From: Mariprofundus ferrooxydans PV-1 | GTDB lineage: Bacteria; Pseudomonadota; Zetaproteobacteria; Mariprofundales; Mariprofundaceae | Direction: 5' to 3' | Assembly (NCBI RefSeq): GCF_000153765.1 | Contig: NZ_DS022294.1 | Span: 376,150-440,149, forward strand | DNA: 64,000 nt | Program-made: the position numbers and the translations under genes | Part shown: positions 1-64,000 of the stretch, one piece after another | How positions within the stretch are numbered: position 1 is the first letter of the stretch | Layout of the letters: each line of letters begins with the position of its first letter | The notes under the pieces: model-generated | The model's database searches: none | What the model was told of the DNA's origin: nothing | What the model saw: only the letters and a program-made list of their open reading frames with translations

Positions 1-220
1 TGAACACCAATACTGAAAAGGTTTCAAATCTATCGAAAAACAGGCGGTGGGCGGCATACACAGATTCAACCGACTCCAGAACAATGGCAATGACATTACC
101 GACAATCAGCAGAAGAATAAAACCGTTGAATATTCTCCCCGACAGCGAGTGTTCGCCCTCCACCAATGTGTAGACCTGCTGACGCAGGTTATGCAGTACA
201 GGTGAGGTCATATGTGCCAT
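1..220 (-). CDS. Voltage-gated ion (potassium) channel family protein, N-terminal part
   Basis: Only the first 73 codons are in the window; the gene runs off the left edge. An ATG at 220 has an AGGG Shine-Dalgarno about 8 bases upstream; a second in-frame ATG is at 211. The visible protein has a polar lead (LRQQVYTLVEGEHSLSGRIF) and then a hydrophobic helix (FILLLIVGNVIAIVLESV), followed by a loop with Tyr, Arg and Phe residues leading into a second helix. This matches the S1/S2 start of six-helix voltage-gated cation channels (Kch/KvAP-like), where a short amphipathic lead precedes S1. The pore signature lies outside the window, so ion selectivity cannot be judged. It diverges from the phosphodiesterase gene to its right. 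Confidence 0.6.
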   Translation of the reverse strand, partial: MAHMTSPVLHNLRQQVYTLVEGEHSLSGRIFNGFILLLIVGNVIAIVLESVESVYAAHRLFFDRFETFSVLVF

Positions 221-367
221 ATATCAACCCTATGTGCGTCCGTATTCATTGCAAGAGGAGCCCTGTGCAAGCATCTCATCGCCCTGCGGCCACCCTGCAG
301 GTAAGAATACACCCTCAGCTGCTTGCCATTATTTTCAAGGCAGGCAGCTTTGTTAGCGATGGGTCAT

Positions 368-1063
368 ATGGCGAATAATCCTGCGACATACTTGGTTGCC
401 CACCGCGGCGATCGGGCTGGCGGCGTGGAGAACACGCTTGCCGCTTTCGTCCATGCCGCTCGTGCCGGAGCGCGCTTTGCCGAATGTGATATTCAGTTCA
501 CCTGCGAACTGATACCTGTCGTGCTGCATGACAACACTCTCGGACGCCTGTGCGACCGGGAAGATCTGTGTGTCGGCGACACCGATCTCTCCGCATTGAC
601 GGTGGCATGCAGCCCCCGCTTTGAATTACTCACACTAAAAGCCTTGCTACAGTGGCTGCGCAAGCAGCCGCAGCTGACGCTGTTTGTCGAAGTCAAACCG
701 GACATTCTTCACAGGCTCAGCCCCACCGTCGTGGCCGACCTGTTGGCCGAAGCCCTCCCGGCAGATCAGCTGCAGCAGCTGGTAGTGATCAGCGAATCCG
801 GTCCCATCATTGATGCCTGCAAAACGCAGCTTGGCTGCCGCACCGGCTGGGTATCGGAAACGGCTCATCAGCCTGAGAGTGTCATCGATTACGTGTTCAT
901 GCCGTACAGCCGCACAGCCGAAATAGAGGCATGGCATGCAAGAGGCGTCAAAGTCGGCCTGTATACGATCAACAGCCCGGATCTGGCCAGCGCGCTGTTG
1001 GCACAGCACGCCGACCTGGTTGAAACCGACCATTTTACGCACATGTCGGCTTTACTTGCCTGA
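368..1063 (+). CDS. ugpQ: Glycerophosphodiester phosphodiesterase
   Basis: Predicted to hydrolyse glycerophosphodiesters to sn-glycerol 3-phosphate and an alcohol (GDPD family, TIM barrel, metal dependent). The family fingerprint is complete: AHRGDR near the N-terminus, VENT, the metal-binding pair in AECDIQ, the catalytic His in VVLHD, and the Lys of VEVKP. The protein is 231 residues from the ATG at 368, about the usual size for the short cytoplasmic UgpQ-type enzymes, and has no signal peptide. An ATG at 359 and a TTG at 323 are also in frame, but 368 places the HRG motif about ten residues in, as usual. No glycerol-phosphate transporter genes are adjacent, so it may serve phospholipid turnover. 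Confidence 0.87.
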   Translation: MANNPATYLVAHRGDRAGGVENTLAAFVHAARAGARFAECDIQFTCELIPVVLHDNTLGRLCDREDLCVGDTDLSALTVACSPRFELLTLKALLQWLRKQPQLTLFVEVKPDILHRLSPTVVADLLAEALPADQLQQLVVISESGPIIDACKTQLGCRTGWVSETAHQPESVIDYVFMPYSRTAEIEAWHARGVKVGLYTINSPDLASALLAQHADLVETDHFTHMSALLA

Positions 1064-1249
1064 TGAAGCACAGGCGAAGGCAAGCTCACCACTGACCGGA
1101 AAGAGGCAGAGAAGGTGCTGCAGCTGACCGGCAAAACGATACCGCCACCGCACAAGGCCGATACCAGCCGGATCGCATTAACCCCTGCCGCCAAAGCCTG
1201 ATTTAATCATAAGCCGCTTGTACGACCAACCAAACCCAATCAGTCAGGT

Positions 1250-2086
1250 TTATTGGGTAGCGTATTGTTTGTCTCGTTTTAAATCTTCAACCCAAATAAC
1301 GTCTGCTGGCCCAATCACGCCATCGTACAACCATTTCTTCTTGTGCTCTTTCATATCATAGGCATACAAAGAGCCACCATAACCAAATGAGGTGCGGTTT
1401 TTTCTCACAAACAGGACATCCGTTTCTGGAGCATAAAATACTGGGACCTCACATACCGCCCCATCCATTTTTAATATGCTCATCGTTCCACAGACTTTGA
1501 TGCTTGCCATCAAGGCTAGTCAGGACATACGGGTTCTCAGACTTTCGAACAGTAAAGAAAATATAATTATTGTATTTCCCTCTCCAGCACAACAACTCTT
1601 TTCGAGAAACGAACCACATTCGCGGAATACATTCACCAATCGGAGATGGCTTATACTCAAGGGTATTCAAATCAATCTCGTAGGTTTCATTTTCATACCC
1701 TTCCGGACCTGCAGCAACGACCCTGTCTTTTGAAACCGGAACGGGAAGGAAAGTTCCATTGTGGGCTCTGACAGATCGTTCAAGCACCTTCGTTACGGAT
1801 ATACAGGATGCACATCCAAATTCGCGATGCATAAAAACTCACGTGAATCCTTATCTGGTTTGGAAACAAAGAGCAATTTATTTTGCCCCCTAGAGCTATA
1901 GGGTATGTTCCCTGCACAAGTCTTGTTGCTTTCCAACTTGTTATGCTTCAAAGCTTCCAGAGACGCCTTCGCAGCTAGGGGATATAATCGCTGGGGCGAT
2001 GACTCAGGTTAATCAAAATATTCAGCGACTGCAGAAATGGGCATTAAAAGATCGAGAAACAATATTTTAACCGTGGCTTTACTCAT
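1250..2086 (-). pseudogene. Decayed gene for a secreted protein, at least three frameshifts
   Basis: Reading leftward, an ATG at 2086 opens MSKATVKILFLDLLMPISAV, a signal-peptide-like start that stops after 25 codons. Coherent coding then continues in a second frame (about 2006 to 1793, including GQNKLLFVSKPDKDSREFL), in a third frame (about 1832 to 1449, including VPVSKDRVVAAGPEGYENET), and in a fourth segment (about 1513 to 1250, including FVRKNRTSFGYGGSLYAYD). The segments overlap only at their frame changes, so one ancestral gene of about 270 codons fits better than several small genes. No family is recognised; repeated Trp/Tyr/Gly-rich beta-strand-like stretches suggest a secreted beta-propeller or lipoprotein-like fold. 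It heads an AT-rich accessory stretch. Confidence 0.6.
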
Positions 2087-2143
2087 TCAACAAATCACAC
2101 CCTTTTTTATATAGATACTGAATGTCCGCTTTGAAGCAGTCAT

Positions 2144-3256
2144 TCAAATCCCATACCTTCGCATATAATCTTTGGCTGATTCATAACCGTTGTTTGCAGA
2201 CTTCCGAATCCACTCACTTCCGATAGCTTCATCCTTTTGGGTACCACGACCTGTTATGTAACATATCCCCAGATTAAATTGAGCCTGAGCATCACCACCC
2301 GTGGCTCCTTTTTTATACCACTCAAATGCAGTGGTATTGTTCTGGCGTACTCCTCTGCCTTTGTCATAAATCACACCCATATAGGTTTGGCCCACGGCAA
2401 ATCCTTTTTCAGCAGATTTCTTGTACCATTTAATAGCCTCATCCATATTTCGGGCAACGCCAGTGCCATCTTCAAAAAGCATACCATATCTAAACATTGC
2501 TTCTGGGTTGCCACTTTCTGCAGCGCTTAAATATACGGACACATCTTTATCAAGTTTACTATTGGCTAGCCTTGCCTGCTCTTGCTTTACCATAGGCAAT
2601 GCGCGTTTTGCTGCGGCATGCCCTTGAGATGCAGCTTTTTCCATCCAAATAATCGCCTCATCAATATCTATGGCAACACCATTACCCTGCCCATAGGCAA
2701 TGGATAAATTATACTGAGCATTCGCGTACCCACTGTTTGCTGCACGAATTAACCAATCTGCACCTTCACTATAATTTTGGGTTACCCCTCGGCCTTCATA
2801 GTACATTACTCCCAATGTTGCTTGAGCGGATGCATTGCCATCTATTGCCATGGTTTTAATTTCATCGATTCCACTTTTGTCGCTGTCTTCCCAACGATAC
2901 CCGGAAGTCAGCAGGCAATAAACAAACCGGTTAGTAACCTTTTCATCTCGCAAGGCATTAAATAGAGACTTGCCCGGTCTCAATACACCATCATCGCTCT
3001 CAGATATGTTTTTTGCCCCGGAAAGTGAGCCGCGCCAGAGAAAGCCTTTAGTGTCTCTGTCATGGAGCATTACGCCCATCAATTCTTCATTAAAGCCAGT
3101 CAAAGAACGTCTTTCCCCTGTAGCATCATTCAGGCAAATATTTTGAAAGTGCACTCGCTCTTCTTTGGATGATTTGTCAGGACCGACCAAACCCAGCGCT
3201 GAAGCGCTTCCCAAGAATGAAAAATATACTAATATCGTAAGTACGACCTTCATCAT
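2144..3256 (-). CDS. Sel1-like repeat protein, exported
   Basis: 370 residues. The first 20 residues (MMKVVLTILVYFSFLGSASA) form a signal peptide ending at an ASA cleavage motif. From about residue 135 the protein is built of Sel1-type TPR-like repeats of about 36 residues, with hallmark segments such as LGVMYYEGRGV, YGMLFEDGTGVA, MGVIYDKGRGV and LGICYITGRG alternating with A/S-x-W-x-x-K/R-A helices. About six repeats are visible, with a break after the third where a basic linker intervenes. Sel1 proteins are periplasmic scaffolds for protein-protein contacts in signalling or envelope stress. The roughly 110 residues before the repeats contain two cysteines and match nothing recognised. The start is the ATG at 3256; the preceding Met pair leaves one codon of doubt. 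Confidence 0.85.
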   Translation of the reverse strand: MMKVVLTILVYFSFLGSASALGLVGPDKSSKEERVHFQNICLNDATGERRSLTGFNEELMGVMLHDRDTKGFLWRGSLSGAKNISESDDGVLRPGKSLFNALRDEKVTNRFVYCLLTSGYRWEDSDKSGIDEIKTMAIDGNASAQATLGVMYYEGRGVTQNYSEGADWLIRAANSGYANAQYNLSIAYGQGNGVAIDIDEAIIWMEKAASQGHAAAKRALPMVKQEQARLANSKLDKDVSVYLSAAESGNPEAMFRYGMLFEDGTGVARNMDEAIKWYKKSAEKGFAVGQTYMGVIYDKGRGVRQNNTTAFEWYKKGATGGDAQAQFNLGICYITGRGTQKDEAIGSEWIRKSANNGYESAKDYMRRYGI

Positions 3257-3446
3257 AATTCGCGCTCTCTATTTAGAAAAGAATGTGGATCAAACTGTAT
3301 CAATTCCGAAGTCCGAAGGCCGCTTAGGATTGGTGTTTTCCATTCGTGTCCTCCTGCCCAAGTTGATTGTAGATGAGAATGGCAGGTTGCCAAGAAAAAG
3401 CTAAGCTCAGCCCATGAAACCAGTGACGGAGAACGCCCCCCTGTAG

Positions 3447-4100
3447 TCACTCGCGCAGAGAATACGGCGAGCCAAAATACCTGGTATCGAGTAATCGGTA
3501 GGTAATTTCTCGACCCTTAAGAAACTTGAACTTGGTTTTATATTGCTCTTCATGCCGGAGAAAGTTGTCTTTGCCTTCTGTGTAGTAACGCCAGGGGATA
3601 GGAGTCTGCAGGCAATCCAGAAACATATTACCAATATAGATAACTTCATTCGCAGCTACTTCAAAAGTGCCACCGGGATAACTGCCTCCATTCACAAGCT
3701 TATCACGTCCGGCACGAAAGTAGCCGACGTCACGAACGGATCTTGCAGCCTTCACCGACCACCCGGTGAAGGCATACTTACCGGGCTTCACCATGAAGCC
3801 ATAGCTAAGAAATTTGTTATCTACAAACAGGCGCGATGGTGACTCAAGAAAAATTTTGGAATACTTGCCCTGCTGTTCACCAACAGGAACTTTTTCGAAT
3901 TTAAGGCTTGCCAGCTGGGCATTCTCAAAACTTCCGCAGCCCCACCGACGGCCCCAATTCACATCTAGAAGAACCACTCCCATCTCGTTTGATTTCTTCA
4001 GATAATCATTTTTCTTGAGCTCAGCCGCCCCGGAACATGCGGCACTAACGCACAGTGAGCACACAACAGGAACAATGACCTTTGAAAACCGCAATCCCAT
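3447..4100 (-). CDS. Hypothetical exported protein, 217 aa
   Basis: No family recognised. The N-terminus (MGLRFSKVIVPVVCSLCVSA) is a signal peptide. The cysteine after SAA could be a lipidation site, but the lipobox is poor because Leu is missing at -3, so secretion is more likely. The mature part is rich in aromatic and glycine residues (GKYAFTGWSVKAARS, GGSYPGGTFEVAANE, IYIGNMFLDC), typical of a beta-sandwich envelope protein. Two cysteines in the mature region could form a disulfide. Three consecutive leftward genes here encode exported proteins of unknown role in AT-richer DNA, which suggests an acquired surface module. About 190 bases separate it from the Sel1 gene, with no clear terminator. 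Confidence 0.6.
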   Translation of the reverse strand: MGLRFSKVIVPVVCSLCVSAACSGAAELKKNDYLKKSNEMGVVLLDVNWGRRWGCGSFENAQLASLKFEKVPVGEQQGKYSKIFLESPSRLFVDNKFLSYGFMVKPGKYAFTGWSVKAARSVRDVGYFRAGRDKLVNGGSYPGGTFEVAANEVIYIGNMFLDCLQTPIPWRYYTEGKDNFLRHEEQYKTKFKFLKGREITYRLLDTRYFGSPYSLRE

Positions 4101-4196
4101 GCACCACTCCCTTTAAAGTAATCGATTATTGCTAATAACTATGCACTCTCGAACAAGTAATTTGACCGAATCCAGTTACTCTTGCCGGCAACCGAA

Positions 4197-4222
4197 GCCG
4201 ACCCCGTGTTGCCGGGGCCGGC
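4197..4222 (-). terminator. GC-rich hairpin downstream of the DUF2145 gene
   Basis: GCCG and CCCCG on the left pair with CGGGG and CGGC on the right around a TGTTGC loop, with one mismatch. The structure begins 14 bases after the stop codon of the leftward DUF2145 gene. No U-run follows, so it is either a Rho-type or RNA-stabilising hairpin rather than a textbook intrinsic terminator. Confidence 0.35.
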
Positions 4223-4235
4223 GAACCGTTGAGAA

Positions 4236-5024
4236 TCACTGGGTAATCACCAGCTTTTCCTGAACCAGGCCGTACTGACTCATGTAGCGCTCTATAGTTG
4301 TAAACGATGCCGTCTGAATTCCACCTTTCTGGTCCGTCGTTTTGAGGTCGGGCATTGTTAAAATACCCGCCAACAGCTTTAGCGGAGGAATCTTTACTGG
4401 CTGTGCTTTGAAGTAGGCTCTTTCATTTACCTTAATCAACCTGACATCATCGGTTTGATAGAGCGCTGCCTCGATCACATCCAGTGTATACTCGGTACAG
4501 TTCTGGTACTTGCTGTTATACGGGTTAGCCACAACAGAATAGTCGGCATTATGCAACTTGCGGTAGGTGTCGGAGGCAATAACCTGAAGCAAACGCTTCT
4601 GCAACTCCGGTTTTGGTATGATAATACCGGTCTTCAGCTCATAGACTCCGGCAAAAAAATCTACCGGATAGTCCGTCACCAAATGGCTGATGTCCGGGCG
4701 CTTATCATCCTGATAAAGGTTATAAATTGCATAGCCGGGAAGGGTACGTCCATCATTTGTCTTGATCATGGAGTACACACCAAATGCCACATGCGTGTAT
4801 TCAAAACCATCCGGCATGTCTGAAGCCGGTCTGCCGGCCCGTGCCAAAATAAATACCCGCGCCCCCTTCCCAGCCATTACTTTTTCTACTTTCTTGGCAA
4901 ACGACACGATCTGTCCTGACTCGAACTGCGGCTCCGCATGCGCCGTACTGCCGGCATAGGCAGGCATTGCCATACAAACACTCAGGCACAGAGTAATGAT
5001 TAGTTTTTTAACTACTGATTTCAT
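4236..5024 (-). CDS. DUF2145 family exported protein
   Basis: 262 residues with a clear signal peptide (MKSVVKKLIITLCLSVCMAM, then PAYAG). The mature protein follows the DUF2145 pattern: an early basic-helix segment (FAKKVEKVMAGKGARVFILA), a histidine in a strand context (EYTHVAFGVYS), and a later cysteine in QNCTEYTLD. The His-before-Cys order with a Tyr/Phe-rich core resembles circularly permuted NlpC/P60 papain-like folds, so a cysteine peptidase or amidase in the periplasm is plausible but unproven. The small exported gene just upstream, 9 bases away, is the usual partner of DUF2145 genes, and the two surely form one transcript read away from the CRP-type site at 5445-5460. Confidence 0.75.
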   Translation of the reverse strand: MKSVVKKLIITLCLSVCMAMPAYAGSTAHAEPQFESGQIVSFAKKVEKVMAGKGARVFILARAGRPASDMPDGFEYTHVAFGVYSMIKTNDGRTLPGYAIYNLYQDDKRPDISHLVTDYPVDFFAGVYELKTGIIIPKPELQKRLLQVIASDTYRKLHNADYSVVANPYNSKYQNCTEYTLDVIEAALYQTDDVRLIKVNERAYFKAQPVKIPPLKLLAGILTMPDLKTTDQKGGIQTASFTTIERYMSQYGLVQEKLVITQ

Positions 5025-5033
5025 TTTCGCCTC

Positions 5034-5372
5034 CTATTCCTTGTGGCCGTACAGTGCTTCACTCGGCGCAGGACCTGCCGTTACCGTTTCCTCGGAAATG
5101 CTTAACGGCCTGTCGAAGTCACTATCAGCCTGCTTCAGCAGTGCAGCCCCGGACTGCGTACTGGCCGCCCCCACAGCACCCGCAGCCACCATCGGTATGG
5201 CAATTGCTGCCGAGGTTAGTTGCGCCCCGGCTACAACAGCATGGCCGGATGCCTGCACGGAGTGATTCAAAGCCTGACCGGAGTGCCGGACACTGCCTTG
5301 GGCCATCGCCTGCTGCCCACCTGCCATCACTGCCAATACCATTGAGATCATCATCATTTTTTTCATCGTCAT
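5034..5372 (-). CDS. Small exported Ala/Gly-rich protein paired with DUF2145
   Basis: 112 residues: signal peptide (Met-rich start, cleavage after MAQ or QQAMA), then a low-complexity Ala/Ser/Gly/Val-rich stretch (AAIAIPMVAAGAVGA) that may be one hydrophobic helix, and a polar tail with SISEETVTAGPAP. No catalytic motif. Small proteins of this kind commonly precede DUF2145 genes, and the 9-base gap predicts co-translation. The ATG at 5372 has the run AAGGAG about 8 bases upstream; an internal Met-Lys-Lys start two codons later is also possible. Role unknown; it could be a substrate, chaperone or membrane partner of the DUF2145 protein. Confidence 0.6.
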   Translation of the reverse strand: MTMKKMMMISMVLAVMAGGQQAMAQGSVRHSGQALNHSVQASGHAVVAGAQLTSAAIAIPMVAAGAVGAASTQSGAALLKQADSDFDRPLSISEETVTAGPAPSEALYGHKE

Positions 5373-5444
5373 TCTCCTTGCTCTTTTTTATCGCCTTGCG
5401 ACGGCTGGAATGGTGACCAAGGGAGCATCATGATGAAATCTGTT

Positions 5445-5460
5445 TGTGATATGTATCACA
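5445..5460. promoter_or_regulatory. Perfect CRP-type operator in a divergent intergenic region
   Basis: TGTGATATGTATCACA matches the TGTGA-N6-TCACA consensus of CRP/Vfr regulators exactly, with flanking T and A extending the symmetry. It lies between the leftward DUF2145 pair (72 bases to its start) and the rightward regulator gene (52 bases to its ATG). A -10-like TATACT lies a short distance to the right. The position suits activation of the leftward operon or control of the rightward gene. Which regulator uses it is inference. Confidence 0.6.
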
Positions 5461-5512
5461 ATAGTCTATCTTTGGCATAATACTTTTATACTTATATCGT
5501 TTTGGAGAGAAA

Positions 5513-6253
5513 ATGAACAACGCCAAGGCCGCGATTGACACACTGAAAAAAGCCCTGAAACTGGCAGGCTACACATATGCGGATGTAGCCCGCCAACTTG
5601 ACCTTAGCGAAGCCAGCGTTAAAAAAATGTTTGCAAACTACCATTTCACGCTCAAGCGCATTGACCAGGTATGCGAGTTAATCGACATGGACTTCATTGA
5701 CCTGGTTCGCCTGTTTGATGCACAGCGACAATGCATTTCAACCCTGAAAATAGAGCAGGAACAGGAGTTGATAAGAGATAAACGCCTGTTCCTCATCGCT
5801 CTGTGCTCCAGGAACCACTGGACCTTTGATGAGATACTGGGGTCCTTCAACTTCACCAGGGTTGAGCTATTGCAATACCTGCGCAGGCTCGAACAACTAC
5901 AACTGCTGGAGTTGCACCCGAATAACCGTATTAAATTACGCGTAGCAGAAGACTTCCGCTGGATTCCGCATGGGCCGATCGAAACATTCTTCGAACAGCA
6001 CCTGCTAAATGAATTTCTGCATGCTAACTTTGATCAAGCCGGTGACATCAAGCTATACCTGCATGGTGGCTTGTCGCCGACAGCCCAAGCAAGCCTTATG
6101 CAGCGCCTGAATGTACTGGCACATGAGTTCTCAGAGTTGCAAAAGGAGAGTGTCTCCTGCCCAGTATCGGAGAAACACAATGTCGGGCTATTGCTTGCAT
6201 TACGTGAGTGGGAGCCGAAAATATTCGCAACTCAGCGGAAATCCGCTTCCTGA
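5513..6253 (+). CDS. XRE-like helix-turn-helix transcriptional regulator
   Basis: 246 residues. Residues about 5-65 form a lambda-repressor-type HTH (LKLAGYTYADVARQLDLSEA, then SVKKMFANYHFTLKRIDQVC). The remainder is a mixed helical region with a second winged-helix-like segment (WTFDEILGSFNFTRVELLQY, then LRRLEQLQLLELHPNNRIKL) and a C-terminal ligand- or dimer-type domain. This two-part layout occurs in XRE regulators with an additional MarR-like helix set. A strong GGAGAG Shine-Dalgarno fixes the start. It sits between two exported cysteine-hydrolase-like loci behind a CRP-type site, so it is a candidate local regulator. The effector is unknown. Confidence 0.75.
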   Translation: MNNAKAAIDTLKKALKLAGYTYADVARQLDLSEASVKKMFANYHFTLKRIDQVCELIDMDFIDLVRLFDAQRQCISTLKIEQEQELIRDKRLFLIALCSRNHWTFDEILGSFNFTRVELLQYLRRLEQLQLLELHPNNRIKLRVAEDFRWIPHGPIETFFEQHLLNEFLHANFDQAGDIKLYLHGGLSPTAQASLMQRLNVLAHEFSELQKESVSCPVSEKHNVGLLLALREWEPKIFATQRKSAS

Positions 6254-6379
6254 CAGAGCCGGTGAACGGGGTAAGGCGACAACCGGTAAAGAATCCTCCC
6301 TTTACCCTCGCCCCTCATTTCTATTTGACTGCTATAGCCAAAGACACAGTTTACAAAAAGTTTTTGCCTGGAGATACAC

Positions 6380-7987
6380 ATGCCTCCCTATAAGCGACCA
6401 ACCATGAAACACGCCTTTCTTGCAGTATTGCTTTTATTACCGTCCTGCTCCCTCATACTACCCGACACAAAAACAGGCGGGATGCCTGCTGCAAAAGTAT
6501 GCTGGCAAAACACCCCATCCAGATTCGGGCACACACAAGCCTCCATGAGCCCGCTGTTAAATGACAACATTGAGGCATATAAAACACTCGTCGAAGAATC
6601 TCTTGTGCACCGTGAAACGGCTATCCGTGTCATGCTGCAGCTACGGAGAGAGGGAAAAATTGATGGAAATGTACCGTTAAGCGGCTATGACCTTGATCTG
6701 CTTAATCAGGGGATGATGGACCACCTGAGCCTGCGCCATAAACTGTATGAGGTGGCTTACGCCCAAAGCTGCTGGCCGACGCCCTCAAAAAGAGTATATC
6801 AGCAGTTGCAAATGGAGCCTCTTACGAAAGAAAACCAGTTAAAAGGTACAATGCTCTCACTCTCTGCCGCGCTTATTCTTTATGACAATTACCTGATGAT
6901 GAGCTCACTATATGAAGAGAACACCAAACTGCGCCGCTTCCTGAACCACAAAGACCCTGCTTATGCCAAAGGCCGAAATGCACTTGAGCGACTGGCACTC
7001 TCATATAGCTCTGGTGTCAAACGAAGGAGGGTCAAGCGTGCCATAGCGTTTTACGAACAAGGATTGCAAAGCGCCTCCCCTCAACTCAATCAGGATGAAA
7101 ATTTCTCTTATTTAAATTCACTTATCAGGCTAAGCCCATCATATAATATGATGAAAAAGAGGTCTGTCTTAAGTCGTATTGGTGATCACCTGTCTTTTTT
7201 AAGCGCGGTGACACAGGATGATCTGGCCGAATTGAAGAGCGAAGGCCTCAATATGTTCAGTGGCCTGTTTGGCAACACCATGGGGTTGATTGAGTCCAGA
7301 AAGGGCAAGCTGTACGATAGATCAAACATTCAAATGCAGCTCAGCGATCAGCTACAAGCTGGAGACATTCTGCTGGAAAAGACCCCATTTCGACTTACAG
7401 ATAAACTGATTCCAGGGCACTGGGGACATGCTGCAATATGGATTGGCAGTGAATCTCAACTAAAGAAGCTGGGCATCTGGAATCACCCGGCCATCATTCC
7501 TTACCACAGCAAAATAAGAGCAGGAGCATCAGTGGTAGAAGCACTGCGCTCTGGTGTTCAGATGAATTCAATGCACCATTTTCTCAATGTAGATGACCTG
7601 GCAGTTCTGCGCAGCAATCACCTGGACAAGAAAACAAAAATCAAACACATTCTACTTGCCATTAAACAGGTCGGAAAAGATTATGATTTTAATTTTGACG
7701 TCGAAACCACCGATAAAATTGTCTGCTCCGAACTGATCTATACGGTCTATACCGATATGAACTGGCCAACTGAAAAAACGCTGGGACGCTATACGATCAG
7801 CCCTGATAATGTGGCAAAAAAAGCCGTAAGTGGTCACAGTCTGCATCTGGTGACATTTTATCATGATGGTGTAAAAATCACTTCACACCCGCTTGAGTTA
7901 ATGGCGCAATTGATGGGCGAGAAGAAAACGATATCCTATGAAACACATCAAACAGGACAGTTGCAACACTTCCGCCATAAATCATAA
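6380..7987 (+). CDS. YiiX/YebB-like NlpC/P60 cysteine hydrolase, lipoprotein
   Basis: 535 residues. A CTGGAGA Shine-Dalgarno supports the ATG at 6380; a Met eight codons in would also work. The leader ends in a lipobox (LLLLPSC), so this is probably an outer-membrane lipoprotein. Residues about 30-320 are helical with no known family. The last 200 residues are a YiiX/YebB-type NlpC/P60-superfamily domain: LQAGDILLEKTPFRLTDKLI precedes the histidine in GHWGHAAIWIG, and the cysteine is in KIVCSELIY. In this circularly permuted family His precedes Cys, as seen here. Relatives are thought to cleave peptide, amide or lipid-acyl bonds; the substrate here is unknown. It ends one base from the convergent ferredoxin gene. 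Confidence 0.78.
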   Translation: MPPYKRPTMKHAFLAVLLLLPSCSLILPDTKTGGMPAAKVCWQNTPSRFGHTQASMSPLLNDNIEAYKTLVEESLVHRETAIRVMLQLRREGKIDGNVPLSGYDLDLLNQGMMDHLSLRHKLYEVAYAQSCWPTPSKRVYQQLQMEPLTKENQLKGTMLSLSAALILYDNYLMMSSLYEENTKLRRFLNHKDPAYAKGRNALERLALSYSSGVKRRRVKRAIAFYEQGLQSASPQLNQDENFSYLNSLIRLSPSYNMMKKRSVLSRIGDHLSFLSAVTQDDLAELKSEGLNMFSGLFGNTMGLIESRKGKLYDRSNIQMQLSDQLQAGDILLEKTPFRLTDKLIPGHWGHAAIWIGSESQLKKLGIWNHPAIIPYHSKIRAGASVVEALRSGVQMNSMHHFLNVDDLAVLRSNHLDKKTKIKHILLAIKQVGKDYDFNFDVETTDKIVCSELIYTVYTDMNWPTEKTLGRYTISPDNVAKKAVSGHSLHLVTFYHDGVKITSHPLELMAQLMGEKKTISYETHQTGQLQHFRHKS

Positions 7988-7988
7988 T

Positions 7989-8222
7989 TTAAAAGGTTGG
8001 AATAAGCCTCTTCTGCAACTGATTATCAATCCGCTCGAGTGTGGCATGCAACGTGGCGATGCCATGCACACGAACTACCGGTGCATAAGTACACAGGCTC
8101 TGGCACGGGAGCAACTCGCAGGTGATACCGCGATCTTTCAACCCTGCGGCCAACCTGCGGCCGCCATAGTCGCTGCAACGGGGGCCATGGCATACGCCAA
8201 TAACCCCCGCTTCAACTGACAT
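7989..8222 (-). CDS. Thioredoxin-like [2Fe-2S] ferredoxin
   Basis: 77 residues from the ATG at 8222. Cluster ligands are visible as CHGPRC (C-x4-C) and CQSLC (C-x3-C), the spacing of thioredoxin-fold [2Fe-2S] ferredoxins and NuoE-like domains. The motif GRRLAAGLKDRGITCELLPC and the following TYAPVVRV also match. The ATG is reached through TGATATG, one base after the rhlE stop codon, so it is translationally coupled to the helicase. A longer reading frame extends upstream inside rhlE, but the spacing and family length favour 8222. Electron partner unknown. Confidence 0.8.
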   Translation of the reverse strand: MSVEAGVIGVCHGPRCSDYGGRRLAAGLKDRGITCELLPCQSLCTYAPVVRVHGIATLHATLERIDNQLQKRLIPTF

Positions 8223-8223
8223 A

Positions 8224-9504
8224 TCAGGCCTTGCTTGCGGCCCGTGCATTGCGGCCCGGACGGCGGCTGCGGTTACTATGCGGCTTGCGTGGAGAACTTG
8301 GATCATGACGCCGCTGTCCACGTTGACCGGGTTTCGGCTCTTTTGCAGCGGCCGCAACATCTTCCGCATCATTGGGTTCAAAGCCCGGCACTACCACCTT
8401 GGCAATGGGCTTCTTGATCAGACGCTCAATACCAACCAGCAGCTTCTTTTCATCGCCGGATACCAGCGACAGAGACTCACCGGAATTACCGGCCCGGCCC
8501 GTACGACCGATGCGATGTACATAATCTTCGGCAACATGCGGCAGCTCATAGTTAACCACATGCGGCAGGCTATCGATATCCAGGCCGCGGGCGGCGATGT
8601 CGGTGGCCACCATCACGCGCACGGAACCGGCCTTGAAACCGGCCAATGCCTTGGTGCGCGCCGTCTGGCTCTTGTTACCATGAATGGCGACAGCAGTGAT
8701 GCCGTCGCTTTCCAGCTGTGTGGTCAGTTTATTGGCCCCGTGCTTGGTCTTGGTAAATACCAGCACCTGCTGCCAGTCACCCTGCCTGATCAGATGGGAA
8801 AGCAGATCCCGTTTTTTGGCCTTGCTAACCGGATGCACCACCTGTGTAACCTGATGGGCAGTCTCGTTGCGTGCGACCTCAACATAGACCGGCGCGTGCA
8901 AAAAGCCGTTCGCCAGCTTCTTGATCTCTTCAGAAAACGTTGCCGAGAAAAGCAGGTTCTGGCGCTTCTTGGGCAACATCTTCAGTACCTTGCGGATATC
9001 ATGAATAAAGCCCATATCGAGCATGCGATCAGCTTCATCCAGCACAAAAAATTCGACATGACCGAGATTGGCCTTGCCCTGCCCGATCAGATCGAGCAGC
9101 CGACCCGGCGTCGCCACGAGGATATCGACACCGCGTTGCAGCTTCTGGATCTGCGGATTGATGCCCACGCCGCCAAATACGACAGTAGAGCGTAGCGGCA
9201 GGTATTTACCATAGGTGGCGATACTCTCGCCCACCTGCGCAGCCAGCTCACGCGTCGGCGTCAGCACCAGTGCCCGGATAGGATGATTCCGGCTACGTTC
9301 AGGATGGGTTTTATGCATCAGCTGCAGCATAGGCAGCGTAAAACCGGCGGTTTTACCTGTGCCGGTCTGAGCGCCGGCGAGCACATCGTGCCCTGCCAGA
9401 ATCACCGGTATGGAGTTTGCCTGTACAGGCGTAGGGGTTTCATAACCCTGGTCGGCCACAGCGCGAAGTAAATCGGCTGAAAGGCCCAGTTTTTCAAATG
9501 ACAT
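8224..9504 (-). CDS. rhlE: DEAD-box ATP-dependent RNA helicase RhlE
   Basis: 426 residues with all DEAD-box motifs in order: Q-motif (YETPTPVQ), Walker A AQTGTGKT with Lys51, [21 protein letters not shown] at about residue 155, SAT, then helicase-C motifs [10 protein letters not shown] and [10 protein letters not shown]. The first residues [15 protein letters not shown] and the basic, Arg/Ser/Pro-rich tail after about residue 380 are typical of RhlE, which acts in ribosome maturation and RNA decay. About 250 bases without genes separate it from the kinase gene upstream. The ferredoxin gene is coupled to its 3' end. Confidence 0.95.
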
Positions 9505-9757
9505 GTATTAAATATTTCCGTAGCACCCGGACAATAAAAACTCACTGAGAGTGTGGGGTGCCTGTTTGATTTCCGATTCGCCGGCCATCAGTGATTGGCA
9601 GGACAGATGAGGGAAAGACAGGCTTACCCTCTGGAGGCGGCGAAGACTGCGCCATTTCGCCAAAAATACAATCATCCGATCATGAACGCTATTTAAGGAA
9701 GCGTTGATTTCTCTCTATTCCCTAAAGCAAAAACAGATAAGAGGTATCGTTACTGTC

Positions 9758-12739
9758 TCATACGGAAGGCAATTGTGCCCTGATCACCTGACTCAGTTTT
9801 ACAACATTATATGGCTTGGAGAGAACAATCTCATCTGACGGCATTTCATCCTTCAGCGTTTCATCCTTGTCGTAACCGGTTGCAAAGATGATCTTCATAT
9901 CAGGGCAGAGCGCCCTGATACGCGCTGCAGCCGGCACCCCGCCGAGCTTGGGCATTACGACATCCATAATAATCAGCGCAATATCCATCTCACTGTCCTT
10001 GGTTAGTTCGACTGCCTGTAACCCGTCAGACGCCTCCAGCACAGAGTAACCGATGCTCTCCAGCACCTCTCTGCCGGTGCTGCGGATATCAGCATTGTCA
10101 TCAACAATGAGGATCAACTCACCGTGACCTGGCACCGCTTCAGAAAGAGACTCGGCAACAGCATCAATCTGCTTCTCTTCCAACAACGGTAAATAGATAT
10201 GGAAGGCGCTCCCACTGCCCGGCGTACTTACCACCTCGATGACACCTCGGTGGCTTTGAATCGCCCCGTAAGCCATAGAAAGCCCCAGGCCTGTACCACG
10301 GCCAACATCTTTTGTGGTATAAAACGGGTCAAATATCTGACTCTTATCGGCATCGGTGATGCCGGTGCCATTGTCTTTCACAATCAGATGTGCGAACAAC
10401 TGACCTTCAATATCGGGATGACTATTCATGAAGTCAGCATCGGCCTGGTACTCTTCAAGGATCAGAGATATCTCGGGCTCCGGAACCCCGGCCACTGCAT
10501 CTCGCGCATTATTGAGCAGATTCATTACCACCTGCTGCAACTGCGTCGCATCCCCCCTGACCACCAGTTCATCAGAACATATCTCACTATGAAAGGCGAT
10601 GCTTTCCGGAACCGTTGCCTCATTGAGCTTGGAGGTCTCCTTGATGAATGAAGTCAGTCCGAAAGGATTCATCTGAACATGCCCCTTGCGGGCAAATGTC
10701 AGTAGCTGCTGGATCATGTCCGCCGCCCGAAAGCCCAGCGCCTCTACGCTGCTGAGCTTGTGTACTACATCGGGAAAGGCAGCCACCTTCCTTTTCGCCA
10801 GATAAAGGTTACCGGTCATGCCCGCCAGCATATTATTAAAATCATGGGCGATACCGCCGACCAGCGTGCCGAGCGCCTCCATTTTCTGAGCCTGACGAAA
10901 CTTCTCCTCCAGCATTTCATGTGTAGTCATATCCTGCTGGATGCCGACATAGTGGGAAATCTCGCCATTGGCATCCAGAATAGGAGAGATACACATCAGG
11001 GCGGGATACTGACTGCCATCCTTGCGGCGATCGACAATGGCGCTGTTCCATATCTCCCCTTTTGAGATCGTTCCCCAAAGGCGCTGGTAAAACTCAGGCG
11101 TTTGGTTGCCACTTTTAATCACGCGAGGATTCTTGCCGATCACATCTTCGGCTGTATAACCGGTCATCTTTTCAAATGCCGGATTCACATATTCAATGGT
11201 ACCCAGCTTATCGGTAATGATAACCGACTCACCCGCCTGATCGACGGCTTGTGACAGCATGCCCAGCAGTACATTGCGGCGCTCTCTCTCCATAATAATG
11301 GAGACCAGCCCTGCCGCATTGCCGATATCCGCCAACTGAACACTGTCCGGCGCACACGTATGATCGCAATACATGGCAAACGTACCCAGTATAGCACCAT
11401 CACTGCCGATAACCGGTTCAGACCAGCACGCATGCAGGCCATATGCCAGAGCCAGTTCCTTATACTCCGCCCACAGCGGGTCAGTCGCTATGTCCTCAAC
11501 AATAACTCTTTTACCGAAAAAAGCGGCCGTTCCACAGGAGCCGACCGCAGGTCCAATCTTTACACCATCAATCGCCTGGCAATATGCATCAGGGAGGCTC
11601 GGAGCACTGCAATGAAACAGGTGACCGCCTTTCAGTCGCAGAATGGACATCCGCATGCCCGGATGAGCAGCCTCATACATTTGGCAAATGGCATCATAAA
11701 TACCCTGTTCGGCCGAACCCATCGCCGCCATGGCAAAAATCTCGGAACTGCGCTTTACAACATACTCGGCACGCAGGCGTGCTGTAACATCATGTATGAT
11801 CGAATAGAGCACCTTCTTCGCATGCCAGAAAATAGGCCCGCTGTGCACCTCAACATCCCTGATATCGCCATTGGCCAGCCGATGTTTGAAAATGAAGTGA
11901 TCCCGTTTCTCCGCGACGGCTAGTGCGATCTCTGCCTTCACCTGCTCATCGGAAAGCGTATTGATCTCTGCAATATTCATCGCCAACAGTTGCGCATTGC
12001 TATAGCCGTAAAACTGCTCTGCAGCGCGATTTGCCCGGAGAATACGACCGTCGTCCGGATCAATGATCAGCTCAACGCTTTTATTTCCCTCAAACAGCGC
12101 CCGAAACCGTTCTTCACTTTCCGATAACGATGCAGCCGCCACCTGGCTTTGCATACGCAGCTCAAAATTCTGCCTGACATTGCGGTACGTCCTCAGGCCA
12201 CTAACCAGAATCATTGTGACAAACAATAACAGCATAGCACTCATCACATGGCTAATTTCACTGCCTAAAGTAAAAAAGCGAGCGCTCAGCGGTATAGCGG
12301 AAAACAGTACAAAAGCAAAAAAAGCAACCGGCAATGCTGCCATGGAGGTAATGGAACCGACGCAGATCCCGCCGACAATAAAAGCCAGAAAGACCTGATG
12401 CATCACTGAGCCTTCTGGAAACAGAACCAGTGCTGCGCTGCCCCAGAGTATGCCCGAGACAACAGAGATTGCGATAAAAGCGCCTTGCCAGAAAGTGGTA
12501 CCATCCACCTCCGGCTGACTCCTGCGATAAAAAAGGACAAGCAGCAAGCGTGTCACGACCACAGTAGTCATGCAAACCAACCAGAGCATCGCCGAACGAT
12601 GATCCGTCACACCCCACTCGACAAAAACCAGGACTACCGCATTGATCAATGCCGCCAGGGCAGAGAGTGGCAATGCCTGATACAGCAGCTTAACCTGCTC
12701 AAATAGCAGCAACTGCTCCTGCTCTCTTGCAACTTTCAA
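9758..12739 (-). CDS. Hybrid sensor histidine kinase (membrane, PAS-GAF-PAS-HisKA-HATPase-REC)
   Basis: 993 residues. About six to seven hydrophobic helices in residues 15-205 form an integral membrane sensor (MASE-like). Then come a PAS domain (about 212-330), a GAF domain (about 340-480, with VGSCGTAAFFGKRVIVEDI), a second PAS (about 490-610, YVNPAFEKMTGY), HisKA with the phospho-acceptor His632 in GGIAHDFNN, an HATPase with NARDA, DNGTGI and [11 protein letters not shown], and a receiver whose Asp lies in IIMDVVMP. No partner regulator gene is adjacent, so it probably signals through a distant phosphotransfer or regulator protein. The PAS-to-REC half is clearly homologous to the CHASE kinase at 26.3 kb, so the two are paralogues with exchanged input modules. 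Confidence 0.92.
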   Translation of the reverse strand: MKVAREQEQLLLFEQVKLLYQALPLSALAALINAVVLVFVEWGVTDHRSAMLWLVCMTTVVVTRLLLVLFYRRSQPEVDGTTFWQGAFIAISVVSGILWGSAALVLFPEGSVMHQVFLAFIVGGICVGSITSMAALPVAFFAFVLFSAIPLSARFFTLGSEISHVMSAMLLLFVTMILVSGLRTYRNVRQNFELRMQSQVAAASLSESEERFRALFEGNKSVELIIDPDDGRILRANRAAEQFYGYSNAQLLAMNIAEINTLSDEQVKAEIALAVAEKRDHFIFKHRLANGDIRDVEVHSGPIFWHAKKVLYSIIHDVTARLRAEYVVKRSSEIFAMAAMGSAEQGIYDAICQMYEAAHPGMRMSILRLKGGHLFHCSAPSLPDAYCQAIDGVKIGPAVGSCGTAAFFGKRVIVEDIATDPLWAEYKELALAYGLHACWSEPVIGSDGAILGTFAMYCDHTCAPDSVQLADIGNAAGLVSIIMERERRNVLLGMLSQAVDQAGESVIITDKLGTIEYVNPAFEKMTGYTAEDVIGKNPRVIKSGNQTPEFYQRLWGTISKGEIWNSAIVDRRKDGSQYPALMCISPILDANGEISHYVGIQQDMTTHEMLEEKFRQAQKMEALGTLVGGIAHDFNNMLAGMTGNLYLAKRKVAAFPDVVHKLSSVEALGFRAADMIQQLLTFARKGHVQMNPFGLTSFIKETSKLNEATVPESIAFHSEICSDELVVRGDATQLQQVVMNLLNNARDAVAGVPEPEISLILEEYQADADFMNSHPDIEGQLFAHLIVKDNGTGITDADKSQIFDPFYTTKDVGRGTGLGLSMAYGAIQSHRGVIEVVSTPGSGSAFHIYLPLLEEKQIDAVAESLSEAVPGHGELILIVDDNADIRSTGREVLESIGYSVLEASDGLQAVELTKDSEMDIALIIMDVVMPKLGGVPAAARIRALCPDMKIIFATGYDKDETLKDEMPSDEIVLSKPYNVVKLSQVIRAQLPSV

Positions 12740-12852
12740 ATCATGACTCCATGTCGGGGAAAAGCCTGTACTCTGATTACATCAGAGCAAACACAATGCC
12801 ACAGCGATTATAACGATTCAACCAACCAGACTTAACCCCTTATCCTGCAGCT

Positions 12853-13689
12853 CTAACCTGCGGATGTGATCAGTAGCATCTCACGCACACATTTGGCTGC
12901 CAGAACGGATGAACAACCGGATGTGTCCAGCTGCGGCGCCAGTTCAACCGCATCCAGCCCCACAATATCGCACCCCTGCATGGCCTTGATAAAGCGCTGA
13001 AAGGTCCACCATTCGATACCGCCCGGCTCCGGCGTACCAGTACCCGGGAAACAGGCGGGATCAAACACATCGAGATCCACGGTCAGGTAGACCGGGCGAT
13101 CGCCGATCCAGTCGACCAGCTCAATCAGATCGTCTTCGCGGAAGGATGTTAACGTACCGAAGCCCTTCATCAACTCATATTCACGCTGTGTGCCGGAGCG
13201 AATACCCAGCTGACGTACATTCTCATCACCAACCAACTCGGAAATACGGCGCATGACACATGCATGTGACAACTCAACACCAAGATAATCATCGCGCTGA
13301 TCTGCATGTGCATCCAGCTGCACAACAACCAGATCAGGGTACTTCTCAAACACCGACTCAACTGCCGGCAGCGTAATCAGGTGTTCACCGCCGAGCAGGA
13401 AGGGAATCACGTCATCGGTCAGGCACTCGTCAACCGCTTCGCGGATGATCGCCAGAACACCTTCGGTATTACCCATCGGCAGCTCCAGATCTCCGGCATC
13501 AGCATAGTGAACCGACTCAAGGTCGCTATCGAGATCGGGCGACCAGGTTTCAATACCATCTGAGGCATCACGGATGGCGGAGGGACCGAATCGGGAGCCC
13601 GGCCGAAACGATGCCGTGCCGTCAAACGGCGCACCGATAATGCGTATCTCGTGCTCTTCTTTCTGGTCTCTGTCAGTAAAGTCAAACAT
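12853..13689 (-). CDS. speB: Agmatinase
   Basis: 278 residues. Hydrolyses agmatine to putrescine and urea in the cytoplasm. Ureohydrolase manganese-site motifs are all present: GGEH, DAHADQRD and TVDLDVFDP, followed by GTGTPEPGG, which favours agmatinase over arginase. The gene diverges from the carboxyspermidine genes with 132 bases between starts, and with speA at 29.8-31.7 kb it supplies putrescine from arginine. The Shine-Dalgarno of the ATG at 13689 is weak. The downstream boundary with the hybrid kinase gene has no obvious terminator. Confidence 0.92.
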   Translation of the reverse strand: MFDFTDRDQKEEHEIRIIGAPFDGTASFRPGSRFGPSAIRDASDGIETWSPDLDSDLESVHYADAGDLELPMGNTEGVLAIIREAVDECLTDDVIPFLLGGEHLITLPAVESVFEKYPDLVVVQLDAHADQRDDYLGVELSHACVMRRISELVGDENVRQLGIRSGTQREYELMKGFGTLTSFREDDLIELVDWIGDRPVYLTVDLDVFDPACFPGTGTPEPGGIEWWTFQRFIKAMQGCDIVGLDAVELAPQLDTSGCSSVLAAKCVREMLLITSAG

Positions 13690-13821
13690 GGCAGCCAGAG
13701 TACGCTTTTCTACAGCATCAGAAAAGGCTGTTTGTTACTCTGGCATGATACCCTTGCGGAGATTAGCCTTCACTCTCCGATTGCAAAACAAGAGCGGAAA
13801 ATTCCAAAGCAGGTGTTACCC

Positions 13822-15036
<1,215 letters not shown>

Positions 15037-15043
15037 TGAATTC

Positions 15044-15171
15044 ACCACAAAGGACTCAGAGGACACAGAGTAACAGCATTTTTCTTTATGGCGCTTTATC
15101 CCGATTAAAACAGGTGATTACGTTTCTCCTGTCATATAACGCTCGTTTTATCCCTCTGAGTCCTCTGTGGT
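15044..15171. repeat. Imperfect inverted-repeat element between the two carboxyspermidine genes
   Basis: ACCACAAAGGACTCAGAGG (15044-15062) is repeated in inverse orientation at 15153-15171 with one mismatch (18 of 19 bases), enclosing about 90 bases that contain no reading frame. The arms resemble the CCACAGAGGACACAGAG-type intergenic palindromes scattered through many proteobacterial genomes. It fills the gap between the dehydrogenase stop and the decarboxylase Shine-Dalgarno, so transcripts would carry a long stem just upstream of the second gene. Confidence 0.6.
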
Positions 15172-15184
15172 ATAAGGCTTCTAT

Positions 15185-16318
15185 ATGAGCATTGATATTT
15201 CGAGGGTGCCCTCCCCCTGCTACGTGCTGGAAGAGGATAAACTGGTCGGCAACCTGAAACTGCTCAAGCGGGTACAGGAGCAATCCGGCTGCAAGATTAT
15301 CCTGGCTCTGAAAGGGTATTCGATGTGGTCCACTTTCGACCTGATCAAACAGTACCTGCCCGGCTGCACGGCCAGCTCACTCTATGAGCTGAAACTCTCC
15401 GATGAGAAATTCGGCGGTGAGAACCACATCTACTCGGCTGCATTTCGCGATGATGAGTTCGATGAGATATGCAGCATGGCAGGTCATCTGGTATTCAACT
15501 CGGTGAATCAGTGGCAACGCTTCGGCGCAAAAGCCGTCGCGGCTGGTGTCTCCTGCGGCATCCGCGTCAATCCGGGCATCGCCGAGGTGGAGACCGACCT
15601 CTACAACCCCTGCTTTTCCGGCTCGCGCCTCGGCGTGCGCCCGGAACATCTGCACGGCGCTGATCTTGCCGGCATCGAAGGGATGCATGCCCATGCGTTG
15701 TGCGAGAACCTGGCCGATTCGTCGGTCACACTGATCGATGCATTTGAAGCCAGATTTGCCGATTACATCCCGGCACTGAAGTGGGTCAACTTCGGCGGCG
15801 GGCATCTGATCACGCACAAGGATTACGATGCGGATAAACTGATTCGCCGCATCCGGGAGTTCAAGGCAAAGTGGGATGTCGAGGTATATCTGGAGCCGGG
15901 CGGCGCCATCGGCTGGCGCACCGGCCCGCTGATTGCATCCGTACTTGATATCGTGCCGACCGATGGCCTGCCTGTTGCCATCCTCGATATCTCAGCCACC
16001 GCACATATGCCGGACGTGCTGGAAATGCCCTATCGCCCGGCCGTCACCGGCTCGGGTGGAGCAAACGAAAAACCGCACACCTATCGACTCGGCGGCACAT
16101 CATGTCTGGCCGGCGATGTGATCGGTGATTATTCGTTTGATGAACCATTGCAAGCCGGAACCCGGCTGGTCTTTGAAGACATGATTCACTACACTATGGT
16201 CAAGACCACGATGTTCAACGGCGTGCGTCATCCCGATATCGGCATCTGGCACAGCAACGACAGTTTTGAGTTGGTGCGCCGCTTCACCTATGAGGATTTT
16301 CGTGACCGCCTGTCGTGA
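15185..16318 (+). CDS. nspC: Carboxynorspermidine/carboxyspermidine decarboxylase
   Basis: 377 residues. PLP-dependent decarboxylase of the alanine-racemase fold. The probable PLP lysine is Lys43 in ILALKGYS. HALCEN, WVNFGGGH and the glycine-rich phosphate site LEPGGAIGW follow, and a C-terminal sheet domain carries SCLAGDVIGDYSFDEPL, where the catalytic Cys of this family lies. Removes CO2 from carboxyspermidine to yield spermidine. The start ATG at 15185 has TAAGG eight bases upstream, just outside the inverted-repeat element. Confidence 0.92.
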   Translation: MSIDISRVPSPCYVLEEDKLVGNLKLLKRVQEQSGCKIILALKGYSMWSTFDLIKQYLPGCTASSLYELKLSDEKFGGENHIYSAAFRDDEFDEICSMAGHLVFNSVNQWQRFGAKAVAAGVSCGIRVNPGIAEVETDLYNPCFSGSRLGVRPEHLHGADLAGIEGMHAHALCENLADSSVTLIDAFEARFADYIPALKWVNFGGGHLITHKDYDADKLIRRIREFKAKWDVEVYLEPGGAIGWRTGPLIASVLDIVPTDGLPVAILDISATAHMPDVLEMPYRPAVTGSGGANEKPHTYRLGGTSCLAGDVIGDYSFDEPLQAGTRLVFEDMIHYTMVKTTMFNGVRHPDIGIWHSNDSFELVRRFTYEDFRDRLS

Positions 16319-16465
16319 ACACAAGAGCCTCCCCGGCTGGACATATACGCCCGTCGTCGCATAATTCATCGCCTTATGAAAACGCAGACGATATCCAAAC
16401 ACACAGCCCTGTCATGGCTACTGCTGCCATCGACCGCGCTTTCTATTGTCTGATTTTTACTGACT

Positions 16466-16481
16466 TGTAACAGATCTTACA
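16466..16481. promoter_or_regulatory. CRP-like palindrome upstream of the EamA transporter
   Basis: TGTAACAGATCTTACA has perfect TGTAA/TTACA arms around six bases, the geometry of a CRP-family site with G-to-A changes in the conserved positions. It lies 98 bases before the transporter ATG in a 261-base gap with no gene. Candidate only. Confidence 0.3.
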
Positions 16482-16579
16482 CAGCAATCGCGGAATCTGC
16501 ATCGCGTTTTGCCTGTGTTTTTTTCACTTCCATCACATGATACGTTTCCGCCGTTGCTCCCCACATACAGGAGTAATAT

Positions 16580-17506
16580 ATGAACGCGAGAATCCGTTCG
16601 TACATCAATAACAACTACAGCGATCCGTCACTGATACCTGGCCTGCTGCTCGCCGTAGGCGCAGCCCTGGGCTTTTCCATCAAGGCAATTTTCGTCAAAC
16701 TTGCCTACAACTACGATGTTGATGCCATCACCCTGTTGCTGTTCCGCATGGCATTTGCACTGCCCTTTTTTGTGGTGATCGCAATACGGGAGGAGCACCT
16801 GGCAACCGAGCCCGTGGGCTTGCGCAACCTGTTGATGATCGCCCTGCTGGGACTGATCGGCTACTACCTCTCCAGCCTGCTGGATTTTACCGGTTTACAG
16901 TACATCACCGCCGGACTGGAGCGGTTGATTCTGTTCATCTACCCGACCATTGTCGTCATCATTTCAACACTCTGTTTCGGTAAGCGGATCACCAGAGAGG
17001 CGGTGATTGCGTTATTACTCAGTTATACCGGCATTGCATTTGCCATGTATCACGACCTGCAGCTATCGGGTGAGTCCACCGTGCCCGGTTCACTGCTGAT
17101 CTTTGCGGCGACAGTGAGTTACTCGCTCTTCCTGGTCGGCAGTGGTGAAATGATACCCAGGGTAGGAGCCAGACGTTTTACCGCTTATGCCATGATCGTC
17201 TCATGCCTGGCCGTATTTCTGCAGTTTGCACTGCTGCGGGACGTATCCGACCTGCGGCAGCCGCTCCCGGTGTACGGTTATGGACTGGCGATGGCGCTCT
17301 TCTCCACGGTAATCCCTGCCTTTTTGCTCGCTTCAGCCATACAGCGCATCGGCGCCGGCACCACCTCGGTCATAGGGGCACTGGGGCCGGTTGCCACCAT
17401 CGCCATGGCTGCGTTGGTGTTGAATGAGCCCCTGTCATGGATGCAGGTGGTTGGCGCACTGTTTGTCATTACCGGCATCATGGCTCTGGGGGTGAAGAAG
17501 TCTTGA
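16580..17506 (+). CDS. EamA (DMT) family transporter
   Basis: 308 residues with about ten hydrophobic helices in two homologous halves, the EamA/RhaT drug-metabolite transporter layout. Family hallmarks include the first-half LLLFRMAFALPFF region, the GLQYITAGLERLILFIYPT segment (end of EamA domain 1) and, in domain 2, the TTSVIGALGPVATIAMAALV then LNEPLSWMQVVGA signature. An AGGAG Shine-Dalgarno marks the start. The direction is probably export of a small metabolite across the inner membrane. The substrate cannot be inferred, although the neighbouring polyamine genes allow polyamine or amino-acid export as a guess. Confidence 0.85.
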   Translation: MNARIRSYINNNYSDPSLIPGLLLAVGAALGFSIKAIFVKLAYNYDVDAITLLLFRMAFALPFFVVIAIREEHLATEPVGLRNLLMIALLGLIGYYLSSLLDFTGLQYITAGLERLILFIYPTIVVIISTLCFGKRITREAVIALLLSYTGIAFAMYHDLQLSGESTVPGSLLIFAATVSYSLFLVGSGEMIPRVGARRFTAYAMIVSCLAVFLQFALLRDVSDLRQPLPVYGYGLAMALFSTVIPAFLLASAIQRIGAGTTSVIGALGPVATIAMAALVLNEPLSWMQVVGALFVITGIMALGVKKS

Positions 17507-17566
17507 TTCCTGAAACTATGTCACGACTATAGAAGCCTGCTGTCCAGCATGCTCCAGGGAGGAAGT

Positions 17567-18357
17567 ATGAAGCTGCCGATTTATCAAATTGATGCATTCG
17601 CATCAAGGTCGTTTGAAGGCAACCCCGCTGCAGTCTGTCCGCTCACGCAGTGGCTGCCCGACAGCTGTTGCAGTCGATCGCCATGGAGAACAACCTGTCG
17701 GAGACCGCGTTTTTTGTTCCGTCTCCGACAGGTTTTCATATCCGCTGGTTTACCCCGACCAGCGAAGTGGATCTCTGCGGCCACGCCACACTGGCAGCGG
17801 CCTTTGTTCTGTTTCACTGCCTCGCGTATGAAGAGTCTGAGATTGTCTTTGCATCGCGCTCCGGCCCGCTGAGGGTTGTACGGGAGGGGGCACTACTGGT
17901 GCTTGATTTTCCGGCACAAGCACCAGTTCCGTGCGACACCCCGGCCGGGATCATTGCAGCGTTTGGCATGGAACCTGTCACATGCCTGAAAGCGGGTGAC
18001 TATATCGTAGTTCTGGAGAGCGAGGGTGCCGTTGCGTCGGCAGACCCCAATCTTGCTGCGCTCAAAAAACTGGATGGACGGGGTGTGGTGATCACGGCGC
18101 TATCGGATACGCATGATTTTGTCGCACGCTTCTTTGCCCCCAAATACGGCATCAATGAGGACCCTGTAACCGGTTCGGCGTATACACAACTGGCCCCGTA
18201 CTGGTCCGGACGCCTGAACCGGACGAAACTCAGAGCCAGACAGCTCTCCGCCCGGGGCGGTGAGGTAGTTTGCGAGTTAATAGGAGATCGCGTGTATATA
18301 GCAGGCCTTGCAGTGAAATATATGCAGGGCGAGATTGAGGTGAACCCCGCCAGATGA
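17567..18357 (+). pseudogene. PhzF-family isomerase gene with one frameshift
   Basis: A strong AGGGAGG site precedes the ATG at 17567 and MKLPIYQIDAFASRSFEGNP. Reading stays in frame to WLPDS, then goes off. The correct frame resumes with LLQSIAMENNLSETAFF (from about 17665) and runs to the stop at 18357. One missing C in an expected CC (CAGCTG instead of CAGCCTG near 17665) accounts for it. The joined product, about 263 residues, has the PhzF features: the Glu in NNLSETAFF, DLCGHATLAAA and NEDPVTGSA. PhzF-type enzymes are cofactor-free isomerases or epimerases. As written the gene would be truncated; a sequencing error cannot be excluded. Confidence 0.8.
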
Positions 18358-18380
18358 GATCGGCGCTTGCTTCAGCCTCT

Positions 18381-18451
18381 ATGCAGGAGTACCAATAGCC
18401 GTTATTCCTGCATCTCGACAGGGGTAACGGAGCAGCCACTCATACTGCTCC
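18381..18451. terminator. Two successive hairpins after phzF
   Basis: ATGCAGGA (18381-18388) pairs with TCCTGCAT (18406-18413), and GGAGCAG (18429-18435) pairs with CTGCTCC (18445-18451). Neither has a long U-run, but together they fill the gap before the GAF-protein gene and could end or process the upstream transcript. Confidence 0.3.
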
Positions 18452-18510
18452 TTATCACCAATCCGCTACTCGCCCGGCATGCATAAAGCCGTGCATACAG
18501 GAGCTGAATG

Positions 18511-19095
18511 ATGGAACACACGAATCTGGAAATAGAGCTGGTCAAACAGCATGAACAGCTGGCTCAGGCGGTGATCGCACTGGCACAAGGGGTGGCTCTC
18601 AAGCCGATTCTGCAACATGTCGGCGAACTTTCGAAGCAACTGACCGGAGCGCGCTATGCGATGCTCTCCTATATTGAAGACGGGAAAAAAATTTATATCC
18701 CACTGGGTATGTCTGAAGAGCAGCTGGCGCTGCTTGGCCCCAACGAACCCCAGGGTATTGGCCTGTTGGGGATCATGTGGGAGCAGCACGAAGTGCTACG
18801 CGTGAACGACATCCACCTGCACCCGAAAGCAGTCGGAGTGCCAGCCAACCACCCCGTTATGACAACATTCCTTGGTGCACCGATCATGTTTGCCGATGAA
18901 GTTCAGGGCGTTATCTATCTGACCGAGAAAGAGGGAGGGCGGGCTTTCACTCCTATTGATGAAACCATGATCCGGACACTCGCTTCCGCCTGTGCCGTCG
19001 CCATTTCCAATGCAATCCGGATCGAAAAGCTGCAGGCCCGCAATGCCGAACTCGAGCAGCGACTCAGTGAACGTAACATCTCAGGCGGCGATTAA
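18511..19095 (+). CDS. Stand-alone GAF-domain protein resembling DosS/DevS GAF modules
   Basis: 194 residues; ATGs at 18508 and 18511 both follow AGGAG, the second with the better spacing. Nearly the whole protein is one GAF domain with the block VGVPANHPVMTTFLGAPI followed by FADEVQGVIYLTEKEGG. That block is characteristic of the GAF modules of DevS/DosT-type redox or gas-sensing kinases, though here no kinase is attached. A C-terminal helix (KLQARNAELEQRLSE) looks like a short coiled-coil dimerisation segment. It could be a diffusible heme or ligand sensor that acts on another protein. No membrane segment. Confidence 0.75.
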   Translation: MEHTNLEIELVKQHEQLAQAVIALAQGVALKPILQHVGELSKQLTGARYAMLSYIEDGKKIYIPLGMSEEQLALLGPNEPQGIGLLGIMWEQHEVLRVNDIHLHPKAVGVPANHPVMTTFLGAPIMFADEVQGVIYLTEKEGGRAFTPIDETMIRTLASACAVAISNAIRIEKLQARNAELEQRLSERNISGGD

Positions 19096-19205
19096 CCCGC
19101 TTCTAACGACAACGGATTTCACATATCTGCGATCAAACCGGGCTCCGTTTCCCGTCTGGGTTAAAACAGGCTATATTAGAAGTGTTCCCTTTAAAGGAGG
19201 CGATC

Positions 19206-19703
19206 ATGAAACAAATCCTTACAGGTATCTGCCTGGGCATACTGTTACTTTCTGCCTGCAACAGTGCCGCTGACGAGGCCGCCGCCCCGACACACCAGAT
19301 CGGCACACTGACCTGTAATATCCTGCCTCACTCCGGCTTCAACCTGCTGATCCATTCAACCAGTGAAATCCGCTGCACATTCACCCCGTTAAACGGTAAC
19401 CGGGTCGAAAAATACAAGGGTGAAACAGGCATTGAGTTCGGTGTCGATATGAGTTTCAACAAACGCACAGAGATGGCCTATTCGGTTCTTTCCGATCATT
19501 TTTCGCCCGGCACAGGTCAGCTGAGCGGCAAATATTCAGGGGTCGGCGGTGGTGTCACGTTGGGCGTTTCCGTCGGCAACTCGGCTCCCATCAGAAATCA
19601 TGACAAAAACATCTCCCTGCAACCGGTTCAGTCCCGGAACAGCGGCGCTGGCGTTGCAGGGGGCTTTACCTATCTCTATCTGGAGCCGGACAACTCGCAG
19701 TAA
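19206..19703 (+). CDS. DUF992 family lipoprotein
   Basis: 165 residues after a strong AAAGGAGG site. The leader ends in a lipobox (LLLSAC), so the protein is probably lipid-anchored. The mature part follows the DUF992 pattern: IGTLTCNILP near its start, an internal EIRCTFTP strand with a second Cys that may pair with the first, and a run of Gly-rich strands (GKYSGVGGGVTLGVSVGNSA). Function unknown; members are beta-rich envelope proteins. Preceded and followed by unrelated genes in the same direction. Confidence 0.8.
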   Translation: MKQILTGICLGILLLSACNSAADEAAAPTHQIGTLTCNILPHSGFNLLIHSTSEIRCTFTPLNGNRVEKYKGETGIEFGVDMSFNKRTEMAYSVLSDHFSPGTGQLSGKYSGVGGGVTLGVSVGNSAPIRNHDKNISLQPVQSRNSGAGVAGGFTYLYLEPDNSQ

Positions 19704-19759
19704 GCGGGCCATCGCGCCAGCTCATTGAAGTTGCGCGCGATTGCGCGAGAATCCCCCCC

Positions 19760-20677
19760 ATGATCGATGCCGTCGTAAGCGCAACAGAGATCCGCAAACA
19801 CTTCGGAGAGCGTGAAGTGATATGCGGCGTAAATTTCGATATTCGCCCCGGTATATGCTTCGGCATTCTCGGCCCCAATGGCGCAGGTAAAACCACGCTG
19901 ATGCGCATGCTGACGGGCCTCTCCCCAATCACATCCGGCGACTACAGGTTGTTCGGCTCACCCGTTTCCGACACCTCGCTGCACCATCGCATCGGCGTTG
20001 TCCCGCAACAGGATAATCTGGATCCCGACTTTTCCGTGCGCCAGAACCTGAAGGTCTATGCCGGCTATTTCGGCATCGGCGCGGCAGAAGCAGACGCACG
20101 CATTGACGAGTTGCTGGAATTTTCCGCCCTGACCATGCGCGGCAATGACCAGGTATCCTCGCTCTCTGGCGGCATGCGCAGGCGATTGATGGTGGCCCGC
20201 GCCCTGATCAACAATCCCGACCTTATTGTGCTGGATGAGCCATCTACCGGGCTGGATCCGCAAGCTCGCCACCTGATCTGGCAGCGACTGCGTTCGCTGA
20301 AAACACAGGGGAAAACGCTGATCCTGACCACACACTATATGGAAGAGGCGGCAGAGCTGTGCGATGAACTGATTATCCTTGATCACGGCAGGATTCTGAC
20401 ACGCGGCGCACCGCGCGCGCTGATATCCGAACATGTCGAAGCCGAAGTCGTGGCGATCAGAGGGCTGAGTAACGAGCTGGATGCGATCGAATTGTGCGAA
20501 GGGTTGTCTGTCCGCCTCGATCATGTGGGCGATACGTGGTTTTGTTATGCCAGCGACGCGAGAGAGCTGGTCGCCCGTTGTACCGGCCGCCTTGAGCTCA
20601 CCTTTATCCATCGACCCGCCTCGCTGGAGGATGTCTTCCTCAAACTCACAGGTCGGGACATGAGGGAAGAGGGATGA
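19760..20677 (+). CDS. ABC transporter ATP-binding protein, NodI-like
   Basis: 305 residues. ATPase motifs are intact: Walker A GPNGAGKTT, the signature LSGGMRRRL, Walker B LIVLDEPSTGLDP, and the switch His in LTTHYMEEA. Length and the sequence FGILGPNGAGKTTLMRMLTG match the NodI/DrrA exporter subclass. Its stop overlaps the permease start by four bases (ATGA), so the two subunits are made together. The complex is an inner-membrane exporter; the substrate is unknown, and no nodulation genes are nearby. Confidence 0.9.
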   Translation: MIDAVVSATEIRKHFGEREVICGVNFDIRPGICFGILGPNGAGKTTLMRMLTGLSPITSGDYRLFGSPVSDTSLHHRIGVVPQQDNLDPDFSVRQNLKVYAGYFGIGAAEADARIDELLEFSALTMRGNDQVSSLSGGMRRRLMVARALINNPDLIVLDEPSTGLDPQARHLIWQRLRSLKTQGKTLILTTHYMEEAAELCDELIILDHGRILTRGAPRALISEHVEAEVVAIRGLSNELDAIELCEGLSVRLDHVGDTWFCYASDARELVARCTGRLELTFIHRPASLEDVFLKLTGRDMREEG

Positions 20678-21450
20678 ATCCATTCACACTCCTGCCCTCG
20701 CATATCCTGGCCGTCTGGCGCCGCAACTATCTTGTCTGGAGGAAACTCGCCGGCGTATCCATGCTCGGCAATTTCGGCGATCCTCTCCTCTACCTGCTCG
20801 GTCTCGGTTACGGCTTGGGTCACTATATCGGTGAGATGAACAGCATCCCCTACATGGCCTGGCTGGCCAGCGGCATCCTCTGCTCCAGCGCCATGAATAC
20901 AGCTACCTTCGAGGGCCTCTACTCCGCCTTCACCCGCATGAATCAACAGGGCACATGGGAGAGCATTCTCGCTACACCTGTGCGCATTCAGGAGATCATT
21001 GCGGGCGAGCAGATATGGGCTGCCACTAAAAGCCTGATCAGCGGCACAGCCATCTTTATTGTCGCAGGTCTGCTCGGCGGTATTCAACAGTGGGATACCG
21101 CGCTGCTGGCGCTGCCGGTCATTTTTCTGATCGGCCTGGCATTTGCCGGCCCTGCTCTGGCGATCTGTGCCGTATCTCCCAGTTACGATTTCTTCCTCTA
21201 CTATTTCACGCTGGCCGTCACGCCGATGTTTCTCTTCTGCGGCGTCTTCTATCCGATCGACACCCTGCCGGATTTTGCCCGCATGCTGGCACAGCTGCTG
21301 CCGCTGACCCATGCCGTGGCACTGGTCCGTCCGCTACTGACCGAAATGCCGTTAACACTGCCGTGGCTGCACGCAGGCGTACTTGCGCTCTACGCGCTGG
21401 CAGGCTTTACCCTTGCCGCCCGACTTGCCGCCCGCCGCCTGCTGCGCTGA
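20674..21450 (+). CDS. ABC-2 type transporter permease, NodJ-like
   Basis: 258 residues with six hydrophobic helices and the ABC-2 signature region near the end (FCGVFYPIDTLPDFARMLAQ, then LLPLTHAVALVRPLL). The early block RRNYLVWRKLAGVSMLGNFG, then DPLLYLLGLGYGLG, is typical of NodJ. Partner of the ATPase it overlaps; two copies of each would form the exporter. Confidence 0.9.
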   Translation: MNPFTLLPSHILAVWRRNYLVWRKLAGVSMLGNFGDPLLYLLGLGYGLGHYIGEMNSIPYMAWLASGILCSSAMNTATFEGLYSAFTRMNQQGTWESILATPVRIQEIIAGEQIWAATKSLISGTAIFIVAGLLGGIQQWDTALLALPVIFLIGLAFAGPALAICAVSPSYDFFLYYFTLAVTPMFLFCGVFYPIDTLPDFARMLAQLLPLTHAVALVRPLLTEMPLTLPWLHAGVLALYALAGFTLAARLAARRLLR

Positions 21451-21562
21451 CACAAGAGTACACTCGCATAACATATTTCGATCCTCTTGTTTGGTGATAT
21501 CGCTCACTGCCCTAAGCCCGGCGCATCGTTTGAATGGCCCTGACACCAACGGAGGTCTACCG

Positions 21563-21952
21563 ATGAAAAAAATAGTGATTACTCTACTCTCACTTTTTGC
21601 CCTGATGAGCATTGCTTCCAATGCCATGGCCGCAGATGCCACTGCATGGGAAAAGACAAAGGCCCTCACCAGCACAGTTGTCGAATGGACCGTTGATAAA
21701 TCTGTACAGGGTTGGCAGGCAACCAAAAATGGTGCCGCCAACATCACCGGCTGGGCGGCTGAAAAGTCCAAACAGGGCTGGAAAGCGACCAAGCAGGGCA
21801 CCGGTCATCTCGCCCAATGGACTGCCGAAAAAGCAAAACAAGGCTGGCAGGCAACCAAGCGCGGCACAGCCAATGCCGGTAAGTGGGTAACGGAAAAAAA
21901 CGAGAATGCCATGAAACACAACAAAAAACCGGCAACAGGATTAACCGCGTAG
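21563..21952 (+). CDS. Exported protein with three 22-residue Trp/Lys repeats
   Basis: 129 residues behind GGAGG. A signal peptide ends at AMAA. The mature protein carries three consecutive units of exactly 22 residues with the pattern W-x2-[DE]-K-[SA]-x-QGW-x-ATK-x-G-[AT]-x6, then a fourth partial unit (WVTEKNENAMK). A period of 22 equals two 11-residue turns and predicts a lysine-rich amphipathic helix, like apolipoprotein or LEA repeats. No family recognised. It could lie on a membrane surface or cover another envelope component. A perfect terminator follows the stop by 11 bases, so it is the last gene of its transcript. Confidence 0.7.
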   Translation: MKKIVITLLSLFALMSIASNAMAADATAWEKTKALTSTVVEWTVDKSVQGWQATKNGAANITGWAAEKSKQGWKATKQGTGHLAQWTAEKAKQGWQATKRGTANAGKWVTEKNENAMKHNKKPATGLTA

Positions 21953-21962
21953 TATTGAGCGA

Positions 21963-22003
21963 ACCGGGGAGGCGATCCAACGATCGCCTCCCCGGTCTGT
22001 TTT
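21963..22003 (+). terminator. Rho-independent terminator
   Basis: A perfect 15-base-pair stem, ACCGGGGAGGCGATC (21963-21977) with GATCGCCTCCCCGGT (21982-21996) around CAAC, followed by CTGTTTTT. It closes the transcript of the 22-residue-repeat protein. Confidence 0.92.
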
Positions 22004-22066
22004 TACCCGACACCGCCGTTGCACGCTATACGTTAACTTGCAGAATAGCGGCACGCATGTGCATCA

Positions 22067-22093
22067 CCTGCACCTGCTATAGCCACGTGCAGG
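22067..22093 (+). promoter_or_regulatory. Hairpin overlapping the ribosome-binding site of the 37-residue protein
   Basis: CCTGCAC (22067-22073) pairs with GTGCAGG (22087-22093), and the right arm contains the first three bases of the AGGAG Shine-Dalgarno at 22091-22095. The folded RNA would limit ribosome access to the ATG at 22101. Structural inference only. Confidence 0.3.
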
Positions 22094-22100
22094 AGTAGCC

Positions 22101-22214
22101 ATGAAGCTGTCGACAAAAATCATACTGGGTATCGCCATCGCTGCAGTCATCTTTTTCGGACTGGAAACACTGATCGCCGGCCATTTCATGACGCAATTCT
22201 CCGGCAGCCGCTGA
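22101..22214 (+). CDS. Small membrane protein, 37 aa
   Basis: ATG at 22101 with AGGAG six bases upstream. The protein is MKLSTKIILGIAIAAVIFFG, then LETLIAGHFMTQFSGSR: a positively charged start, one hydrophobic helix of about 16-18 residues, and a short polar tail with a Glu and His. It is either a single-pass small protein or an uncleaved leader. Good ribosome site, charge pattern (inside-positive) and lack of overlap with any other gene support it; no homologue is recognised. Confidence 0.5.
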   Translation: MKLSTKIILGIAIAAVIFFGLETLIAGHFMTQFSGSR

Positions 22215-22225
22215 TTCTTATACCC

Positions 22226-22732
22226 TCAACCGCCCAACAGTCCGTGATAAATCGCCAGTGTCACGGCATCAAAACAGACAAAGAGAATCAATTCCGGCGC
22301 ATCATTGATATCCTGAAAGTCGGCGCAGGTGCGTACAGCAATGCGCGCGGCGGCTTCCTGTGGATAAGCGTAAGCGCCGGTAGAAATCGAGGGAAAGGCA
22401 ACCGATGCGAGGCTGCGGCCCAAAGCCAGAGCCAGGCTGTTGCGGTAGCAGGCGGCAAGCACCTCCGCTTCACCCTCCCCGCCGCCATGCCAGATCGGAC
22501 CGACCGTATGAATCACGTAACGGGCAGGCAAACGATAGGCGGCGGTCATTTTCGCCTCTCCGGCATTGCAACCGCCCAGCCTACGACACTCATCCAACAG
22601 AGCAGGACCCGCTGCGCGGTGAATCGCCCCGTCAACACCGCCACCTCCAAGCAGCGAGGTATTCGCTGCATTGACGATCGCATCAACATTCAACATGGTG
22701 ATATCAGCCTGAACTGAACGCATGTCGGTCAT
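22226..22732 (-). CDS. ymdB: Macrodomain protein, O-acetyl-ADP-ribose deacetylase
   Basis: 168 residues from the ATG at 22732, behind a perfect GGAGG. Macrodomain markers are [20 protein letters not shown] and [23 protein letters not shown] and [12 protein letters not shown], as in the YmdB/MacroD class that removes acetyl from O-acetyl-ADP-ribose and mono-ADP-ribose from proteins. The catalytic Asn and Asp positions (NAAN, GVDGA) are kept. It is convergent with the 37-residue gene. A 45-base longer frame exists but lacks a ribosome site. Confidence 0.93.
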
Positions 22733-22883
22733 GATACACCTCCGGAAACGGTCTGCCTGAGAGTGATTATAGATCAATCAGTACGGGCTTTCCGATTCGG
22801 ATCTGTTTTTAAGCAGGTACGCTGCAACCACGCTCGGCAATCTTGCCGGCCATCCATGCTGTCAGCTGCGTTTTACGCAATGG

Positions 22884-23063
22884 CTATTCATCCTGATCCG
22901 GATCTTTCGATGCATACCGGAGCTTCAGAATAAAAACGACCCCTACCACCAAAAGGAAAATACATACGAAAACATCCAGCACCAGCGTCAGCGACACCTT
23001 GGTGCCCAATAGCTCCGTCAGAAATCTGAGCAGTGCATCGAACGGATCGATTGTTGGTTTCAT
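22884..23063 (-). CDS. Small single-pass membrane protein, 59 aa
   Basis: The ATG at 23063 follows GGGGGA. The protein starts MKPTIDPFDALLRFLTELLG, has one strongly hydrophobic helix (LTLVLDVFVCIFLLVVGVVF) and ends in the charged tail KLRYASKDPDQDE. A longer frame begins at 23135, but its first 24 residues are low-quality. No family recognised. It may be co-transcribed with the neighbouring leftward membrane-protein gene, although 221 bases separate them. Confidence 0.5.
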   Translation of the reverse strand: MKPTIDPFDALLRFLTELLGTKVSLTLVLDVFVCIFLLVVGVVFILKLRYASKDPDQDE

Positions 23064-23284
23064 GACTGAGTCCCCCGTCTGTGAAGCGGGAGAGCTTGCC
23101 GCCGGGCACCCCGCATGAACAGCTTGCTGTTTCATCCCCCCGCTCGCAGGTCATCAGAGCTGTCTCAAAATATCGGGGCAATCACGCCGCAGGTCGGCCA
23201 ATCCGTATCTTGCAGCGACCGGGCACCCACCATGATCATCGGCTCGCGCGTGCATCGAACTTTGCATCACTGAGCTATCGCACA

Positions 23285-23869
23285 TCACCCCGGTAATTCG
23301 CGCACTTCCACCGGCATCGCCCTGATCTTTTCGTAGATCCGTCGCATGCGACGGATCGGCCACCAGTCATAGAGATAGATCTGGATCGGTCGCCACATCG
23401 CCACCCAACCACAGATCAGCAGCCCCTCACCGAACATGTCGCGCACCAGCCCCGGGTGCGGCGTACTCAACATCTCGCGCCCAGCGAGACAAGCGAACAG
23501 GAACAACAGGCCGATGATCAGGGACGCCCTTCCCTGCAAAAGCATGAAACGCAGATTCATGTCGGCGTGATGAGCGCAATAATCGAAATAGTTGCACACA
23601 GCTGTCGGTATTGAGCGCGCCTGCTCACTGTCGCACTCACTCGCCGGTAAATAGATCACCAGTTTCAGCGGCAGGGCCAGCGGAAAATCCTGCACCGTAT
23701 CGACGATATAGCTTTCGGCATCGGCATCGAGGTCTTTCTCGATAAACGGGGCGGGGTCGAGTGAGTTAAACAGACGTCGTGCTTCACTCAAATGCAGTTC
23801 GACAAGATAATCTTCGCCCTCGCGTCCATAGTGCGCGGTGATACGGCGGAGGGGCGAGAACAGGTGCAT
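23285..23869 (-). CDS. Hypothetical membrane protein, 194 aa
   Basis: A soluble N-terminal half (about residues 1-108) is followed by two membrane helices (LIIGLLFLFACLAG and LLICGWVAMWRPIQIYLYDW) and a basic tail (RRMRRIYEKIRAMPVEVREL). The N-terminal half contains YLVELHLSEARRLFNSLDPA, then PFIEKDLDADAESYIVD. The motif YDWWPIRRMRRIYEKI at the second membrane border is conserved in a family of uncharacterised proteins in several proteobacteria, as far as can be recalled. Topology predicts both ends in the cytoplasm. Function unknown. Confidence 0.6.
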   Translation of the reverse strand: MHLFSPLRRITAHYGREGEDYLVELHLSEARRLFNSLDPAPFIEKDLDADAESYIVDTVQDFPLALPLKLVIYLPASECDSEQARSIPTAVCNYFDYCAHHADMNLRFMLLQGRASLIIGLLFLFACLAGREMLSTPHPGLVRDMFGEGLLICGWVAMWRPIQIYLYDWWPIRRMRRIYEKIRAMPVEVRELPG

Positions 23870-23953
23870 GATCTGACTCTAAAACAGGCACGCGGGAAAA
23901 TCCATCGCATCGAATAAAGCAGTAACACAGCGCGACATTGCTGTTCATCAACA

Positions 23954-24565
23954 CTATGCGCGTCGCATGTAAATGGTAAAATCATCCGGCAGGTAGTCGC
24001 TACGACAACGGCAGTCCGGGGTCAGCGTGGCACAGAACTCCAGTATGCTGCCTGGATCGTAAGCTTGCATGTCACCGAGTTGCGTCACGGAAAATTTTCT
24101 GGCATCCAGCATATTAAATGCCACACCCTGGCGACATAGTTCGAACATGCGAGTGATCACGCGACGTGCGTAACCGCCATCATCATGCAGATTCCAGTTT
24201 AGCGTTCCGGAGAGCACAACCCAGTCAAATGATCGGGGCGGCCAGGCAAAGTCGAACAGCTCCCCGCATAACAGGTTCAATCCCGGATTCATGCGCGCAC
24301 CTGTTGCCAGAATCTCCGGCGACAGATCGATACCGGTATAATCCACGCTCAAATCATGACCGCGCAGCCAGCTGTGCAAATCCGCAAAGCCACAGCCCAC
24401 ATCCAGCAGGGAGTCCCCGGCAGACACACCGATATCAGCCAGCACTCTGAACAGCACTTTCTGCAAGCCTCGTGACTGCCAGAACAGCGCATCCGGCGCA
24501 TAGCCGTGGAGATTCAGGCTATCGCGGTGGCGCTCGATCAGGCGACGGCGCTGCAACGGATTCAT
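23954..24565 (-). CDS. Class I SAM-dependent methyltransferase
   Basis: 203 residues from the ATG at 24565 (MNPLQRRRLIERHRDSLNLH). The glycine-rich SAM site is LLDVGCGFADL and the acidic residue after strand 2 is in YTGIDLSPEIL. A later block, WVVLSGTLNWNL, corresponds to motif IV. A frame open for 52 further codons upstream lacks homology and a ribosome site. The substrate is unknown; the length suits a small-molecule or tRNA-type methylase. Confidence 0.85.
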   Translation of the reverse strand: MNPLQRRRLIERHRDSLNLHGYAPDALFWQSRGLQKVLFRVLADIGVSAGDSLLDVGCGFADLHSWLRGHDLSVDYTGIDLSPEILATGARMNPGLNLLCGELFDFAWPPRSFDWVVLSGTLNWNLHDDGGYARRVITRMFELCRQGVAFNMLDARKFSVTQLGDMQAYDPGSILEFCATLTPDCRCRSDYLPDDFTIYMRRA

Positions 24566-24951
24566 ATCATCGGCAGATGCATGATTGATGAGCCAAAACG
24601 GCCCCCACGAGCGCATAACGTAAGCAGATGATTGAATTTGGCTGCTGCATGATAGCCCTCCACGCCATGATCCTGATAGTGGCACTATATCCACTGCAGG
24701 AGCTAAAACCATACTAGGCAACGCCGTCTTATGGCATCATACTTGCTCCGATTTGGGCAGCAGACTCTTTGCCGGAGCGCACTCTGAAAGTGTACACTCA
24801 AGGGTGATTTCTCCGTAAAACGGCTGCGACATGCGCAGAGAAACAATAATGGCTGAGAGCAATCGTTTCGCTTGCTCACCCGGCAACGGATCTGTTGATT
24901 CATAATGATGGCGCGACCTTTGTTGCCGGGGCAGAAAACCAGGAAGGTTGA
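24566..24951. other. 386-base intergenic stretch upstream of the split kinase gene
   Basis: No convincing reading frame. It holds the divergent promoters of the methyltransferase (leftward) and the CHASE kinase (rightward). CCCGGCAAC (24879-24887) and GTTGCCGGG (24922-24930) form a 9-base inverted repeat around 34 bases just before the original kinase start; it could be an operator or a leader stem. Promoter boxes cannot be assigned with confidence. Confidence 0.4.
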
Positions 24952-24986
24952 ATGACCACTGCTGTAGACAGAGATATACCAGACAT
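24952..24986 (+). pseudogene. Severed 5' end of the CHASE hybrid kinase gene
   Basis: ATG at 24952 follows AGGAAGG and opens MTTAVDRDIPD, 11 codons that run into the 9-base target duplication ACCAGACAT. Joined across the IS element, this reads directly in frame into [10 protein letters not shown] at 26272. The native start was therefore here, with a good ribosome site, and the insertion cut off the first 11 codons. After insertion this fragment reads into the IS. Confidence 0.75.
24978..24986. repeat. Target-site duplication, left copy
   Basis: ACCAGACAT lies directly outside the left terminal repeat of the IS and is repeated at 26265-26273 directly outside the right one. Nine bases is within the range for IS4-family elements. 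Confidence 0.8.
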
Positions 24987-25025
24987 CACGGCTGTCCGGT
25001 TAAGGAATCCGGAGGGATAAAAAAA

Positions 25026-25100
25026 GGTCTGAATTCCCAAGGGATATGGTAGATTTATTGTGATTGAGACAGCAAATCTACGCCCCGGAGAATTCAGACC
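25026..25100 (+). promoter_or_regulatory. Nested stem-loop masking the transposase start
   Basis: GGTCTGAATTC (25026-25036) pairs perfectly with GAATTCAGACC (25090-25100), and inside it GTAGATTT (25049-25056) pairs with AAATCTAC (25074-25081). The outer right arm ends at the base before the transposase ATG and takes in the last base of its GGAG. A transcript entering from outside would fold and hide the start, whereas one begun inside the loop would not. IS10 and IS50 are known to use such protection; its use here is inferred. Confidence 0.55.
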
Positions 25101-26251
25101 ATGAAGCATGCTAACACGGTTTTTCATCAATTGCTCAGAGTGATTCCGCGTCACCGTTTTGAGGAGGTTGTCAGGCGTTATGATGGTGACAGGCGTATCC
25201 GCAGTTTGTCCTGCTGGACGCAGTTTTGCGTCATGCTCTATGCGCAGCTTTGCTCCCGGCAGTCTCTGCGGGATGTGGTTTCGGCATGGGAAAGTCACGC
25301 CAGCAGGCACTATCACCTGGGAGCAGGCTCGGTGAGGCGTTCCACGCTTGCTGATGCCAATGTGAAGCGCTCTGCGGGCATGTATCTGGAGCTGTTTTAC
25401 TGGCTTTTGCATCAGTTTCGCGGCAAGGGCATCCACCGCAAGGATGCCGTTCGGCTGATTGACTCCACGACGATTGACCTGTGCAAGCATCAGTTTGAAT
25501 GGGCGAGCTTCCGCACCGGCAAATCGGGCGTGAAGGTGCATACGGTGTATGACCCTGATGCGCAGGTTCCCACCTTCTTTTCCATCACCGCAGCCAAAAA
25601 GCATGACAAGAAGGCTGCGGAGCACATGCCCCTGTTGCCCGGCGCCACTTATGTGTTCGACAGGGCCTACAACGATTACGCATGGTTCCATGACCTGACA
25701 CAAAGGGATATCCGCTTCGTCAGCCGCATGAAGCGCAACGCGGAATCGAGGTAGTGGCAACGCTCCCTGTATCAGATGACGGTGTATTGGAAGACCAGCA
25801 TATCCGTCTGTCATCGGCCAAAGGCAGGAAGGAATGTCCGACCATCCTGCGCCGCATCTGCTTCGTGCATGAGGAAGATGGCAAGAAGCTTGTCTTTATC
25901 ACCAATGACCTGAAGCGCTCCGCCGGAGCCATCGCAGCCCTGTACAAACAGCGCTGGCAAATTGAACTGTTCTTCAGGTGGATTAAACAGAACCTGAAGA
26001 TCAAACGCTTCATCGGCACATCCGAGAACGCTGTCAAAATCCAGATTATCATTGCCATGATCGCCTATCTGCTGCTGCACATGGCAAGAAGGATCCTGCC
26101 TGCAAGCCGATCCATGCAACAACTGGCGAGACTCGTTTCCGTCAACCTCATGCAGCGACGAAACTTGCTCGAATTGCTGGCTGATTCCCCACCGCCGCCA
26201 AAGCGACGATTCGCCATAAATCAGCGACAAATGTGCCTCATCAATGCTTAA
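25101..26251 (+). pseudogene. IS4-family DDE transposase, one frameshift
   Basis: The first frame (25101-25754) has LIDSTTID with the first catalytic Asp and VFDRAYND with the second. The second frame (to 26251) has YKQRWQIELFFRWIKQ, the Y-R-E-K motif with the catalytic Glu. RMKRNAE is followed in the 0 frame by a stop. Restoring one A (GAATCG to GAAATCG near 25745) gives NAEIEVVATLPVSDD and a continuous protein of about 383 residues. No slippery heptamer is present, so programmed frameshifting is unlikely. The element is probably dead unless this is a sequencing error. Confidence 0.82.
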
Positions 26252-26264
26252 CCGGACAACAGTG

Positions 26265-26273
26265 ACCAGACAT
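26265..26273. repeat. Target-site duplication, right copy
   Basis: ACCAGACAT directly follows the right terminal repeat. Its last two bases plus the next G make the ATG at 26272. Confidence 0.8.
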
Positions 26274-29241
26274 GAAAAAAGCACTGCTTGCCACGCTGTT
26301 GATGAGCTTGCTTGTCGCGGGAGTTATCTTCTATTCCTGGCAACTACTGCAGGCCGGACAGCAACAATCCCTGCAGAGCAAGTTTCACGTTGATATTGCC
26401 GAAGTCAAAACAGAAATCGACGAACATATGGCGACCTACGAGCAGGTACTCAGGGGAGCTCGCAGCCTGTTTCTGGCCTCCGACAAGGTGACACGGCAGG
26501 AGTGGCATAGCTATGTCACCACGCTGGAGCTGCACAAACATTATCCCGGCATTCAGGGCGTGGGCTATGCCGTCAGCATAGCTCCGGCCAATCTCACGAA
26601 AAATGAACAGCAAATGCACAGCGAGGGCTTTCCCGACTATCATGTCTGGCCTGCAGGCAAGCGCGAAAGGTACTCCGCCATTACCTATCTGGAGCCCTTC
26701 GACTGGCGCAACCAACGCGCCTTCGGCTACGATATGTTTTCCGAACCGACGCGGCATGAAGCCATGCAGCGCGCCTGCGACACAGGCAACGCCGCCCTGA
26801 GCGGTAAAGTCCTGCTGGTCCAGGAGACGAACGAAGAGCCGCAGGCCGGTAGCCTGCTCTATTTGCCGCTCTACCGGAAACAGGCTCCACTGGATACCGT
26901 GCAGCAACGGCGTCAGGCACTGATCGGCTGGATATATAGCCCCTACCGTATGGAAAATATGATCAGGGGCATGCTGGACAATCGGGACTTCAAGGGGCTG
27001 CGTCTGCGCATTTATGACGTCGACAGCACAATTCAGAAGACACCGGACTCCGCTCACCCCGACATCGACCCCGCAGCTCTGCTCTACGATAGCGCAGGCA
27101 CAAGCAGCAAGCCTGTCTCCGATGACGCAATTCTTGCTCACTATACCCTGCGCATGGAGACAGCCGGGCGCACCTGGCTACTCGATTTCGATGCGCTACC
27201 TGCTTATGCAGAAGTGATCGGTCTGAGATCGCTGCATAAGGAGATGAGCGCCATGCTGCTGATTGGCCTGCTGCTGATTCTGCTGACATGGAATCTGTTC
27301 AACACGCAGCGCAAGGCCAGTCTGTTGGCACACGATCTGACCACCTCACTGCGCCAGAGCGAGGAGCGCTGGAGCTTTGCCCTGGAAGGCAGTGGTGATG
27401 GCGTATGGGACTGGGATATTGAAGCCGGCAAAGTCTTCTTCTCTCCCCGATTCAAACAACTACTGGGACTGGCAGAGAACGAATTGGGTAACGATATCGA
27501 AGAGTGGCGGCAACGGGTACATCCGGACGATATCGCCGAAGTAAACGATGCAATCAATCGCCACTTGAACGGTGAAACCCCCGAATATTCCTGCGAACAC
27601 CGCCTGCGACACAATAGCGGCGATTACATCTGGGTGCTGGGACGCGGCAAGGTCACCTCCCGCTCTGAGGACGGTCGGCCGCTACGCCTTGTCGGTACCA
27701 AGAGCGACATCAGCGAACGCAGGCAGACTGAGGAGAGTGTGCACCTGCTGTCTCAATCGGTACATCAATCCGGCGAAGCTGTCATCATGACCAATGCCGA
27801 AGGTGTCATCGAGTATGTGAACCCGGCCTTCACCACTATTACCGGTTATTCCGCGGGCGAGGCGATCGGGCAAACATCACGCCTGCTAAAAAGTGGCGTA
27901 CAGAACCAAGAATTCTATGCAAACATGTGGGCTACGATCAGCAGCGGGCGCAGCTGGCGTGGCCGTATAGTGGATCAAAAAAATGATGGCACTAATTATC
28001 CTGCCATGCTGACCATTTCACCGATCACCGGGAAAAATGGCGCTATTACTCACTATGTTGGCGTTCAGCAGGATCTGCATGAGTATGAGGATATGGAGGC
28101 CCGGTTTCACCAGGCTCAGAAAATGGAGGCCATCGGTACGCTGATAGGCGGCATTGCTCACGACTTCAACAACACACTTGCCGGCATCACAGGCAGCATC
28201 TTTCTGGCCAGAAAACAAGTGCAGGAAAATCCCGAGCTACTGGAGCGTCTGGAGACAGTGGACAAGCTCTCTTTCCGCGCTGCAGCGATGATCAAGCAGT
28301 TGCTTACCTTCTCACGCAGAAACAAGGCCGAAATGGTACCTCTCGCAATCAACTCCTTTCTCAAAGAGACCATCAAGCTGCAACGCATCTCGACCCGCGA
28401 GGACATCGAACTAAAATCGGTCATCGTCGACCATGATCTTACCGTGTCCGGCGATATAAACCTGCTGCAACAGGTGCTGGTCAACCTGCTCAACAATGCC
28501 CGTGATGCCGTTCAGGATCGCCCTGATCCACGCATAGAGGTCAAACTGGAGAGATATTCGGCGGCCCCGGCAGTCCTGGCCAACCATCCGGAACTCATCG
28601 CCCGTGACTATGCCTGTATCAGCATTTCAGACAATGGTCGGGGCATCAGCCCGGAAAATATTGACCACATTTTTGACCCCTTCTTCACCACCAAGGGGGT
28701 CGGCAAGGGTACCGGCCTGGGTCTGTCGATGGCCTACGGCGCCGTCCGGCAGCACAATGGTGTGATCACCGTAGATTCGCAACCGGAGCAGGGTAGCAGT
28801 TTCCGCATCTATCTGCCGCTGATCGAAGTATCCACGGCCACAGTCGACGAGACGACTGTCGGTGTAACGATGGGCCTTGGCCAGACCGTACTGCTGGTCG
28901 ATGATCATCAGGAGTTGCTGGACACCAACCGGAAGTTACTTGAAAGCCTGAACTATCTGGTACTCACCGCCAGCGACGGAGAGGAAGCCGTGGGGATTTA
29001 CAGCGCCCGGCGCAACGAAATTGAGCTGGTGATTCTCGATGTAGTGATGCCAAAAATGGGTGGCACAGAGGCCTGCAAGGCTATTCGTGAAATCAATCCG
29101 CAGGCCAGGGTACTGTTTGCTACCGGTTACGATAACGCCGGCATGCAGCAGGATGAAACGGTGGCCGACATCCCCGTAATTAACAAACCCTTTAGTGCCG
29201 CCAAATTGAGTACAATCATCCACCGCCTGCTCTCCACCTGA
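26272..29241 (+). CDS. CHASE-domain hybrid sensor histidine kinase, 5' end displaced by IS
   Basis: 989 residues from the internal ATG at 26272. A first membrane helix ([19 protein letters not shown]) is followed by a periplasmic CHASE domain (about 45-270, with [10 protein letters not shown]) and a second helix ([13 protein letters not shown]). Next come two PAS domains (about 360-480 with PAC, and about 490-610), HisKA with His630 in GGIAHDFNN, an HATPase ([17 protein letters not shown]) and a receiver with Asp in [13 protein letters not shown] domains bind small extracellular ligands. The original start lay 11 codons earlier at 24952; no Shine-Dalgarno precedes 26272, so expression is doubtful, though both membrane helices remain. 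The cytoplasmic half is a paralogue of the kinase at 9.8-12.7 kb. Confidence 0.9.
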
Positions 29242-29270
29242 GCATCATCAGAGGACGTCGTCCCCTGCCC

Positions 29271-29288
29271 TGAAGGCTTTACGCCTTC
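29271..29288. terminator. Possible hairpin downstream of the CHASE kinase
   Basis: GAAGGC and GCCTTC pair around TTTAC about 30 bases after the kinase stop. No U-run follows. The 236 bases between the kinase and the small acidic gene contain nothing else recognisable. Confidence 0.25.
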
Positions 29289-29477
29289 CGCCACAGATCA
29301 CAGACAATCAGCCGACATTAAACCGTTGAACAGATAACAGAGCCGGCGGCAAGTGATAACCTTCAGCCGCTGGCCAGCATCATCAACTCGTTGCCGGGAA
29401 CAGGCTATCGGTAAAGTCCGGAAATATTGTTAGTCAGGAGATTACGCATCGCAGTCCCTGCGCAATGATATCGCCGG

Positions 29478-29663
29478 TTAAAAATCGTCGTCGAAGGAGA
29501 GGCTGTCGAAGTCGTCCGACCATTCGGCATCGTCGCCCCACTCATCATCATCGTTACCGGCATGCTTTCGCCACCGCTTTTCATCTTTCTTCGAGCGCTT
29601 TGGCTCAGGGAATTCAGGAATAAATTCCGACTCTTCGCTTCTTCTGTGTTTGACATGCCCCAT
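29478..29663 (-). CDS. Small acidic-tail protein A (61 aa)
   Basis: The ATG at 29663 follows GGGGGTG. The protein has a basic middle (KRSKKDEKRWRKHAG) and an acidic, Trp-containing tail (NDDDEWGDDAEWSDDFDSL, then FDDDF). No membrane segment or signal peptide. It shares the KKx2-4R...D-D/E-E-W-G-D layout with the 47-residue protein at 34.87 kb and, more loosely, the 58-residue one at 32.17 kb. Tails of this kind bind basic proteins, RNA polymerase or metals in known small regulators, but no assignment is possible. Convergent with the kinase and downstream of speA. Confidence 0.55.
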   Translation of the reverse strand: MGHVKHRRSEESEFIPEFPEPKRSKKDEKRWRKHAGNDDDEWGDDAEWSDDFDSLSFDDDF

Positions 29664-29789
29664 CAGGCACCCCCGCTGCAAAATATAACCGTACTTTTGC
29701 CCTCTAACAGAGGCTGGTAAAGCGGAAAGGTATGGACATTCTGTGCGAAGAAATTGAACAGGTCACACGGCTATGCCGCAGGCGAAATC

Positions 29790-31694
29790 TCAACCGGGCA
29801 TCTGCTCTTCCAGATAGGTATAGCCGGCCAACCCGTCCTTGTAGAAGCGGAGGAAGCCGTTGGCTTCGGAAGCGGTCAAACGCCCCTCCGTGCGGGCCTG
29901 CGTCAGCTGCCTGCGCATACGATCCAGCAACACTTTCTCATTGAACTGCACATAGTCCAATACCTCGGCCACACTCTCACCCTCAACAATCTGCTCCAGT
30001 TCATACTTGTCACCATCCATACGCACATGCACCGCATGCGTATCACCAAACAGATTGTGCAGATCGCCCAGAATCTCCTGATAGGCACCTGTCAGAAAAA
30101 CGCCGATCAGGTAATCATCGCCGTTATTCACCGCATGCAGCGGCAGCGTTGATGAGTGCCCCGATGAGAGCGGGAAGTTCTGCATCTTGCCATCGGAGTC
30201 GCAGGTGATATCCACCAGAATCCCCTGCCGCTCCGGCTCCTCATGCAGACGGTGGATCGGCACAACCGGGAACACCTGATCAATCGCCCATGCATCGGGC
30301 AACGACTGGAACAGCGAGAAGTTACAAAAATAGCGATCCGCCATCTGGGTGCGAATACCCGGAATCAGTTCGGCAACGGTCTCTTCCCCCACCTTGTCCA
30401 GCAGCAGAATCAGCATATGCCAGTAGAGCTCTTCAGCCTGCGCACGCTCGCCCAGCGTACAGTGTCCCAGTACAAACAACCGGTTTACATCTTCGCGCAG
30501 GGAGACAACATCATGCAGAATCTCACGCGGTTCGATGCAGTCAAAATCAGCCCAGGTATCCCACATCTGACGCAACTGCAGCGGCGCATTCTCATCCGGT
30601 TCATCAACCGATACCCGACTGGTTCTGCGCGTAATGCCCAGCACATCGATCACCAGTACGGCATGGTGCGCCACCAGTGCCCGACCTGATTCAGAGATGA
30701 TATGCGGATGCGGCAAACCTTCTTCATTGCAGACCGCCTTCAGCGTCCAGACGATATCGTTGGCATACTCCTGCAGGGAGTAATCAACCGAGGTCTGGGT
30801 ACCAGAAATGGAACCATCATAATTCACCCCCAGTCCCCCGCCGACATCCATAAACTCAATCGGAGCACCCAGCTTGCGCAGCTCCACGTAAAAGCGGGCA
30901 GCCTCCTGCATCGCCTGTTTGATATGCCGGATACGCGGCACCTGCGACCCGATATGGAAATGCAGCAAACGCAGTGCACTGAGCATATTGTTTTCGCGCA
31001 ATTTGCGCACCACATCCATCAATTCGGTTGCAGCCAAACCGAACTTGGAACTGTCTCCGCCGGAGTCTTCCCATTTACCCTGACTGGTTGCCACCAGTCG
31101 GCAGCGCAACCCGATCAGCGGTTCGACACCCAATCGTCTGGACGCCTCCATAATCATATCCAGCTCGTTCGGCTTTTCGACCACAATAAACACGCGTTTG
31201 CCCATCTTGCAGCCGATCATGGCCAGTTCAATGAACTCACGATCCTTATAGCCGTTACAAACAATCAGCCCCTCAACATCTTCAAGCATGGCCAGCGTGG
31301 CGTGCAGCTCGGGTTTTGAACCGGCCTCCAGCCCCCAGTTATACTCTGTGCCGAATTCGACAATCTCTTCAACGACCTGTCGCTGCTGATTAACCTTGAT
31401 CGGATAGACGCCGAAATAGCGCCCCTCATACTCCGCCTCTTCGCGGGCAATGGCGAAGCGCTGGTGAATCTGGGCCATCCGCTGTTTGATAATATCGGAA
31501 AAGCGTAACAGCAGCGGCGGGTACAGATCGCGTTCGGCCAGATCATCACATAGCCGCTTCAGATCGACCTGATGCTCACCATCAGGAATCGCCACCATAT
31601 GGCCTGCTTCATTAATTCCGAAAAAACCGTTACCCCAGCCTTCGACCTGATAAAGCTCAGCCGCGCGGTCTACCGTCCAGTCCATCTTTTCCAT
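29790..31694 (-). CDS. speA: Biosynthetic arginine decarboxylase
   Basis: 634 residues, the full length of the SpeA family. Converts arginine to agmatine with PLP. The PLP lysine is Lys100 in GVYPIKVNQQ. HFHIGSQ, the glycine-rich phosphate loop DVGGGLGVNYDG and the C-terminal active-site cysteine region (VDITCDSDG) are present. GAGGA lies six bases before the ATG at 31694. It works with agmatinase (12.85 kb) and the carboxyspermidine genes to make spermidine, although they are 14 kb apart. Confidence 0.96.
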   Translation of the reverse strand: MEKMDWTVDRAAELYQVEGWGNGFFGINEAGHMVAIPDGEHQVDLKRLCDDLAERDLYPPLLLRFSDIIKQRMAQIHQRFAIAREEAEYEGRYFGVYPIKVNQQRQVVEEIVEFGTEYNWGLEAGSKPELHATLAMLEDVEGLIVCNGYKDREFIELAMIGCKMGKRVFIVVEKPNELDMIMEASRRLGVEPLIGLRCRLVATSQGKWEDSGGDSSKFGLAATELMDVVRKLRENNMLSALRLLHFHIGSQVPRIRHIKQAMQEAARFYVELRKLGAPIEFMDVGGGLGVNYDGSISGTQTSVDYSLQEYANDIVWTLKAVCNEEGLPHPHIISESGRALVAHHAVLVIDVLGITRRTSRVSVDEPDENAPLQLRQMWDTWADFDCIEPREILHDVVSLREDVNRLFVLGHCTLGERAQAEELYWHMLILLLDKVGEETVAELIPGIRTQMADRYFCNFSLFQSLPDAWAIDQVFPVVPIHRLHEEPERQGILVDITCDSDGKMQNFPLSSGHSSTLPLHAVNNGDDYLIGVFLTGAYQEILGDLHNLFGDTHAVHVRMDGDKYELEQIVEGESVAEVLDYVQFNEKVLLDRMRRQLTQARTEGRLTASEANGFLRFYKDGLAGYTYLEEQMPG

Positions 31695-31835
31695 TCTTTG
31701 TCCTCAGGTTTTCGTTCGGAGTTTACAATATTTGTGCCCAAATTACCCCACACGGGAGATCGGCTGACAAGCATTTTAATCCGGCATCTTATAGAAGATG
31801 ACAGGAAAACGTTTATAACACAACGTGACAACGCA

Positions 31836-31859
31836 AAACGGGCCCTTTCGGGCCCGTTT
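31836..31859 (-). terminator. Intrinsic terminator, possibly bidirectional
   Basis: AAACGGGCCC (31836-31845) pairs perfectly with GGGCCCGTTT (31850-31859) around TTTC. On the minus strand the stem is followed by T-rich sequence, so it ends the transcript of the NPC-repeat gene 18 bases upstream. It also lies in the speA leader region, keeping the two leftward units apart. Confidence 0.85.
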
Positions 31860-31877
31860 CATTTCATTACAACTTCT

Positions 31878-32159
31878 TTATTGTACCTGAGATTCCGGAT
31901 CAGACTCCTGTGGTGCCGAACCATCATCCATGTAGGAATCATCCGCCTGAGGTGCGCAGGGATTGTCTGCTTCGCCGCCTTGCGGATCACACGGATTTGC
32001 TCCGCTATCCTGGCCACTTTGCTCATCGCAAGGGTTCGAGCCCATCTCACAGGGATTGAGTCCGTCAGATTGGTCCTCGGCGCTGGCAGTGCCAGCGATT
32101 GCTCCTGCAGCAATGATCATGCATGCAGCCAATACCAGAGATTTTATGTTGTTTGTCAT
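31878..32159 (-). CDS. Exported acidic protein with four NPC motifs
   Basis: 93 residues with a signal peptide ending TASA. The mature part has four Asn-Pro-Cys units (NPCEMGSNPCDEQ, GANPCDPQ, ADNPCAPQ) in an otherwise Asp/Glu/Gln/Gly/Ser-rich chain with no predicted fold. The four cysteines are the only ones in the mature protein and could bind metal or form two disulfides. NPC-repeat tails occur in small periplasmic proteins of several metal-active bacteria, as far as can be recalled. It starts 6 bases after the stop of the small acidic protein B, so both come from one message, ending at the terminator at 31836-31859. Confidence 0.65.
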   Translation of the reverse strand: MTNNIKSLVLAACMIIAAGAIAGTASAEDQSDGLNPCEMGSNPCDEQSGQDSGANPCDPQGGEADNPCAPQADDSYMDDGSAPQESDPESQVQ

Positions 32160-32165
32160 TAGTTA

Positions 32166-32342
32166 TTAATCCTCGCTCCTGAACATCGGAATATCATCGT
32201 ACTCATCTATATGATCGAACCAGTCATCATCACATTCTGTATCTGAACCTGTCTTGCTGCTCCGCTTTCCATCTGTTTTGCCTATGCTGCGTTTTTCATT
32301 TTCCAGGAAGTCCTCTTCTCCCGAATGACTTTGTCTGGTCAT
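32166..32342 (-). CDS. Small acidic-tail protein B (58 aa)
   Basis: From the ATG at 32342, behind GAGGTGG with good spacing. A charged basic middle (NEKRSIGKTDGKRSSK) precedes an acidic tail with aromatic residues (ECDDDWFDHIDEYDD). Cytoplasmic by lack of a signal. Same architecture as proteins A (29.48 kb) and C (34.87 kb), with D-D-W-F-D replacing D-E-W-G-D. First gene of a bicistron with the exported NPC-repeat protein and divergent from the LysR gene at 32457. Confidence 0.55.
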   Translation of the reverse strand: MTRQSHSGEEDFLENEKRSIGKTDGKRSSKTGSDTECDDDWFDHIDEYDDIPMFRSED

Positions 32343-32456
32343 AGTTACCACCTCGAGCATATGATTGTGCTGGTGAACACGGCGCAAATATGTGGAGATG
32401 AGGCCGCATGCGTAAAGCAAAACAAATCACGCATCATGTTCGAAAGCGGAGAACAC

Positions 32457-33308
32457 ATGGATATTCATTTATTACGTACCTTTCTGGCCGTCGCCGAACA
32501 TGAAGGCCTGAGAAAAGCGGCAGAATTTCTCCATCTGACCCCATCGGCCGTCAGCTCCAGAGTTCGTCAGCTGGAACGTGAAATCGGCATCCAACTGTTT
32601 GATCGCAGCAGAAATGGCGTGGGTTTAACTCCGGCGGGTTATCGCCTGAAAGAGAGAGCGGAAGGGCTGATTCAGGACTGGAGTAATATCCGTCAGGATG
32701 TATTGAGAAGGGATGAACACGATCTCTGCCTGCGCATCGGCGCAACCGATGTGATCTGGCAAATATGGCTGCAGTCGAAGCTCGGCTCATTCATGGCTGT
32801 CGCTCCCGACAGCAGATTTATACTCCGGACCGGCGGCCGCAGTGAACTGGCTCGCATGCTGATCAACGGGGCACTGGACGGCGCCGTACTGACGCAGGAG
32901 ATCAAATATCCCGGCATCTCATGTCAGCGGGTTAGCGAGCTGGAACTGATACCGGTTCGTTCGACCGAAGTCTCCGATGAAGATGCTGCAGGCTTAAGCG
33001 GCTTTGTCGACATTGACTGGGGCGACAGGTTCAGAAACCGTATGATGAAAGCCACGCACCTGACCCCCGACCCGGCCGCAGATGTTAATGTTGCCTGGCT
33101 GGGAATGGAGTGGCTGTTACGCTTCGGCGGCACCGCCTGGTTACCCGGAGCCATGATTGAGGAACACCTCCGGCAGGGCAGACTGCATCAGATCGCGGGA
33201 GTCAAAAGCATCTCACTCGGCGTATATGCCGCACTAAACAAGGAAAATGATGTCGCCTACAGCATGCTACGCAACATGCTGCTTCCAGGTGACAGCACAG
33301 GCATCTAG
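32457..33308 (+). CDS. LysR-family transcriptional regulator, HdfR-like
   Basis: 283 residues. The N-terminal HTH reads MDIHLLRTFLAVAEHEGLRK, then AAEFLHLTPSAVSSRVRQLE, and its EIGIQLFDRSRNGVGLTPAG is close to the HdfR branch of LysR proteins. The C-terminal effector domain is shorter than usual, as in HdfR. GGAG lies five bases before the ATG at 32457; an in-frame ATG at 32436 is less likely. It diverges from the acidic/NPC bicistron (114 bases apart), which is the natural candidate target. It is convergent with citrate synthase, with 19 bases between stops. Confidence 0.85.
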   Translation: MDIHLLRTFLAVAEHEGLRKAAEFLHLTPSAVSSRVRQLEREIGIQLFDRSRNGVGLTPAGYRLKERAEGLIQDWSNIRQDVLRRDEHDLCLRIGATDVIWQIWLQSKLGSFMAVAPDSRFILRTGGRSELARMLINGALDGAVLTQEIKYPGISCQRVSELELIPVRSTEVSDEDAAGLSGFVDIDWGDRFRNRMMKATHLTPDPAADVNVAWLGMEWLLRFGGTAWLPGAMIEEHLRQGRLHQIAGVKSISLGVYAALNKENDVAYSMLRNMLLPGDSTGI

Positions 33309-33327
33309 CCCGGCTCACATCTTCCGT

Positions 33328-34608
33328 CTATTTGTCCAGATGGCGCAGGGTAGACCCTGTATAGAGCTGGCGGGGCCTGTCGATGCCGTGTCCGGTACGC
33401 TTAAGTTCCAGCCAGTGCGAAACCCAGCCGACGGTTCTCGCCACGGCAAAGACAGCGGTAAACATGCGATTGGGGAAACCCATGGCTCGCAACATGATAC
33501 CTGAATAAAAATCGACGTTCGGATACAGTTTCTTTTCAATAAAGTATTCATCTTCCAGCGCCACGCGCTCCAGCTCCAGAGCCGTTGCCATCAGCGGGCT
33601 GTTTTCCATGCCCAGATGAGCCAGCACCTGCCGGGTTGTATCGCGAATCAACACCGCTCTCGGATCATAATTTTTATATACCCTGTGACCAAAGCCCATC
33701 AGGCGGAACGGATCTTTTTTATCCTTGGCCCGGCGCACTACTTCAGGGATGCGATCGGGAGAGCCAATCTCTTCCAGCATGTTCAGTACCGCCTCATTGG
33801 CTCCGCCATGTGCCGGCCCCCACAGCGTGGCAATACCGGAAGCAATACAGGCAAACGGATTGGCGCCCGAGGATGCCGCCATACGCACTGTCGAGGTAGA
33901 AGCATTCTGTTCATGATCCGCATGTAAAATAAAGATCAACTCGATGGCCCTGGCCAGCACCGGGTCGACATGATAAGGCTCGCTGGGTCTGCCGAACATC
34001 ATCTGCAGAAAATTGGATGCATAATCCAGATTGTTATCCGGATGACGAATCGGTCTGCCGATGCTGTAGGTATAGCTGGCTGCCGCAATGGCCGGCATCT
34101 TGGCGACCAGACGGATGGCCGCCTTGTGCTGGTCTTCATCAAGGCTGTAATCCTGAGAGTCCTGATAAAAAGCGGACAGTGCACCGACCACGCCAACCAT
34201 CACAGCCATCGGATGGGCATCGCGGCGGAAGCCGTGATAGAAGGAGAGCACCTGATCGTGCAGCAGGTTGTATTCATTGAGGTTACGCTGGAAAGCGGAT
34301 TGCTGCTCAGGTGCAGGCAGCTCGCCATACATCAGCAGATGCGCAACCTGCGAAAAATCGCAATGTGTCGCCAACTCTTCAATCGCATAGCCGCGATAGA
34401 GCAGCTGACCGGCATCGCCGTCGATATAGGTGATCGCACTGTCGCAGGATGCCGTGGAACGAAAACCGGGATCATAGGTTAACAAATTCTGCTGCCCCAG
34501 TAGCGCGCGCACATCAATCGCATCGGGGCCGATGCTGCCCTTGAGGATCGGCAGTGCGTTCGGCGTATGGGTATCGCTGATTACGATGCTTGCATATTGC
34601 TTGGTCAT
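33328..34608 (-). CDS. gltA: Citrate synthase (type II)
   Basis: 426 residues from the ATG at 34608 with GGAG six bases upstream. Condenses oxaloacetate and acetyl-CoA in the first TCA step. Catalytic histidines are visible in [15 protein letters not shown] and [15 protein letters not shown], and the acetyl-CoA Asp region in [10 protein letters not shown]. The N-terminal beta domain (about residues 1-60) is that of the hexameric, NADH-sensitive type II enzyme of Gram-negative bacteria. A GTG four codons earlier is in frame but lies inside the Shine-Dalgarno. Confidence 0.96.
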
Positions 34609-34867
34609 GGCTTTCTCCACGGGTTACGGGACTTCGCCCTGTTGCGCGCCATTGTTATATCCGGCTTATCCCTTTGTCCAGCACAGCCTTGCCATATTCC
34701 GTTATCGCTGTTTTTTCGATATGGCCGGGCAGACGCCCTGCAATATCCATTTTTCAGCTACTGTTATATTTTTTCGTTCATATTGTTCGAAATATTGCGT
34801 TTTACATCATTTTGCCATGACTTTCGAATTGGCAGTGCAGCACAATCACAACAGATGGAGCAAGCGT

Positions 34868-35011
34868 ATGGCTTACGATCCTGACTACGATTTGGACGAC
34901 CTGCCGGATGAAGATGATGACCTGTTATGGAATCCCGACAAGAAACGGAGACAGAACCGGCATTGGGATGAAGATGAGGATGAATGGGGAGACGGCTGGG
35001 ACAGTGATTGA
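34868..35011 (+). CDS. Small acidic-tail protein C (47 aa)
   Basis: GGAG with seven-base spacing precedes the ATG at 34868. The protein starts acidic (MAYDPDYDLDDLPDEDDDLL), has the basic patch NPDKKRRQNRHW, and ends DEDEDEWGDGWDSD. That end repeats the layout of proteins A and B: basic patch, then an acidic Trp-bearing tail. It diverges from gltA with a 259-base gap and is followed 10 bases later by a terminator, so it is a single-gene unit. Acidic residues make up close to half the chain. Confidence 0.6.
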   Translation: MAYDPDYDLDDLPDEDDDLLWNPDKKRRQNRHWDEDEDEWGDGWDSD

Positions 35012-35021
35012 ATAAAGAGAG

Positions 35022-35052
35022 GCCGTTGTCCCGGAAACGGGGCGGCTTTTTT
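35022..35052 (+). terminator. Rho-independent terminator after small acidic protein C
   Basis: GCCG and CCCG pair with CGGG and CGGC around a GAAA tetraloop with one internal bulge, followed by six T. Lies 10 bases after the stop codon. Confidence 0.75.
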
Positions 35053-35227
35053 GGACACTACGCCCCCTTCTCAAACCCGCTGAACTCTGCCAGCTGATAC
35101 GCAGAACATCAGCGCGCATATAGCCTGGACAGAATATCCGGCACGCTCTTGTGTCGGGTAGCGCTAGCCACTACCTTCCCTGAGTGAAATGACTCCTTGT
35201 CATCGGGAGTCAGCGGAAGGAGCTGAC

Positions 35228-35917
35228 ATGGAAGGTTTATATTTCCTTATTCCCACATTAATGGCTGTCCTGCTGTCTATGCTGTTTGTCCGCGCAGGTG
35301 CCATCGCCCTGGTGCGTACAGGCATGCACTATGAACAGGCAAAATTTCAGGCCCTGTCCGCCTTCACAGCGACCGGCTTTACCACCCATGAAGCGGAGAA
35401 GGTCGTCAACCACCCCACCCGTCGAAAAATCATCAGTATGCTGATGATAGGCGGCTACGCCGGAATTGCCGCCGTGACCGTCAGCGGCACCTCTTCATTT
35501 GTCACCAGCACGGCACAGAACCTGCCGAGAAACCTGCTCATTCTTTGTTTCGGGCTTATATGCATCTACGCCCTCGCCCGTCACATCGGACTGATGCAGC
35601 GCTGGGAAAGCATGGTTGAGCGGCTGCTATATCGCAGCTCATTATTTGAATTCGAACCGGTGGAGGAGCTGCTACACCTTATTGAGGGCTTCGGGCTGGT
35701 GAAAATAGAGGTGACCGGCGAATCACCTCTGGTGGGCAAGTCCATTATTCAAATCGGTACAGAGCACAGGGATGCCCTTATCCTGGGGGTGGAGCGAGGC
35801 CGTACATGGATGCATGCACGGCGCATGGACGAGCCGTTGCAGGAAAACGACCAGCTCATCGTTTACGGCCACCTTGAGCGACTGAAGGAAGCGTTCGGAG
35901 AGCACGACGAAGTCTAG
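35228..35917 (+). CDS. Membrane protein with TrkA C-terminal (RCK_C) domain
   Basis: 229 residues after GGAAGGAG. Three to four membrane helices in residues 1-120 include LIPTLMAVLLSMLFVRAGA, a segment KFQALSAFTATGFTTHEAE that recalls the pore turn of Trk/Ktr subunits, and NLLILCFGLICIYALARHI. Residues about 150-225 form an RCK_C domain (GESPLVGKSIIQIG, VERGRTWMHA, LQENDQLIVYGHLERLKEAF). The full ion-channel set is absent, so it may be a small cation-flux protein or a regulator that binds nucleotide-like ligands. It precedes the glucan phosphorylase gene by 143 bases. Confidence 0.75.
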   Translation: MEGLYFLIPTLMAVLLSMLFVRAGAIALVRTGMHYEQAKFQALSAFTATGFTTHEAEKVVNHPTRRKIISMLMIGGYAGIAAVTVSGTSSFVTSTAQNLPRNLLILCFGLICIYALARHIGLMQRWESMVERLLYRSSLFEFEPVEELLHLIEGFGLVKIEVTGESPLVGKSIIQIGTEHRDALILGVERGRTWMHARRMDEPLQENDQLIVYGHLERLKEAFGEHDEV

Positions 35918-36060
35918 CACCTCTGCAGACCTGCATACTCAAAAGCAGCGCTGCTTATTACATGATAACTCCTTATTTGTTCCGGAAGACAATAAACCGG
36001 CATTTCCCTAAATGACTTGTATCAACTAAAGTAAATCAAAAACATTGGGGCAGTGAACCG

Positions 36061-37773
36061 ATGCTTAGAGAGTTTATCCGCAACGAACGTATCGCCTACT
36101 TTTCGATGGAAATTGCACTGCAGAATGAGATCCCCACCTACAGTGGCGGTCTCGGCATACTGGCAGGTGATACCCTCCGCTCAGCGGCTGATCTGGAAAT
36201 GCCGATGGTGGCCGTCACGCTGGTCTCCCGACTCGGGTATTTTCGCCAGTCACTGGATGATCAGGGCAGGCAAAGCGAGAGTCCCGACGCCTGGTCGCCG
36301 GAGAAATATGCCGTCCCTCTGCCGGCCAAGATTGCCGTACCTATTGAAGATCGCAGCGTCTGGGTAAGCGCCTGGTTATATGTACTGGAAAGCTATCTTG
36401 GCGGCAGGCAGCCGGTATTGTTGCTCGACACCGATCTGGATGAAAATACCGAGGAAGACCGCAGAATCACCGATCGGCTCTACGGCGGAGATGTAGCCTA
36501 CCGGCTCAAACAGGAGATTGTGCTTGGCGTTGGCGGCGCCAGACTACTGCATGCACTGGATTTCAACGTGCGTCAGTACCATTTGAACGAGGGGCATTCG
36601 GCCCTGCTCACGCTGGAGCTGTTGCGCCGCCGTGCCTATCCGGCAGATGACCTGCGACCGGGGGATACCCCTTATGATATTCCCGCAGTACGCGAGATCT
36701 GCAATTTCACCACTCACACACCGCTTGCGGCAGGGCAGGACAAGTTCCCCTATGAATTGGTCTATCACCTGCTTGATGACTTTGTCGACCGGGAAACCGT
36801 ACATCATCTGGCCGGTCAGGATGAGCTCAATATGACACGGCTGGCGATGAATATGAGCGATTATGTGAATGGCGTGGCCAAGCGCCATGCCGAGGTATCG
36901 CGCAGGATGTTTCCCGGTTATCGCGTACGCGCCATCACCAACGGCGTACATCCGCACACCTGGGCATGCATCCCGTTCCGCAAACTGTATGACGCCCATC
37001 TGCCCGGCTGGTGCCATGAGCCGGAGCAGCTGCTGCGCGCCGACTGCTGTATTCCAAAAGATCAGATATGGCAGACTCATGTTGCGGCCAAGGCTGGGTT
37101 GCTTGCACTGGTCGCGGAGCGCTGCGGTATCACCCTGGATCCGGCTCTGCCCATTCTCGGCTTTGCCCGCCGCATGACGGCCTATAAACGTCCCGATCTG
37201 TTATTTCATGATATCGACCGTTTACGCGCGATTGCTGAGAACAGGCCATTCCAGATTGTGCTCGCCGGCAAGGCTCATCCGCGGGATGAAGATGGCAAGG
37301 CGTTGATCCGTCAGTTGTATCAATATATGCAACAACTGGCCGGCATCATTCCCATTGTATTCCTGCCCAACTACGACATGGAGATCGCTCTGAAGCTGGT
37401 ATCCGGCTCCGATATCTGGCTGAACACACCGCTGAAGCCTTTCGAGGCGTCGGGCACCAGCGGTATGAAAGCCGCGTTTAACGGGGTACCCAACCTCTCG
37501 GTACTGGATGGCTGGTGGGTCGAGGGGTGTATCGAGGGCGTAACCGGCTGGTCGATCGGGGATAATTGCGATGACGGCGAGAATTGCGACATTGCCAACA
37601 ATAACGATGCCGATGCCCTTTACCGCAAACTGGAAAATATTGTACTGCCCCTCTATCACGAGGACAGGGATGGCTGGATTTCGGTAATGCAGGGGGCCAT
37701 CAGCAAGAATGCATCCATGTTCAACAGCCACCATATGATGCGACGTTATGCTACAGACGCCTATATTCGCTAG
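36061..37773 (+). CDS. glgP: Alpha-glucan phosphorylase (short form)
   Basis: 570 residues. Releases glucose 1-phosphate from glycogen or maltodextrin with PLP. The N-terminal block (AYFSMEIALQNEIPTYSGGL, then GILAGDTLRSAAD) and the C-terminal PLP-lysine site (SGTSGMKAAFNG, with VLDGWWVEG) are those of the short bacterial/archaeal GlgP class, which lacks the long N-terminal extension of MalP. GFARRMTAYKRPDLL forms part of the active site. The stop codon TAG overlaps the left arm of an inverted repeat. Confidence 0.92.
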   Translation: MLREFIRNERIAYFSMEIALQNEIPTYSGGLGILAGDTLRSAADLEMPMVAVTLVSRLGYFRQSLDDQGRQSESPDAWSPEKYAVPLPAKIAVPIEDRSVWVSAWLYVLESYLGGRQPVLLLDTDLDENTEEDRRITDRLYGGDVAYRLKQEIVLGVGGARLLHALDFNVRQYHLNEGHSALLTLELLRRRAYPADDLRPGDTPYDIPAVREICNFTTHTPLAAGQDKFPYELVYHLLDDFVDRETVHHLAGQDELNMTRLAMNMSDYVNGVAKRHAEVSRRMFPGYRVRAITNGVHPHTWACIPFRKLYDAHLPGWCHEPEQLLRADCCIPKDQIWQTHVAAKAGLLALVAERCGITLDPALPILGFARRMTAYKRPDLLFHDIDRLRAIAENRPFQIVLAGKAHPRDEDGKALIRQLYQYMQQLAGIIPIVFLPNYDMEIALKLVSGSDIWLNTPLKPFEASGTSGMKAAFNGVPNLSVLDGWWVEGCIEGVTGWSIGDNCDDGENCDIANNNDADALYRKLENIVLPLYHEDRDGWISVMQGAISKNASMFNSHHMMRRYATDAYIR

Positions 37774-37849
37774 GAGTCTGTCGGATTCACAGGGTGATCG
37801 TAGCAGGAACAGCCTGCCCGGCAACACTGGACAAGTCCGACAGACTCCT
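37772..37849. repeat. Perfect 14-base inverted repeat, 78-base element
   Basis: AGGAGTCTGTCGGA (37772-37785) is exactly complementary in inverse to TCCGACAGACTCCT (37836-37849). The intervening 50 bases have no reading frame. The element begins within the glgP stop codon and ends 39 bases before the corA ATG. It could be a miniature transposable element or a transcript stem separating the two genes; no U-run follows, so it is not a classic terminator. Confidence 0.65.
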
Positions 37850-37888
37850 GAAAACGCTGGTTTGAGAATGAATTCGAAAACGGGGTAA

Positions 37889-38998
37889 ATGGCTATGATT
37901 CGGGCAAAAAAAAGAGCTGCAAGACAGCCATATTTCGGCAAACGCTACCATACACCGGGTACGGCACCCGGCACGCTGACCGGGGCGCTTGCCTCGGCAA
38001 CCACCCCGGTACATATCCGCCTGGTGGATTACTCCCCGGAGAAACTCCTGTTGACGGAGGATGCCGAAATCACTGACTGTCTGACCTATATCGAGCGGGA
38101 TACCGTCACCTGGGTGCACCTACAGGGGGATCCGCCTCCTGACATGTTGCGCACGCTGGGCGAAACATTCCATCTGCATCCGCTGGCTATGGAAGATGTG
38201 CTCAATACCGGACAGCGCCCCAAGGTCGAGCCTTTCGATCACCAGCTGTTTCTGGTCATGAGCCTGCCGGTGTTTCAGGGCGAAGAGGTTATCACCCGCC
38301 AGATCAGCCTGTTCGCCAACGCACGCTATATCGTCAGTTTTTGCGAAGGGGCAGATGATCCGTTCATGCCACTGGTCAAACGCCTGCAGACAAAGAGCTC
38401 CAACCTGCGCAAACGGGGCGCGGACTATCTGCTCTACGGTATCCTCGATCTGGTCATTGATCAGGGATTCCCTGTGCTGGAATCTTTCGGACTGCACCTG
38501 GAAGAACTGGAAGACAATATCGCCGAATCCGGCGGTGGGCGTGCATTGCTGGATCGCATTCACATACTCAAGCGGGAACTGATTCTGCTGCGGCGCATGG
38601 TATGGCCGCAACGGGAGGTGATCACCCAGTTGCTGCGCGAGAATCATGATTTTATTGGCGAAGAGACCCGCATCTTCCTGCGCGACTGCTACGACCACAC
38701 CGTACAGATCATGGACCTGCTCGAAACCTATCGTGATATGGCCGGGAGCATCCTCGACATCTACCTCTCCAGCGTCAGCAACCGGCTTAATGAAACCATG
38801 CGTGTACTGGCTGTAATCTCCACCATCTTCATTCCGATGACCTTCGTCGCCGGTGTTTATGGCATGAATTTCGACCGTTCAAATCCGCTGAGCATGCCGG
38901 AGCTCGGCTGGGCCTACGGCTATCCTGTGTTCTGGCTGCTGATGATCGGCATTGCCTGCGGCATGATCATCTTTTTCAAGCGTAAGGGGTGGTTCTAA
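37889..38998 (+). CDS. corA: CorA-family magnesium/cobalt channel
   Basis: 369 residues. The C-terminal pore signature GVYGMNF (GMN) sits between two membrane helices (VLAVISTIFIPMTFVAG and FWLLMIGIACGMIIFF), followed by the basic tail KRKGWF. The N-terminal domain is the alpha-beta funnel, with the CorA blocks WVHLQGDPP, HPLAMEDVLNTGQRPKVE and DYLLYGILDLVID. A homopentameric inner-membrane Mg2+ channel. An ATG six bases downstream of 37889 is also possible. Confidence 0.95.
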   Translation: MAMIRAKKRAARQPYFGKRYHTPGTAPGTLTGALASATTPVHIRLVDYSPEKLLLTEDAEITDCLTYIERDTVTWVHLQGDPPPDMLRTLGETFHLHPLAMEDVLNTGQRPKVEPFDHQLFLVMSLPVFQGEEVITRQISLFANARYIVSFCEGADDPFMPLVKRLQTKSSNLRKRGADYLLYGILDLVIDQGFPVLESFGLHLEELEDNIAESGGGRALLDRIHILKRELILLRRMVWPQREVITQLLRENHDFIGEETRIFLRDCYDHTVQIMDLLETYRDMAGSILDIYLSSVSNRLNETMRVLAVISTIFIPMTFVAGVYGMNFDRSNPLSMPELGWAYGYPVFWLLMIGIACGMIIFFKRKGWF

Positions 38999-39219
38999 CG
39001 CCCTACCCCGCACATTCGCATACCATTAGCGATGACTGGTTGGGGCAGCAATAAACCTCAATCGCAGCGCTTCTGCAAACACCGGTAACAAGGAGTGCAA
39101 CTACAGCCTTGAATTACCGCCTCTCTTCCCATAGCTCCTGTTGCCTCCTAGTCTGCGACAGTAGACGGCTTAACAGACCGGCGTCGCAATAGCCCTCAAC
39201 CAGACAGGAGATGGAACAG

Positions 39220-39666
39220 ATGGATTTGATTACCGTGGGTTGGCGTGAGTGGGCCGCCCTCCCTGATCTGGGTATTCCGCGCATTAAGGCCAAGGTGGAT
39301 ACCGGAGCAAAAACCTCGTGCCTGCATGCATTCAGTCAGGAGCGCTTTACACAGGCCGGAGCCCCGTGGATTCGTTTCGGTATGCACCCGCTTCAGCAGC
39401 GCACCGACATCGAGATATTCACTGAAGCGGAGATCGTCGATGAACGGATGGTCAGTGATTCCGGCGGGCACCGTGAGTTGCGCCCTATTATCAAGACCAC
39501 GATTGAACTGGGCAGACTTCGTTTCCCGACCGAGTTCACACTGACCAATCGGGACTCCATGCTGTTTCGGGTCCTGTTAGGACGGGAGGCAATGAAAAAA
39601 CGGCTGCTTGTTGACCCGGCGCAATCATACCTGTTGCCTGCCCCCGGACATAAGGAGAAAAAGTGA
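39220..39666 (+). CDS. rimB: ATP-dependent zinc protease family protein (RimB-like)
   Basis: 148 residues from the ATG at 39220, nine bases after AGGAG; an ATG at 39211 would sit against the Shine-Dalgarno. The family is a retropepsin-like aspartic peptidase despite its name. The active-site Asp is in [15 protein letters not shown], and the second half includes [16 protein letters not shown]. It is first in a three-gene operon with rimK, where these peptidases are linked to poly-glutamate modification of ribosomal protein S6. Its last base pair set overlaps the rimK start. Confidence 0.85.
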
Positions 39667-40568
39667 AAATCGCCATCTTATCAAGAAACCCGAAGTTATA
39701 TTCGACCCGCCGGCTGGTTGAAGCAGCCAAAGAACGTGGCCATGAAGTGCGCGTATTCGATCACCTGCGTTGCTATATGAATATCACCTCCATGAAACCC
39801 AGCATCAGCTATCGCGGTGAAAAACTCGAAGGCTATGATGCCGTCATTCCACGTATTGGCGCTTCCGTCACGTTTTACGGTACTGCCGTACTGCGCCAGT
39901 TTGAAATGATGGGCGTGTACCCGCTCAATGAGTCGGTGGCTATTTCGCGTTCACGCGACAAGTTGCGCTCCGTGCAGTTGCTGGCGCGTAAAGGCATCGG
40001 CCTGCCGGTGACCGGTTTTGCGCGCAGTCCGGATGATGTCGATGATTTGCTGGCCTCTGTCGGCGGTGCACCGGTGGTGATCAAACTGCTCGAAGGCACG
40101 CAGGGTATCGGCGTGGTATTGGCGGAAACGAAGAAAGCAGCTGAAAGCGTGATCGAAGCGTTTATGGGTTTGAATGCCAATATCCTGGTACAGGAGTTCA
40201 TCAAGGAAGCCGACGGCGCAGATATCCGCTGCTTTGTTGTCGATGGCAAGGTCGTGGCAGCGATGAAACGTCAGGGTAAGGAAGGCGAGTTCCGCTCCAA
40301 CCTGCACCGTGGTGGTAATGCCACCGTAATCCGCATTACGCCCGAAGAGCGCTCCACTGCAGTACGAGCTGCCAGCATTATGGGCCTGAATGTGGCCGGC
40401 GTGGACTTGCTTCGCTCCAACCATGGACCGGTCGTCATGGAGGTCAACTCATCACCCGGACTGGAGGGCATCGAAGGGGCAACGGGCAAGGATATCGCCG
40501 GCATGATTATCAGCTGTATTGAAAAAAATGCCGGCACCGGCAATACACGTACACGAGGCAAGGGTTGA
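39663..40568 (+). CDS. rimK: Ribosomal protein S6 alpha-L-glutamate ligase RimK
   Basis: 301 residues of the ATP-grasp superfamily. Adds glutamate residues to the C-terminus of ribosomal protein S6. Motifs seen: [20 protein letters not shown] at the start, the ATP-binding [16 protein letters not shown], and the Mg-binding [20 protein letters not shown]. The start is GTG at 39663, overlapping the rimB stop by four bases (GTGA). Its own end overlaps the next gene the same way. Confidence 0.95.
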
Positions 40569-41611
40569 CCACTGAACTGATCATCGGCGGTCAAACCATT
40601 CGGCCCGGTGAGCGTCAGATCGTTGAGCTGACACTGCCGCCGCTTATCACACATACCAGCCTGCATATGCCGGTGCATGTAGTCCGCAGCAAGAGAAACG
40701 GCCCCCGCCTGCTGGTATGCGCCGCCCTGCACGGGGATGAGATCAATGGCGTGGAAATCATCCGCCGTCTGATGAACCACCCTGCACTCGCCCAGATTCG
40801 GGGAGACCTGGTGGCCATTCCCATCGTCAATATTTACGGATTTATCCACCAGATCCGATACCTGCCCGACCGGCGTGATCTGAACCGCTGCTTCCCGGGC
40901 TCGGAAAAAGGCTCCATGGCCGGTCGGCTGGCGCACCTGTTTCTCAATGAAATTGTCGCCAAGTGCTCCCACGGCATTGATCTGCATACGGCCGCCATCC
41001 ATCGCGACAACCTGCCCCAGATACGCGCCACGCTCGATGATCCGGCAACCTGTCAGATGGCCAATGCCTTTCCTGTTTCCGTGCTGCTGGACGCAGCCCT
41101 GCGCCCAGGAACCATACGTGAAGCCGCCGGTCGGCTGGGCATTCCCTGGCTGGTTTACGAGGCCGGTGAAGCGCTGCGCTTTGATGAGGTAGCAATTCGT
41201 GCGGGTGTCCGCGGCATCATTCAGGTGATGCGCGAAATCGGCATGCTTCCCAAACGCAAAACAAAAAAACCGTATGTACCGCAGGTGGCGAAAAGTTCCT
41301 ATTGGGTGCGCGCCGCGCAGAGCGGAATCTATCGCAGCCTGATACCAATGGGCGCTCAGGTGGCCAGAGGCGATGTGCTGGGCCTGATTGATGACCCATA
41401 CGGAACCACGGATATACAGGTTCATGCACCTGCAGCCGGCATTATCATCGGCAGAACCAATTTACCGCTGGTTTATGAGGGCGATGCACTCTGCCATATC
41501 GCGCAGTTCAAGCGCGCCGGCGATGCCGCCAACGTCGTCGAGGCATTTCAGTCCGAGTTTGAGGTGGTGTTTGACAACAGCATTGATGATGCCGACGCGC
41601 CGATTCAGTAA
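40565..41611 (+). CDS. Succinylglutamate desuccinylase/aspartoacylase family zinc hydrolase
   Basis: 348 residues starting with TTG at 40565, four bases before the end of rimK. Zinc ligands and acid are in [11 protein letters not shown] (His, Glu) and [12 protein letters not shown] (His), with the catalytic Glu in [13 protein letters not shown]. The C-terminal domain (about 250-330) is the biotinyl-like beta barrel of the AstE/AspA family ([19 protein letters not shown]). These genes often accompany rimBK. Its substrate here is probably an N-acyl amino acid or a glutamyl product, by inference. Confidence 0.88.
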
Positions 41612-41647
41612 AAGCCTGCTCAAATCGGCGATGCATCGTATCGTATA

Positions 41648-42529
41648 CTATTGATACTGACACTGCTGCAGCAACTGCCATAACCTTTCACCAACCGGAC
41701 CCATCGGCTCCCCCGTACGGCGAAACAGATACATATCAATCTTCACCGCATCCAGTCCTTTGCCGGAGAGCGCCAGCAGCCGTCCGTCAGCCAACTCCTC
41801 GGCCACACGATGACGCGGCATGCGCCCCCAGCCGGCACCGGAGAGTATCATGCGTTTTTTCATGTCGAAATCGTTGACCAGCCATTGCGGCGCACCCTCC
41901 AGCACGCCAGCGCTTCGTTTAGGCTGATTCCGACTGGTGTCACGCACTACCACCTGCACATACGCTTCCAGATCGGACAGGGTGATTGCCGGATAACGGG
42001 TCGCCAGCGGAAAATCGGGTGAGATCACCGGGATCATTTGCGTGGAGGTCAGACGCACCTGCTCCGCATATTCAACGGGAACAAACTGTTCGGCAATGGC
42101 AAAATCGACGTCTTTTTCCTGCAGCCGCTCCAGCGTCCCCCCCATATTCTCGACCTGCAGACTCATGCGTGTGGCAGGTGCTGACTGGGAGATCTGTTTG
42201 ATCACATCCAGCACCTGCTCCACAGGAGCGATGGCACTGAGTGCTATCGAAATTTCTGGCTCTTCACCGCGGGCAAAATGGCTGGCAATACTGCTCATAT
42301 CTTCGCTGCGCGACAGAATACTCCGGGCCTTGCCGTAAAGCACATGCCCTTCCGGCGTGAGGACAGGCCGATAGCCCTTGCGATCAAACAGGGAAAGCCC
42401 CAACTCCTGCTCCAGGTTTTTCACTGCAATACTGATCGCCGACTGGCTACGATACAGCGCTTCGGCCGCCGCATGAAAACCGCCCTTCTCCACCACAGCG
42501 CACAAGGCGCGCAACTGATCCAATGTCAT
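41648..42529 (-). CDS. LysR-family transcriptional regulator
   Basis: 293 residues from the ATG at 42529 (a TTG six bases upstream is in frame). HTH in residues 1-60 (MTLDQLRALCAVVEKGGFHA, then AAEALYRSQSAISIAVKNLE), then the periplasmic-binding-like effector domain. It diverges from the long detoxification operon, with 124 bases between starts and a perfect TTAATATATTAA palindrome 19 bases before its own ATG. It is therefore the likely activator of that operon, responding to an aromatic, quinone or electrophile. Confidence 0.88.
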   Translation of the reverse strand: MTLDQLRALCAVVEKGGFHAAAEALYRSQSAISIAVKNLEQELGLSLFDRKGYRPVLTPEGHVLYGKARSILSRSEDMSSIASHFARGEEPEISIALSAIAPVEQVLDVIKQISQSAPATRMSLQVENMGGTLERLQEKDVDFAIAEQFVPVEYAEQVRLTSTQMIPVISPDFPLATRYPAITLSDLEAYVQVVVRDTSRNQPKRSAGVLEGAPQWLVNDFDMKKRMILSGAGWGRMPRHRVAEELADGRLLALSGKGLDAVKIDMYLFRRTGEPMGPVGERLWQLLQQCQYQ

Positions 42530-42547
42530 CAACAAAAACTAGATGAT

Positions 42548-42559
42548 TTAATATATTAA
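42548..42559. promoter_or_regulatory. Candidate LysR operator
   Basis: TTAATATATTAA is a perfect 12-base palindrome inside TGATTTAATATATTAATCA (42544-42562). It sits in the 124-base gap between the LysR gene and the cytochrome b561 gene, where LysR proteins normally bind a T-N11-A dyad. Confidence 0.45.
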
Positions 42560-42653
42560 TCAAGACCATCTATTATTTATGCTTTTTATGAATCATCTGA
42601 AACGTCATCATATCGCAACCCGAAGAGGGAGTGTTTACCGGAGGCTGATCGCA

Positions 42654-43226
42654 GTGTTACGCAATACATCGACATCCTATGGTCTGGTTGCCATCATGAT
42701 TCACTGGTTGATGGCCGTTGCCATTCCCGCCATGTTTGCGCTCGGCATCTGGATGACGGGACTCACCTATTACGACCGCTGGTATCACGATGCGCCGGAA
42801 ATTCACAAGTCCATCGGCATGCTGCTACTGTTTCTGCTGCTCTTTCGGGTGATCTGGCGAGTCATTAACAGACCTCCCGTACTACTGGGTCTGTGGTGGG
42901 AAAAGCGGCTTGCACTGACTGTGCATCAGCTCCACTACCTGCTGATGTTCATAGTGATGCTTAGCGGTTACCTGATACCAACAGCTGAAGGCGTCGGCAT
43001 TGATGTTTTCGGCTGGTTCACCGTGCCCGCCACATTCTCATTCGACAAACAGCAGGCCGACCTGATCGGCAGTATCCACCGGATCAGCGCATGGGCTATC
43101 ATGGGGTTAACCATCCTGCATGCCGCGGCCGCACTCAAGCACCACTGGATCGACAAGGACATCACGCTACTGCGTATGTTGGGTATATCCCGAAATTCAC
43201 AACACACACAAGGAGAGACACCATGA
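42654..43226 (+). CDS. Cytochrome b561 family protein
   Basis: 190 residues from the GTG at 42654, which has CGGAGG eight bases upstream; an ATG at 42579 is in frame but adds a non-membrane lead. Four hydrophobic helices carry conserved histidines in VAIMIHWLMA, APEIHKSIGM, VHQLHYLLMF and LTILHAAAALKHHW, the bis-heme b561/YodB arrangement. An inner-membrane electron carrier, usually quinol-linked. It overlaps the YceI gene by four bases, as b561-YceI pairs commonly do. First gene of the operon read rightward to 54.7 kb. Confidence 0.88.
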   Translation: MLRNTSTSYGLVAIMIHWLMAVAIPAMFALGIWMTGLTYYDRWYHDAPEIHKSIGMLLLFLLLFRVIWRVINRPPVLLGLWWEKRLALTVHQLHYLLMFIVMLSGYLIPTAEGVGIDVFGWFTVPATFSFDKQQADLIGSIHRISAWAIMGLTILHAAAALKHHWIDKDITLLRMLGISRNSQHTQGETP

Positions 43227-43807
43227 AACTGAAACACCTGTTTGCCTCATTACTGATCACACTGGCCTTTGCCATGCCTGTTCAGGCTGCCGAGAATTAC
43301 GCCATTGATATCAAGGGCCAGCACGCATTCATCGAGTTCAAGATCAAACATCTGGGCTATAGCTGGCTGCTCGGCTCATTCCGCACATTCGACGGCAACT
43401 TCACCTATGATGAGAAAAAACCGGAGCAGGACAAGGTTAGCGTCACGATTGAGACAGCCAGCCTGGACACCAACCATGCCGAGCGTAACAAGCACCTGCG
43501 CAGCGCTGACTTTTTCGATGTAGAGCACTTCCCGACCGCTACATTCGTCAGCACCTCCTATGAGCCGACAGGCAAGGATACCGGTATCCTGCACGGCACA
43601 CTGAACCTGCACGGCGTCAGCAAGAATATCGTCATTCAGGTCAAACAGATCGGTGCCGGCCCCGACCCGTGGGGCGGCTACCGTCGCGGCTTTGAAGGTC
43701 GCACCACACTGCACCTGTCCGATTACAATATGAAAAAAGCGGCGATGCTCGGCCCTGTAGCTGAAAACGTGGAGCTATTCCTCTCCATTGAAGGTATCCG
43801 TCAGTAA
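43223..43807 (+). CDS. YceI family periplasmic protein
   Basis: 194 residues with a signal peptide ending VQAA. The mature barrel has the YceI strands (DIKGQHAFIEFKIKHLGYSW, FRTFDGNFTYDE, LRSADFFDVEHFPTATFVST). YceI proteins are lipocalin-like, bind isoprenoid or amide lipids such as polyprenyl quinone precursors, and are often paired with cytochrome b561, as here. The ATGA overlap shows coupled translation. Confidence 0.92.
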   Translation: MKLKHLFASLLITLAFAMPVQAAENYAIDIKGQHAFIEFKIKHLGYSWLLGSFRTFDGNFTYDEKKPEQDKVSVTIETASLDTNHAERNKHLRSADFFDVEHFPTATFVSTSYEPTGKDTGILHGTLNLHGVSKNIVIQVKQIGAGPDPWGGYRRGFEGRTTLHLSDYNMKKAAMLGPVAENVELFLSIEGIRQ

Positions 43808-43837
43808 ACAGCGATTAACATCCCTGTGCGAATCTCG

Positions 43838-43869
43838 GCCGGGGGCGGAGGCAATGCTCCGCCCCCGGC
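43838..43869 (+). other. Strong GC-rich hairpin without a U-run inside the operon
   Basis: GCCGGGGGCGGAG (43838-43850) pairs perfectly with CTCCGCCCCCGGC (43857-43869) over a six-base loop. It lies in the 108-base gap between YceI and the CDGSH gene, the only gap of any size in the operon. With no U-run it is more likely an RNA-stabilising or processing element than a terminator. Confidence 0.6.
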
Positions 43870-43915
43870 TCGTGCAGGACGTTCAAATGACCAGATGAAT
43901 CTACAGGAGATTAAC

Positions 43916-44152
43916 ATGTCCGAAGTCACAATAGCCTCCACAAAGCCGGCAGTGCTGGAACTGGAGCCAGGCACCTACTACTGGTGCGCCTGCGGCAAGT
44001 CGGCCAATCAGCCGTTTTGCGACGGCTCCCATGCAGGCACCAGCTTCACACCGCAGGCGTTTGAGGTGACCGAAAAGAAGAAAGTTGCCCTGTGCCAGTG
44101 TAAACATACAAAGAATCCACCTTTCTGCGACGCCTCCCATAAAAAACTATAA
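43916..44152 (+). CDS. CDGSH iron-sulfur domain protein (two motifs)
   Basis: 78 residues behind AGGAGAT. Two CDGSH-type sites are visible, CACGKSANQPFCDGSHAG and CQCKHTKNPPFCDASHKK, each with the three Cys and one His that bind a [2Fe-2S] cluster. The fold is the mitoNEET type, here as a tandem in one chain. Redox-active and often linked to iron or quinone metabolism. Followed 30 bases later by the nitroreductase fusion gene. Confidence 0.92.
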   Translation: MSEVTIASTKPAVLELEPGTYYWCACGKSANQPFCDGSHAGTSFTPQAFEVTEKKKVALCQCKHTKNPPFCDASHKKL

Positions 44153-44182
44153 CAACAGACACCACGGTAATAAGGAGGAGAG

Positions 44183-45406
44183 ATGGCTCAACAACGCATG
44201 AATGTGCAGGCGCCGATTGAACGCCTGTTTGCTGATCGCTGGAGCACACGCGCTTTTGATCCGGACAAGCGTGTGCCTGCAGAGTTGCTCGCCAGTTGTC
44301 TGGAAGCAGCTCGCTGGGCGCCATCCTGTTTCGGTGCCGAGCCATGGCACTATATCGTAGCCGACCGATTTACCGCTCAGGCAGCCTGGCAACGGGTGCT
44401 GGACGCTCTTGCGCCGAAGAACCAGCTATGGGCAGAGCATGCGCCTGTTCTGATCGTCGCTGTTGCCGACCCGGTATTCTCCCATAACGGCAACCCGAAC
44501 CGCTGGGCTGAATATGATACCGGTCAGGCCACGGTATGCCTCACTCTGCAAGCTGAGTCACTGGGGCTCGCCTGCCACCAGATGGGCGGCTTCGATGCTG
44601 AAACATTGAAATCCGCTCTTACCATTCCCGAGGCGCTGCAACTGATGAGCGTAACCGCGATCGGTTATGCCGGCGACATAAAAGCACTCGATACGGATTT
44701 TCAGCCGATGGAAGAGGCAGCCAGAACACGCAGATCATTGGCTGATACCGTGCATAACGGCGCATGGGGCACGGCATATCACCCACCGGCATCAGCCGGC
44801 TGGGAGGCGCGCTATCAGGAAACATCTGTTGAGCAACTACCGTGGTTTCATGCCGGACTGGATGCCGACATCAGCCGGGCGCTCGACTCACTTGAACTGG
44901 GCGATGGCGCCACAGCGCTTGATCTGGGTTGCGGTCCCGGCACGCAGGCCGTGGCTCTGGCAAAGTGCGGGTTGAGCGTGACGGCCAGCGATGTGTCGTG
45001 GACAGCAATAGCGTCCGCCGAAAGACTGGCTGCAGCAGAACATGTCCGGGTCGATTTTCATGTCGATGATGTGCTGCACAGCAAGCTGACCGGCCAGTTT
45101 GACCTGATTATAGACCGTGGCGTGTTTCATTGTTTCGCGGACGCAGACGACCAACAGACCTATGTATCCACACTCCACCAACGACTCAAGCCGGGGGCCA
45201 CGCTCCTGCTCAAATGTTTTCACAAACAGGAAACCAGCGAAACAGGCCCTCCGGGACGTTATGAAGAATCGGATATCAGCCGCTTCTTCGCCGACGGTTT
45301 CAAATTAATCGAAACGCAGGAAAGCCGCTTTGCACCCACAGCGCAGGATGACGGCCCGAAAGCGCTGTTCTGCATACTTGAAAGGTTGATAGAGGAGCAA
45401 CAATGA
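44183..45406 (+). CDS. Nitroreductase-methyltransferase fusion protein
   Basis: 407 residues in two enzyme domains. Residues about 1-195 are an FMN nitroreductase (RWSTRAFDPDKRVPAELLAS, EAARWAPSCFGAEPWHYIVA, ESLGLACHQMGGFD). Residues about 205-405 are a class I SAM methyltransferase of the TehB/thiopurine type (LDLGCGPGTQAVALAKCG for SAM, LIIDRGVFHCF for motif IV). The two are joined by a segment starting GWEARYQETSVEQLPWF, and no stop or frame change lies between them. The pairing suggests reduction of a nitro or quinone compound followed by methylation of the product. It overlaps the Old Yellow Enzyme gene by four bases. Confidence 0.85.
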   Translation: MAQQRMNVQAPIERLFADRWSTRAFDPDKRVPAELLASCLEAARWAPSCFGAEPWHYIVADRFTAQAAWQRVLDALAPKNQLWAEHAPVLIVAVADPVFSHNGNPNRWAEYDTGQATVCLTLQAESLGLACHQMGGFDAETLKSALTIPEALQLMSVTAIGYAGDIKALDTDFQPMEEAARTRRSLADTVHNGAWGTAYHPPASAGWEARYQETSVEQLPWFHAGLDADISRALDSLELGDGATALDLGCGPGTQAVALAKCGLSVTASDVSWTAIASAERLAAAEHVRVDFHVDDVLHSKLTGQFDLIIDRGVFHCFADADDQQTYVSTLHQRLKPGATLLLKCFHKQETSETGPPGRYEESDISRFFADGFKLIETQESRFAPTAQDDGPKALFCILERLIEEQQ

Positions 45407-46479
45407 CTGATCTGTTTTCACCGATTAAACTGGGCAAACTGGCACTATCCAACCGCATCACCATGGCGCCGATGACGCGTAATCGTGCGCCGGAAGGCAT
45501 CCCGACGCCGCTGATGGTCGAATATTACAGTCAGCGCGCCACAGCCGGGCTGATTATCACCGAAGGGGCGCAGATTTCCGAACAGGGCGTCGGCTATCCG
45601 GCGACACCGGGTATCTATTCCGACGCACAGGTGGATGGCTGGCAAAAGGTGACCGAGGCCGTACATGCCAAAGGCGGCCATATCTTCGTCCAGCTGTGGC
45701 ACTGCGGTCGTATATCGCATCCCGATTTTCATGGCGGCAACCTGCCGGTAGCGCCGAGCGCCATCCGGGCGGAAGGACAGGCTTTCACATACGAAGGGCT
45801 AAAGGATTTTGTCACACCGCGAGCGCTGGATATCGAAGAGATCCCCGCCATCGTTGAGCAATATCGTCATGCCGCGGCCTGCGCACGCAAAGCAGGCTTT
45901 GACGGTGTGGAGATCCATGCCGCCAATGGCTACCTGCTCGATCAATTTCTGCGTGACGGCAGCAACACAAGAAGCGATGCCTATGGCGGGTCAATCGAAA
46001 ACCGCGCCCGTCTGTTGCTGGAGGTGACAGAAGCGGTATGCAACGAGATCGGCTCCGATCGGGTCGGCATACGCATCTCACCGGTGAATGCCTTCAATGA
46101 TATGCACGATTCCGACCCGCAGGCCCTGTTCAACCATGTTGCCGACGCGCTCTCCGGGCTGAAACCGGTTTACCTGCATCTTGTTGAGGTCTCCATGACC
46201 GGTGCAGCAGATCACGCCGTCAATATGCAACAGATCCGCGAGCGCTTTGACGGCCTCTATATTGCCAACGGCGGCTACGACAAGGCGCGCGGCAATGATG
46301 TGATCGCGACGAGAGCGGCCGACCTGGTGGCCTACGGCATCCCGTTTCTTGCCAACCCGGATCTGCCTGCCCGCTTGCGCCTGAATGCGACGTTGAATGA
46401 GGCCGATCAGGCCACTTTTTACGGCGGCGACCTGCATGGCTACACCGACTACCCGGCACTGGACGACAGTCAGGAATGA
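45403..46479 (+). CDS. Old Yellow Enzyme family alkene reductase
   Basis: 358 residues. FMN- and NADPH-dependent reduction of activated C=C bonds or nitro groups. Family marks: LSNRITMAPMTRNRA, the FMN block TEGAQISEQG, the FVQLWHCGRISHP segment, the substrate-binding pair in GFDGVEIHAANGYLLDQFL, and DAYGGSIENRARLLLEV. Closest in style to NemA/PETN reductase. The ATGA overlaps on both sides show co-translation. Confidence 0.93.
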   Translation: MTDLFSPIKLGKLALSNRITMAPMTRNRAPEGIPTPLMVEYYSQRATAGLIITEGAQISEQGVGYPATPGIYSDAQVDGWQKVTEAVHAKGGHIFVQLWHCGRISHPDFHGGNLPVAPSAIRAEGQAFTYEGLKDFVTPRALDIEEIPAIVEQYRHAAACARKAGFDGVEIHAANGYLLDQFLRDGSNTRSDAYGGSIENRARLLLEVTEAVCNEIGSDRVGIRISPVNAFNDMHDSDPQALFNHVADALSGLKPVYLHLVEVSMTGAADHAVNMQQIRERFDGLYIANGGYDKARGNDVIATRAADLVAYGIPFLANPDLPARLRLNATLNEADQATFYGGDLHGYTDYPALDDSQE

Positions 46480-47249
46480 AACAACCGGCATGGTTTCTCG
46501 GTCATGGGGCTCCGTTTCATACCCTGGGCGATAATCTGTTTACCCGTTTCTGGCAAACTCTGCCGGGCCGGCTGCCTGTGCAACCAAGAGCCGTGCTTTG
46601 CATTTCCGCCCACTGGCAGGAGCCGAAGCTGACAATCGCCGGGCGCACGGCAAAGCCGGCCATCCAGCATGACTTTTACGGTTTTTCCGAAGAGTTATAC
46701 CGTATTAGCTGGCCTGTCCCCGACGGTAACGACGAGGGATGCTGGCTATTGGAGCAGTTGGAAGCGACAGGCATTGCCGTGAGCGAAGCTCCGGAGCGAG
46801 CCTTTGATCACGGCGTATGGACGCCATTGAGGCGAGTTTGGCCGCTGATGCCGCTGCCGCTGTTTCAACTCTCTCTCGTAACAGGCTGGCAGGGCGAAGA
46901 TTACCTGTTGCTGGGGCAGAAACTCGCACGCCTGCGGGAACAGGGTATACTGATTATCGGCTCGGGTAACCTGACGCACAATCTGCAAGACCTTGACTGG
47001 CATGCAACACAAGGCACGGCTGTATCATGGGCCACCGATTTCATGGAGGCGCTGGAGCAGGCCATCGTCACACGTGACAGCGAAGCATTGGTAGCACCAT
47101 TGCAACTGCCACATGGAAAGCATGCCCACCCCACTCTGGAGCACTACTGGCCGCTGCTACCGGTCATCGCCAGTGGCGACATAGAGCCGGAGGCACTCAT
47201 CCGAGAGTGGACATTTGGTACACTGGCCATGCACAGTTACACACTATGA
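46476..47249 (+). CDS. DODA-type extradiol aromatic-ring-opening dioxygenase (YgiD-like)
   Basis: 257 residues. LigB/DODA class III extradiol fold. Iron or zinc ligands are in LGHGAPFHT, ISAHWQEP and ERAFDHGVWTPLRR, with a further His in HAHPTLEHYWPLLPV. YgiD-type members act on 4,5-DOPA-like catechols. In this setting it would open the ring of a catechol formed from an aromatic pollutant or natural quinol. Overlaps the next gene by four bases. Confidence 0.9.
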   Translation: MKQPAWFLGHGAPFHTLGDNLFTRFWQTLPGRLPVQPRAVLCISAHWQEPKLTIAGRTAKPAIQHDFYGFSEELYRISWPVPDGNDEGCWLLEQLEATGIAVSEAPERAFDHGVWTPLRRVWPLMPLPLFQLSLVTGWQGEDYLLLGQKLARLREQGILIIGSGNLTHNLQDLDWHATQGTAVSWATDFMEALEQAIVTRDSEALVAPLQLPHGKHAHPTLEHYWPLLPVIASGDIEPEALIREWTFGTLAMHSYTL

Positions 47250-48778
47250 AAGTCACGAGACAACTCCGACAGATGATGGGCATGCAACAGAAACCGTTAC
47301 TGATGGCCGGCATTTGCCTGTTATTTGCCGGATGTACTGTCGGGCCGGATTTCCGCCGGCCTGATGCACCCGCCGTGAGCGGCTATACCAGAGAGAAACT
47401 GGCAGAGCATACCGCAGCAGCGGATGTTGCCGGCGGTCAGGCGCAATCCTTTTTGTCCGGTGCTGATATCCCGAGCCAGTGGTGGACGCTGTTTCACTCA
47501 CAGCAGCTCAACCAAATGGTGGAGGATGCGCTGAACAACAACCCGGATCTGGCCGCGGCGAAAGCAGCACTGGTTCAGGCCCAGGAGAACACCTATGCCG
47601 CCCAGGGCGTCTATTATCCCAGCCTTGATGCCAACGCTTCGGCAAGCCGGAAAAAAACCACCGGCTCCCAGTATGGCAACCCCGGCGGCCGCGGTACGCA
47701 GTTCAATCTGTTCAATGCGTCGGTAGATGTCGCCTATGTGTTCGACCTCTTCGGCGGTGAGCGCAGAAATGTCGAAGCACTGGCAGCGGTGGCGGAATCC
47801 GAGGGTTACCAGTTGGAAGCCGCCCGGTTGACACTCACATCCAATGTCGTCACGGCCGCCATTGAGGAGGCATCACTGCGTGGCCAGATTGCCGCAACAG
47901 AAGAGATTATCGAATCCGAGCAACAGCAGCTGGAGATGCTACAGAAGCAGTTCGAGCTGGGCGGAATATCCAAAAGTGATGTACTGGCAGGAAAAACGCG
48001 TCTGGCGCAGACACGCGCCACCCTGCCGGCATTGCACAAAAAGCTGGCACTGATACGTAATCAACTGACTGCACTGGCCGGTCGCTTTCCCGAACAGGAG
48101 AGTGGAAGTGCTTTCACATTATCAGCTCTGCAGCTGCCACAACAGCTGCCGCTCAGCCTGCCTTCCGAACTGGTACGGCAGCGACCGGATATCCGCGCGG
48201 CCGAAGCGCAACTGCATACGGCCAGCGCACAGGTAGGCGTCGCTACCGCAAAATTTTTTCCGCAGATCAGCATTAGCGGCAGCTTCGGCTCGGTTGCGAC
48301 AACGACAGCCAACCTGTTTTCTCCCGGCACCGGCGTGTGGAGCATCGGCACCAATCTGCTACAACCAATCCTGCATGGGGGCAGCTCTATTCATAACCGG
48401 CGCGCCGCGGTTGCAGCCTATAACAAGGCGGCGGCGCAATATCAGAGCACCGTCCTCGCAGCCTTTCAGAATGTAGCCGATGTACTGCGCTCACTGCAGT
48501 CCGATGCCGAAGGGCTGCAGGCGCAAACTCATGCCGTGCAGGCCGCCTCCGAACAGCTGGATATGGCACGTGCACAGTTTAGTGCCGGCGCCATCAATAA
48601 CCTGTTACTGCTCGACGCACAGCGCTCATATGAACAGGCCCGCATCAGCCTTGTACAGGCCCAGGCCAGTCGTTATGCGGACACGGCCGCGCTGTTTCAG
48701 GCGCTGGGCGGCGGCTGGTGGCATCATGCTGATACGACCGCCATGACATCGGCAGCACAAACAGATGTAAAACCATGA
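47246..48778 (+). CDS. Outer-membrane efflux lipoprotein (NodT family)
   Basis: 510 residues from the ATG at 47246. The lipobox is LLFAGC and the mature start TVGPDFRRPDAP is the standard NodT beginning. Two structural repeats carry the inner helices with NPDLAAAKAALVQAQENTYA and, later, RPDIRAAEAQLHTASAQVGV, with the outer-strand segment FFPQISISGSFG. Forms the outer-membrane channel of the tripartite pump with the two following genes. Confidence 0.93.
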   Translation: MKVTRQLRQMMGMQQKPLLMAGICLLFAGCTVGPDFRRPDAPAVSGYTREKLAEHTAAADVAGGQAQSFLSGADIPSQWWTLFHSQQLNQMVEDALNNNPDLAAAKAALVQAQENTYAAQGVYYPSLDANASASRKKTTGSQYGNPGGRGTQFNLFNASVDVAYVFDLFGGERRNVEALAAVAESEGYQLEAARLTLTSNVVTAAIEEASLRGQIAATEEIIESEQQQLEMLQKQFELGGISKSDVLAGKTRLAQTRATLPALHKKLALIRNQLTALAGRFPEQESGSAFTLSALQLPQQLPLSLPSELVRQRPDIRAAEAQLHTASAQVGVATAKFFPQISISGSFGSVATTTANLFSPGTGVWSIGTNLLQPILHGGSSIHNRRAAVAAYNKAAAQYQSTVLAAFQNVADVLRSLQSDAEGLQAQTHAVQAASEQLDMARAQFSAGAINNLLLLDAQRSYEQARISLVQAQASRYADTAALFQALGGGWWHHADTTAMTSAAQTDVKP

Positions 48779-48818
48779 TGCTCGCCAGACCACACCACGC
48801 CCAATGGAGAAAAGCCCC

Positions 48819-49949
48819 ATGACAAAGCGGATAATCATTATGCTGGTTGCCGTCGCCATCGTATTCGGCGGCATCTTCGGTTATAAAGCCTACAAGGGTA
48901 AGATGATGGGAAAAATGATGGCTTCCCGCGGAGCCCCGGTACAGACGGTATCCACCGTCACTGCCGCCTATCAGCAGTGGCAACCAAGGCTTTCGGCCGT
49001 CGGCAATATCACAGCTATGCGCGGAACCGACCTCAGCTCCGAGGTTGCAGGCATTGTCTCGGCAATCCACTTCAAACAGGGCGCGGATATCGAGAAGGGC
49101 AAGCTGCTTGTGGAGCTGGACGCAGACAGCGATATCGCCAGATTGCAGTCGCTCAAGGCCAGCGCCGAGCTTGCCAAAACAACCTTGCAACGTGACAAGG
49201 CCCAGTTTCAGATCAAGGCAATCAGCCGACAGGTGCTGGATACGGACGAGGCCAGCCTTAAACAGGCGCAGGCCAATGTTGCCGAGCAACAGGCCATCGT
49301 GGATAAAAAAATGATCCGGGCCCCCTTTTCCGGCCGCCTCGGTATCCGCGCGGTCGATGTCGGACAATACCTGAGCGCAGGTACGGTCATGGTGACACTG
49401 CAGGCACTGGATCCGATCTATCTGGATTTCTACCTGCCGCAGCAAGCGCTCTCGAGCATTCAGGTCGGCCAGACAGTAACTGCAACAACGGATGCCTGGC
49501 CCGGCATGACTTTCACCGGCAAAATCGAAGTGATCGAACCGCGGGTGGATGCGAGCACACGCAATGTAAAAGTGAGAGCAAGAGTCGACAATGCCGATCA
49601 CAAACTGCTGCCCGGCATGTATGCACAGGTTGAGGTCACCTCTGGCCAGCCACTGCGTCAGATCACGCTGCCACAAACAGCGATCACCTATAACCCCTAC
49701 GGCAGCCTGGTCTTCCTGGTCGAAAACAAGGGGACAGGTCCGCAGGGTAAACCGCTGCTGATCGCCAAAGAGACATTCGTTACGACTGGCAGCACACGTG
49801 GTGATCAGGTTGCAATTCTGCAGGGCATCAAGGAGGGCGATACCGTTGTCAGTGCCGGGCAGATCAAGCTGCGCAACGGATCACACGTCATGATCAACAA
49901 CGCTATTCAACCGACAAACAATCCGAATCCGAAACCCTCGGATGAGTAG
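48819..49949 (+). CDS. RND efflux periplasmic adaptor (membrane fusion protein)
   Basis: 376 residues from the ATG at 48819, behind GGAG. An N-terminal membrane anchor (IIIMLVAVAIVFGGIFGYKA) is followed by the barrel-sandwich and lipoyl halves (GTDLSSEVAGIVSAIHFKQG; RAPFSGRLGIRAVDVGQYLS), a helical hairpin with ASLKQAQANVAEQQAIVDK, and the beta-barrel (PGMYAQVEVTSG). Bridges the RND pump and the NodT channel. Confidence 0.93.
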   Translation: MTKRIIIMLVAVAIVFGGIFGYKAYKGKMMGKMMASRGAPVQTVSTVTAAYQQWQPRLSAVGNITAMRGTDLSSEVAGIVSAIHFKQGADIEKGKLLVELDADSDIARLQSLKASAELAKTTLQRDKAQFQIKAISRQVLDTDEASLKQAQANVAEQQAIVDKKMIRAPFSGRLGIRAVDVGQYLSAGTVMVTLQALDPIYLDFYLPQQALSSIQVGQTVTATTDAWPGMTFTGKIEVIEPRVDASTRNVKVRARVDNADHKLLPGMYAQVEVTSGQPLRQITLPQTAITYNPYGSLVFLVENKGTGPQGKPLLIAKETFVTTGSTRGDQVAILQGIKEGDTVVSAGQIKLRNGSHVMINNAIQPTNNPNPKPSDE

Positions 49950-49964
49950 AGCACTGCACTCGAT

Positions 49965-52900
49965 ATGAAATTTACCGATTTTTTTATACGCCGGCCTGTC
50001 ATGGCCACTGTGGTCAGCCTCTTGCTGCTGTTGCTTGGCCTGCGCTCGCTCGGAGCGCTGCCTGTACTGGAGTTTCCGCGCACCGAAAATGCCAATATCA
50101 CGGTCAGCACCGCCTATTATGGCGCCGATCCGGATCTGGTCGCCGGTTTTATTACCACACCGCTGGAAAATGCCATCGCTCAGGCTAACGGCATTGACTA
50201 TATGAGCTCCACCAGCTCAACCAGCAGCAGCGTCATCACAGCCAATCTGAAATTAAATTACGATTCAAACAAGGCACTGACCGAGATCAGCGCCAAAGTC
50301 AGCTCCGTGCTGAATCAGCTGCCGCCCGAGTCGCAACGCCCGGTGATCAATGTGCAGATCGGCCAGACCATTGCCGCCATGTACATCGGTTTTTCCAGCT
50401 CGCAGCTCTCCTCCAATAATATCACCGATTACCTGATCCGCGTGGTGCAGCCGAAGCTGCAGGCGGTGGACGGTGTACAGACAGCCGAGCTGCTGGGCGG
50501 CAAACAGTTCGCCCTGCGTGCCTGGCTGGATTCGAAAAAACTGGCCGCCTACGGGCTGACTGCAGCCGATATCCGCACAGCTCTGGCCCAGAACGATTAC
50601 CTGTCAGGGCTCGGCAACAGCAAGGGGCAGATGGTGCAGGTTAACCTCACCGCCTCCACCAGCCTGCATTCGGTTGAAGAGTTCCGCCATATGGTGATCA
50701 AGCAGAACAATGGTGCCATCGTCCGTCTGGAAGATGTCGCCAAGGTCACGCTCGGTTCGGAGGACTATGACTCTCAGGTCGCCTTTGATGGTAACAAGGC
50801 GGTCTATATCGGTATCAAGGTGGCTCCGACCGCCAATCTGCTGGATGTCATCAAGGGTGTTCGGAAAGTGTTTCCGGATATTCAATCGCAACTGCCGCAG
50901 GGTATTCATGGCAAGATCGTTTACGACTCTACCAAATTCGTAAACAGCTCGATCTCTGAGGTCGAACATACGCTGATCGAGGCATTAATCGTCATCACCC
51001 TCGTGGTCTTTGTCTTCCTCGGCTCGCCCCGGTCGGTGCTGATCCCGATCATCGCCATTCCGCTGTCGCTGATCGGAACATTCTCGATGATGCTTATCTT
51101 CGGCTTCTCGGTGAATCTGCTGACATTGCTGGCACTGGTGCTCGCCATCGGTCTGGTCGTGGATGATGCCATTATCGTGGTGGAGAATGTCAACCGCCAC
51201 CTCGAAGAGGGCTTACAACCGATGCAGGCCAGCATACAGGCCGCGCGCGAACTGGCAGGCCCGATCATCGCCATGACCATCGTACTGATTTCGGTCTATG
51301 TGCCGATCGGCTTTCAGGGTGGACTGACCGGTGCGTTGTTCACCGAGTTCGCCTTTACACTGGTCGGCGCCGTCACCATGTCCGCCGTTATTGCGCTGAC
51401 ACTCTCTCCGATGATGTGCTCCCGACTGTTCAAGGCTCACACAAAGGATAGAAGCGGCCTGGAAGCCAGGCTGGTGGATACGATCGACAGGCGACTGGAA
51501 ACAGTGCGTCAGATCTACGCACGCAGCCTGCACAGCACACTGAGCTATCTGCCGGTCACCGTCATATTCGCCCTGCTGATACTCGTCAGCATCTATTTTC
51601 TCTACACCACGTCCAAACAGGAGCTGGCCCCGCAGGAGGATCAGGGCGTAATCATATCCTCATCAACCGCCGCCCCGAATGCCACCCTGCAGCAACGCGA
51701 TCTCTATCTGAACGCTATCTACAAAACCTTTGCCGCCCATTCCGAAACCGATCACGTGTTTCAGCTGGATATGCCCGGACGCATCATCTCGGGTATGGTA
51801 TTCAAGCCTTGGGATGCACGCGAAAAAACACCGGGCGACCTGCAACCTCTGGTGCAACAGGAACTGGGGCACATTGCCGGCCTGCGCAGTGTCGCCTTCC
51901 AGCGACCATCGCTGCCCGGCAGTTTCGGTCTGCCGATCCAGTTCGTCATTGGCAGCACCGATCCGTTCGGTCGGCTGCATGAGGTAACGCAAAACTTCAT
52001 GCAGTCCGCACTGAAAAGCGGCATGTTCGCATTTCTGGACGACAACCTGAAAATCGACCAGCAACAGGCCACGGTCGAGATTGATCGGGACAAGGCCGCT
52101 CAGCTGGGCCTCTCCATGAAAGATGTCGGCGATGCTCTCTCATCGATGCTGGGCGGCGGCTACGTCAACTATTTCAGTATGGCCGGTCGCTCCTATAAGG
52201 TGATTCCGCAGGTGCAGCAGCGCGATCGTCTGAATACCGACCAGCTGATGAATTATTATCTGCGCACGGCAAGCGGCGCGTCGGTGCCGCTCTCTACCAT
52301 TGCCCATATTACCACCGAGACCGTGCCGGAAGCGCTGAATCATTTCCAACAGCTCAACGCCACCACCGTGCAGGGCGTGATGCTGCCCGGTGTGACCACG
52401 GGCGATGCGCTCGCATTTCTGAAGCACCTTGCCGACACCACGCTGCCGCAGGGCTACTCGATCGATTATGCCGGCCAGTCCCGCCAGTTCATGCAGGAGT
52501 CCAGCGGTTTCATGGTCACCTTCGCATTTGCGCTGATTATCATATTCCTGGCGCTGGCAGCCCAGTTCGAGAGCTTCCGCGATCCGTTGATTATTCTGGT
52601 GTCCGTACCGATGTCGATTGCCGGCGCACTTGTTTTCATCAGCCTCGGCGTCGGCGGTGCCACCATCAATATCTATACCCAGGTCGGACTGGTGACGCTG
52701 ATGGGCTTGATCAGCAAGCATGGCATTTTGATCGTTGAGTTTGCCAACAGCCAGCAGCGACTCGGCAAATCCAAGCGGGAAGCGATCGAACTGGCCGCCG
52801 CCATACGTCTGCGGCCGATCCTGATGACCACCGCGGCAATGGTACTGGGCGTGGTGCCGCTACTCGTCGCCAGTGGTGCCGGTGCAGCCTCCCGCTTCAA

Positions 52901-53048
52901 TCTGGGACTGGTGATCTCCAGCGGTATTGCCATCGGTACGATTTTCACCCTGCTGGTGGTACCGGCTGTATATATGCTGATCGCTGCCGACCACAGCAAG
53001 AACAAGGAGCCCGGAGATGAGCATGAACAGGTGTTGCCGGCAGTATAA
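49965..53048 (+). CDS. RND efflux transporter permease (HAE1/MexB-like)
   Basis: 1027 residues. Twelve membrane helices and two large periplasmic loops. The first helix contains FIRRPVMATVVSLLLLLLGL; LAIGLVVDDAIIVVENVNRH holds the charged proton-relay Asp pair of helix 4. Later features such as LVTLMGLISKHGILIVEFAN are the C-terminal equivalent. Proton-driven export of hydrophobic or aromatic compounds from the inner membrane and periplasm. Confidence 0.96.
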   Translation: MKFTDFFIRRPVMATVVSLLLLLLGLRSLGALPVLEFPRTENANITVSTAYYGADPDLVAGFITTPLENAIAQANGIDYMSSTSSTSSSVITANLKLNYDSNKALTEISAKVSSVLNQLPPESQRPVINVQIGQTIAAMYIGFSSSQLSSNNITDYLIRVVQPKLQAVDGVQTAELLGGKQFALRAWLDSKKLAAYGLTAADIRTALAQNDYLSGLGNSKGQMVQVNLTASTSLHSVEEFRHMVIKQNNGAIVRLEDVAKVTLGSEDYDSQVAFDGNKAVYIGIKVAPTANLLDVIKGVRKVFPDIQSQLPQGIHGKIVYDSTKFVNSSISEVEHTLIEALIVITLVVFVFLGSPRSVLIPIIAIPLSLIGTFSMMLIFGFSVNLLTLLALVLAIGLVVDDAIIVVENVNRHLEEGLQPMQASIQAARELAGPIIAMTIVLISVYVPIGFQGGLTGALFTEFAFTLVGAVTMSAVIALTLSPMMCSRLFKAHTKDRSGLEARLVDTIDRRLETVRQIYARSLHSTLSYLPVTVIFALLILVSIYFLYTTSKQELAPQEDQGVIISSSTAAPNATLQQRDLYLNAIYKTFAAHSETDHVFQLDMPGRIISGMVFKPWDAREKTPGDLQPLVQQELGHIAGLRSVAFQRPSLPGSFGLPIQFVIGSTDPFGRLHEVTQNFMQSALKSGMFAFLDDNLKIDQQQATVEIDRDKAAQLGLSMKDVGDALSSMLGGGYVNYFSMAGRSYKVIPQVQQRDRLNTDQLMNYYLRTASGASVPLSTIAHITTETVPEALNHFQQLNATTVQGVMLPGVTTGDALAFLKHLADTTLPQGYSIDYAGQSRQFMQESSGFMVTFAFALIIIFLALAAQFESFRDPLIILVSVPMSIAGALVFISLGVGGATINIYTQVGLVTLMGLISKHGILIVEFANSQQRLGKSKREAIELAAAIRLRPILMTTAAMVLGVVPLLVASGAGAASRFNLGLVISSGIAIGTIFTLLVVPAVYMLIAADHSKNKEPGDEHEQVLPAV

Positions 53049-53075
53049 CAGTCGCCTGCCGGGCGGTGGTTTTGC

Positions 53076-54017
53076 ATGGGTTTACTGATTGATGGCAAGT
53101 GGAGCGACCAGTGGTACGACACCAGCTCCACCGGCGGGCGGTTTGTACGATCCGAATCACAATTCCACTGCCAGAGCGACCATGCACATTTCTCCGCCGA
53201 AGCGGACCGCTATCGCCTCTATGTATCACTGGCCTGCCCATGGGCACATCGCACGCTGATCATGCGCAGAATCAAGGGGCTGGAATCGATCATCCCGGTC
53301 ACTGTCGTCCACCCGCACATGCTTGAGCAGGGCTGGCAGTTCGATGAGCCCGAACCACTATACGGCTTCACCTGCCTGCACGAGCTTTATTGCAAGGCCG
53401 ACCCGCACTACTCCGGGCGTGTCACCGTACCCGTGCTCTGGGACAGCAAGCAGGAGAGTATTGTCTGCAACGAGTCGGCCGAAATCATCCGCATATTCAA
53501 CCGCGCCTTCGATGCACTGACCGGCAATAGCGATGACTATTACCCGCTTGAACTGCGTGATCAGATCGATGCGATCAATGCCTTTGTCTACGACAACATC
53601 AACAATGGCGTCTACCGATGCGGCTTTGCCACAACACAACAGGCTTACGATGAAGCATTCGACGCGCTGTTTGCCGCCCTCGATGTCGTCGAGGCCCGGC
53701 TGGGGCAGCAACGTTATCTGGTTGGTAACCACATCACCGAGGCCGATATCCGTCTGTTTCCCACACTGATCCGCTTCGATGCAGTCTATGTCGGCCATTT
53801 CAAATGCAATCGCAATCGTATTGCCGAGATGCCCAACCTGTCGAATTACCTGCGCGATCTTTATCAGTGGCAGGACATTGCCGGGACAGTGAATTTTGAG
53901 CATATCAAGCAGCACTACTACTACAGTCATGCCTCCATCAATCCGACCCGCATCGTGCCAAAAGGACCTGCGCAGGATTTTGAAGCACCACATGATCGCA
54001 AGAGGTTTTCACGATGA
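53076..54017 (+). CDS. yqjG: Glutathionyl-hydroquinone reductase (YqjG-type GST)
   Basis: 313 residues of the Xi-class glutathione transferase family. The catalytic Cys54 is in ACPWAHRTLIMRRIKGL, and the downstream GVYRCGFATTQQAYDEAF belongs to the helical domain. Reduces glutathionylated hydroquinones to hydroquinones. This fits a quinone/electrophile detoxification role for the operon. It overlaps the pirin gene by four bases. Confidence 0.93.
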   Translation: MGLLIDGKWSDQWYDTSSTGGRFVRSESQFHCQSDHAHFSAEADRYRLYVSLACPWAHRTLIMRRIKGLESIIPVTVVHPHMLEQGWQFDEPEPLYGFTCLHELYCKADPHYSGRVTVPVLWDSKQESIVCNESAEIIRIFNRAFDALTGNSDDYYPLELRDQIDAINAFVYDNINNGVYRCGFATTQQAYDEAFDALFAALDVVEARLGQQRYLVGNHITEADIRLFPTLIRFDAVYVGHFKCNRNRIAEMPNLSNYLRDLYQWQDIAGTVNFEHIKQHYYYSHASINPTRIVPKGPAQDFEAPHDRKRFSR

Positions 54018-54733
54018 GTATCCGTATCATTAGCAGCATCGCCGTACCGGAAGGAGACGGTGTTATTGTCAGACGGCTGATGCCGGTAGCGGGTTTGCGG
54101 AATTTTGATCCGTTCGTACTGTGGGATCATTTCGACATTGCCGGCGGCGGCTTTCCCGATCATCCACATCGCGGCTTTGAAGCCATCACCTATTTGTTCG
54201 ACGGCGGCATGAAGCATGCCGATAATCTGGGTAATCGCGGCACCATCCACGCAGGCGGTGCACAGGCGTTTACCGCCGGGCGCGGCATAGTCCATTCGGA
54301 GTTTCCGGACGATCGCGCACACGGCATTCAACTATGGATCAACCTGCCCCAGCGATTGAAATCCATAGACCCGAACTACCGCCAGGTAGAAGCCGATAGC
54401 ATCCCCGAAAGCTGTGAGGATGGCGTCACCATACGCACCATCGTCGGTGAAGGCGGAGCTATCTCACTGCGTAGCGTCGTTGAGTATATGGAGATTCGCA
54501 TGGCTGCGGGCAGCTCACTGCAGCGGGATATCCCGACTGGGTTCCGCGGCTTCATCTATGCTGTCGAGGGAGAAGCGATGCTGGACGGCAAGGCCCTCGC
54601 CTGCGGCGATGCGGCCTTTGCAGAGGATGCCCCGGCAATACGGCTGGAGAGCAGTGCCGGCGCACGCCTGATGTGGTGTTTCGGCAAGCCGCATCATGAA
54701 CCGATTTACCAGCATGGTCCCTTCGTCGATTAA
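54014..54733 (+). CDS. Pirin family protein
   Basis: 239 residues of a bicupin fold. The metal-binding N-terminal cupin shows HPHRGFEAITYLFDGGMKHA and GTIHAGGAQAFTAGRGIVHS, with the three His and one Glu of pirins. Some members are quercetin dioxygenases. Last gene of the detoxification operon; an aromatic-compound role is inferred from context. No terminator is seen after it; the 235 bases following contain only short hairpins. Confidence 0.92.
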   Translation: MSIRIISSIAVPEGDGVIVRRLMPVAGLRNFDPFVLWDHFDIAGGGFPDHPHRGFEAITYLFDGGMKHADNLGNRGTIHAGGAQAFTAGRGIVHSEFPDDRAHGIQLWINLPQRLKSIDPNYRQVEADSIPESCEDGVTIRTIVGEGGAISLRSVVEYMEIRMAAGSSLQRDIPTGFRGFIYAVEGEAMLDGKALACGDAAFAEDAPAIRLESSAGARLMWCFGKPHHEPIYQHGPFVD

Positions 54734-54968
54734 TCCGCTCTGCAACAGGCAAAAAAGGGTTCTTCACGGACTTGCGAAGAGATAACACTACGGGCCCCGC
54801 TAGCAGTGTGCCGAGTCTGCACCTGTAAAGTCGGAGTAAGCGGCAGAGCCGCGACTAGCTTAAAACGACCACAAACAGCCATTCGCTGAACTGAATTAAA
54901 AATTGTGTCCACGGAATTTCCCTAGGTGTAGTTTCATGCCCTGAACTAAGCCAACAGGTGAGGTTAAC

Positions 54969-55952
54969 ATGCTGGATAAAGTAACCAAGTCAACTCCTAA
55001 GAAACAACATTTCGTACCTCAGTTTATCCTTAGGAACTTCACATCGGGGAAGAAAGAACAGGTTTGGGTATTTGATAAGCATGAAGACAGATCATTTCCT
55101 TCTTCAGTGTTGAAAGCAGCATGTTCAAATGGTTATTACAACATAACTGAAGATGGAGTTAATGTTACTCTAGAACATCGTCTAGCTTCTCTTGAGACAT
55201 CGACTTCAATGGTTATATCAAACTTGGTTAAGACAGAGTCACTTGCGACATTGTCATCTGAGGATATGTCAGTTTTATCATTATTTTGTTCCGTTCAGCT
55301 ACTGCGTACCAATCAACAAAGGGAGTTCGTTAAACAATTTCAAGACTCAATTGCCACTTGGGTGGAAGCCAGAGGTGGCAAGGTTGAAGATGTTGAAAAC
55401 TTTGAGGTGCTTGATGATGAAGAGATTAAGCGTAGCCACGTTCAAAATATAGCATCTCTAGCTTTTGAGTTTTCCGAGTTGTTTAGGAAGAAACATTTGA
55501 AGCTTGTTAAAGCTGCTCCCGCCACCCAGTTTATAATTTCTGATAACCCCATAGTTATGCATAACCATTTGCCTCGCCCCGGAAGGGGAAACCTTGGGTT
55601 AAATTGTAAGGGTATAGAAGTTCAGTTCCCTATCAGTAGCAATTTATGTCTAGTTTTTGTTTGCGAGAAGCTTATTAGTGAGATCGTTTCCAAGATGAAA
55701 GATGTCCAAGGGAAAAAGACCCTCGGCGTACTGATTCCAGTTGATACGGCCGAAATAGAATCGTTTGTAAATGCGCTCGACGATGGGAAAGCACAAACAC
55801 TGAAGCCTGAGAACATGGACTTCCACAATTCTCTCCAAGTGATTCAGTCGTCTAGGTATGTGTATTCAGCGACAAACAATTTCTTGCTAGTGCAGGATAT
55901 TCTTTCAAAGAGCCCTGAGTGCAGGCTCTCTCCAAGAATATCTTCCAATTAG
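54969..55952 (+). CDS. DUF4238 family protein
   Basis: 327 residues in DNA clearly lower in GC than its neighbours. The start KKQHFVPQFILRNFTSGKKE is the DUF4238 signature, followed by VWVFDKHEDRSF. The rest is helical with a later ITEDGVNVTLEHRLASLE segment and FIISDNPIVMHN near residue 190. Members occur in mobile and defence islands, but the function is unknown. AGGT with suitable spacing precedes the ATG. Probably horizontally acquired together with the GNAT-like gene after it. Confidence 0.8.
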   Translation: MLDKVTKSTPKKQHFVPQFILRNFTSGKKEQVWVFDKHEDRSFPSSVLKAACSNGYYNITEDGVNVTLEHRLASLETSTSMVISNLVKTESLATLSSEDMSVLSLFCSVQLLRTNQQREFVKQFQDSIATWVEARGGKVEDVENFEVLDDEEIKRSHVQNIASLAFEFSELFRKKHLKLVKAAPATQFIISDNPIVMHNHLPRPGRGNLGLNCKGIEVQFPISSNLCLVFVCEKLISEIVSKMKDVQGKKTLGVLIPVDTAEIESFVNALDDGKAQTLKPENMDFHNSLQVIQSSRYVYSATNNFLLVQDILSKSPECRLSPRISSN

Positions 55953-56113
55953 CCTGATTGAATTTGTGAGCAGCACAACTGTATATTCTGGTTCAATTTG
56001 CTCACCGGCACTGGTGATACGAGTGGCTGTTTATGGCCGTTTTACGCCGATCACCATAGGCAATAGTCGGCTAAGATGGGCATTTAGGTGTGTCTAGTAA
56101 ACTAGGGGGTGGC

Positions 56114-56482
56114 ATGGCTTTCGTTGATTTAGCCGGCCGATCTATTGAGATCGAAAGTGACGGCGACGACATTAAAGCTTATCACAACGGCAAGTGTATT
56201 GGCTGTATTGAGTTCGATCATCCGAATGACTTCCCCACTTTATGGGGCATGAACGTTGAATCTGCATATCAGAAATCTGGGATTGGCACTCAAATGATGC
56301 GGGTGGCTGCGGAACTTCACGGAAAGTTGTTTGCCAAGCCAAGCTTCTGCGCAGTTGGTGGCAAACACGCGAGCAGCGATAGCTATTACACAGAGGAGGG
56401 CGCTGCGCTTATTAGGCGCTGTATTAGAGAGGGTATACTCGAAGACACAGAGCCAACTGACGACTTTAATGATGAGTGGTGA
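56114..56482 (+). CDS. GNAT-like N-acetyltransferase
   Basis: 122 residues from the ATG at 56114, behind GGGGGTGG; a GTG eight codons earlier (56090) is in frame. The GNAT acetyl-CoA segment is LWGMNVESAYQKSGIGTQMM, with the Q/RxxGxG/A-like pyrophosphate loop SGIGTQMM. A short acidic tail (EDTEPTDDFNDEW) closes it. It is part of the low-GC insert after DUF4238. Substrate unknown. The weak N-terminal strands leave some doubt on family. Confidence 0.6.
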   Translation: MAFVDLAGRSIEIESDGDDIKAYHNGKCIGCIEFDHPNDFPTLWGMNVESAYQKSGIGTQMMRVAAELHGKLFAKPSFCAVGGKHASSDSYYTEEGAALIRRCIREGILEDTEPTDDFNDEW

Positions 56483-56837
56483 ATCCAATGTCTAACCCAC
56501 ACCCATCAAGCAGGACACGCAAACACGCGTTCTTATGTAGAATTGCCGAAATAAAGCAGTCAGCGCCATTTTCTGAAAGTCCTCTTGTAGCCGGAAACAG
56601 GCGTTCAGATCGTGCAAACTCAGCTCCAGATTAGAACAGGAGATATGCTGATAGTGTAATGCTGTTTGTATTAACGAGGGCAAGCAAAGTTAGAGCATGA
56701 ACAACTAAACAGCGGTGGATTGGCTATAGGCATGCACCTGCAGTGCATGTGTGTTCATTCGTTGTGCTTACACAAAGACCGAACAAAAAAAAGGCCCCGC
56801 ATTGCGGGGCCTTTCGGTATCATGAGTTCAGTCTGAC
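56483..56837. other. 355-base stretch after the GNAT gene, no gene seen
   Basis: No reading frame here has a credible ribosome site or protein character. It contains the terminator at 56790-56814 near its right end. TCTAAC near 56493 and GTTAGA near 56686 form a distant inverse pair that resembles integron attC boundary sites but is too far apart; see rejected items. Confidence 0.5.
56790..56814 (-). terminator. Rho-independent terminator of the 65-residue gene
   Basis: AAAGGCCCCGC (56790-56800) pairs perfectly with GCGGGGCCTTT (56804-56814) over a three-base loop. On the minus strand the stem is followed by a run of T from the A-tract at 56785-56792. It lies 23 bases after the stop of the leftward gene. 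Confidence 0.9.
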
Positions 56838-57035
56838 TCAGGCGTTGGACTGCAGATGCTTGGCCATAAGGGTCAAGTTACCCAGGTCGACGACCTGACT
56901 ATGTTTTGCGCCTGCACGCTTGAGAACGAATGTGTTACCGCCACGGTGTGCCACTTCGGTTTTCCTGCGAACATCCGTGCCGAATTTCTTTTCGACTGCA
57001 TTCAGATATGTATTGATTGCTTCGTGAATTGCCAT
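56838..57035 (-). CDS. Small conserved-looking protein, 65 aa
   Basis: ATG at 57035 behind a perfect AGGAGG. The protein starts MAIHEAINTYLNAVEKKFGT, has a basic block (DVRRKTEVAHRGGNTFVLKR), and ends with DLGNLTLMAKHLQSN. Mixed alpha-beta, no signal or membrane segment, pI likely basic. Good ribosome site and an own terminator mark it as a real, monocistronic gene. No family recognised. It diverges from the giant POTRA-like protein, with a CRP-type site between them. Confidence 0.7.
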   Translation of the reverse strand: MAIHEAINTYLNAVEKKFGTDVRRKTEVAHRGGNTFVLKRAGAKHSQVVDLGNLTLMAKHLQSNA

Positions 57036-57154
57036 AGTAGCCTCCTGTGCTGATCTTGTAGCGATATTCTGCACACCAGGCGTTATAACTCGATTAGAGC
57101 GACATTAGAATTTATTTATAAACACATAAAAAACCCTTAATTTTCGGCATTTTG

Positions 57155-57170
57155 CGTGACATGCGTCACA
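57155..57170. promoter_or_regulatory. CRP-type operator
   Basis: CGTGACATGCGTCACA matches TGTGA-N6-TCACA in nine of ten conserved positions, with a perfect GTGAC/GTCAC dyad. It sits between the 65-residue gene (120 bases to its ATG) and the giant exported protein (160 bases to its ATG). Position relative to the sigma-54 site at 57264-57280 would allow it to affect that promoter from about 110 bases upstream. Confidence 0.5.
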
Positions 57171-57263
57171 ATTTTCACCGATCACTGCGCTTTTTCATAA
57201 ATGCACAGCATCATTTCTCGCAAACCATACCGACGCTCTATAGCGACAGAATCGTGTGAGGTC

Positions 57264-57280
57264 TTGGCACTACTTTTGCG
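57264..57280 (+). promoter_or_regulatory. Sigma-54 (RpoN) promoter
   Basis: TTGGCACTACTTTTGCG has the -24 GG and -12 GC with exactly ten bases between and matches TTGGCACG-N4-TTGCA in all but two positions. The expected start of transcription is about 57291, leaving a 39-base leader before the ATG at 57330. No other intergenic region inspected here contains so good a match. Confidence 0.75.
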
Positions 57281-57329
57281 TAATGAATCACCACTTACTG
57301 CAAGGATTGTATAAAAATATGGAAAAGAG

Positions 57330-60300
57330 ATGCGACACTACGGAACGAAAAAACTACTGATCACGATTTTATGCCTGATCGCTCCTACTCTGGCATCGGC
57401 AGACTCGACACCACCCCCTCCAACCAGCTGGCTGGAACAGGGGTGGCAGCTGATGGAAAGAAATCACCGTGAGGAGGCTCTGCATGCCTGGCAGAATGGT
57501 GTTAACAACCTCCCCGATACGCAGCTACTGGGCTCACTCGGGCTCTTTTTCGATTTCGCAAACGCTCTGGAACAACTGCAGCTTGCCGGCAAACAGGAGC
57601 AGGCCTTTATCATTCGCGATGCGCATCAGCATGGGTCATTCATTGTACTAACTGCTCAGAAAGTCGCCCGAGACATCAACCTCCGCCAGATACAGATGGC
57701 ATCATTAAAGGAAACGCTCGGCATCCGTGGTAAGCTGCTCGCCAATAATGCGGAAAAATTCAAAATACCTGTCCCGCACGGCACAATTTCAGTGACCAAA
57801 ACAATCTCAACAAAACAGCAGTCTCAGGCAACCATCAAACCGGAGGCTACTGCAGCGATCACATCTGCACGGCAGAAGGCAGCATCCGAAGCTGTTAAAC
57901 AAAAGGAAAATAGTACGGCGCTCGCACTGACGGCTCAGGCGGCAACAGAGCTAGCTGCGATGAAACGGGAGGCGCAGGCAGAAGCCGCAACAATACAACA
58001 GCGAGCTAGGGCCGCGGCATTGAAGGTCACGCAACAGGCCAAAGTCGACGCAGACGCCATTCATCAAAAAGCACAAAACGATGTGGCGGCCTTCATCGCA
58101 GAGCAAAAAGCCCGCGCTGGAGCAGAAGCTGCTACTATCAAACAGCAGGCCCAAACCGAGGCTGCAACAATCAAACTGCAGGCTCAGGCAGATGCTGATG
58201 CCTTGCAGCAGACTGCTGCAACAAAGACAGCGGTAGCGAAAAACGCAGTGATAGCAAATGCCCGGCTGGCTGAACAGGCCGGCCATGAAGCTGCTGCGAT
58301 AAAGCGCAAAGCACAGACTGAGGCTGCTGCAGTAAAGCAGCAAGCAGTAGCTGACGTCGCAACAATACAACAGCAGGCCAGAACCGAGTCTTTGAAGATC
58401 ACGCAACAGGCAAAGCTCGATGCAAAGACTATTCACCAAAAGGCACAAAACGATGCATCAGCTTTCATCGCAGCACAAAAAAACCGCTCTGAAGCAGAAG
58501 CCGCTGCCATCAAACAGCAGGCATTGGCTGAAGCCTCTGCTACAGCCAATGCCTTAAAGGGCCGGGCGCTCACTGAGATCGCTGCAATGAAACAGCAAGC
58601 AGAGTTGGAGGCTGCTTCTATCAGGCAGACAGCTCAGGCCGAGGCAAAAGAGAGTGCCGGCCATGTGCATGCTCAGGCCATATCTGAAGCCGCCGCCATA
58701 AGGCAAAACGCCATAGCCGATGCCGAAGCGTCACTTAAAAAGCTGCGGAAAGAGGCAAATGCGGACATCTCTACAATAATGCAAAAGGCCAAAGATGATG
58801 CAGCGGCCGTCAGGCAACAGGCTGAAACTGAAGCAGCCTCGATCCGCGTACAGGCCGAAACGGCTGCGGCAAAGTTGAAGCAGCAGAGTAAAACTGAAGC
58901 GGCAGCCATGCTGGCACAGGCAGCAAAGTCACGCAGAGCCTCGGCCGGAAAAGCCCTGCAGCAGGCAGAGCGCACTGCAACCGGGCTGACGGAAAAAGCC
59001 AGCAGCGAAGCTGCTGCCATCAAAAAACAGGCAGAGGCTGAAGCTGCCTCGATCCGTACACAGGCTAAGGCCGAGGCCGCCGCTATTAAACAGCAGACAG
59101 CCGCCGAAGTCGCAGCCATACAGCAGCAGGCACAGATACAGGCACAGAACATCCGGAAACAGGCTGAAAGCGACGCTGCCGCCTTCACCCGGAAGGCTCA
59201 GGCTGAAGCAGACACACAGGCTGCAACGGCACAGACAAAAGCAGTACATGACGCTGAAATAACAGCCGAAGGGATAGCAGAACAGGCCAGAAGGGAGGCT
59301 GAGAATATCCTGCAGCAGGCCAGAGCTGATGCCGATGCCATGCGGCAGAAGGCAGCCAGTGAAGCGCAGTCCGATGCAAAAGAAGCTGCGACTCAACGGG
59401 CACAGGCTGAGACCGAGCATTTGAGTGCCATCAGGTTGAAAAACGACGCCATGGCTCAAGCATCTGATATGATAAAAAAGGCCCGGACTGAAGCGGCAGA
59501 GTCGATCAGGAGGCTGACGACCCAGGCAGAAGCAGACATCGCTGTTATGCGTCAAAACGCTGAAGCTAAATCCGAAGCCATAACAGTCAATGCGCGGGCA
59601 AAAGCAACAGAAGAAGCAGCCGCCATCAGAGCGAAAGCTGAGATAGAGGCGGCCTCAATCAGGCGACGGGCCAAGGTAGATGCACTGGCTTCAACCATCA
59701 AAATGATGCATCAAACCAAAACACAAATGGCCAGCACAGCTACTGCTGATACAGCTAAAAAGTCCAAAGCCCCCCCTGCTATGAAACAGGCTGTGATGGC
59801 GGAGGCTGCAGGTTACGGGAAGCAGCTCGACATGCAGACGACATCTGCACAAAATAGTACTACTCCGGATACAGGTACCAGAACTGCTGAGGCCCATGCT
59901 GCAACAAAAACAACCACAGAAATTGAATCAGACGTAAAACTTGCCAGAGCATCCCCATCTGAATGGATTCACGATGGTTGGCAGTACAGTGAACAGCAGG
60001 ATTATGAAGATGCTCTTGATGCCTGGCAACGCGGGCTCAACGACATGCCCGACACACAATTACTTGCTACACTTGGCGCATTCTCCATGCTTGATAATGC
60101 GATTGACCTTCTTCAACAGGTCGGGAACAATCAGAATGCATTTATTGTTCTATCCAACATGAACGGTCGGAATATCTATTATGTACTCTCCGCCCGAGAG
60201 GTACCTTCTGATATGCACGAACGCCAGATCAAACTGGCATCATTGAAAAAAGCCGCCGGCATTTCGGGGCTGCTGCTAGCCTGCGAAAGCGTGAAATTCA

Positions 60301-60605
60301 AATCCAGACAAACAGCAGCAAAACGCACGGCGCCCTATATGCTGACCGCCAGCGATCCCCCATCATTTACCATCAATCGATTTGATCTGAGCGGCAACAA
60401 ACTGCTCTCTACCGATTTTATCCTGATCAACCTCAGAGCCTATTATGGCAACGGCAGAACCCAGTCTGACATCAAAAAGATCAAGCAGGATATCATTAAT
60501 CTGTACCATATGTCCGGCTACTCCAGAGTAAAGGTGGACCTTGTTCAGCTGGCAAAGGATGAAAGCATCGCCATTCAAATTGATGAAAAACGGGGTGGAA
60601 CCTGA
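57330..60605 (+). CDS. Giant exported coiled-coil protein with duplicated end domain and C-terminal POTRA-like domain
   Basis: 1091 residues. A signal peptide (KKLLITILCLIAPTLASA) is followed by domain D1 (about 30-150: SWLEQGWQLMERNHREEALH, LPDTQLLGSLGLF, RQIQMASLKETLGIRGKLLA). A copy, D2, lies at about 876-990 (SEWIHDGWQYSEQQDYEDAL, MPDTQLLATLGAF, RQIKLASLKKAAGISGLLLA). Each pairs a TPR-like helix pair with a SPOR-like alpha-beta segment. Between them, about residues 175-790 are an Ala-rich helix of 11-residue repeats such as EAAAIKQQAQT. The last 80 residues (TINRFDLSGNKLLSTDFILI; YHMSGYSRVKVDLVQLAKDE) look like a POTRA domain, but no beta-barrel follows. Likely periplasmic, perhaps spanning a wide distance. 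Transcribed alone from a sigma-54 promoter. No family is recognised for the whole. Confidence 0.75.
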   Translation: MRHYGTKKLLITILCLIAPTLASADSTPPPPTSWLEQGWQLMERNHREEALHAWQNGVNNLPDTQLLGSLGLFFDFANALEQLQLAGKQEQAFIIRDAHQHGSFIVLTAQKVARDINLRQIQMASLKETLGIRGKLLANNAEKFKIPVPHGTISVTKTISTKQQSQATIKPEATAAITSARQKAASEAVKQKENSTALALTAQAATELAAMKREAQAEAATIQQRARAAALKVTQQAKVDADAIHQKAQNDVAAFIAEQKARAGAEAATIKQQAQTEAATIKLQAQADADALQQTAATKTAVAKNAVIANARLAEQAGHEAAAIKRKAQTEAAAVKQQAVADVATIQQQARTESLKITQQAKLDAKTIHQKAQNDASAFIAAQKNRSEAEAAAIKQQALAEASATANALKGRALTEIAAMKQQAELEAASIRQTAQAEAKESAGHVHAQAISEAAAIRQNAIADAEASLKKLRKEANADISTIMQKAKDDAAAVRQQAETEAASIRVQAETAAAKLKQQSKTEAAAMLAQAAKSRRASAGKALQQAERTATGLTEKASSEAAAIKKQAEAEAASIRTQAKAEAAAIKQQTAAEVAAIQQQAQIQAQNIRKQAESDAAAFTRKAQAEADTQAATAQTKAVHDAEITAEGIAEQARREAENILQQARADADAMRQKAASEAQSDAKEAATQRAQAETEHLSAIRLKNDAMAQASDMIKKARTEAAESIRRLTTQAEADIAVMRQNAEAKSEAITVNARAKATEEAAAIRAKAEIEAASIRRRAKVDALASTIKMMHQTKTQMASTATADTAKKSKAPPAMKQAVMAEAAGYGKQLDMQTTSAQNSTTPDTGTRTAEAHAATKTTTEIESDVKLARASPSEWIHDGWQYSEQQDYEDALDAWQRGLNDMPDTQLLATLGAFSMLDNAIDLLQQVGNNQNAFIVLSNMNGRNIYYVLSAREVPSDMHERQIKLASLKKAAGISGLLLACESVKFKSRQTAAKRTAPYMLTASDPPSFTINRFDLSGNKLLSTDFILINLRAYYGNGRTQSDIKKIKQDIINLYHMSGYSRVKVDLVQLAKDESIAIQIDEKRGGT

Positions 60606-60722
60606 CCCTGCTCAGCACTTGCATATAGAATTGTTGGTCCCAAACTCTGGCGTCAGGCCTCACAAGCGACTCTTTGATCCTCATGCCGAGTTGCCAACCT
60701 GAGTAAAAACCGGAGGGTGGAT

Positions 60723-61364
60723 ATGTCCGACAAGCAAACATACGAAGGCGAAAATATCAGCGTCTGTTTCGATGCCACGCGCTGTATTCATGCCGGCAAC
60801 TGCGTCAAAGGTCTGCCCGAAGTCTTTCGTAGCGGCGTGGAGGGGCCATGGATTCATCCGAATGCTGCCACGCCCGATGAGCTGGCGGCCCTGTGTGATA
60901 CCTGCCCTTCGGGTGCATTAACATACAGGCGCAAAGATGGAGGTCCGGATGAAACCAAACCGGAGATCAACACGATCACCATCGAAGATGACGGCCCTTT
61001 GAGGGTGCATGCCGACTTCACGGTAAACGATGAACCTACAGGGGGCTACCGCGCCGTCCTGTGCCGCTGCGGCGCATCGAAAAACAAGCCATGGTGCGAC
61101 GGAGCCCATGCGGATATCGGTTTTCAGGACAGTTGCACCCGACCTCCTGTCAGCGAACCATCCAGTCAGCCTGTCGGCTTGCCGTTGAACATCCAGACTT
61201 TCACCAATGGTCCCCTGCTACTCGAAGGGCCATGTGAAATACGCAATGCCCGGGGAGAGGCAGTAATATATACAGAGCGGACCGTGCTCTGCCGCTGCGG
61301 CGCATCGAAGAGCAAACCGTTTTGTGATGCCTCACACGCCGCTATCGGCTTCGAGGCAGAGTAG
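60723..61364 (+). CDS. Ferredoxin-like (YjdI) and double CDGSH iron-sulfur protein
   Basis: 213 residues from the ATG at 60723 behind CCGGAGGG. Residues about 1-75 are a divergent Fer4 domain (RCIHAGNCVKGLPEVF, CDTCPSGALTY), the YjdI type. Two CDGSH modules follow: CRCGASKNKPWCDGAHAD (about 115) and CRCGASKSKPFCDASHAA (near the end), each with 3 Cys and 1 His. Electron-transfer protein carrying three iron-sulfur centres in one chain. It is the second CDGSH protein in the window. Convergent with the kinase gene at 61394. Confidence 0.9.
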   Translation: MSDKQTYEGENISVCFDATRCIHAGNCVKGLPEVFRSGVEGPWIHPNAATPDELAALCDTCPSGALTYRRKDGGPDETKPEINTITIEDDGPLRVHADFTVNDEPTGGYRAVLCRCGASKNKPWCDGAHADIGFQDSCTRPPVSEPSSQPVGLPLNIQTFTNGPLLLEGPCEIRNARGEAVIYTERTVLCRCGASKSKPFCDASHAAIGFEAE

Positions 61365-61393
61365 ACTCACTCACCACAAAGAGCATGCTGCCA

Positions 61394-63487
61394 TCACGAC
61401 ATGATACGTTTTGCAATCTGGCGCAGCTTCTCTATCGTATACGGTTTGGGCAGAAAATCATCCGGCTCACACTCCTGCTCCAGTACGGAGTCCGCATCAT
61501 AACCGGAGGTCATCACCACGTGGATTTCAGGCCTGATCCGGCGCAACTGTTGCAGACACTCAGCACCGTCCATACCGGGCATCGTGACATCCAGCAACAC
61601 CCAGTCGAACGACAACGGATCTCGACTGAATGTATTCAACGCCTCCTGTCCGCTACAAGCCGCCACAACCTGTAAACCAAGCTTCTCCAGCATACGAGTG
61701 CCGACCTGAATCACGCCGGGCTCATCATCAACCAGCAGCACCCTGCCTGCATATACCTCCGTTGCCTGCGCTGTTGAATCTCCGGAGAGGCTGTCCACCC
61801 CGGAATAACATGGTAGCCAGACATACATCGCGGTACCAGCCCCCTTCCGGCTGTCCACGACCATTCCTGCATCATGAGCATTAAGAATACCGATAATAGC
61901 GCTTAATCCCAGCCCGCGACCGGTAAACTTGGTGGTAAAGAAGGGATCGAAGATGCGTTCTGCAACCTCCTCATCCATGCCCGCCCCATCATCTTCAACA
62001 GCGAGTACAGTGTAGTCACCGGGTTGCAGGGCGGCTTTTCCTACAAAGTGGACATCCGCATGCTCGGACAAGTGCCTGTGACTGACCGTTATCCGGATAT
62101 GCCCATGCCGCCCCGCCGGCATGGACTCTGCGGCATTGAGCGACAGATTGAGCAACACTTGGGATATCTGACTCCTGTCAGCGGAAACCGGTTTGGCCGC
62201 CGGATCAAACTCAACCTCGAGCGAGACCTCTTTCCCGACCGACACATCAATCAATCCGTGTAACTCTTCAATCAGGTCCTGCAGATTGAACTGCTCCGGC
62301 TTCATTAAGCCCTTGCCGGAGTATGCCAACATCTGACGGCACAGGTCAGCCGCCGTCCGGGTGGCTGTATCCATGGTATCCAGAGATTCCATGACGTCAG
62401 GCGACAGCCCCTCTTCCAGCTTCACCAGCTCAATACTCCCCTGTATAGCTGTCAGCAGGTTATTGAAGTCATGCGCAATACCGCCAGCCATCACCCCAAG
62501 CGACTCAAGACGCTGGCCATGCTGAATTTGCAGCAGCAGATCCTGCTGCTCGGTCTGAGCTTTCAACTGTGCAGTCACATCGATGGCGAATCCAACCAGG
62601 CCACTTGCCCTGCCGCCCGCACCAGGTAAACGAACCCGAATCACATCCAGCGTTCGGGTTACATGATCCGCACACGGAAGCTCCTCCCTCGAATAACAGA
62701 GGTTACCGCTATCCAGGCCATCCTGATCCAGCAGCCAGGTCTTGCAGCCTGGAAATATTGCAGACAACAGCTTGTCGTAGTCGCCATCACGGTAGGCATC
62801 GGATTCGGCAGCCGCACACCAGTTCACCCATGTACGATTCAGAAAGCGGATATGCCGATCATCATCAAGCATCCATATGCCGATCGGCGAGTAATCAAGA
62901 ATCACCTGCAGGCGCTCCTGCTGCTCGGCCAGAGTCAGGTAAGACTCTTCCAGCTGGAGCTGCCTCAACTCCAGTTGAGCTTTATAGATATGGGCCAGAA
63001 TCCAGTAAAAGATTACCGCAGAGATCAGACAGGCCAGTTGGCCAGCCGAGTAAGGGATGGACAGCCACCCTGCAGCATCTATTCCTGTCAGAACAACCAG
63101 TTCAGCAACAAAGAGTCCTACCCAGTATCTGGCCCGCGAGGCCGGTTGCACAAAATAGGCTACAAACGGATATCCGGCAGCCCAGTAAATACCTGTGGCA
63201 TAGAGACTGTCCAGCAGCACCAGCGCCGAAAACAGAACCACAGCGGAGGACATCAGCATATTCTCTATGGCGCTCAAGCTGGCACCCCGGCGCACAAGCT
63301 GCCATGAAACCATCATCACCAGCGCAAGAGCAGCTTCTACATAAGAGAGGGCATAACAACACCCCATAAAAAAATGAATGATGGCAAACAGGGCCAGCGT
63401 GATGGCACTGGCCAGATGCACCCACTCCATCAGCTTGCGACGATTGGCAAACACTGATTCGGCTGATGACTGGGGAACTGGATTCAT
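61394..63487 (-). CDS. Hybrid sensor histidine kinase (membrane, PAS-HisKA-HATPase-REC)
   Basis: 697 residues. Six or so hydrophobic helices within residues 20-175 form a MASE-like sensor (AITLALFAIIHFFMGCCYAL; LALVMMVSW). A coiled stretch (LRQLQLEESYLTLAEQQERL) leads into a PAS domain (about 200-315, DYSPIGIWMLDDDRHIRFLN). Then HisKA with His339 in GGIAHDFNN, HATPase (DDGAGM, GRGLGLSAI) and a receiver with Asp in VLLDVTMPGMDG. It shares domain order with the other two hybrid kinases but is less similar in sequence. No regulator gene adjacent. Confidence 0.92.
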   Translation of the reverse strand: MNPVPQSSAESVFANRRKLMEWVHLASAITLALFAIIHFFMGCCYALSYVEAALALVMMVSWQLVRRGASLSAIENMLMSSAVVLFSALVLLDSLYATGIYWAAGYPFVAYFVQPASRARYWVGLFVAELVVLTGIDAAGWLSIPYSAGQLACLISAVIFYWILAHIYKAQLELRQLQLEESYLTLAEQQERLQVILDYSPIGIWMLDDDRHIRFLNRTWVNWCAAAESDAYRDGDYDKLLSAIFPGCKTWLLDQDGLDSGNLCYSREELPCADHVTRTLDVIRVRLPGAGGRASGLVGFAIDVTAQLKAQTEQQDLLLQIQHGQRLESLGVMAGGIAHDFNNLLTAIQGSIELVKLEEGLSPDVMESLDTMDTATRTAADLCRQMLAYSGKGLMKPEQFNLQDLIEELHGLIDVSVGKEVSLEVEFDPAAKPVSADRSQISQVLLNLSLNAAESMPAGRHGHIRITVSHRHLSEHADVHFVGKAALQPGDYTVLAVEDDGAGMDEEVAERIFDPFFTTKFTGRGLGLSAIIGILNAHDAGMVVDSRKGAGTAMYVWLPCYSGVDSLSGDSTAQATEVYAGRVLLVDDEPGVIQVGTRMLEKLGLQVVAACSGQEALNTFSRDPLSFDWVLLDVTMPGMDGAECLQQLRRIRPEIHVVMTSGYDADSVLEQECEPDDFLPKPYTIEKLRQIAKRIMS

Positions 63488-63638
63488 TGTCGGTTTATAG
63501 GGGAAAAGTTATACTTCGGCAACTAAACATAGCCAGCCCGACTGGCTTGCCAGAGCAGGGGTTCAGCGTAGTTTTCATGTTTACACCGGGTACGCATGGC
63601 AGAAATAACAACAACATCTGTAGAGCAGGAGAAACGGG

Positions 63639-63866
63639 ATGCCGATTTATGAATTTCGCTGCAAGGCATGTGACCGTACCTTTGAAACGCTGGTTCGCAA
63701 CAGCCGGGAACAAGTCGTTTGCAAGCATTGCGGCAGCTCTGAGTTGCAGAAAATGATCTCGGCACATGCCATCGGCAACGGTACGCCGGATACCGCCTGC
63801 GGCTCCCCCCCCTGCTCTCCGGCACCTGCCTGCGGCGGTGGCGGTTGCCCGGCCGGTTTCTCATGA
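63639..63866 (+). CDS. FmdB-family zinc ribbon protein
   Basis: 75 residues behind CAGGAGA. The family opening MPIYEFRCKACDRTFETLVR and the two CxxC sets (CKAC, CKHC) bind one zinc. The tail is Gly/Cys/Pro-rich (PPCSPAPACGGGGCPAGFS), as in many FmdB proteins, and could bind a second metal. Its stop overlaps the haemoglobin start by four bases, so the two are co-translated. Confidence 0.92.
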   Translation: MPIYEFRCKACDRTFETLVRNSREQVVCKHCGSSELQKMISAHAIGNGTPDTACGSPPCSPAPACGGGGCPAGFS

Positions 63867-64000
63867 GCAAAAAAATATCGCTGTTCGATCAGGTTGGCGG
63901 ACTGCCAACACTGGATAGAGTGCACAAACGATTCTACGATAAAATGTATGCTCACCCCTGGTTAGGGAAATTTTTCGAAGGTCACGATCAGCAGGCGATT
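63863..64000 (+). CDS. Truncated haemoglobin, N-terminal part
   Basis: 46 codons before the window edge, starting MSKKISLFDQVGGLPTLDRV and continuing HKRFYDKMYAHPWLGKFFEG. The LFDQVGG and VHKRFYDKMYAHP segments are those of group I/II truncated globins (helices A-B and the E-helix approach). The heme-ligand His lies beyond the window. Overlaps fmdB by ATGA. Probable role in oxygen or nitric-oxide handling. Confidence 0.85.
   Translation, partial: MSKKISLFDQVGGLPTLDRVHKRFYDKMYAHPWLGKFFEGHDQQAI

Follow-up and report, generated by a model that had tools for sequence, protein, structure and literature searches.

An exported tryptophan-lysine hendecad repeat protein of Mariprofundus ferrooxydans, its conserved promoter motif and its resemblance to unnamed proteins of other Pseudomonadota

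Proteins built from amphipathic 11- or 22-residue repeats are among the closest described systems for the gene considered here. In synuclein and LEA repeats the helix makes three turns in 11 residues, which sets successive residues 98 degrees apart (360 x 3/11). LEA proteins and hydrophilins are deficient in Trp and Cys, and the apolipoproteins A1, A4 and E carry a proline between their 22-mers. A further point of comparison is provided by the exported Ag473-family lipoproteins (NF047840), whose type protein is described as lacking aromatic residues and having 7-residue tandem repeats (PMC3402496). In the literature searched there was no account of a periplasmic amphipathic helix made of 11-residue repeats and, for bacterial amphipathic hendecads, nothing on point. 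Here we describe a gene from a 64,000-nucleotide stretch of the M. ferrooxydans PV-1 genome (contig NZ_DS022294.1, positions 376,150 to 440,149; hereafter the window) whose product, judged by its sequence, resembles an unnamed wider set of Trp-Lys hendecad repeat proteins of Pseudomonadota.

The gene is an open reading frame of 129 amino acids on the forward strand of the window (21563-21952, ATG to TAG), as are its parts given below, and a Shine-Dalgarno sequence, GGAGG, is read directly at 21551..21555. An initial annotation of the window had proposed that the product is exported, and the sequence agrees: by eye, the 23-residue signal peptide (21563..21631) is laid out as MKK, a hydrophobic stretch and AMA followed by a further Ala, with cleavage after AMA, and both Ala of the A-x-A cleavage site (A21 and A23) are invariant across the 11 rows of our family alignment, A1. 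The mature Trp-Lys hendecad repeat protein has 106 residues (21632..21952 with the stop codon). It contains an N-terminal half unit of 13 residues (Trp29 to Glu41, 21647..21685), three units of 22 residues defined by self-comparison and unit alignment (Trp42 to Gly63, 21686..21751; Trp64 to Gln85, 21752..21817; Trp86 to Lys107, 21818..21883) and a degenerate C-terminal tail from Trp108 (21884..21949).

That the protein is a repeat is certain. When the mature sequence is compared with itself, 30 of 84 residues are identical at a lag of 22 and 23 of 62 at a lag of 44 (z 8.7 and 7.4, each against 500 shuffles), and no other lag between 2 and 49 passes z 3. Eight of the 106 mature residues are Trp, at positions 29, 42, 51, 64, 73, 86, 95 and 108; the gaps between them alternate 13 and 9, and each 22-residue unit is a pair of hendecads with Trp at this 9/13 spacing. 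The units had been described as three exact copies. They are exact in length and in Trp register, whereas their sequences agree at only 10, 13 and 13 of 22 residues in the three pairs, and at 40, 40 and 44 of 66 nucleotides. Among the residues that are identical in a pair, 6, 6 and 5 are written with different codons, and Tandem Repeats Finder at score 40 did not report the units. This divergence, the differing codons and the missing report together indicate that the repeat is old and has been kept at the protein level.

Searching other genomes for the repeat, as the initial annotation had proposed, recovered it from 14 of 22 congeners, with weaker matches further out. The 61 genomes searched with the window protein included those of Mariprofundus sp. 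KV, M. micogutta ET2 and metagenome-assembled genomes of Mariprofundus or other Zetaproteobacteria; 15 matched, all of them Mariprofundus, namely the approximately 3-Mb genome of PV-1 itself and the 14 congeners. A profile search of the order likewise matched 15 of 78 genomes, again all Mariprofundus, with no match in 55 genomes of its other genera, some of the genomes without a match being incomplete assemblies. Since eight of the 22 congeners have no match, the protein is not essential to the lifestyle. The family comprises 18 Mariprofundus genes that fall into three groups, A (five genes, the window gene included, with 3-4 units), B (six genes of about 95 residues, with a first Trp gap of 11) and C (five genes of about 96 residues), and two odd genes at loci L010 and L017. 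Group C includes a second gene of the PV-1 genome (C4:1219241), about 0.8 Mb from the window gene and 42% identical to it in product. Alignment A1 has eight invariant columns, six of Trp and two of signal-peptide Ala. Ten gene pairs were tested; in the nine with a finite dS, dN was well below dS (dN/dS about 0.04 to 0.4), and the family is under purifying selection.

By their own sequence models, LEA_4, Apolipoprotein and Synuclein do not take in the window protein, though it has their helical period. The protein was scanned with Pfam, NCBIfam and PADLOC and the other ten A1 members with Pfam only; for the window protein no Pfam or NCBIfam model reached its curated cut-off and PADLOC gave no match, in keeping with the statement in the initial annotation that no family was known for it. 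The best Pfam match, LEA_4, is insignificant (E 0.11, 12.9 bits against a cut-off of 51.1), and only one of the 11 family members matches LEA_4 at E 1. Neither Apolipoprotein nor Synuclein was matched at E 10 by the window protein, and searches of the PDB by sequence, with the window protein alone or with the A1 profile, gave insignificant matches only. The likeness to apolipoprotein or LEA repeats that had been suggested therefore stands for architecture and not for membership. Group 3 LEA proteins share 11-residue amphipathic repeats with the window protein, but the latter is exported, scores below the LEA_4 cut-off and has eight Trp, six of them in invariant columns, unlike the Trp-deficient LEA proteins and hydrophilins. 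The exchangeable apolipoproteins (A-I/A-IV/E) likewise have 22-residue amphipathic units, but in the window protein no proline stands between the units (the sole Pro is in the tail) and the apolar face carries small rather than large residues. With alpha-synuclein and the KTKEGV class of 11-residue repeats the protein shares the 11/3 periodicity, an x-T-K-x-G core, small residues and low predicted structure; it differs in its signal peptide and in its Trp at every 9 or 13 residues.

The amphipathic helix predicted in the initial annotation is borne out by periodicity. In nine of the 11 group A and B proteins the largest hydrophobic moment lies at 98 degrees, the other two peaking at 100 and 164. 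In group C the peak of all five proteins is at 132-134 degrees, so that the 11/3 amphipathic periodicity typical of LEA, synuclein and apolipoprotein-type repeats is found in the window protein while group C peaks elsewhere. Depending on the member, between 1 and 99 of 2000 shuffles reached the observed power at 98.2 degrees (4 of 2000 for the window protein), and the mean 18-residue moment at 100 degrees exceeds the shuffle mean in all 16 rows tested; the moments are modest in size. On an 11/3 wheel the Trp form two stripes, one at 0 and one at 164 degrees; Ala, Gly, Ser and Thr make up most of the arc that these enclose, Lys/His at 33 degrees being an exception, and the face opposite the small residues is mainly Lys, Glu, Gln and Asn. 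A Lys-rich face, which had also been claimed, did not hold up as a trait of the family. The window protein has a net charge of +9, but the six group B rows lie between -5 and +1, and the charge profile has a power of 0.06 at the helical angle against 0.12 at its strongest angle. A family whose charge runs from +18 to -5 is unlike one with a conserved lipid-binding lysine face.

Neither a lipid-binding score nor structure prediction adds to this. The maximum of a HeliQuest-type score exceeds the mean of the shuffles in 11 of 16 rows, among them that of the window protein, and falls below it in five, by at most 0.45 and with no spread computed for the shuffles, and it does not discriminate the family from shuffled sequence. 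AlphaFold2 with the 11-row alignment returned an all-helix model at low confidence (pLDDT 48), and with the window protein alone a mostly non-helical, unstructured one (pLDDT 37). We regard the predictions as uninformative as to structure; low pLDDT with and without an alignment would be compatible with synuclein-like behaviour in which a disordered chain becomes helical. Because the periodicity is strong and the AlphaFold2 confidence low, the helix is well supported by the former and poorly by the latter.

The region upstream of the gene carries a motif that the family shares. We compared the 150 nt upstream of each of the 18 family genes and found a single GTGA-N7-CAC core in 17, at 64-86 bases ahead of the start coordinate used (the ATG of L016 lies three bases before that coordinate); the 150 nt upstream of the odd gene L017 have no such site. 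In the window the CRP-type site is GGTGATATCGCTCACT (21493..21508, forward strand), with its core starting at 21494. A -10-like hexamer, TTGAAT here (21530..21535, forward strand), follows at a fixed distance, 36 bases after the G of GTGA; its first position is T in 17 of 17 regions and its fifth is A in 16 of 17, and most bases between site and hexamer hold little information. In 16 of the 17 rows GGAGG follows the site by 54-64 nt. Class II CRP sites are centred at -41.5. If the hexamer is the -10 element, a transcription start placed by this -10-like box would put the centre of the CRP-type site at -41.5 as well, the class II position. The promoters of the family resemble class II CRP-dependent ones in their GTGA/CAC half sites and, by spacing, in their centre, and differ from them in a weaker right half site (NCAC in place of TCACA).

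Among 112 other genes of at least about 200 codons on the same stretches, the core occurs upstream of one, which also fits the -10 spacing. A strict composite pattern is found at three places in the 3-Mb PV-1 genome, against none in the backward control; two are the paralogues, and downstream of the third (L070) no sensible gene was picked out. A slightly looser pattern, whose backward control has 23 places, is found at 45 places in 23 genomes of the genus. Family genes account for 13, and the 32 that remain exceed chance by little; most of them may be chance, and we set aside a wider regulon drawn from this pattern. Upstream of distant relatives the core was absent in all 11 checked out of 12 (L062 was left out). 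These promoter counts should not be read as independent trials, since the motif was recognised post hoc and on related genes. The upstream comparison gives good support to a conserved activator-type promoter motif, and the site looks like a binding site for a regulator of the cAMP-receptor type. Cyclic-nucleotide domains are matched 15 times in the PV-1 genome and class III cyclase domains six times, and the genome encodes at least two CRP-like regulators; candidate regulators are the L116 protein, with cNMP_binding and HTH_Crp_2 domains and a helix SRETISR, and the L081 protein. The composite site with the same -10 spacing (L107:1501-1548, L086:1501-1548 and L089:1501-1548) was also seen directly 5' of a 273-codon gene in three genomes, ET2, a putative CP-8 genome and CG1_02_53_45. 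Pfam scans of this gene in two of the three make its product an MlaE-type lipid-transport permease, and the position of its ATG, at the inferred transcription start, suggests a leaderless message.

Downstream, the window gene has a terminator of its own, as the initial annotation had noted. The element (21963..22004, forward strand) was identified by a hairpin scan and by folding energy: a hairpin at 21963-21996 has 15 base pairs without a mismatch and a loop of 4, followed by the T-rich tail CTGTTTTT, and folds at -38.2 kcal/mol (z -7.25), with none of 200 shuffles as good. By a scripted rule, none of the 17 other homologues is followed by such a hairpin within 120 nt, and we do not regard the terminator as a family trait. 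An Rfam search of 19000-24000 matched no RNA element. Just past the terminator lies a 37-codon open reading frame (22101-22214) with a plausible ribosome-binding site, encoding a small hydrophobic protein without a Pfam match.

The neighbours of the family genes vary. The window gene is preceded by a DUF992 gene and by a pair of ABC-2 exporter genes (19760-21450), which ends 112 bases before it; downstream, on the opposite strand, is a macro-domain gene. The sole syntenic locus, L019, has a DUF992 homologue directly 5' of its repeat gene and no ABC pair, and at L025 a DUF992 homologue lies about 5 kb from the repeat gene. Neighbours of group B genes were assigned by Pfam for the L023 copies and otherwise by BLAST clustering. 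An RND operon of TetR, OEP, HlyD and AcrB types lies near the group B gene in four of the five stretches examined (out of six group B loci), and in two of the five a gene with 2Fe-2S and class III cyclase domains lies beside it. The latter genes (L023:7918-8826 and L024:7382-8293) join an N-terminal 2Fe-2S ferredoxin domain to a class III adenylate/guanylate cyclase domain and adjoin the group B gene; from this architecture they may encode a redox-sensing cyclase. At L024:4268-7385 the gene for the AcrB-type pump is split into two overlapping frames, which is not so in its relatives at L023, L026 and L027, and at L030:9383-10741 a frame that by eye encodes a mannose-1-phosphate guanylyltransferase adjoins a group C gene. 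Elsewhere in the window (25101-26251), two abutting frames in different registers, 25101-25754 and 25754-26251, look by eye like the halves of one IS transposase. We set aside an operon partner: the window and L019 have neighbours in common, as do four group B loci and a few other pairs, and beyond these no neighbours were shared. The neighbourhoods hint at envelope and cyclic-nucleotide themes; they prove nothing.

Similar proteins occur beyond the genus. The A1 profile matches 12 of 375 genomes of the phylum outside Mariprofundus at E 1e-3; the products are mostly exported, by eye, and many have regular 11-residue units of the form W-E-K-T-K-E-x-S-x-K-G. Because A1 contains the signal peptide, the search was repeated with five mature sequences, whose profile matched seven of the 375 genomes, while its reversal matched none of 398; the reversed rows carry small copying errors, and an empty result by itself shows nothing. 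Profile-profile comparison of mature Mariprofundus repeats with distant repeats gave a probability of 96.1% (E 3.2e-9), against 0.1% for the reversed profile. Forward matches and reversed controls together support a direction-specific similarity. Thus the likeness of the Mariprofundus repeats to a set of W-x-x-T-K hendecad proteins is supported, on sequence grounds, beyond what composition and period would give; common descent is not thereby proven, and either descent or convergence of a short unit could account for it.

A profile of seven of the distant W-x-x-T-K repeats, run without a reversed control, matched 51 of the 398 genomes, spread over 35 of the 212 genera; 45 of these lie among the 375 genomes outside the genus, seven of the 45 holding the seeds themselves. 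The remaining six are Mariprofundus genomes, matched at family genes in five cases and in one at an Ala/Asp-rich lipoprotein. This last (L171, in a putative CP-5 genome; a match of profile A7) is without the motif, and we do not include it in the family. Among 31 loci (30 from the distant-repeat search, and L171), the motif W-x-x-[STAV]-[KRQ] occurs at least twice in 27 and once or not at all in the other four; a crude rule finds a signal peptide or lipobox in 20, and one locus has no long frame. At seven loci (L155, L160, L162, L163, L167, L168 and L170) the Trp hendecads form a tail behind a front half that by eye is PRC-barrel-like. No Pfam or NCBIfam model scored above its cut-off in the seven distant relatives scanned. 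Four of these score 19-41 bits with the Ag473-family model, whose members are likewise exported repeat proteins, but all four fall below its cut-off of 100, and one distant lipoprotein relative scores 22.2 with Pfam Synuclein against a cut-off of 23.3. In the PDB the distant-repeat profile matched a designed helical bundle, 4uos, in four stretches that are each weak and together give E 5e-11. The next match, and the nearest natural chain, was alpha-synuclein, not significant at E 0.2-0.9, whose repeat aligned without gaps with KTKEG under WxxTKE. The Mariprofundus profile found neither the 4uos bundle nor synuclein at E 1. Searches of viral contigs confirmed no relative; three matches there (E 3e-3 to 6e-3), two to tape-measure proteins and one to a hypothetical protein, we take as matches of periodicity, and a mobile origin was discarded. 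The only match at E 0.01 among 72,556 plasmid records was a Gluconobacter sphaericus plasmid gene (L172:1492-1887, NZ_CP068423.1; E 6e-5), with Trp gaps, by eye, of 13, 9, 13, 9 and 17, an alternation of 13 and 9 as in the window protein.

How such a protein would work can be framed as a model that we hold tentatively, at somewhat short of an even chance: the protein is exported and folds conditionally into an amphipathic 11/3 helix on a membrane of the envelope, which it protects in stress, and its gene is under CRP-type control. After export the chain would be largely unfolded in solution, and on contact with a lipid surface of the envelope it would form a long 11/3 helix, with its Ala/Gly/Ser/Thr face on the membrane and each edge of that face held at the lipid interface by a Trp stripe. 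We infer membrane binding from this arrangement. The helix would then be a removable coat that protects the envelope under stress, made when a CRP-type regulator, most simply one bound to cAMP, is active. Its mode of working would be like that of synuclein or group 3 LEA repeats, to which we claim no kinship. In favour of the model we count the repeat and its Trp register, the 11/3 periodicity, dN below dS, the CRP-type site, the CRP-like regulators and cyclase domains of the genome, the cyclase and RND neighbours and the site upstream of the MlaE gene, together with the low-confidence all-helix model and the insignificant synuclein match of the distant-repeat profile. Against it we count the low pLDDT, the modest moments, the non-discriminating lipid score, the spread of charge and the group C angle, as well as the post hoc motif, the many non-family places of its looser pattern, the eight congeners without a match, the presence of as many as 15 cyclic-nucleotide-domain matches and the failure of the Mariprofundus profile to match synuclein.

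The same small-residue face and 11/3 periodicity could instead serve self-assembly, with the faces packed in the manner of an alanine zipper and the Trp capping the sides, so that the protein would be a hendecad coiled coil forming an oligomeric periplasmic rod or scaffold. The stretches of 4uos that the distant-repeat profile matches have an 11-residue period too, and two of the seven distant relatives match, though far below cut-off, an NCBIfam model for an alanine-zipper lipoprotein. Yet those 4uos stretches have no Trp, neither AlphaFold2 prediction gives a confident structure, and tight coiled coils seldom combine Trp stripes on opposite edges with so much Gly; we consider this reading unlikely. 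Just as unlikely, in our estimate, is a disordered periplasmic protectant of hydrophilin or LEA type that shields proteins without binding membranes. Such a protein would be expected to show the low complexity, the poor prediction of a folded unit and the 11-mer repeat like that of LEA group 3, with its weak LEA_4 match, that are seen here, but hydrophilins avoid Trp, which here fills six of the eight invariant columns, and the LEA_4 score is far under its cut-off, with a match at E 1 in only one of 11 members.

Two further readings look to what surrounds the cell or the gene. The protein could be an extracellular structural or adhesive component of the iron-oxide stalk or of a biofilm, which we regard as improbable. 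It is exported, and the mannose-1-phosphate guanylyltransferase-like frame beside a group C gene would fit. CP-5 and CP-8 are reported to form dreads rather than stalks (PMC5513912) and ET2 is assigned to the stalk formers (PMC8250860); two genomes inferred to be CP-5 and CP-8 have no match, and ET2 has the gene. Only three genomes are informative here, however, two of them by inferred identity, no match was found in the 55 genomes of the order's other genera, and similar repeats occur in Pseudomonadota outside the order. Least probable, and in our view very much so, is an accessory factor of the neighbouring export pump, ABC-2 here and RND in group B. In its favour are the ABC-2 pair upstream in the window and the RND operon near four of five group B genes, but the ABC pair is absent from L019, other loci have unrelated neighbours, and the repeat gene has a promoter motif and a terminator of its own.

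The outer relatives in Pseudomonadota and the conserved activator-type promoter go beyond what the initial annotation had claimed. They allow a bolder proposal, to which we give only a modest chance: that unnamed envelope proteins in several Pseudomonadota families are functional counterparts of synuclein, exported 11/3-helix repeats whose small-residue faces are edged by Trp and which coat envelope membranes on demand, and that in Mariprofundus they are under a CRP-type regulator that possibly also governs an MlaE operon in some strains. If this is true, cyclic-nucleotide signalling would be tied to the upkeep of envelope lipids in iron oxidisers. Such proteins, should they bind membranes on demand, would also provide a simple bacterial system for amphipathic 11/3 helices. 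Their function in Mariprofundus is testable because the conserved promoter motif predicts when the protein is made, and the motif also opens a way into the cyclic-nucleotide signalling of marine iron oxidisers.

Follow-up and report, generated by a model that had tools for sequence, protein, structure and literature searches.

A window of 64,000 nucleotides of DNA from the marine iron oxidiser Mariprofundus ferrooxydans PV-1 (the whole stretch analysed here) encodes a giant protein in which two copies of one module, termed D, stand at the ends of a very long Ala-rich helix, and a POTRA domain without a beta-barrel forms the C-terminus (Table 1). The analysis confirmed this D1-helix-D2-POTRA architecture and found it conserved; it seems not to have been described before, and we infer from it a role in the cell envelope. 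The parts are of known kinds (POTRA, SPOR-like, TPR and hendecad helix); within the open-licence literature searched, what is apparently new is their combination and a free-standing POTRA terminating a giant helix. That literature yielded no paper on SPOR-POTRA fusions or barrel-less POTRA proteins and no described protein of such domain order, in keeping with what the sequence-only reading had supposed. POTRA domains are nearly always interpreted as leading into a barrel; this family retains one, without the barrel, at the tip of a helix predicted to be several times the width of the periplasm. Translation of the window gave 1091 aa for the ORF at 57330-60605 (+), the coordinates at which it had first been noted.

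Table 1. Features of the giant protein and their positions in the window
Feature	Residues	Positions in window	Strand	Basis
N-terminal export signal	1-25	57330..57404	+	Probable cleavage after ASA; translation inspected by eye
Module D1, predicted TPR-like hairpin and SPOR-like fold	31-146	57420..57767	+	HMM; 45% identity to D2; family alignment
Ala-rich hendecad helical spacer	147-875 (729 residues)	57768..59954	+	Autocorrelation at 11 and 22; 29% Ala
Module D2, same predicted fold as D1	876-992	59955..60305	+	AF2 pLDDT 93; Foldseek to SPOR domains
C-terminal POTRA, no beta-barrel behind	1009-1091	60354..60602	+	Pfam POTRA_2 24.1 bits; AF2; Foldseek 2mhj, TM over target 0.73, probability 1.00

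The protein is probably exported by Sec, judging from an N-terminus that on inspection resembles a cleavable signal (putative signal peptide KKLLITILCLIAPTLASA/DS, with an ASA/DS junction). The duplication of the terminal module, as originally claimed, lies far above background: the identity between D1 and D2 extends over 116 residues (BLASTP E = 1e-34), and their Smith-Waterman score of 258 exceeded all 2000 shuffles (mean 28, maximum 53). Module D, of approximately 115 aa, was modelled by AF2 from 29 family members (pLDDT 93) as a TPR-like helical hairpin followed by a b-a-b-b-a-b fold. The duplicated module had been rightly anticipated, and its predicted TPR plus SPOR-like identity goes beyond that claim.

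The best high-probability Foldseek matches to D were SPOR domains: RlpA (0.97 and 0.91; TM 0.70-0.71 over target), CwlC (0.94) and DamX (0.77), to which the model of D2 plus POTRA added the SPOR domain of DedD (0.99). The E-values of these matches are weak (0.02-0.6), so the SPOR case rests on several SPOR domains concurring and on a matching profile register, which was seen when D was aligned by hhalign with Mariprofundus SPOR profiles (P = 0.00067, probability 27%). On these models a divergent SPOR is the best description of D. Pfam SPOR (PF05036) missed the module, with one of 29 members matched at E = 0.17. RlpA holds glycan by Q270 and an arginine patch that includes R309 and R311 (PMC6895207), and the D residues aligned to these three positions are T/S/V, Y and L, respectively. 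These contacts are not retained, which makes it doubtful that D binds septal glycan in the canonical way; D appears to have the SPOR fold and to lack the canonical ligand site. Its C-terminal part therefore resembles RlpA, DamX, DedD and FtsN in modelled topology, whereas the fused TPR hairpin, the diverged ligand residues, a score under the Pfam SPOR cut-off and the presence of two copies at the coil ends set it apart. In the TPR half, TPR_2 scored 23 bits against a cut-off of 27, with one TPR-like hairpin per D in place of a tandem array. The D profile matched consensus TPRs in PDB sequences over residues 3-32, plus a few weak chance matches; the whole protein had no match in PDB by sequence, and the Pfam and NCBIfam searches run missed module D.

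The claim that the last 80 residues are of POTRA type was borne out by three lines of evidence. Pfam POTRA_2 (PF08479) matched residues 1013-1072 marginally, its 24.1 bits just clearing the cut-off of 24, with higher scores in relatives (33.3 bits in L046 and 36.2 bits in L047). An AF2 model of D2 plus POTRA, built with 15 sequences (pLDDT 84), showed POTRA topology (b-a-a-b-b), and Foldseek matched the modelled domain to the POTRAs of CdiB, YaeT/BamA and TpsB4 (the last being 2mhj in Table 1). The absence of a barrel was likewise confirmed: the reading frame stops just after the last POTRA strand, with a CDGSH/ferredoxin gene starting about 110 bases beyond that stop. The C-terminal barrel that marks Omp85/TpsB proteins is missing from the window protein and its close relatives, and within the D-POTRA relatives a barrel follows the POTRA in L047 only. 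The sequence-only reading had allowed that homologues might reveal a barrel lost here by mutation; close homologues share the barrel-less end, and barrel-less relatives across the genus stop at the same POTRA residue in the family alignment, so no recent mutation removed a barrel here. Judged from this alignment, barrel-lessness is the normal state in the close family. A second barrel-less POTRA design was seen in the genus at L060 (7859-9379) and L061 (5940-7448), where exported-looking proteins of approximately 500 aa carry two POTRA-like stretches and an Ala/Pro/Lys-rich linker. Beside the BamA-type gene, much of the stretch L109 (G000:C3 1048000-1066000) consists of N, so the open-frame lengths given there are not real.

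The very long Ala-rich helix with 11-residue repeats described from the sequence was also upheld. Hydrophobic autocorrelation in the spacer reached 0.32 at 11 residues and 0.25 at 22, and the Fourier peak lay at a period of 3.685 (power 13.2 versus a shuffled maximum of 12.0), in agreement with a hendecad (11/3 = 3.67). At the DNA level, the spacer features diverged repeats spaced 33 nt, as well as an internal repeat of 206 nt whose copies lie 372 nt apart. Stretches without Pro reach 643 residues, but those lacking Pro and Gly alike reach only 166; the helix may therefore be interrupted in places, and its length would be ∼109 nm at most, if it formed a single straight helix. Autocorrelation at 11 persists in the other four long forms (0.13-0.28), among which the Fourier peak rises above the shuffled maximum in G002 only. 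The five spacers comprise 729 (window), 1379, 1631, 472 and 398 residues, giving predicted helices of up to 60-245 nm. Across the family the spacer can be nearly absent or as long as 1631 residues, which speaks against a ruler of fixed length, and the helix is best read as a spacer of relaxed length.

The long form occurs in five Mariprofundus genomes (that of the window, G001, G002, G009 and G015). Short D-D-POTRA relatives are found as a 410 aa paralogue in the same genome (L012) and in G002 and G009, and D-POTRA relatives in G006, G016, G019 and G020; the functional unit is best read as D-POTRA. In a tree of D modules, several deep branches of which are weakly supported, long-form D1s cluster together with single-D forms and long-form D2s cluster with short-form D2s, so the two-copy layout probably predates the long spacers. 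The ends of the protein are under purifying selection (dN/dS 0.04-0.20, counted where synonymous change was unsaturated). In a contig search a narrower D profile returned six loci, and a search of viral contigs found no relatives.

Searching for the duplicated module in other genomes, as had been suggested, thus found relatives, but their conserved neighbours gave no functional clue. The short forms and the G001 and G015 long forms adjoin htpG and, contig permitting, sucAB, while at a second locus the long forms of the window, G002 and G009 are flanked by pirin and CDGSH-ferredoxin genes, with a histidine-kinase gene also nearby. No conserved neighbour coding for an envelope partner was found at either locus, and with two unrelated loci the gene neighbourhood is uninformative on function. 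A small ORF at 56838-57074 (-) without a Pfam match is conserved in G009, and G002 has two copies of it, one on either side of the giant gene.

The best functional clue is the recurrence of D on trans-envelope machines. D was found in 17 of the 78 genomes of the order, and a 398-genome sample of the phylum gave no match outside Zetaproteobacteria. In a second genus of the family, D forms the N-terminus of PgaA-type porins, one with adjoining PgaB/PgaC-type genes (L104, 4547-7786) and one that resembles it by sequence (L105, 6983-10240). D is also fused to a CotH protein in a stalk-type cluster (L054), to a TcpQ-like protein with an adjoining secretin (L107), and lies on TPR proteins (L057, and L106, which also adjoins a secretin). 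In G004, a TpsB-like protein (L047, 2759-5323) has the order D-D-POTRA-ShlB barrel, which makes the connection to two-partner-secretion transporters a real one at the domain level. The product of the gene directly downstream, a possible partner of L047, is small, Ala/Asn/Gly-rich and exported-looking. The predicted TPR-SPOR hybrid is thus confined to Zetaproteobacteria among the genomes searched and turns up repeatedly on export machines of the polysaccharide, two-partner and pilus types; naming it would aid envelope annotation of iron-oxidising bacteria and offers a testable link from wall to outer membrane.

Wall-binding modules stand N-terminal on other outer-membrane machines, such as LysM on intimin and AMIN on secretins. 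D is likewise N-terminal on PgaA and ShlB relatives, although its sequence family is unrelated and the window protein lacks the machine, a barrel, itself. A tether role at the envelope is plausible. The suggested comparison with TolA was weakened: both proteins share a very long, exported Ala/Lys/Glu/Gln-rich helix, but the ends of the window protein are SPOR-like and POTRA modules, TolA domain III is absent from its C-terminus with the POTRA in its place (Pfam, AF2 and Foldseek), and an inner-membrane anchor is not evident on inspection.

Our tentative proposal, held with a little less than even confidence, is that the protein is exported to serve as a periplasmic scaffold, attached to the wall at either end of the helix, with its POTRA docking an outer-membrane partner. 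The D modules, one per helix end, would hold the cell wall or wall-bound partners, and the long right-handed hendecad helix would lie along the sacculus, not across the periplasm. The C-terminal POTRA could dock an outer-membrane barrel, or the substrate of one, by strand pairing. BamA is the sole strong POTRA protein detected elsewhere in the genome: outside the D-POTRA family, all five strong POTRA profile matches fall in a BamA-type gene. We infer this orientation, together with the wall association and the POTRA partner. The periplasm is a few tens of nm wide at most, so with the same wall-type module at both ends of a ∼100 nm helix, too long to fit across it, an along-wall geometry is simpler. 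The SPOR-like fold of D with its modest profile support, the place of D as the N-terminal part of outer-membrane and trans-envelope machines, the POTRA fold, the C-terminal end common to the barrel-less relatives, the purifying selection and the conserved ends that flank spacers of 398-1631 residues count for the scaffold, while the lost glycan contacts, the missed Pfam SPOR match and the lack of an envelope-partner neighbour count against it. A more elaborate version, which we consider unlikely, is a periplasmic girder of 60-245 nm helices along the wall, with SPOR-like clamps at both ends, a free POTRA positioning an outer-membrane partner and a length set by per-species repeat expansion.

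The strand augmentation established for Omp85/TpsB POTRAs, the TPR half of D and the presence of D on PgaA and TpsB exporters would also suit a soluble, chaperone-like helper of outer-membrane export or assembly, in which the POTRA and TPR/SPOR-like modules would keep hold of unfolded chains or of partner chains, with an oligomeric coil giving reach, rather than a wall tether. This helper role is rather unlikely, as no substrate or exporter gene is adjacent and a search that matched G004 as a positive case found no recognisable ShlB transporter in the M. ferrooxydans PV-1 genome. A periplasmic or surface filament, in which hendecad helices would bundle as a long fibre with D modules as caps, would make use of the predicted helix lengths in the long forms, and Ala-rich right-handed hendecads are a typical feature of long coiled-coil stalks. 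Such a fibre nevertheless seems quite improbable given that length varies four-fold among long forms, coil-less relatives retain D and POTRA, and no outer-membrane exporter for it was recognised.

Descent from an FhaC-like TpsB transporter that lost its barrel and kept a residual function or none is brought to mind by the ShlB-type POTRA and by L047, which adds the ShlB barrel to D-D-POTRA. The window protein differs from TpsB, FhaC and ShlB in having no barrel, a single POTRA and no recognised TpsA gene nearby, and the remnant idea is largely refuted and very unlikely: barrel-less is the common state, and relatives in that state share their POTRA end residue genus-wide and are under purifying selection. 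Least probable is a dedicated part in twisted-stalk formation. It draws on one genome (G021), in which a stalk-type cluster (L054, 3523-16747) follows the gene order of the sfz stalk cluster (PMC8250860) and carries CotH fused to D in the sfz6 position; the published Sfz6 is SH3 plus CotH (PMC8250860). However, 19 of 23 Mariprofundus genomes have sfz2 homologues, and several of these 19 have no D protein. The long protein thus does not track the stalk cluster, and a dedicated stalk role is unsupported. Shorter CotH proteins, with frames of 675-692 aa, are encoded in G007, G011, G019 and G020.
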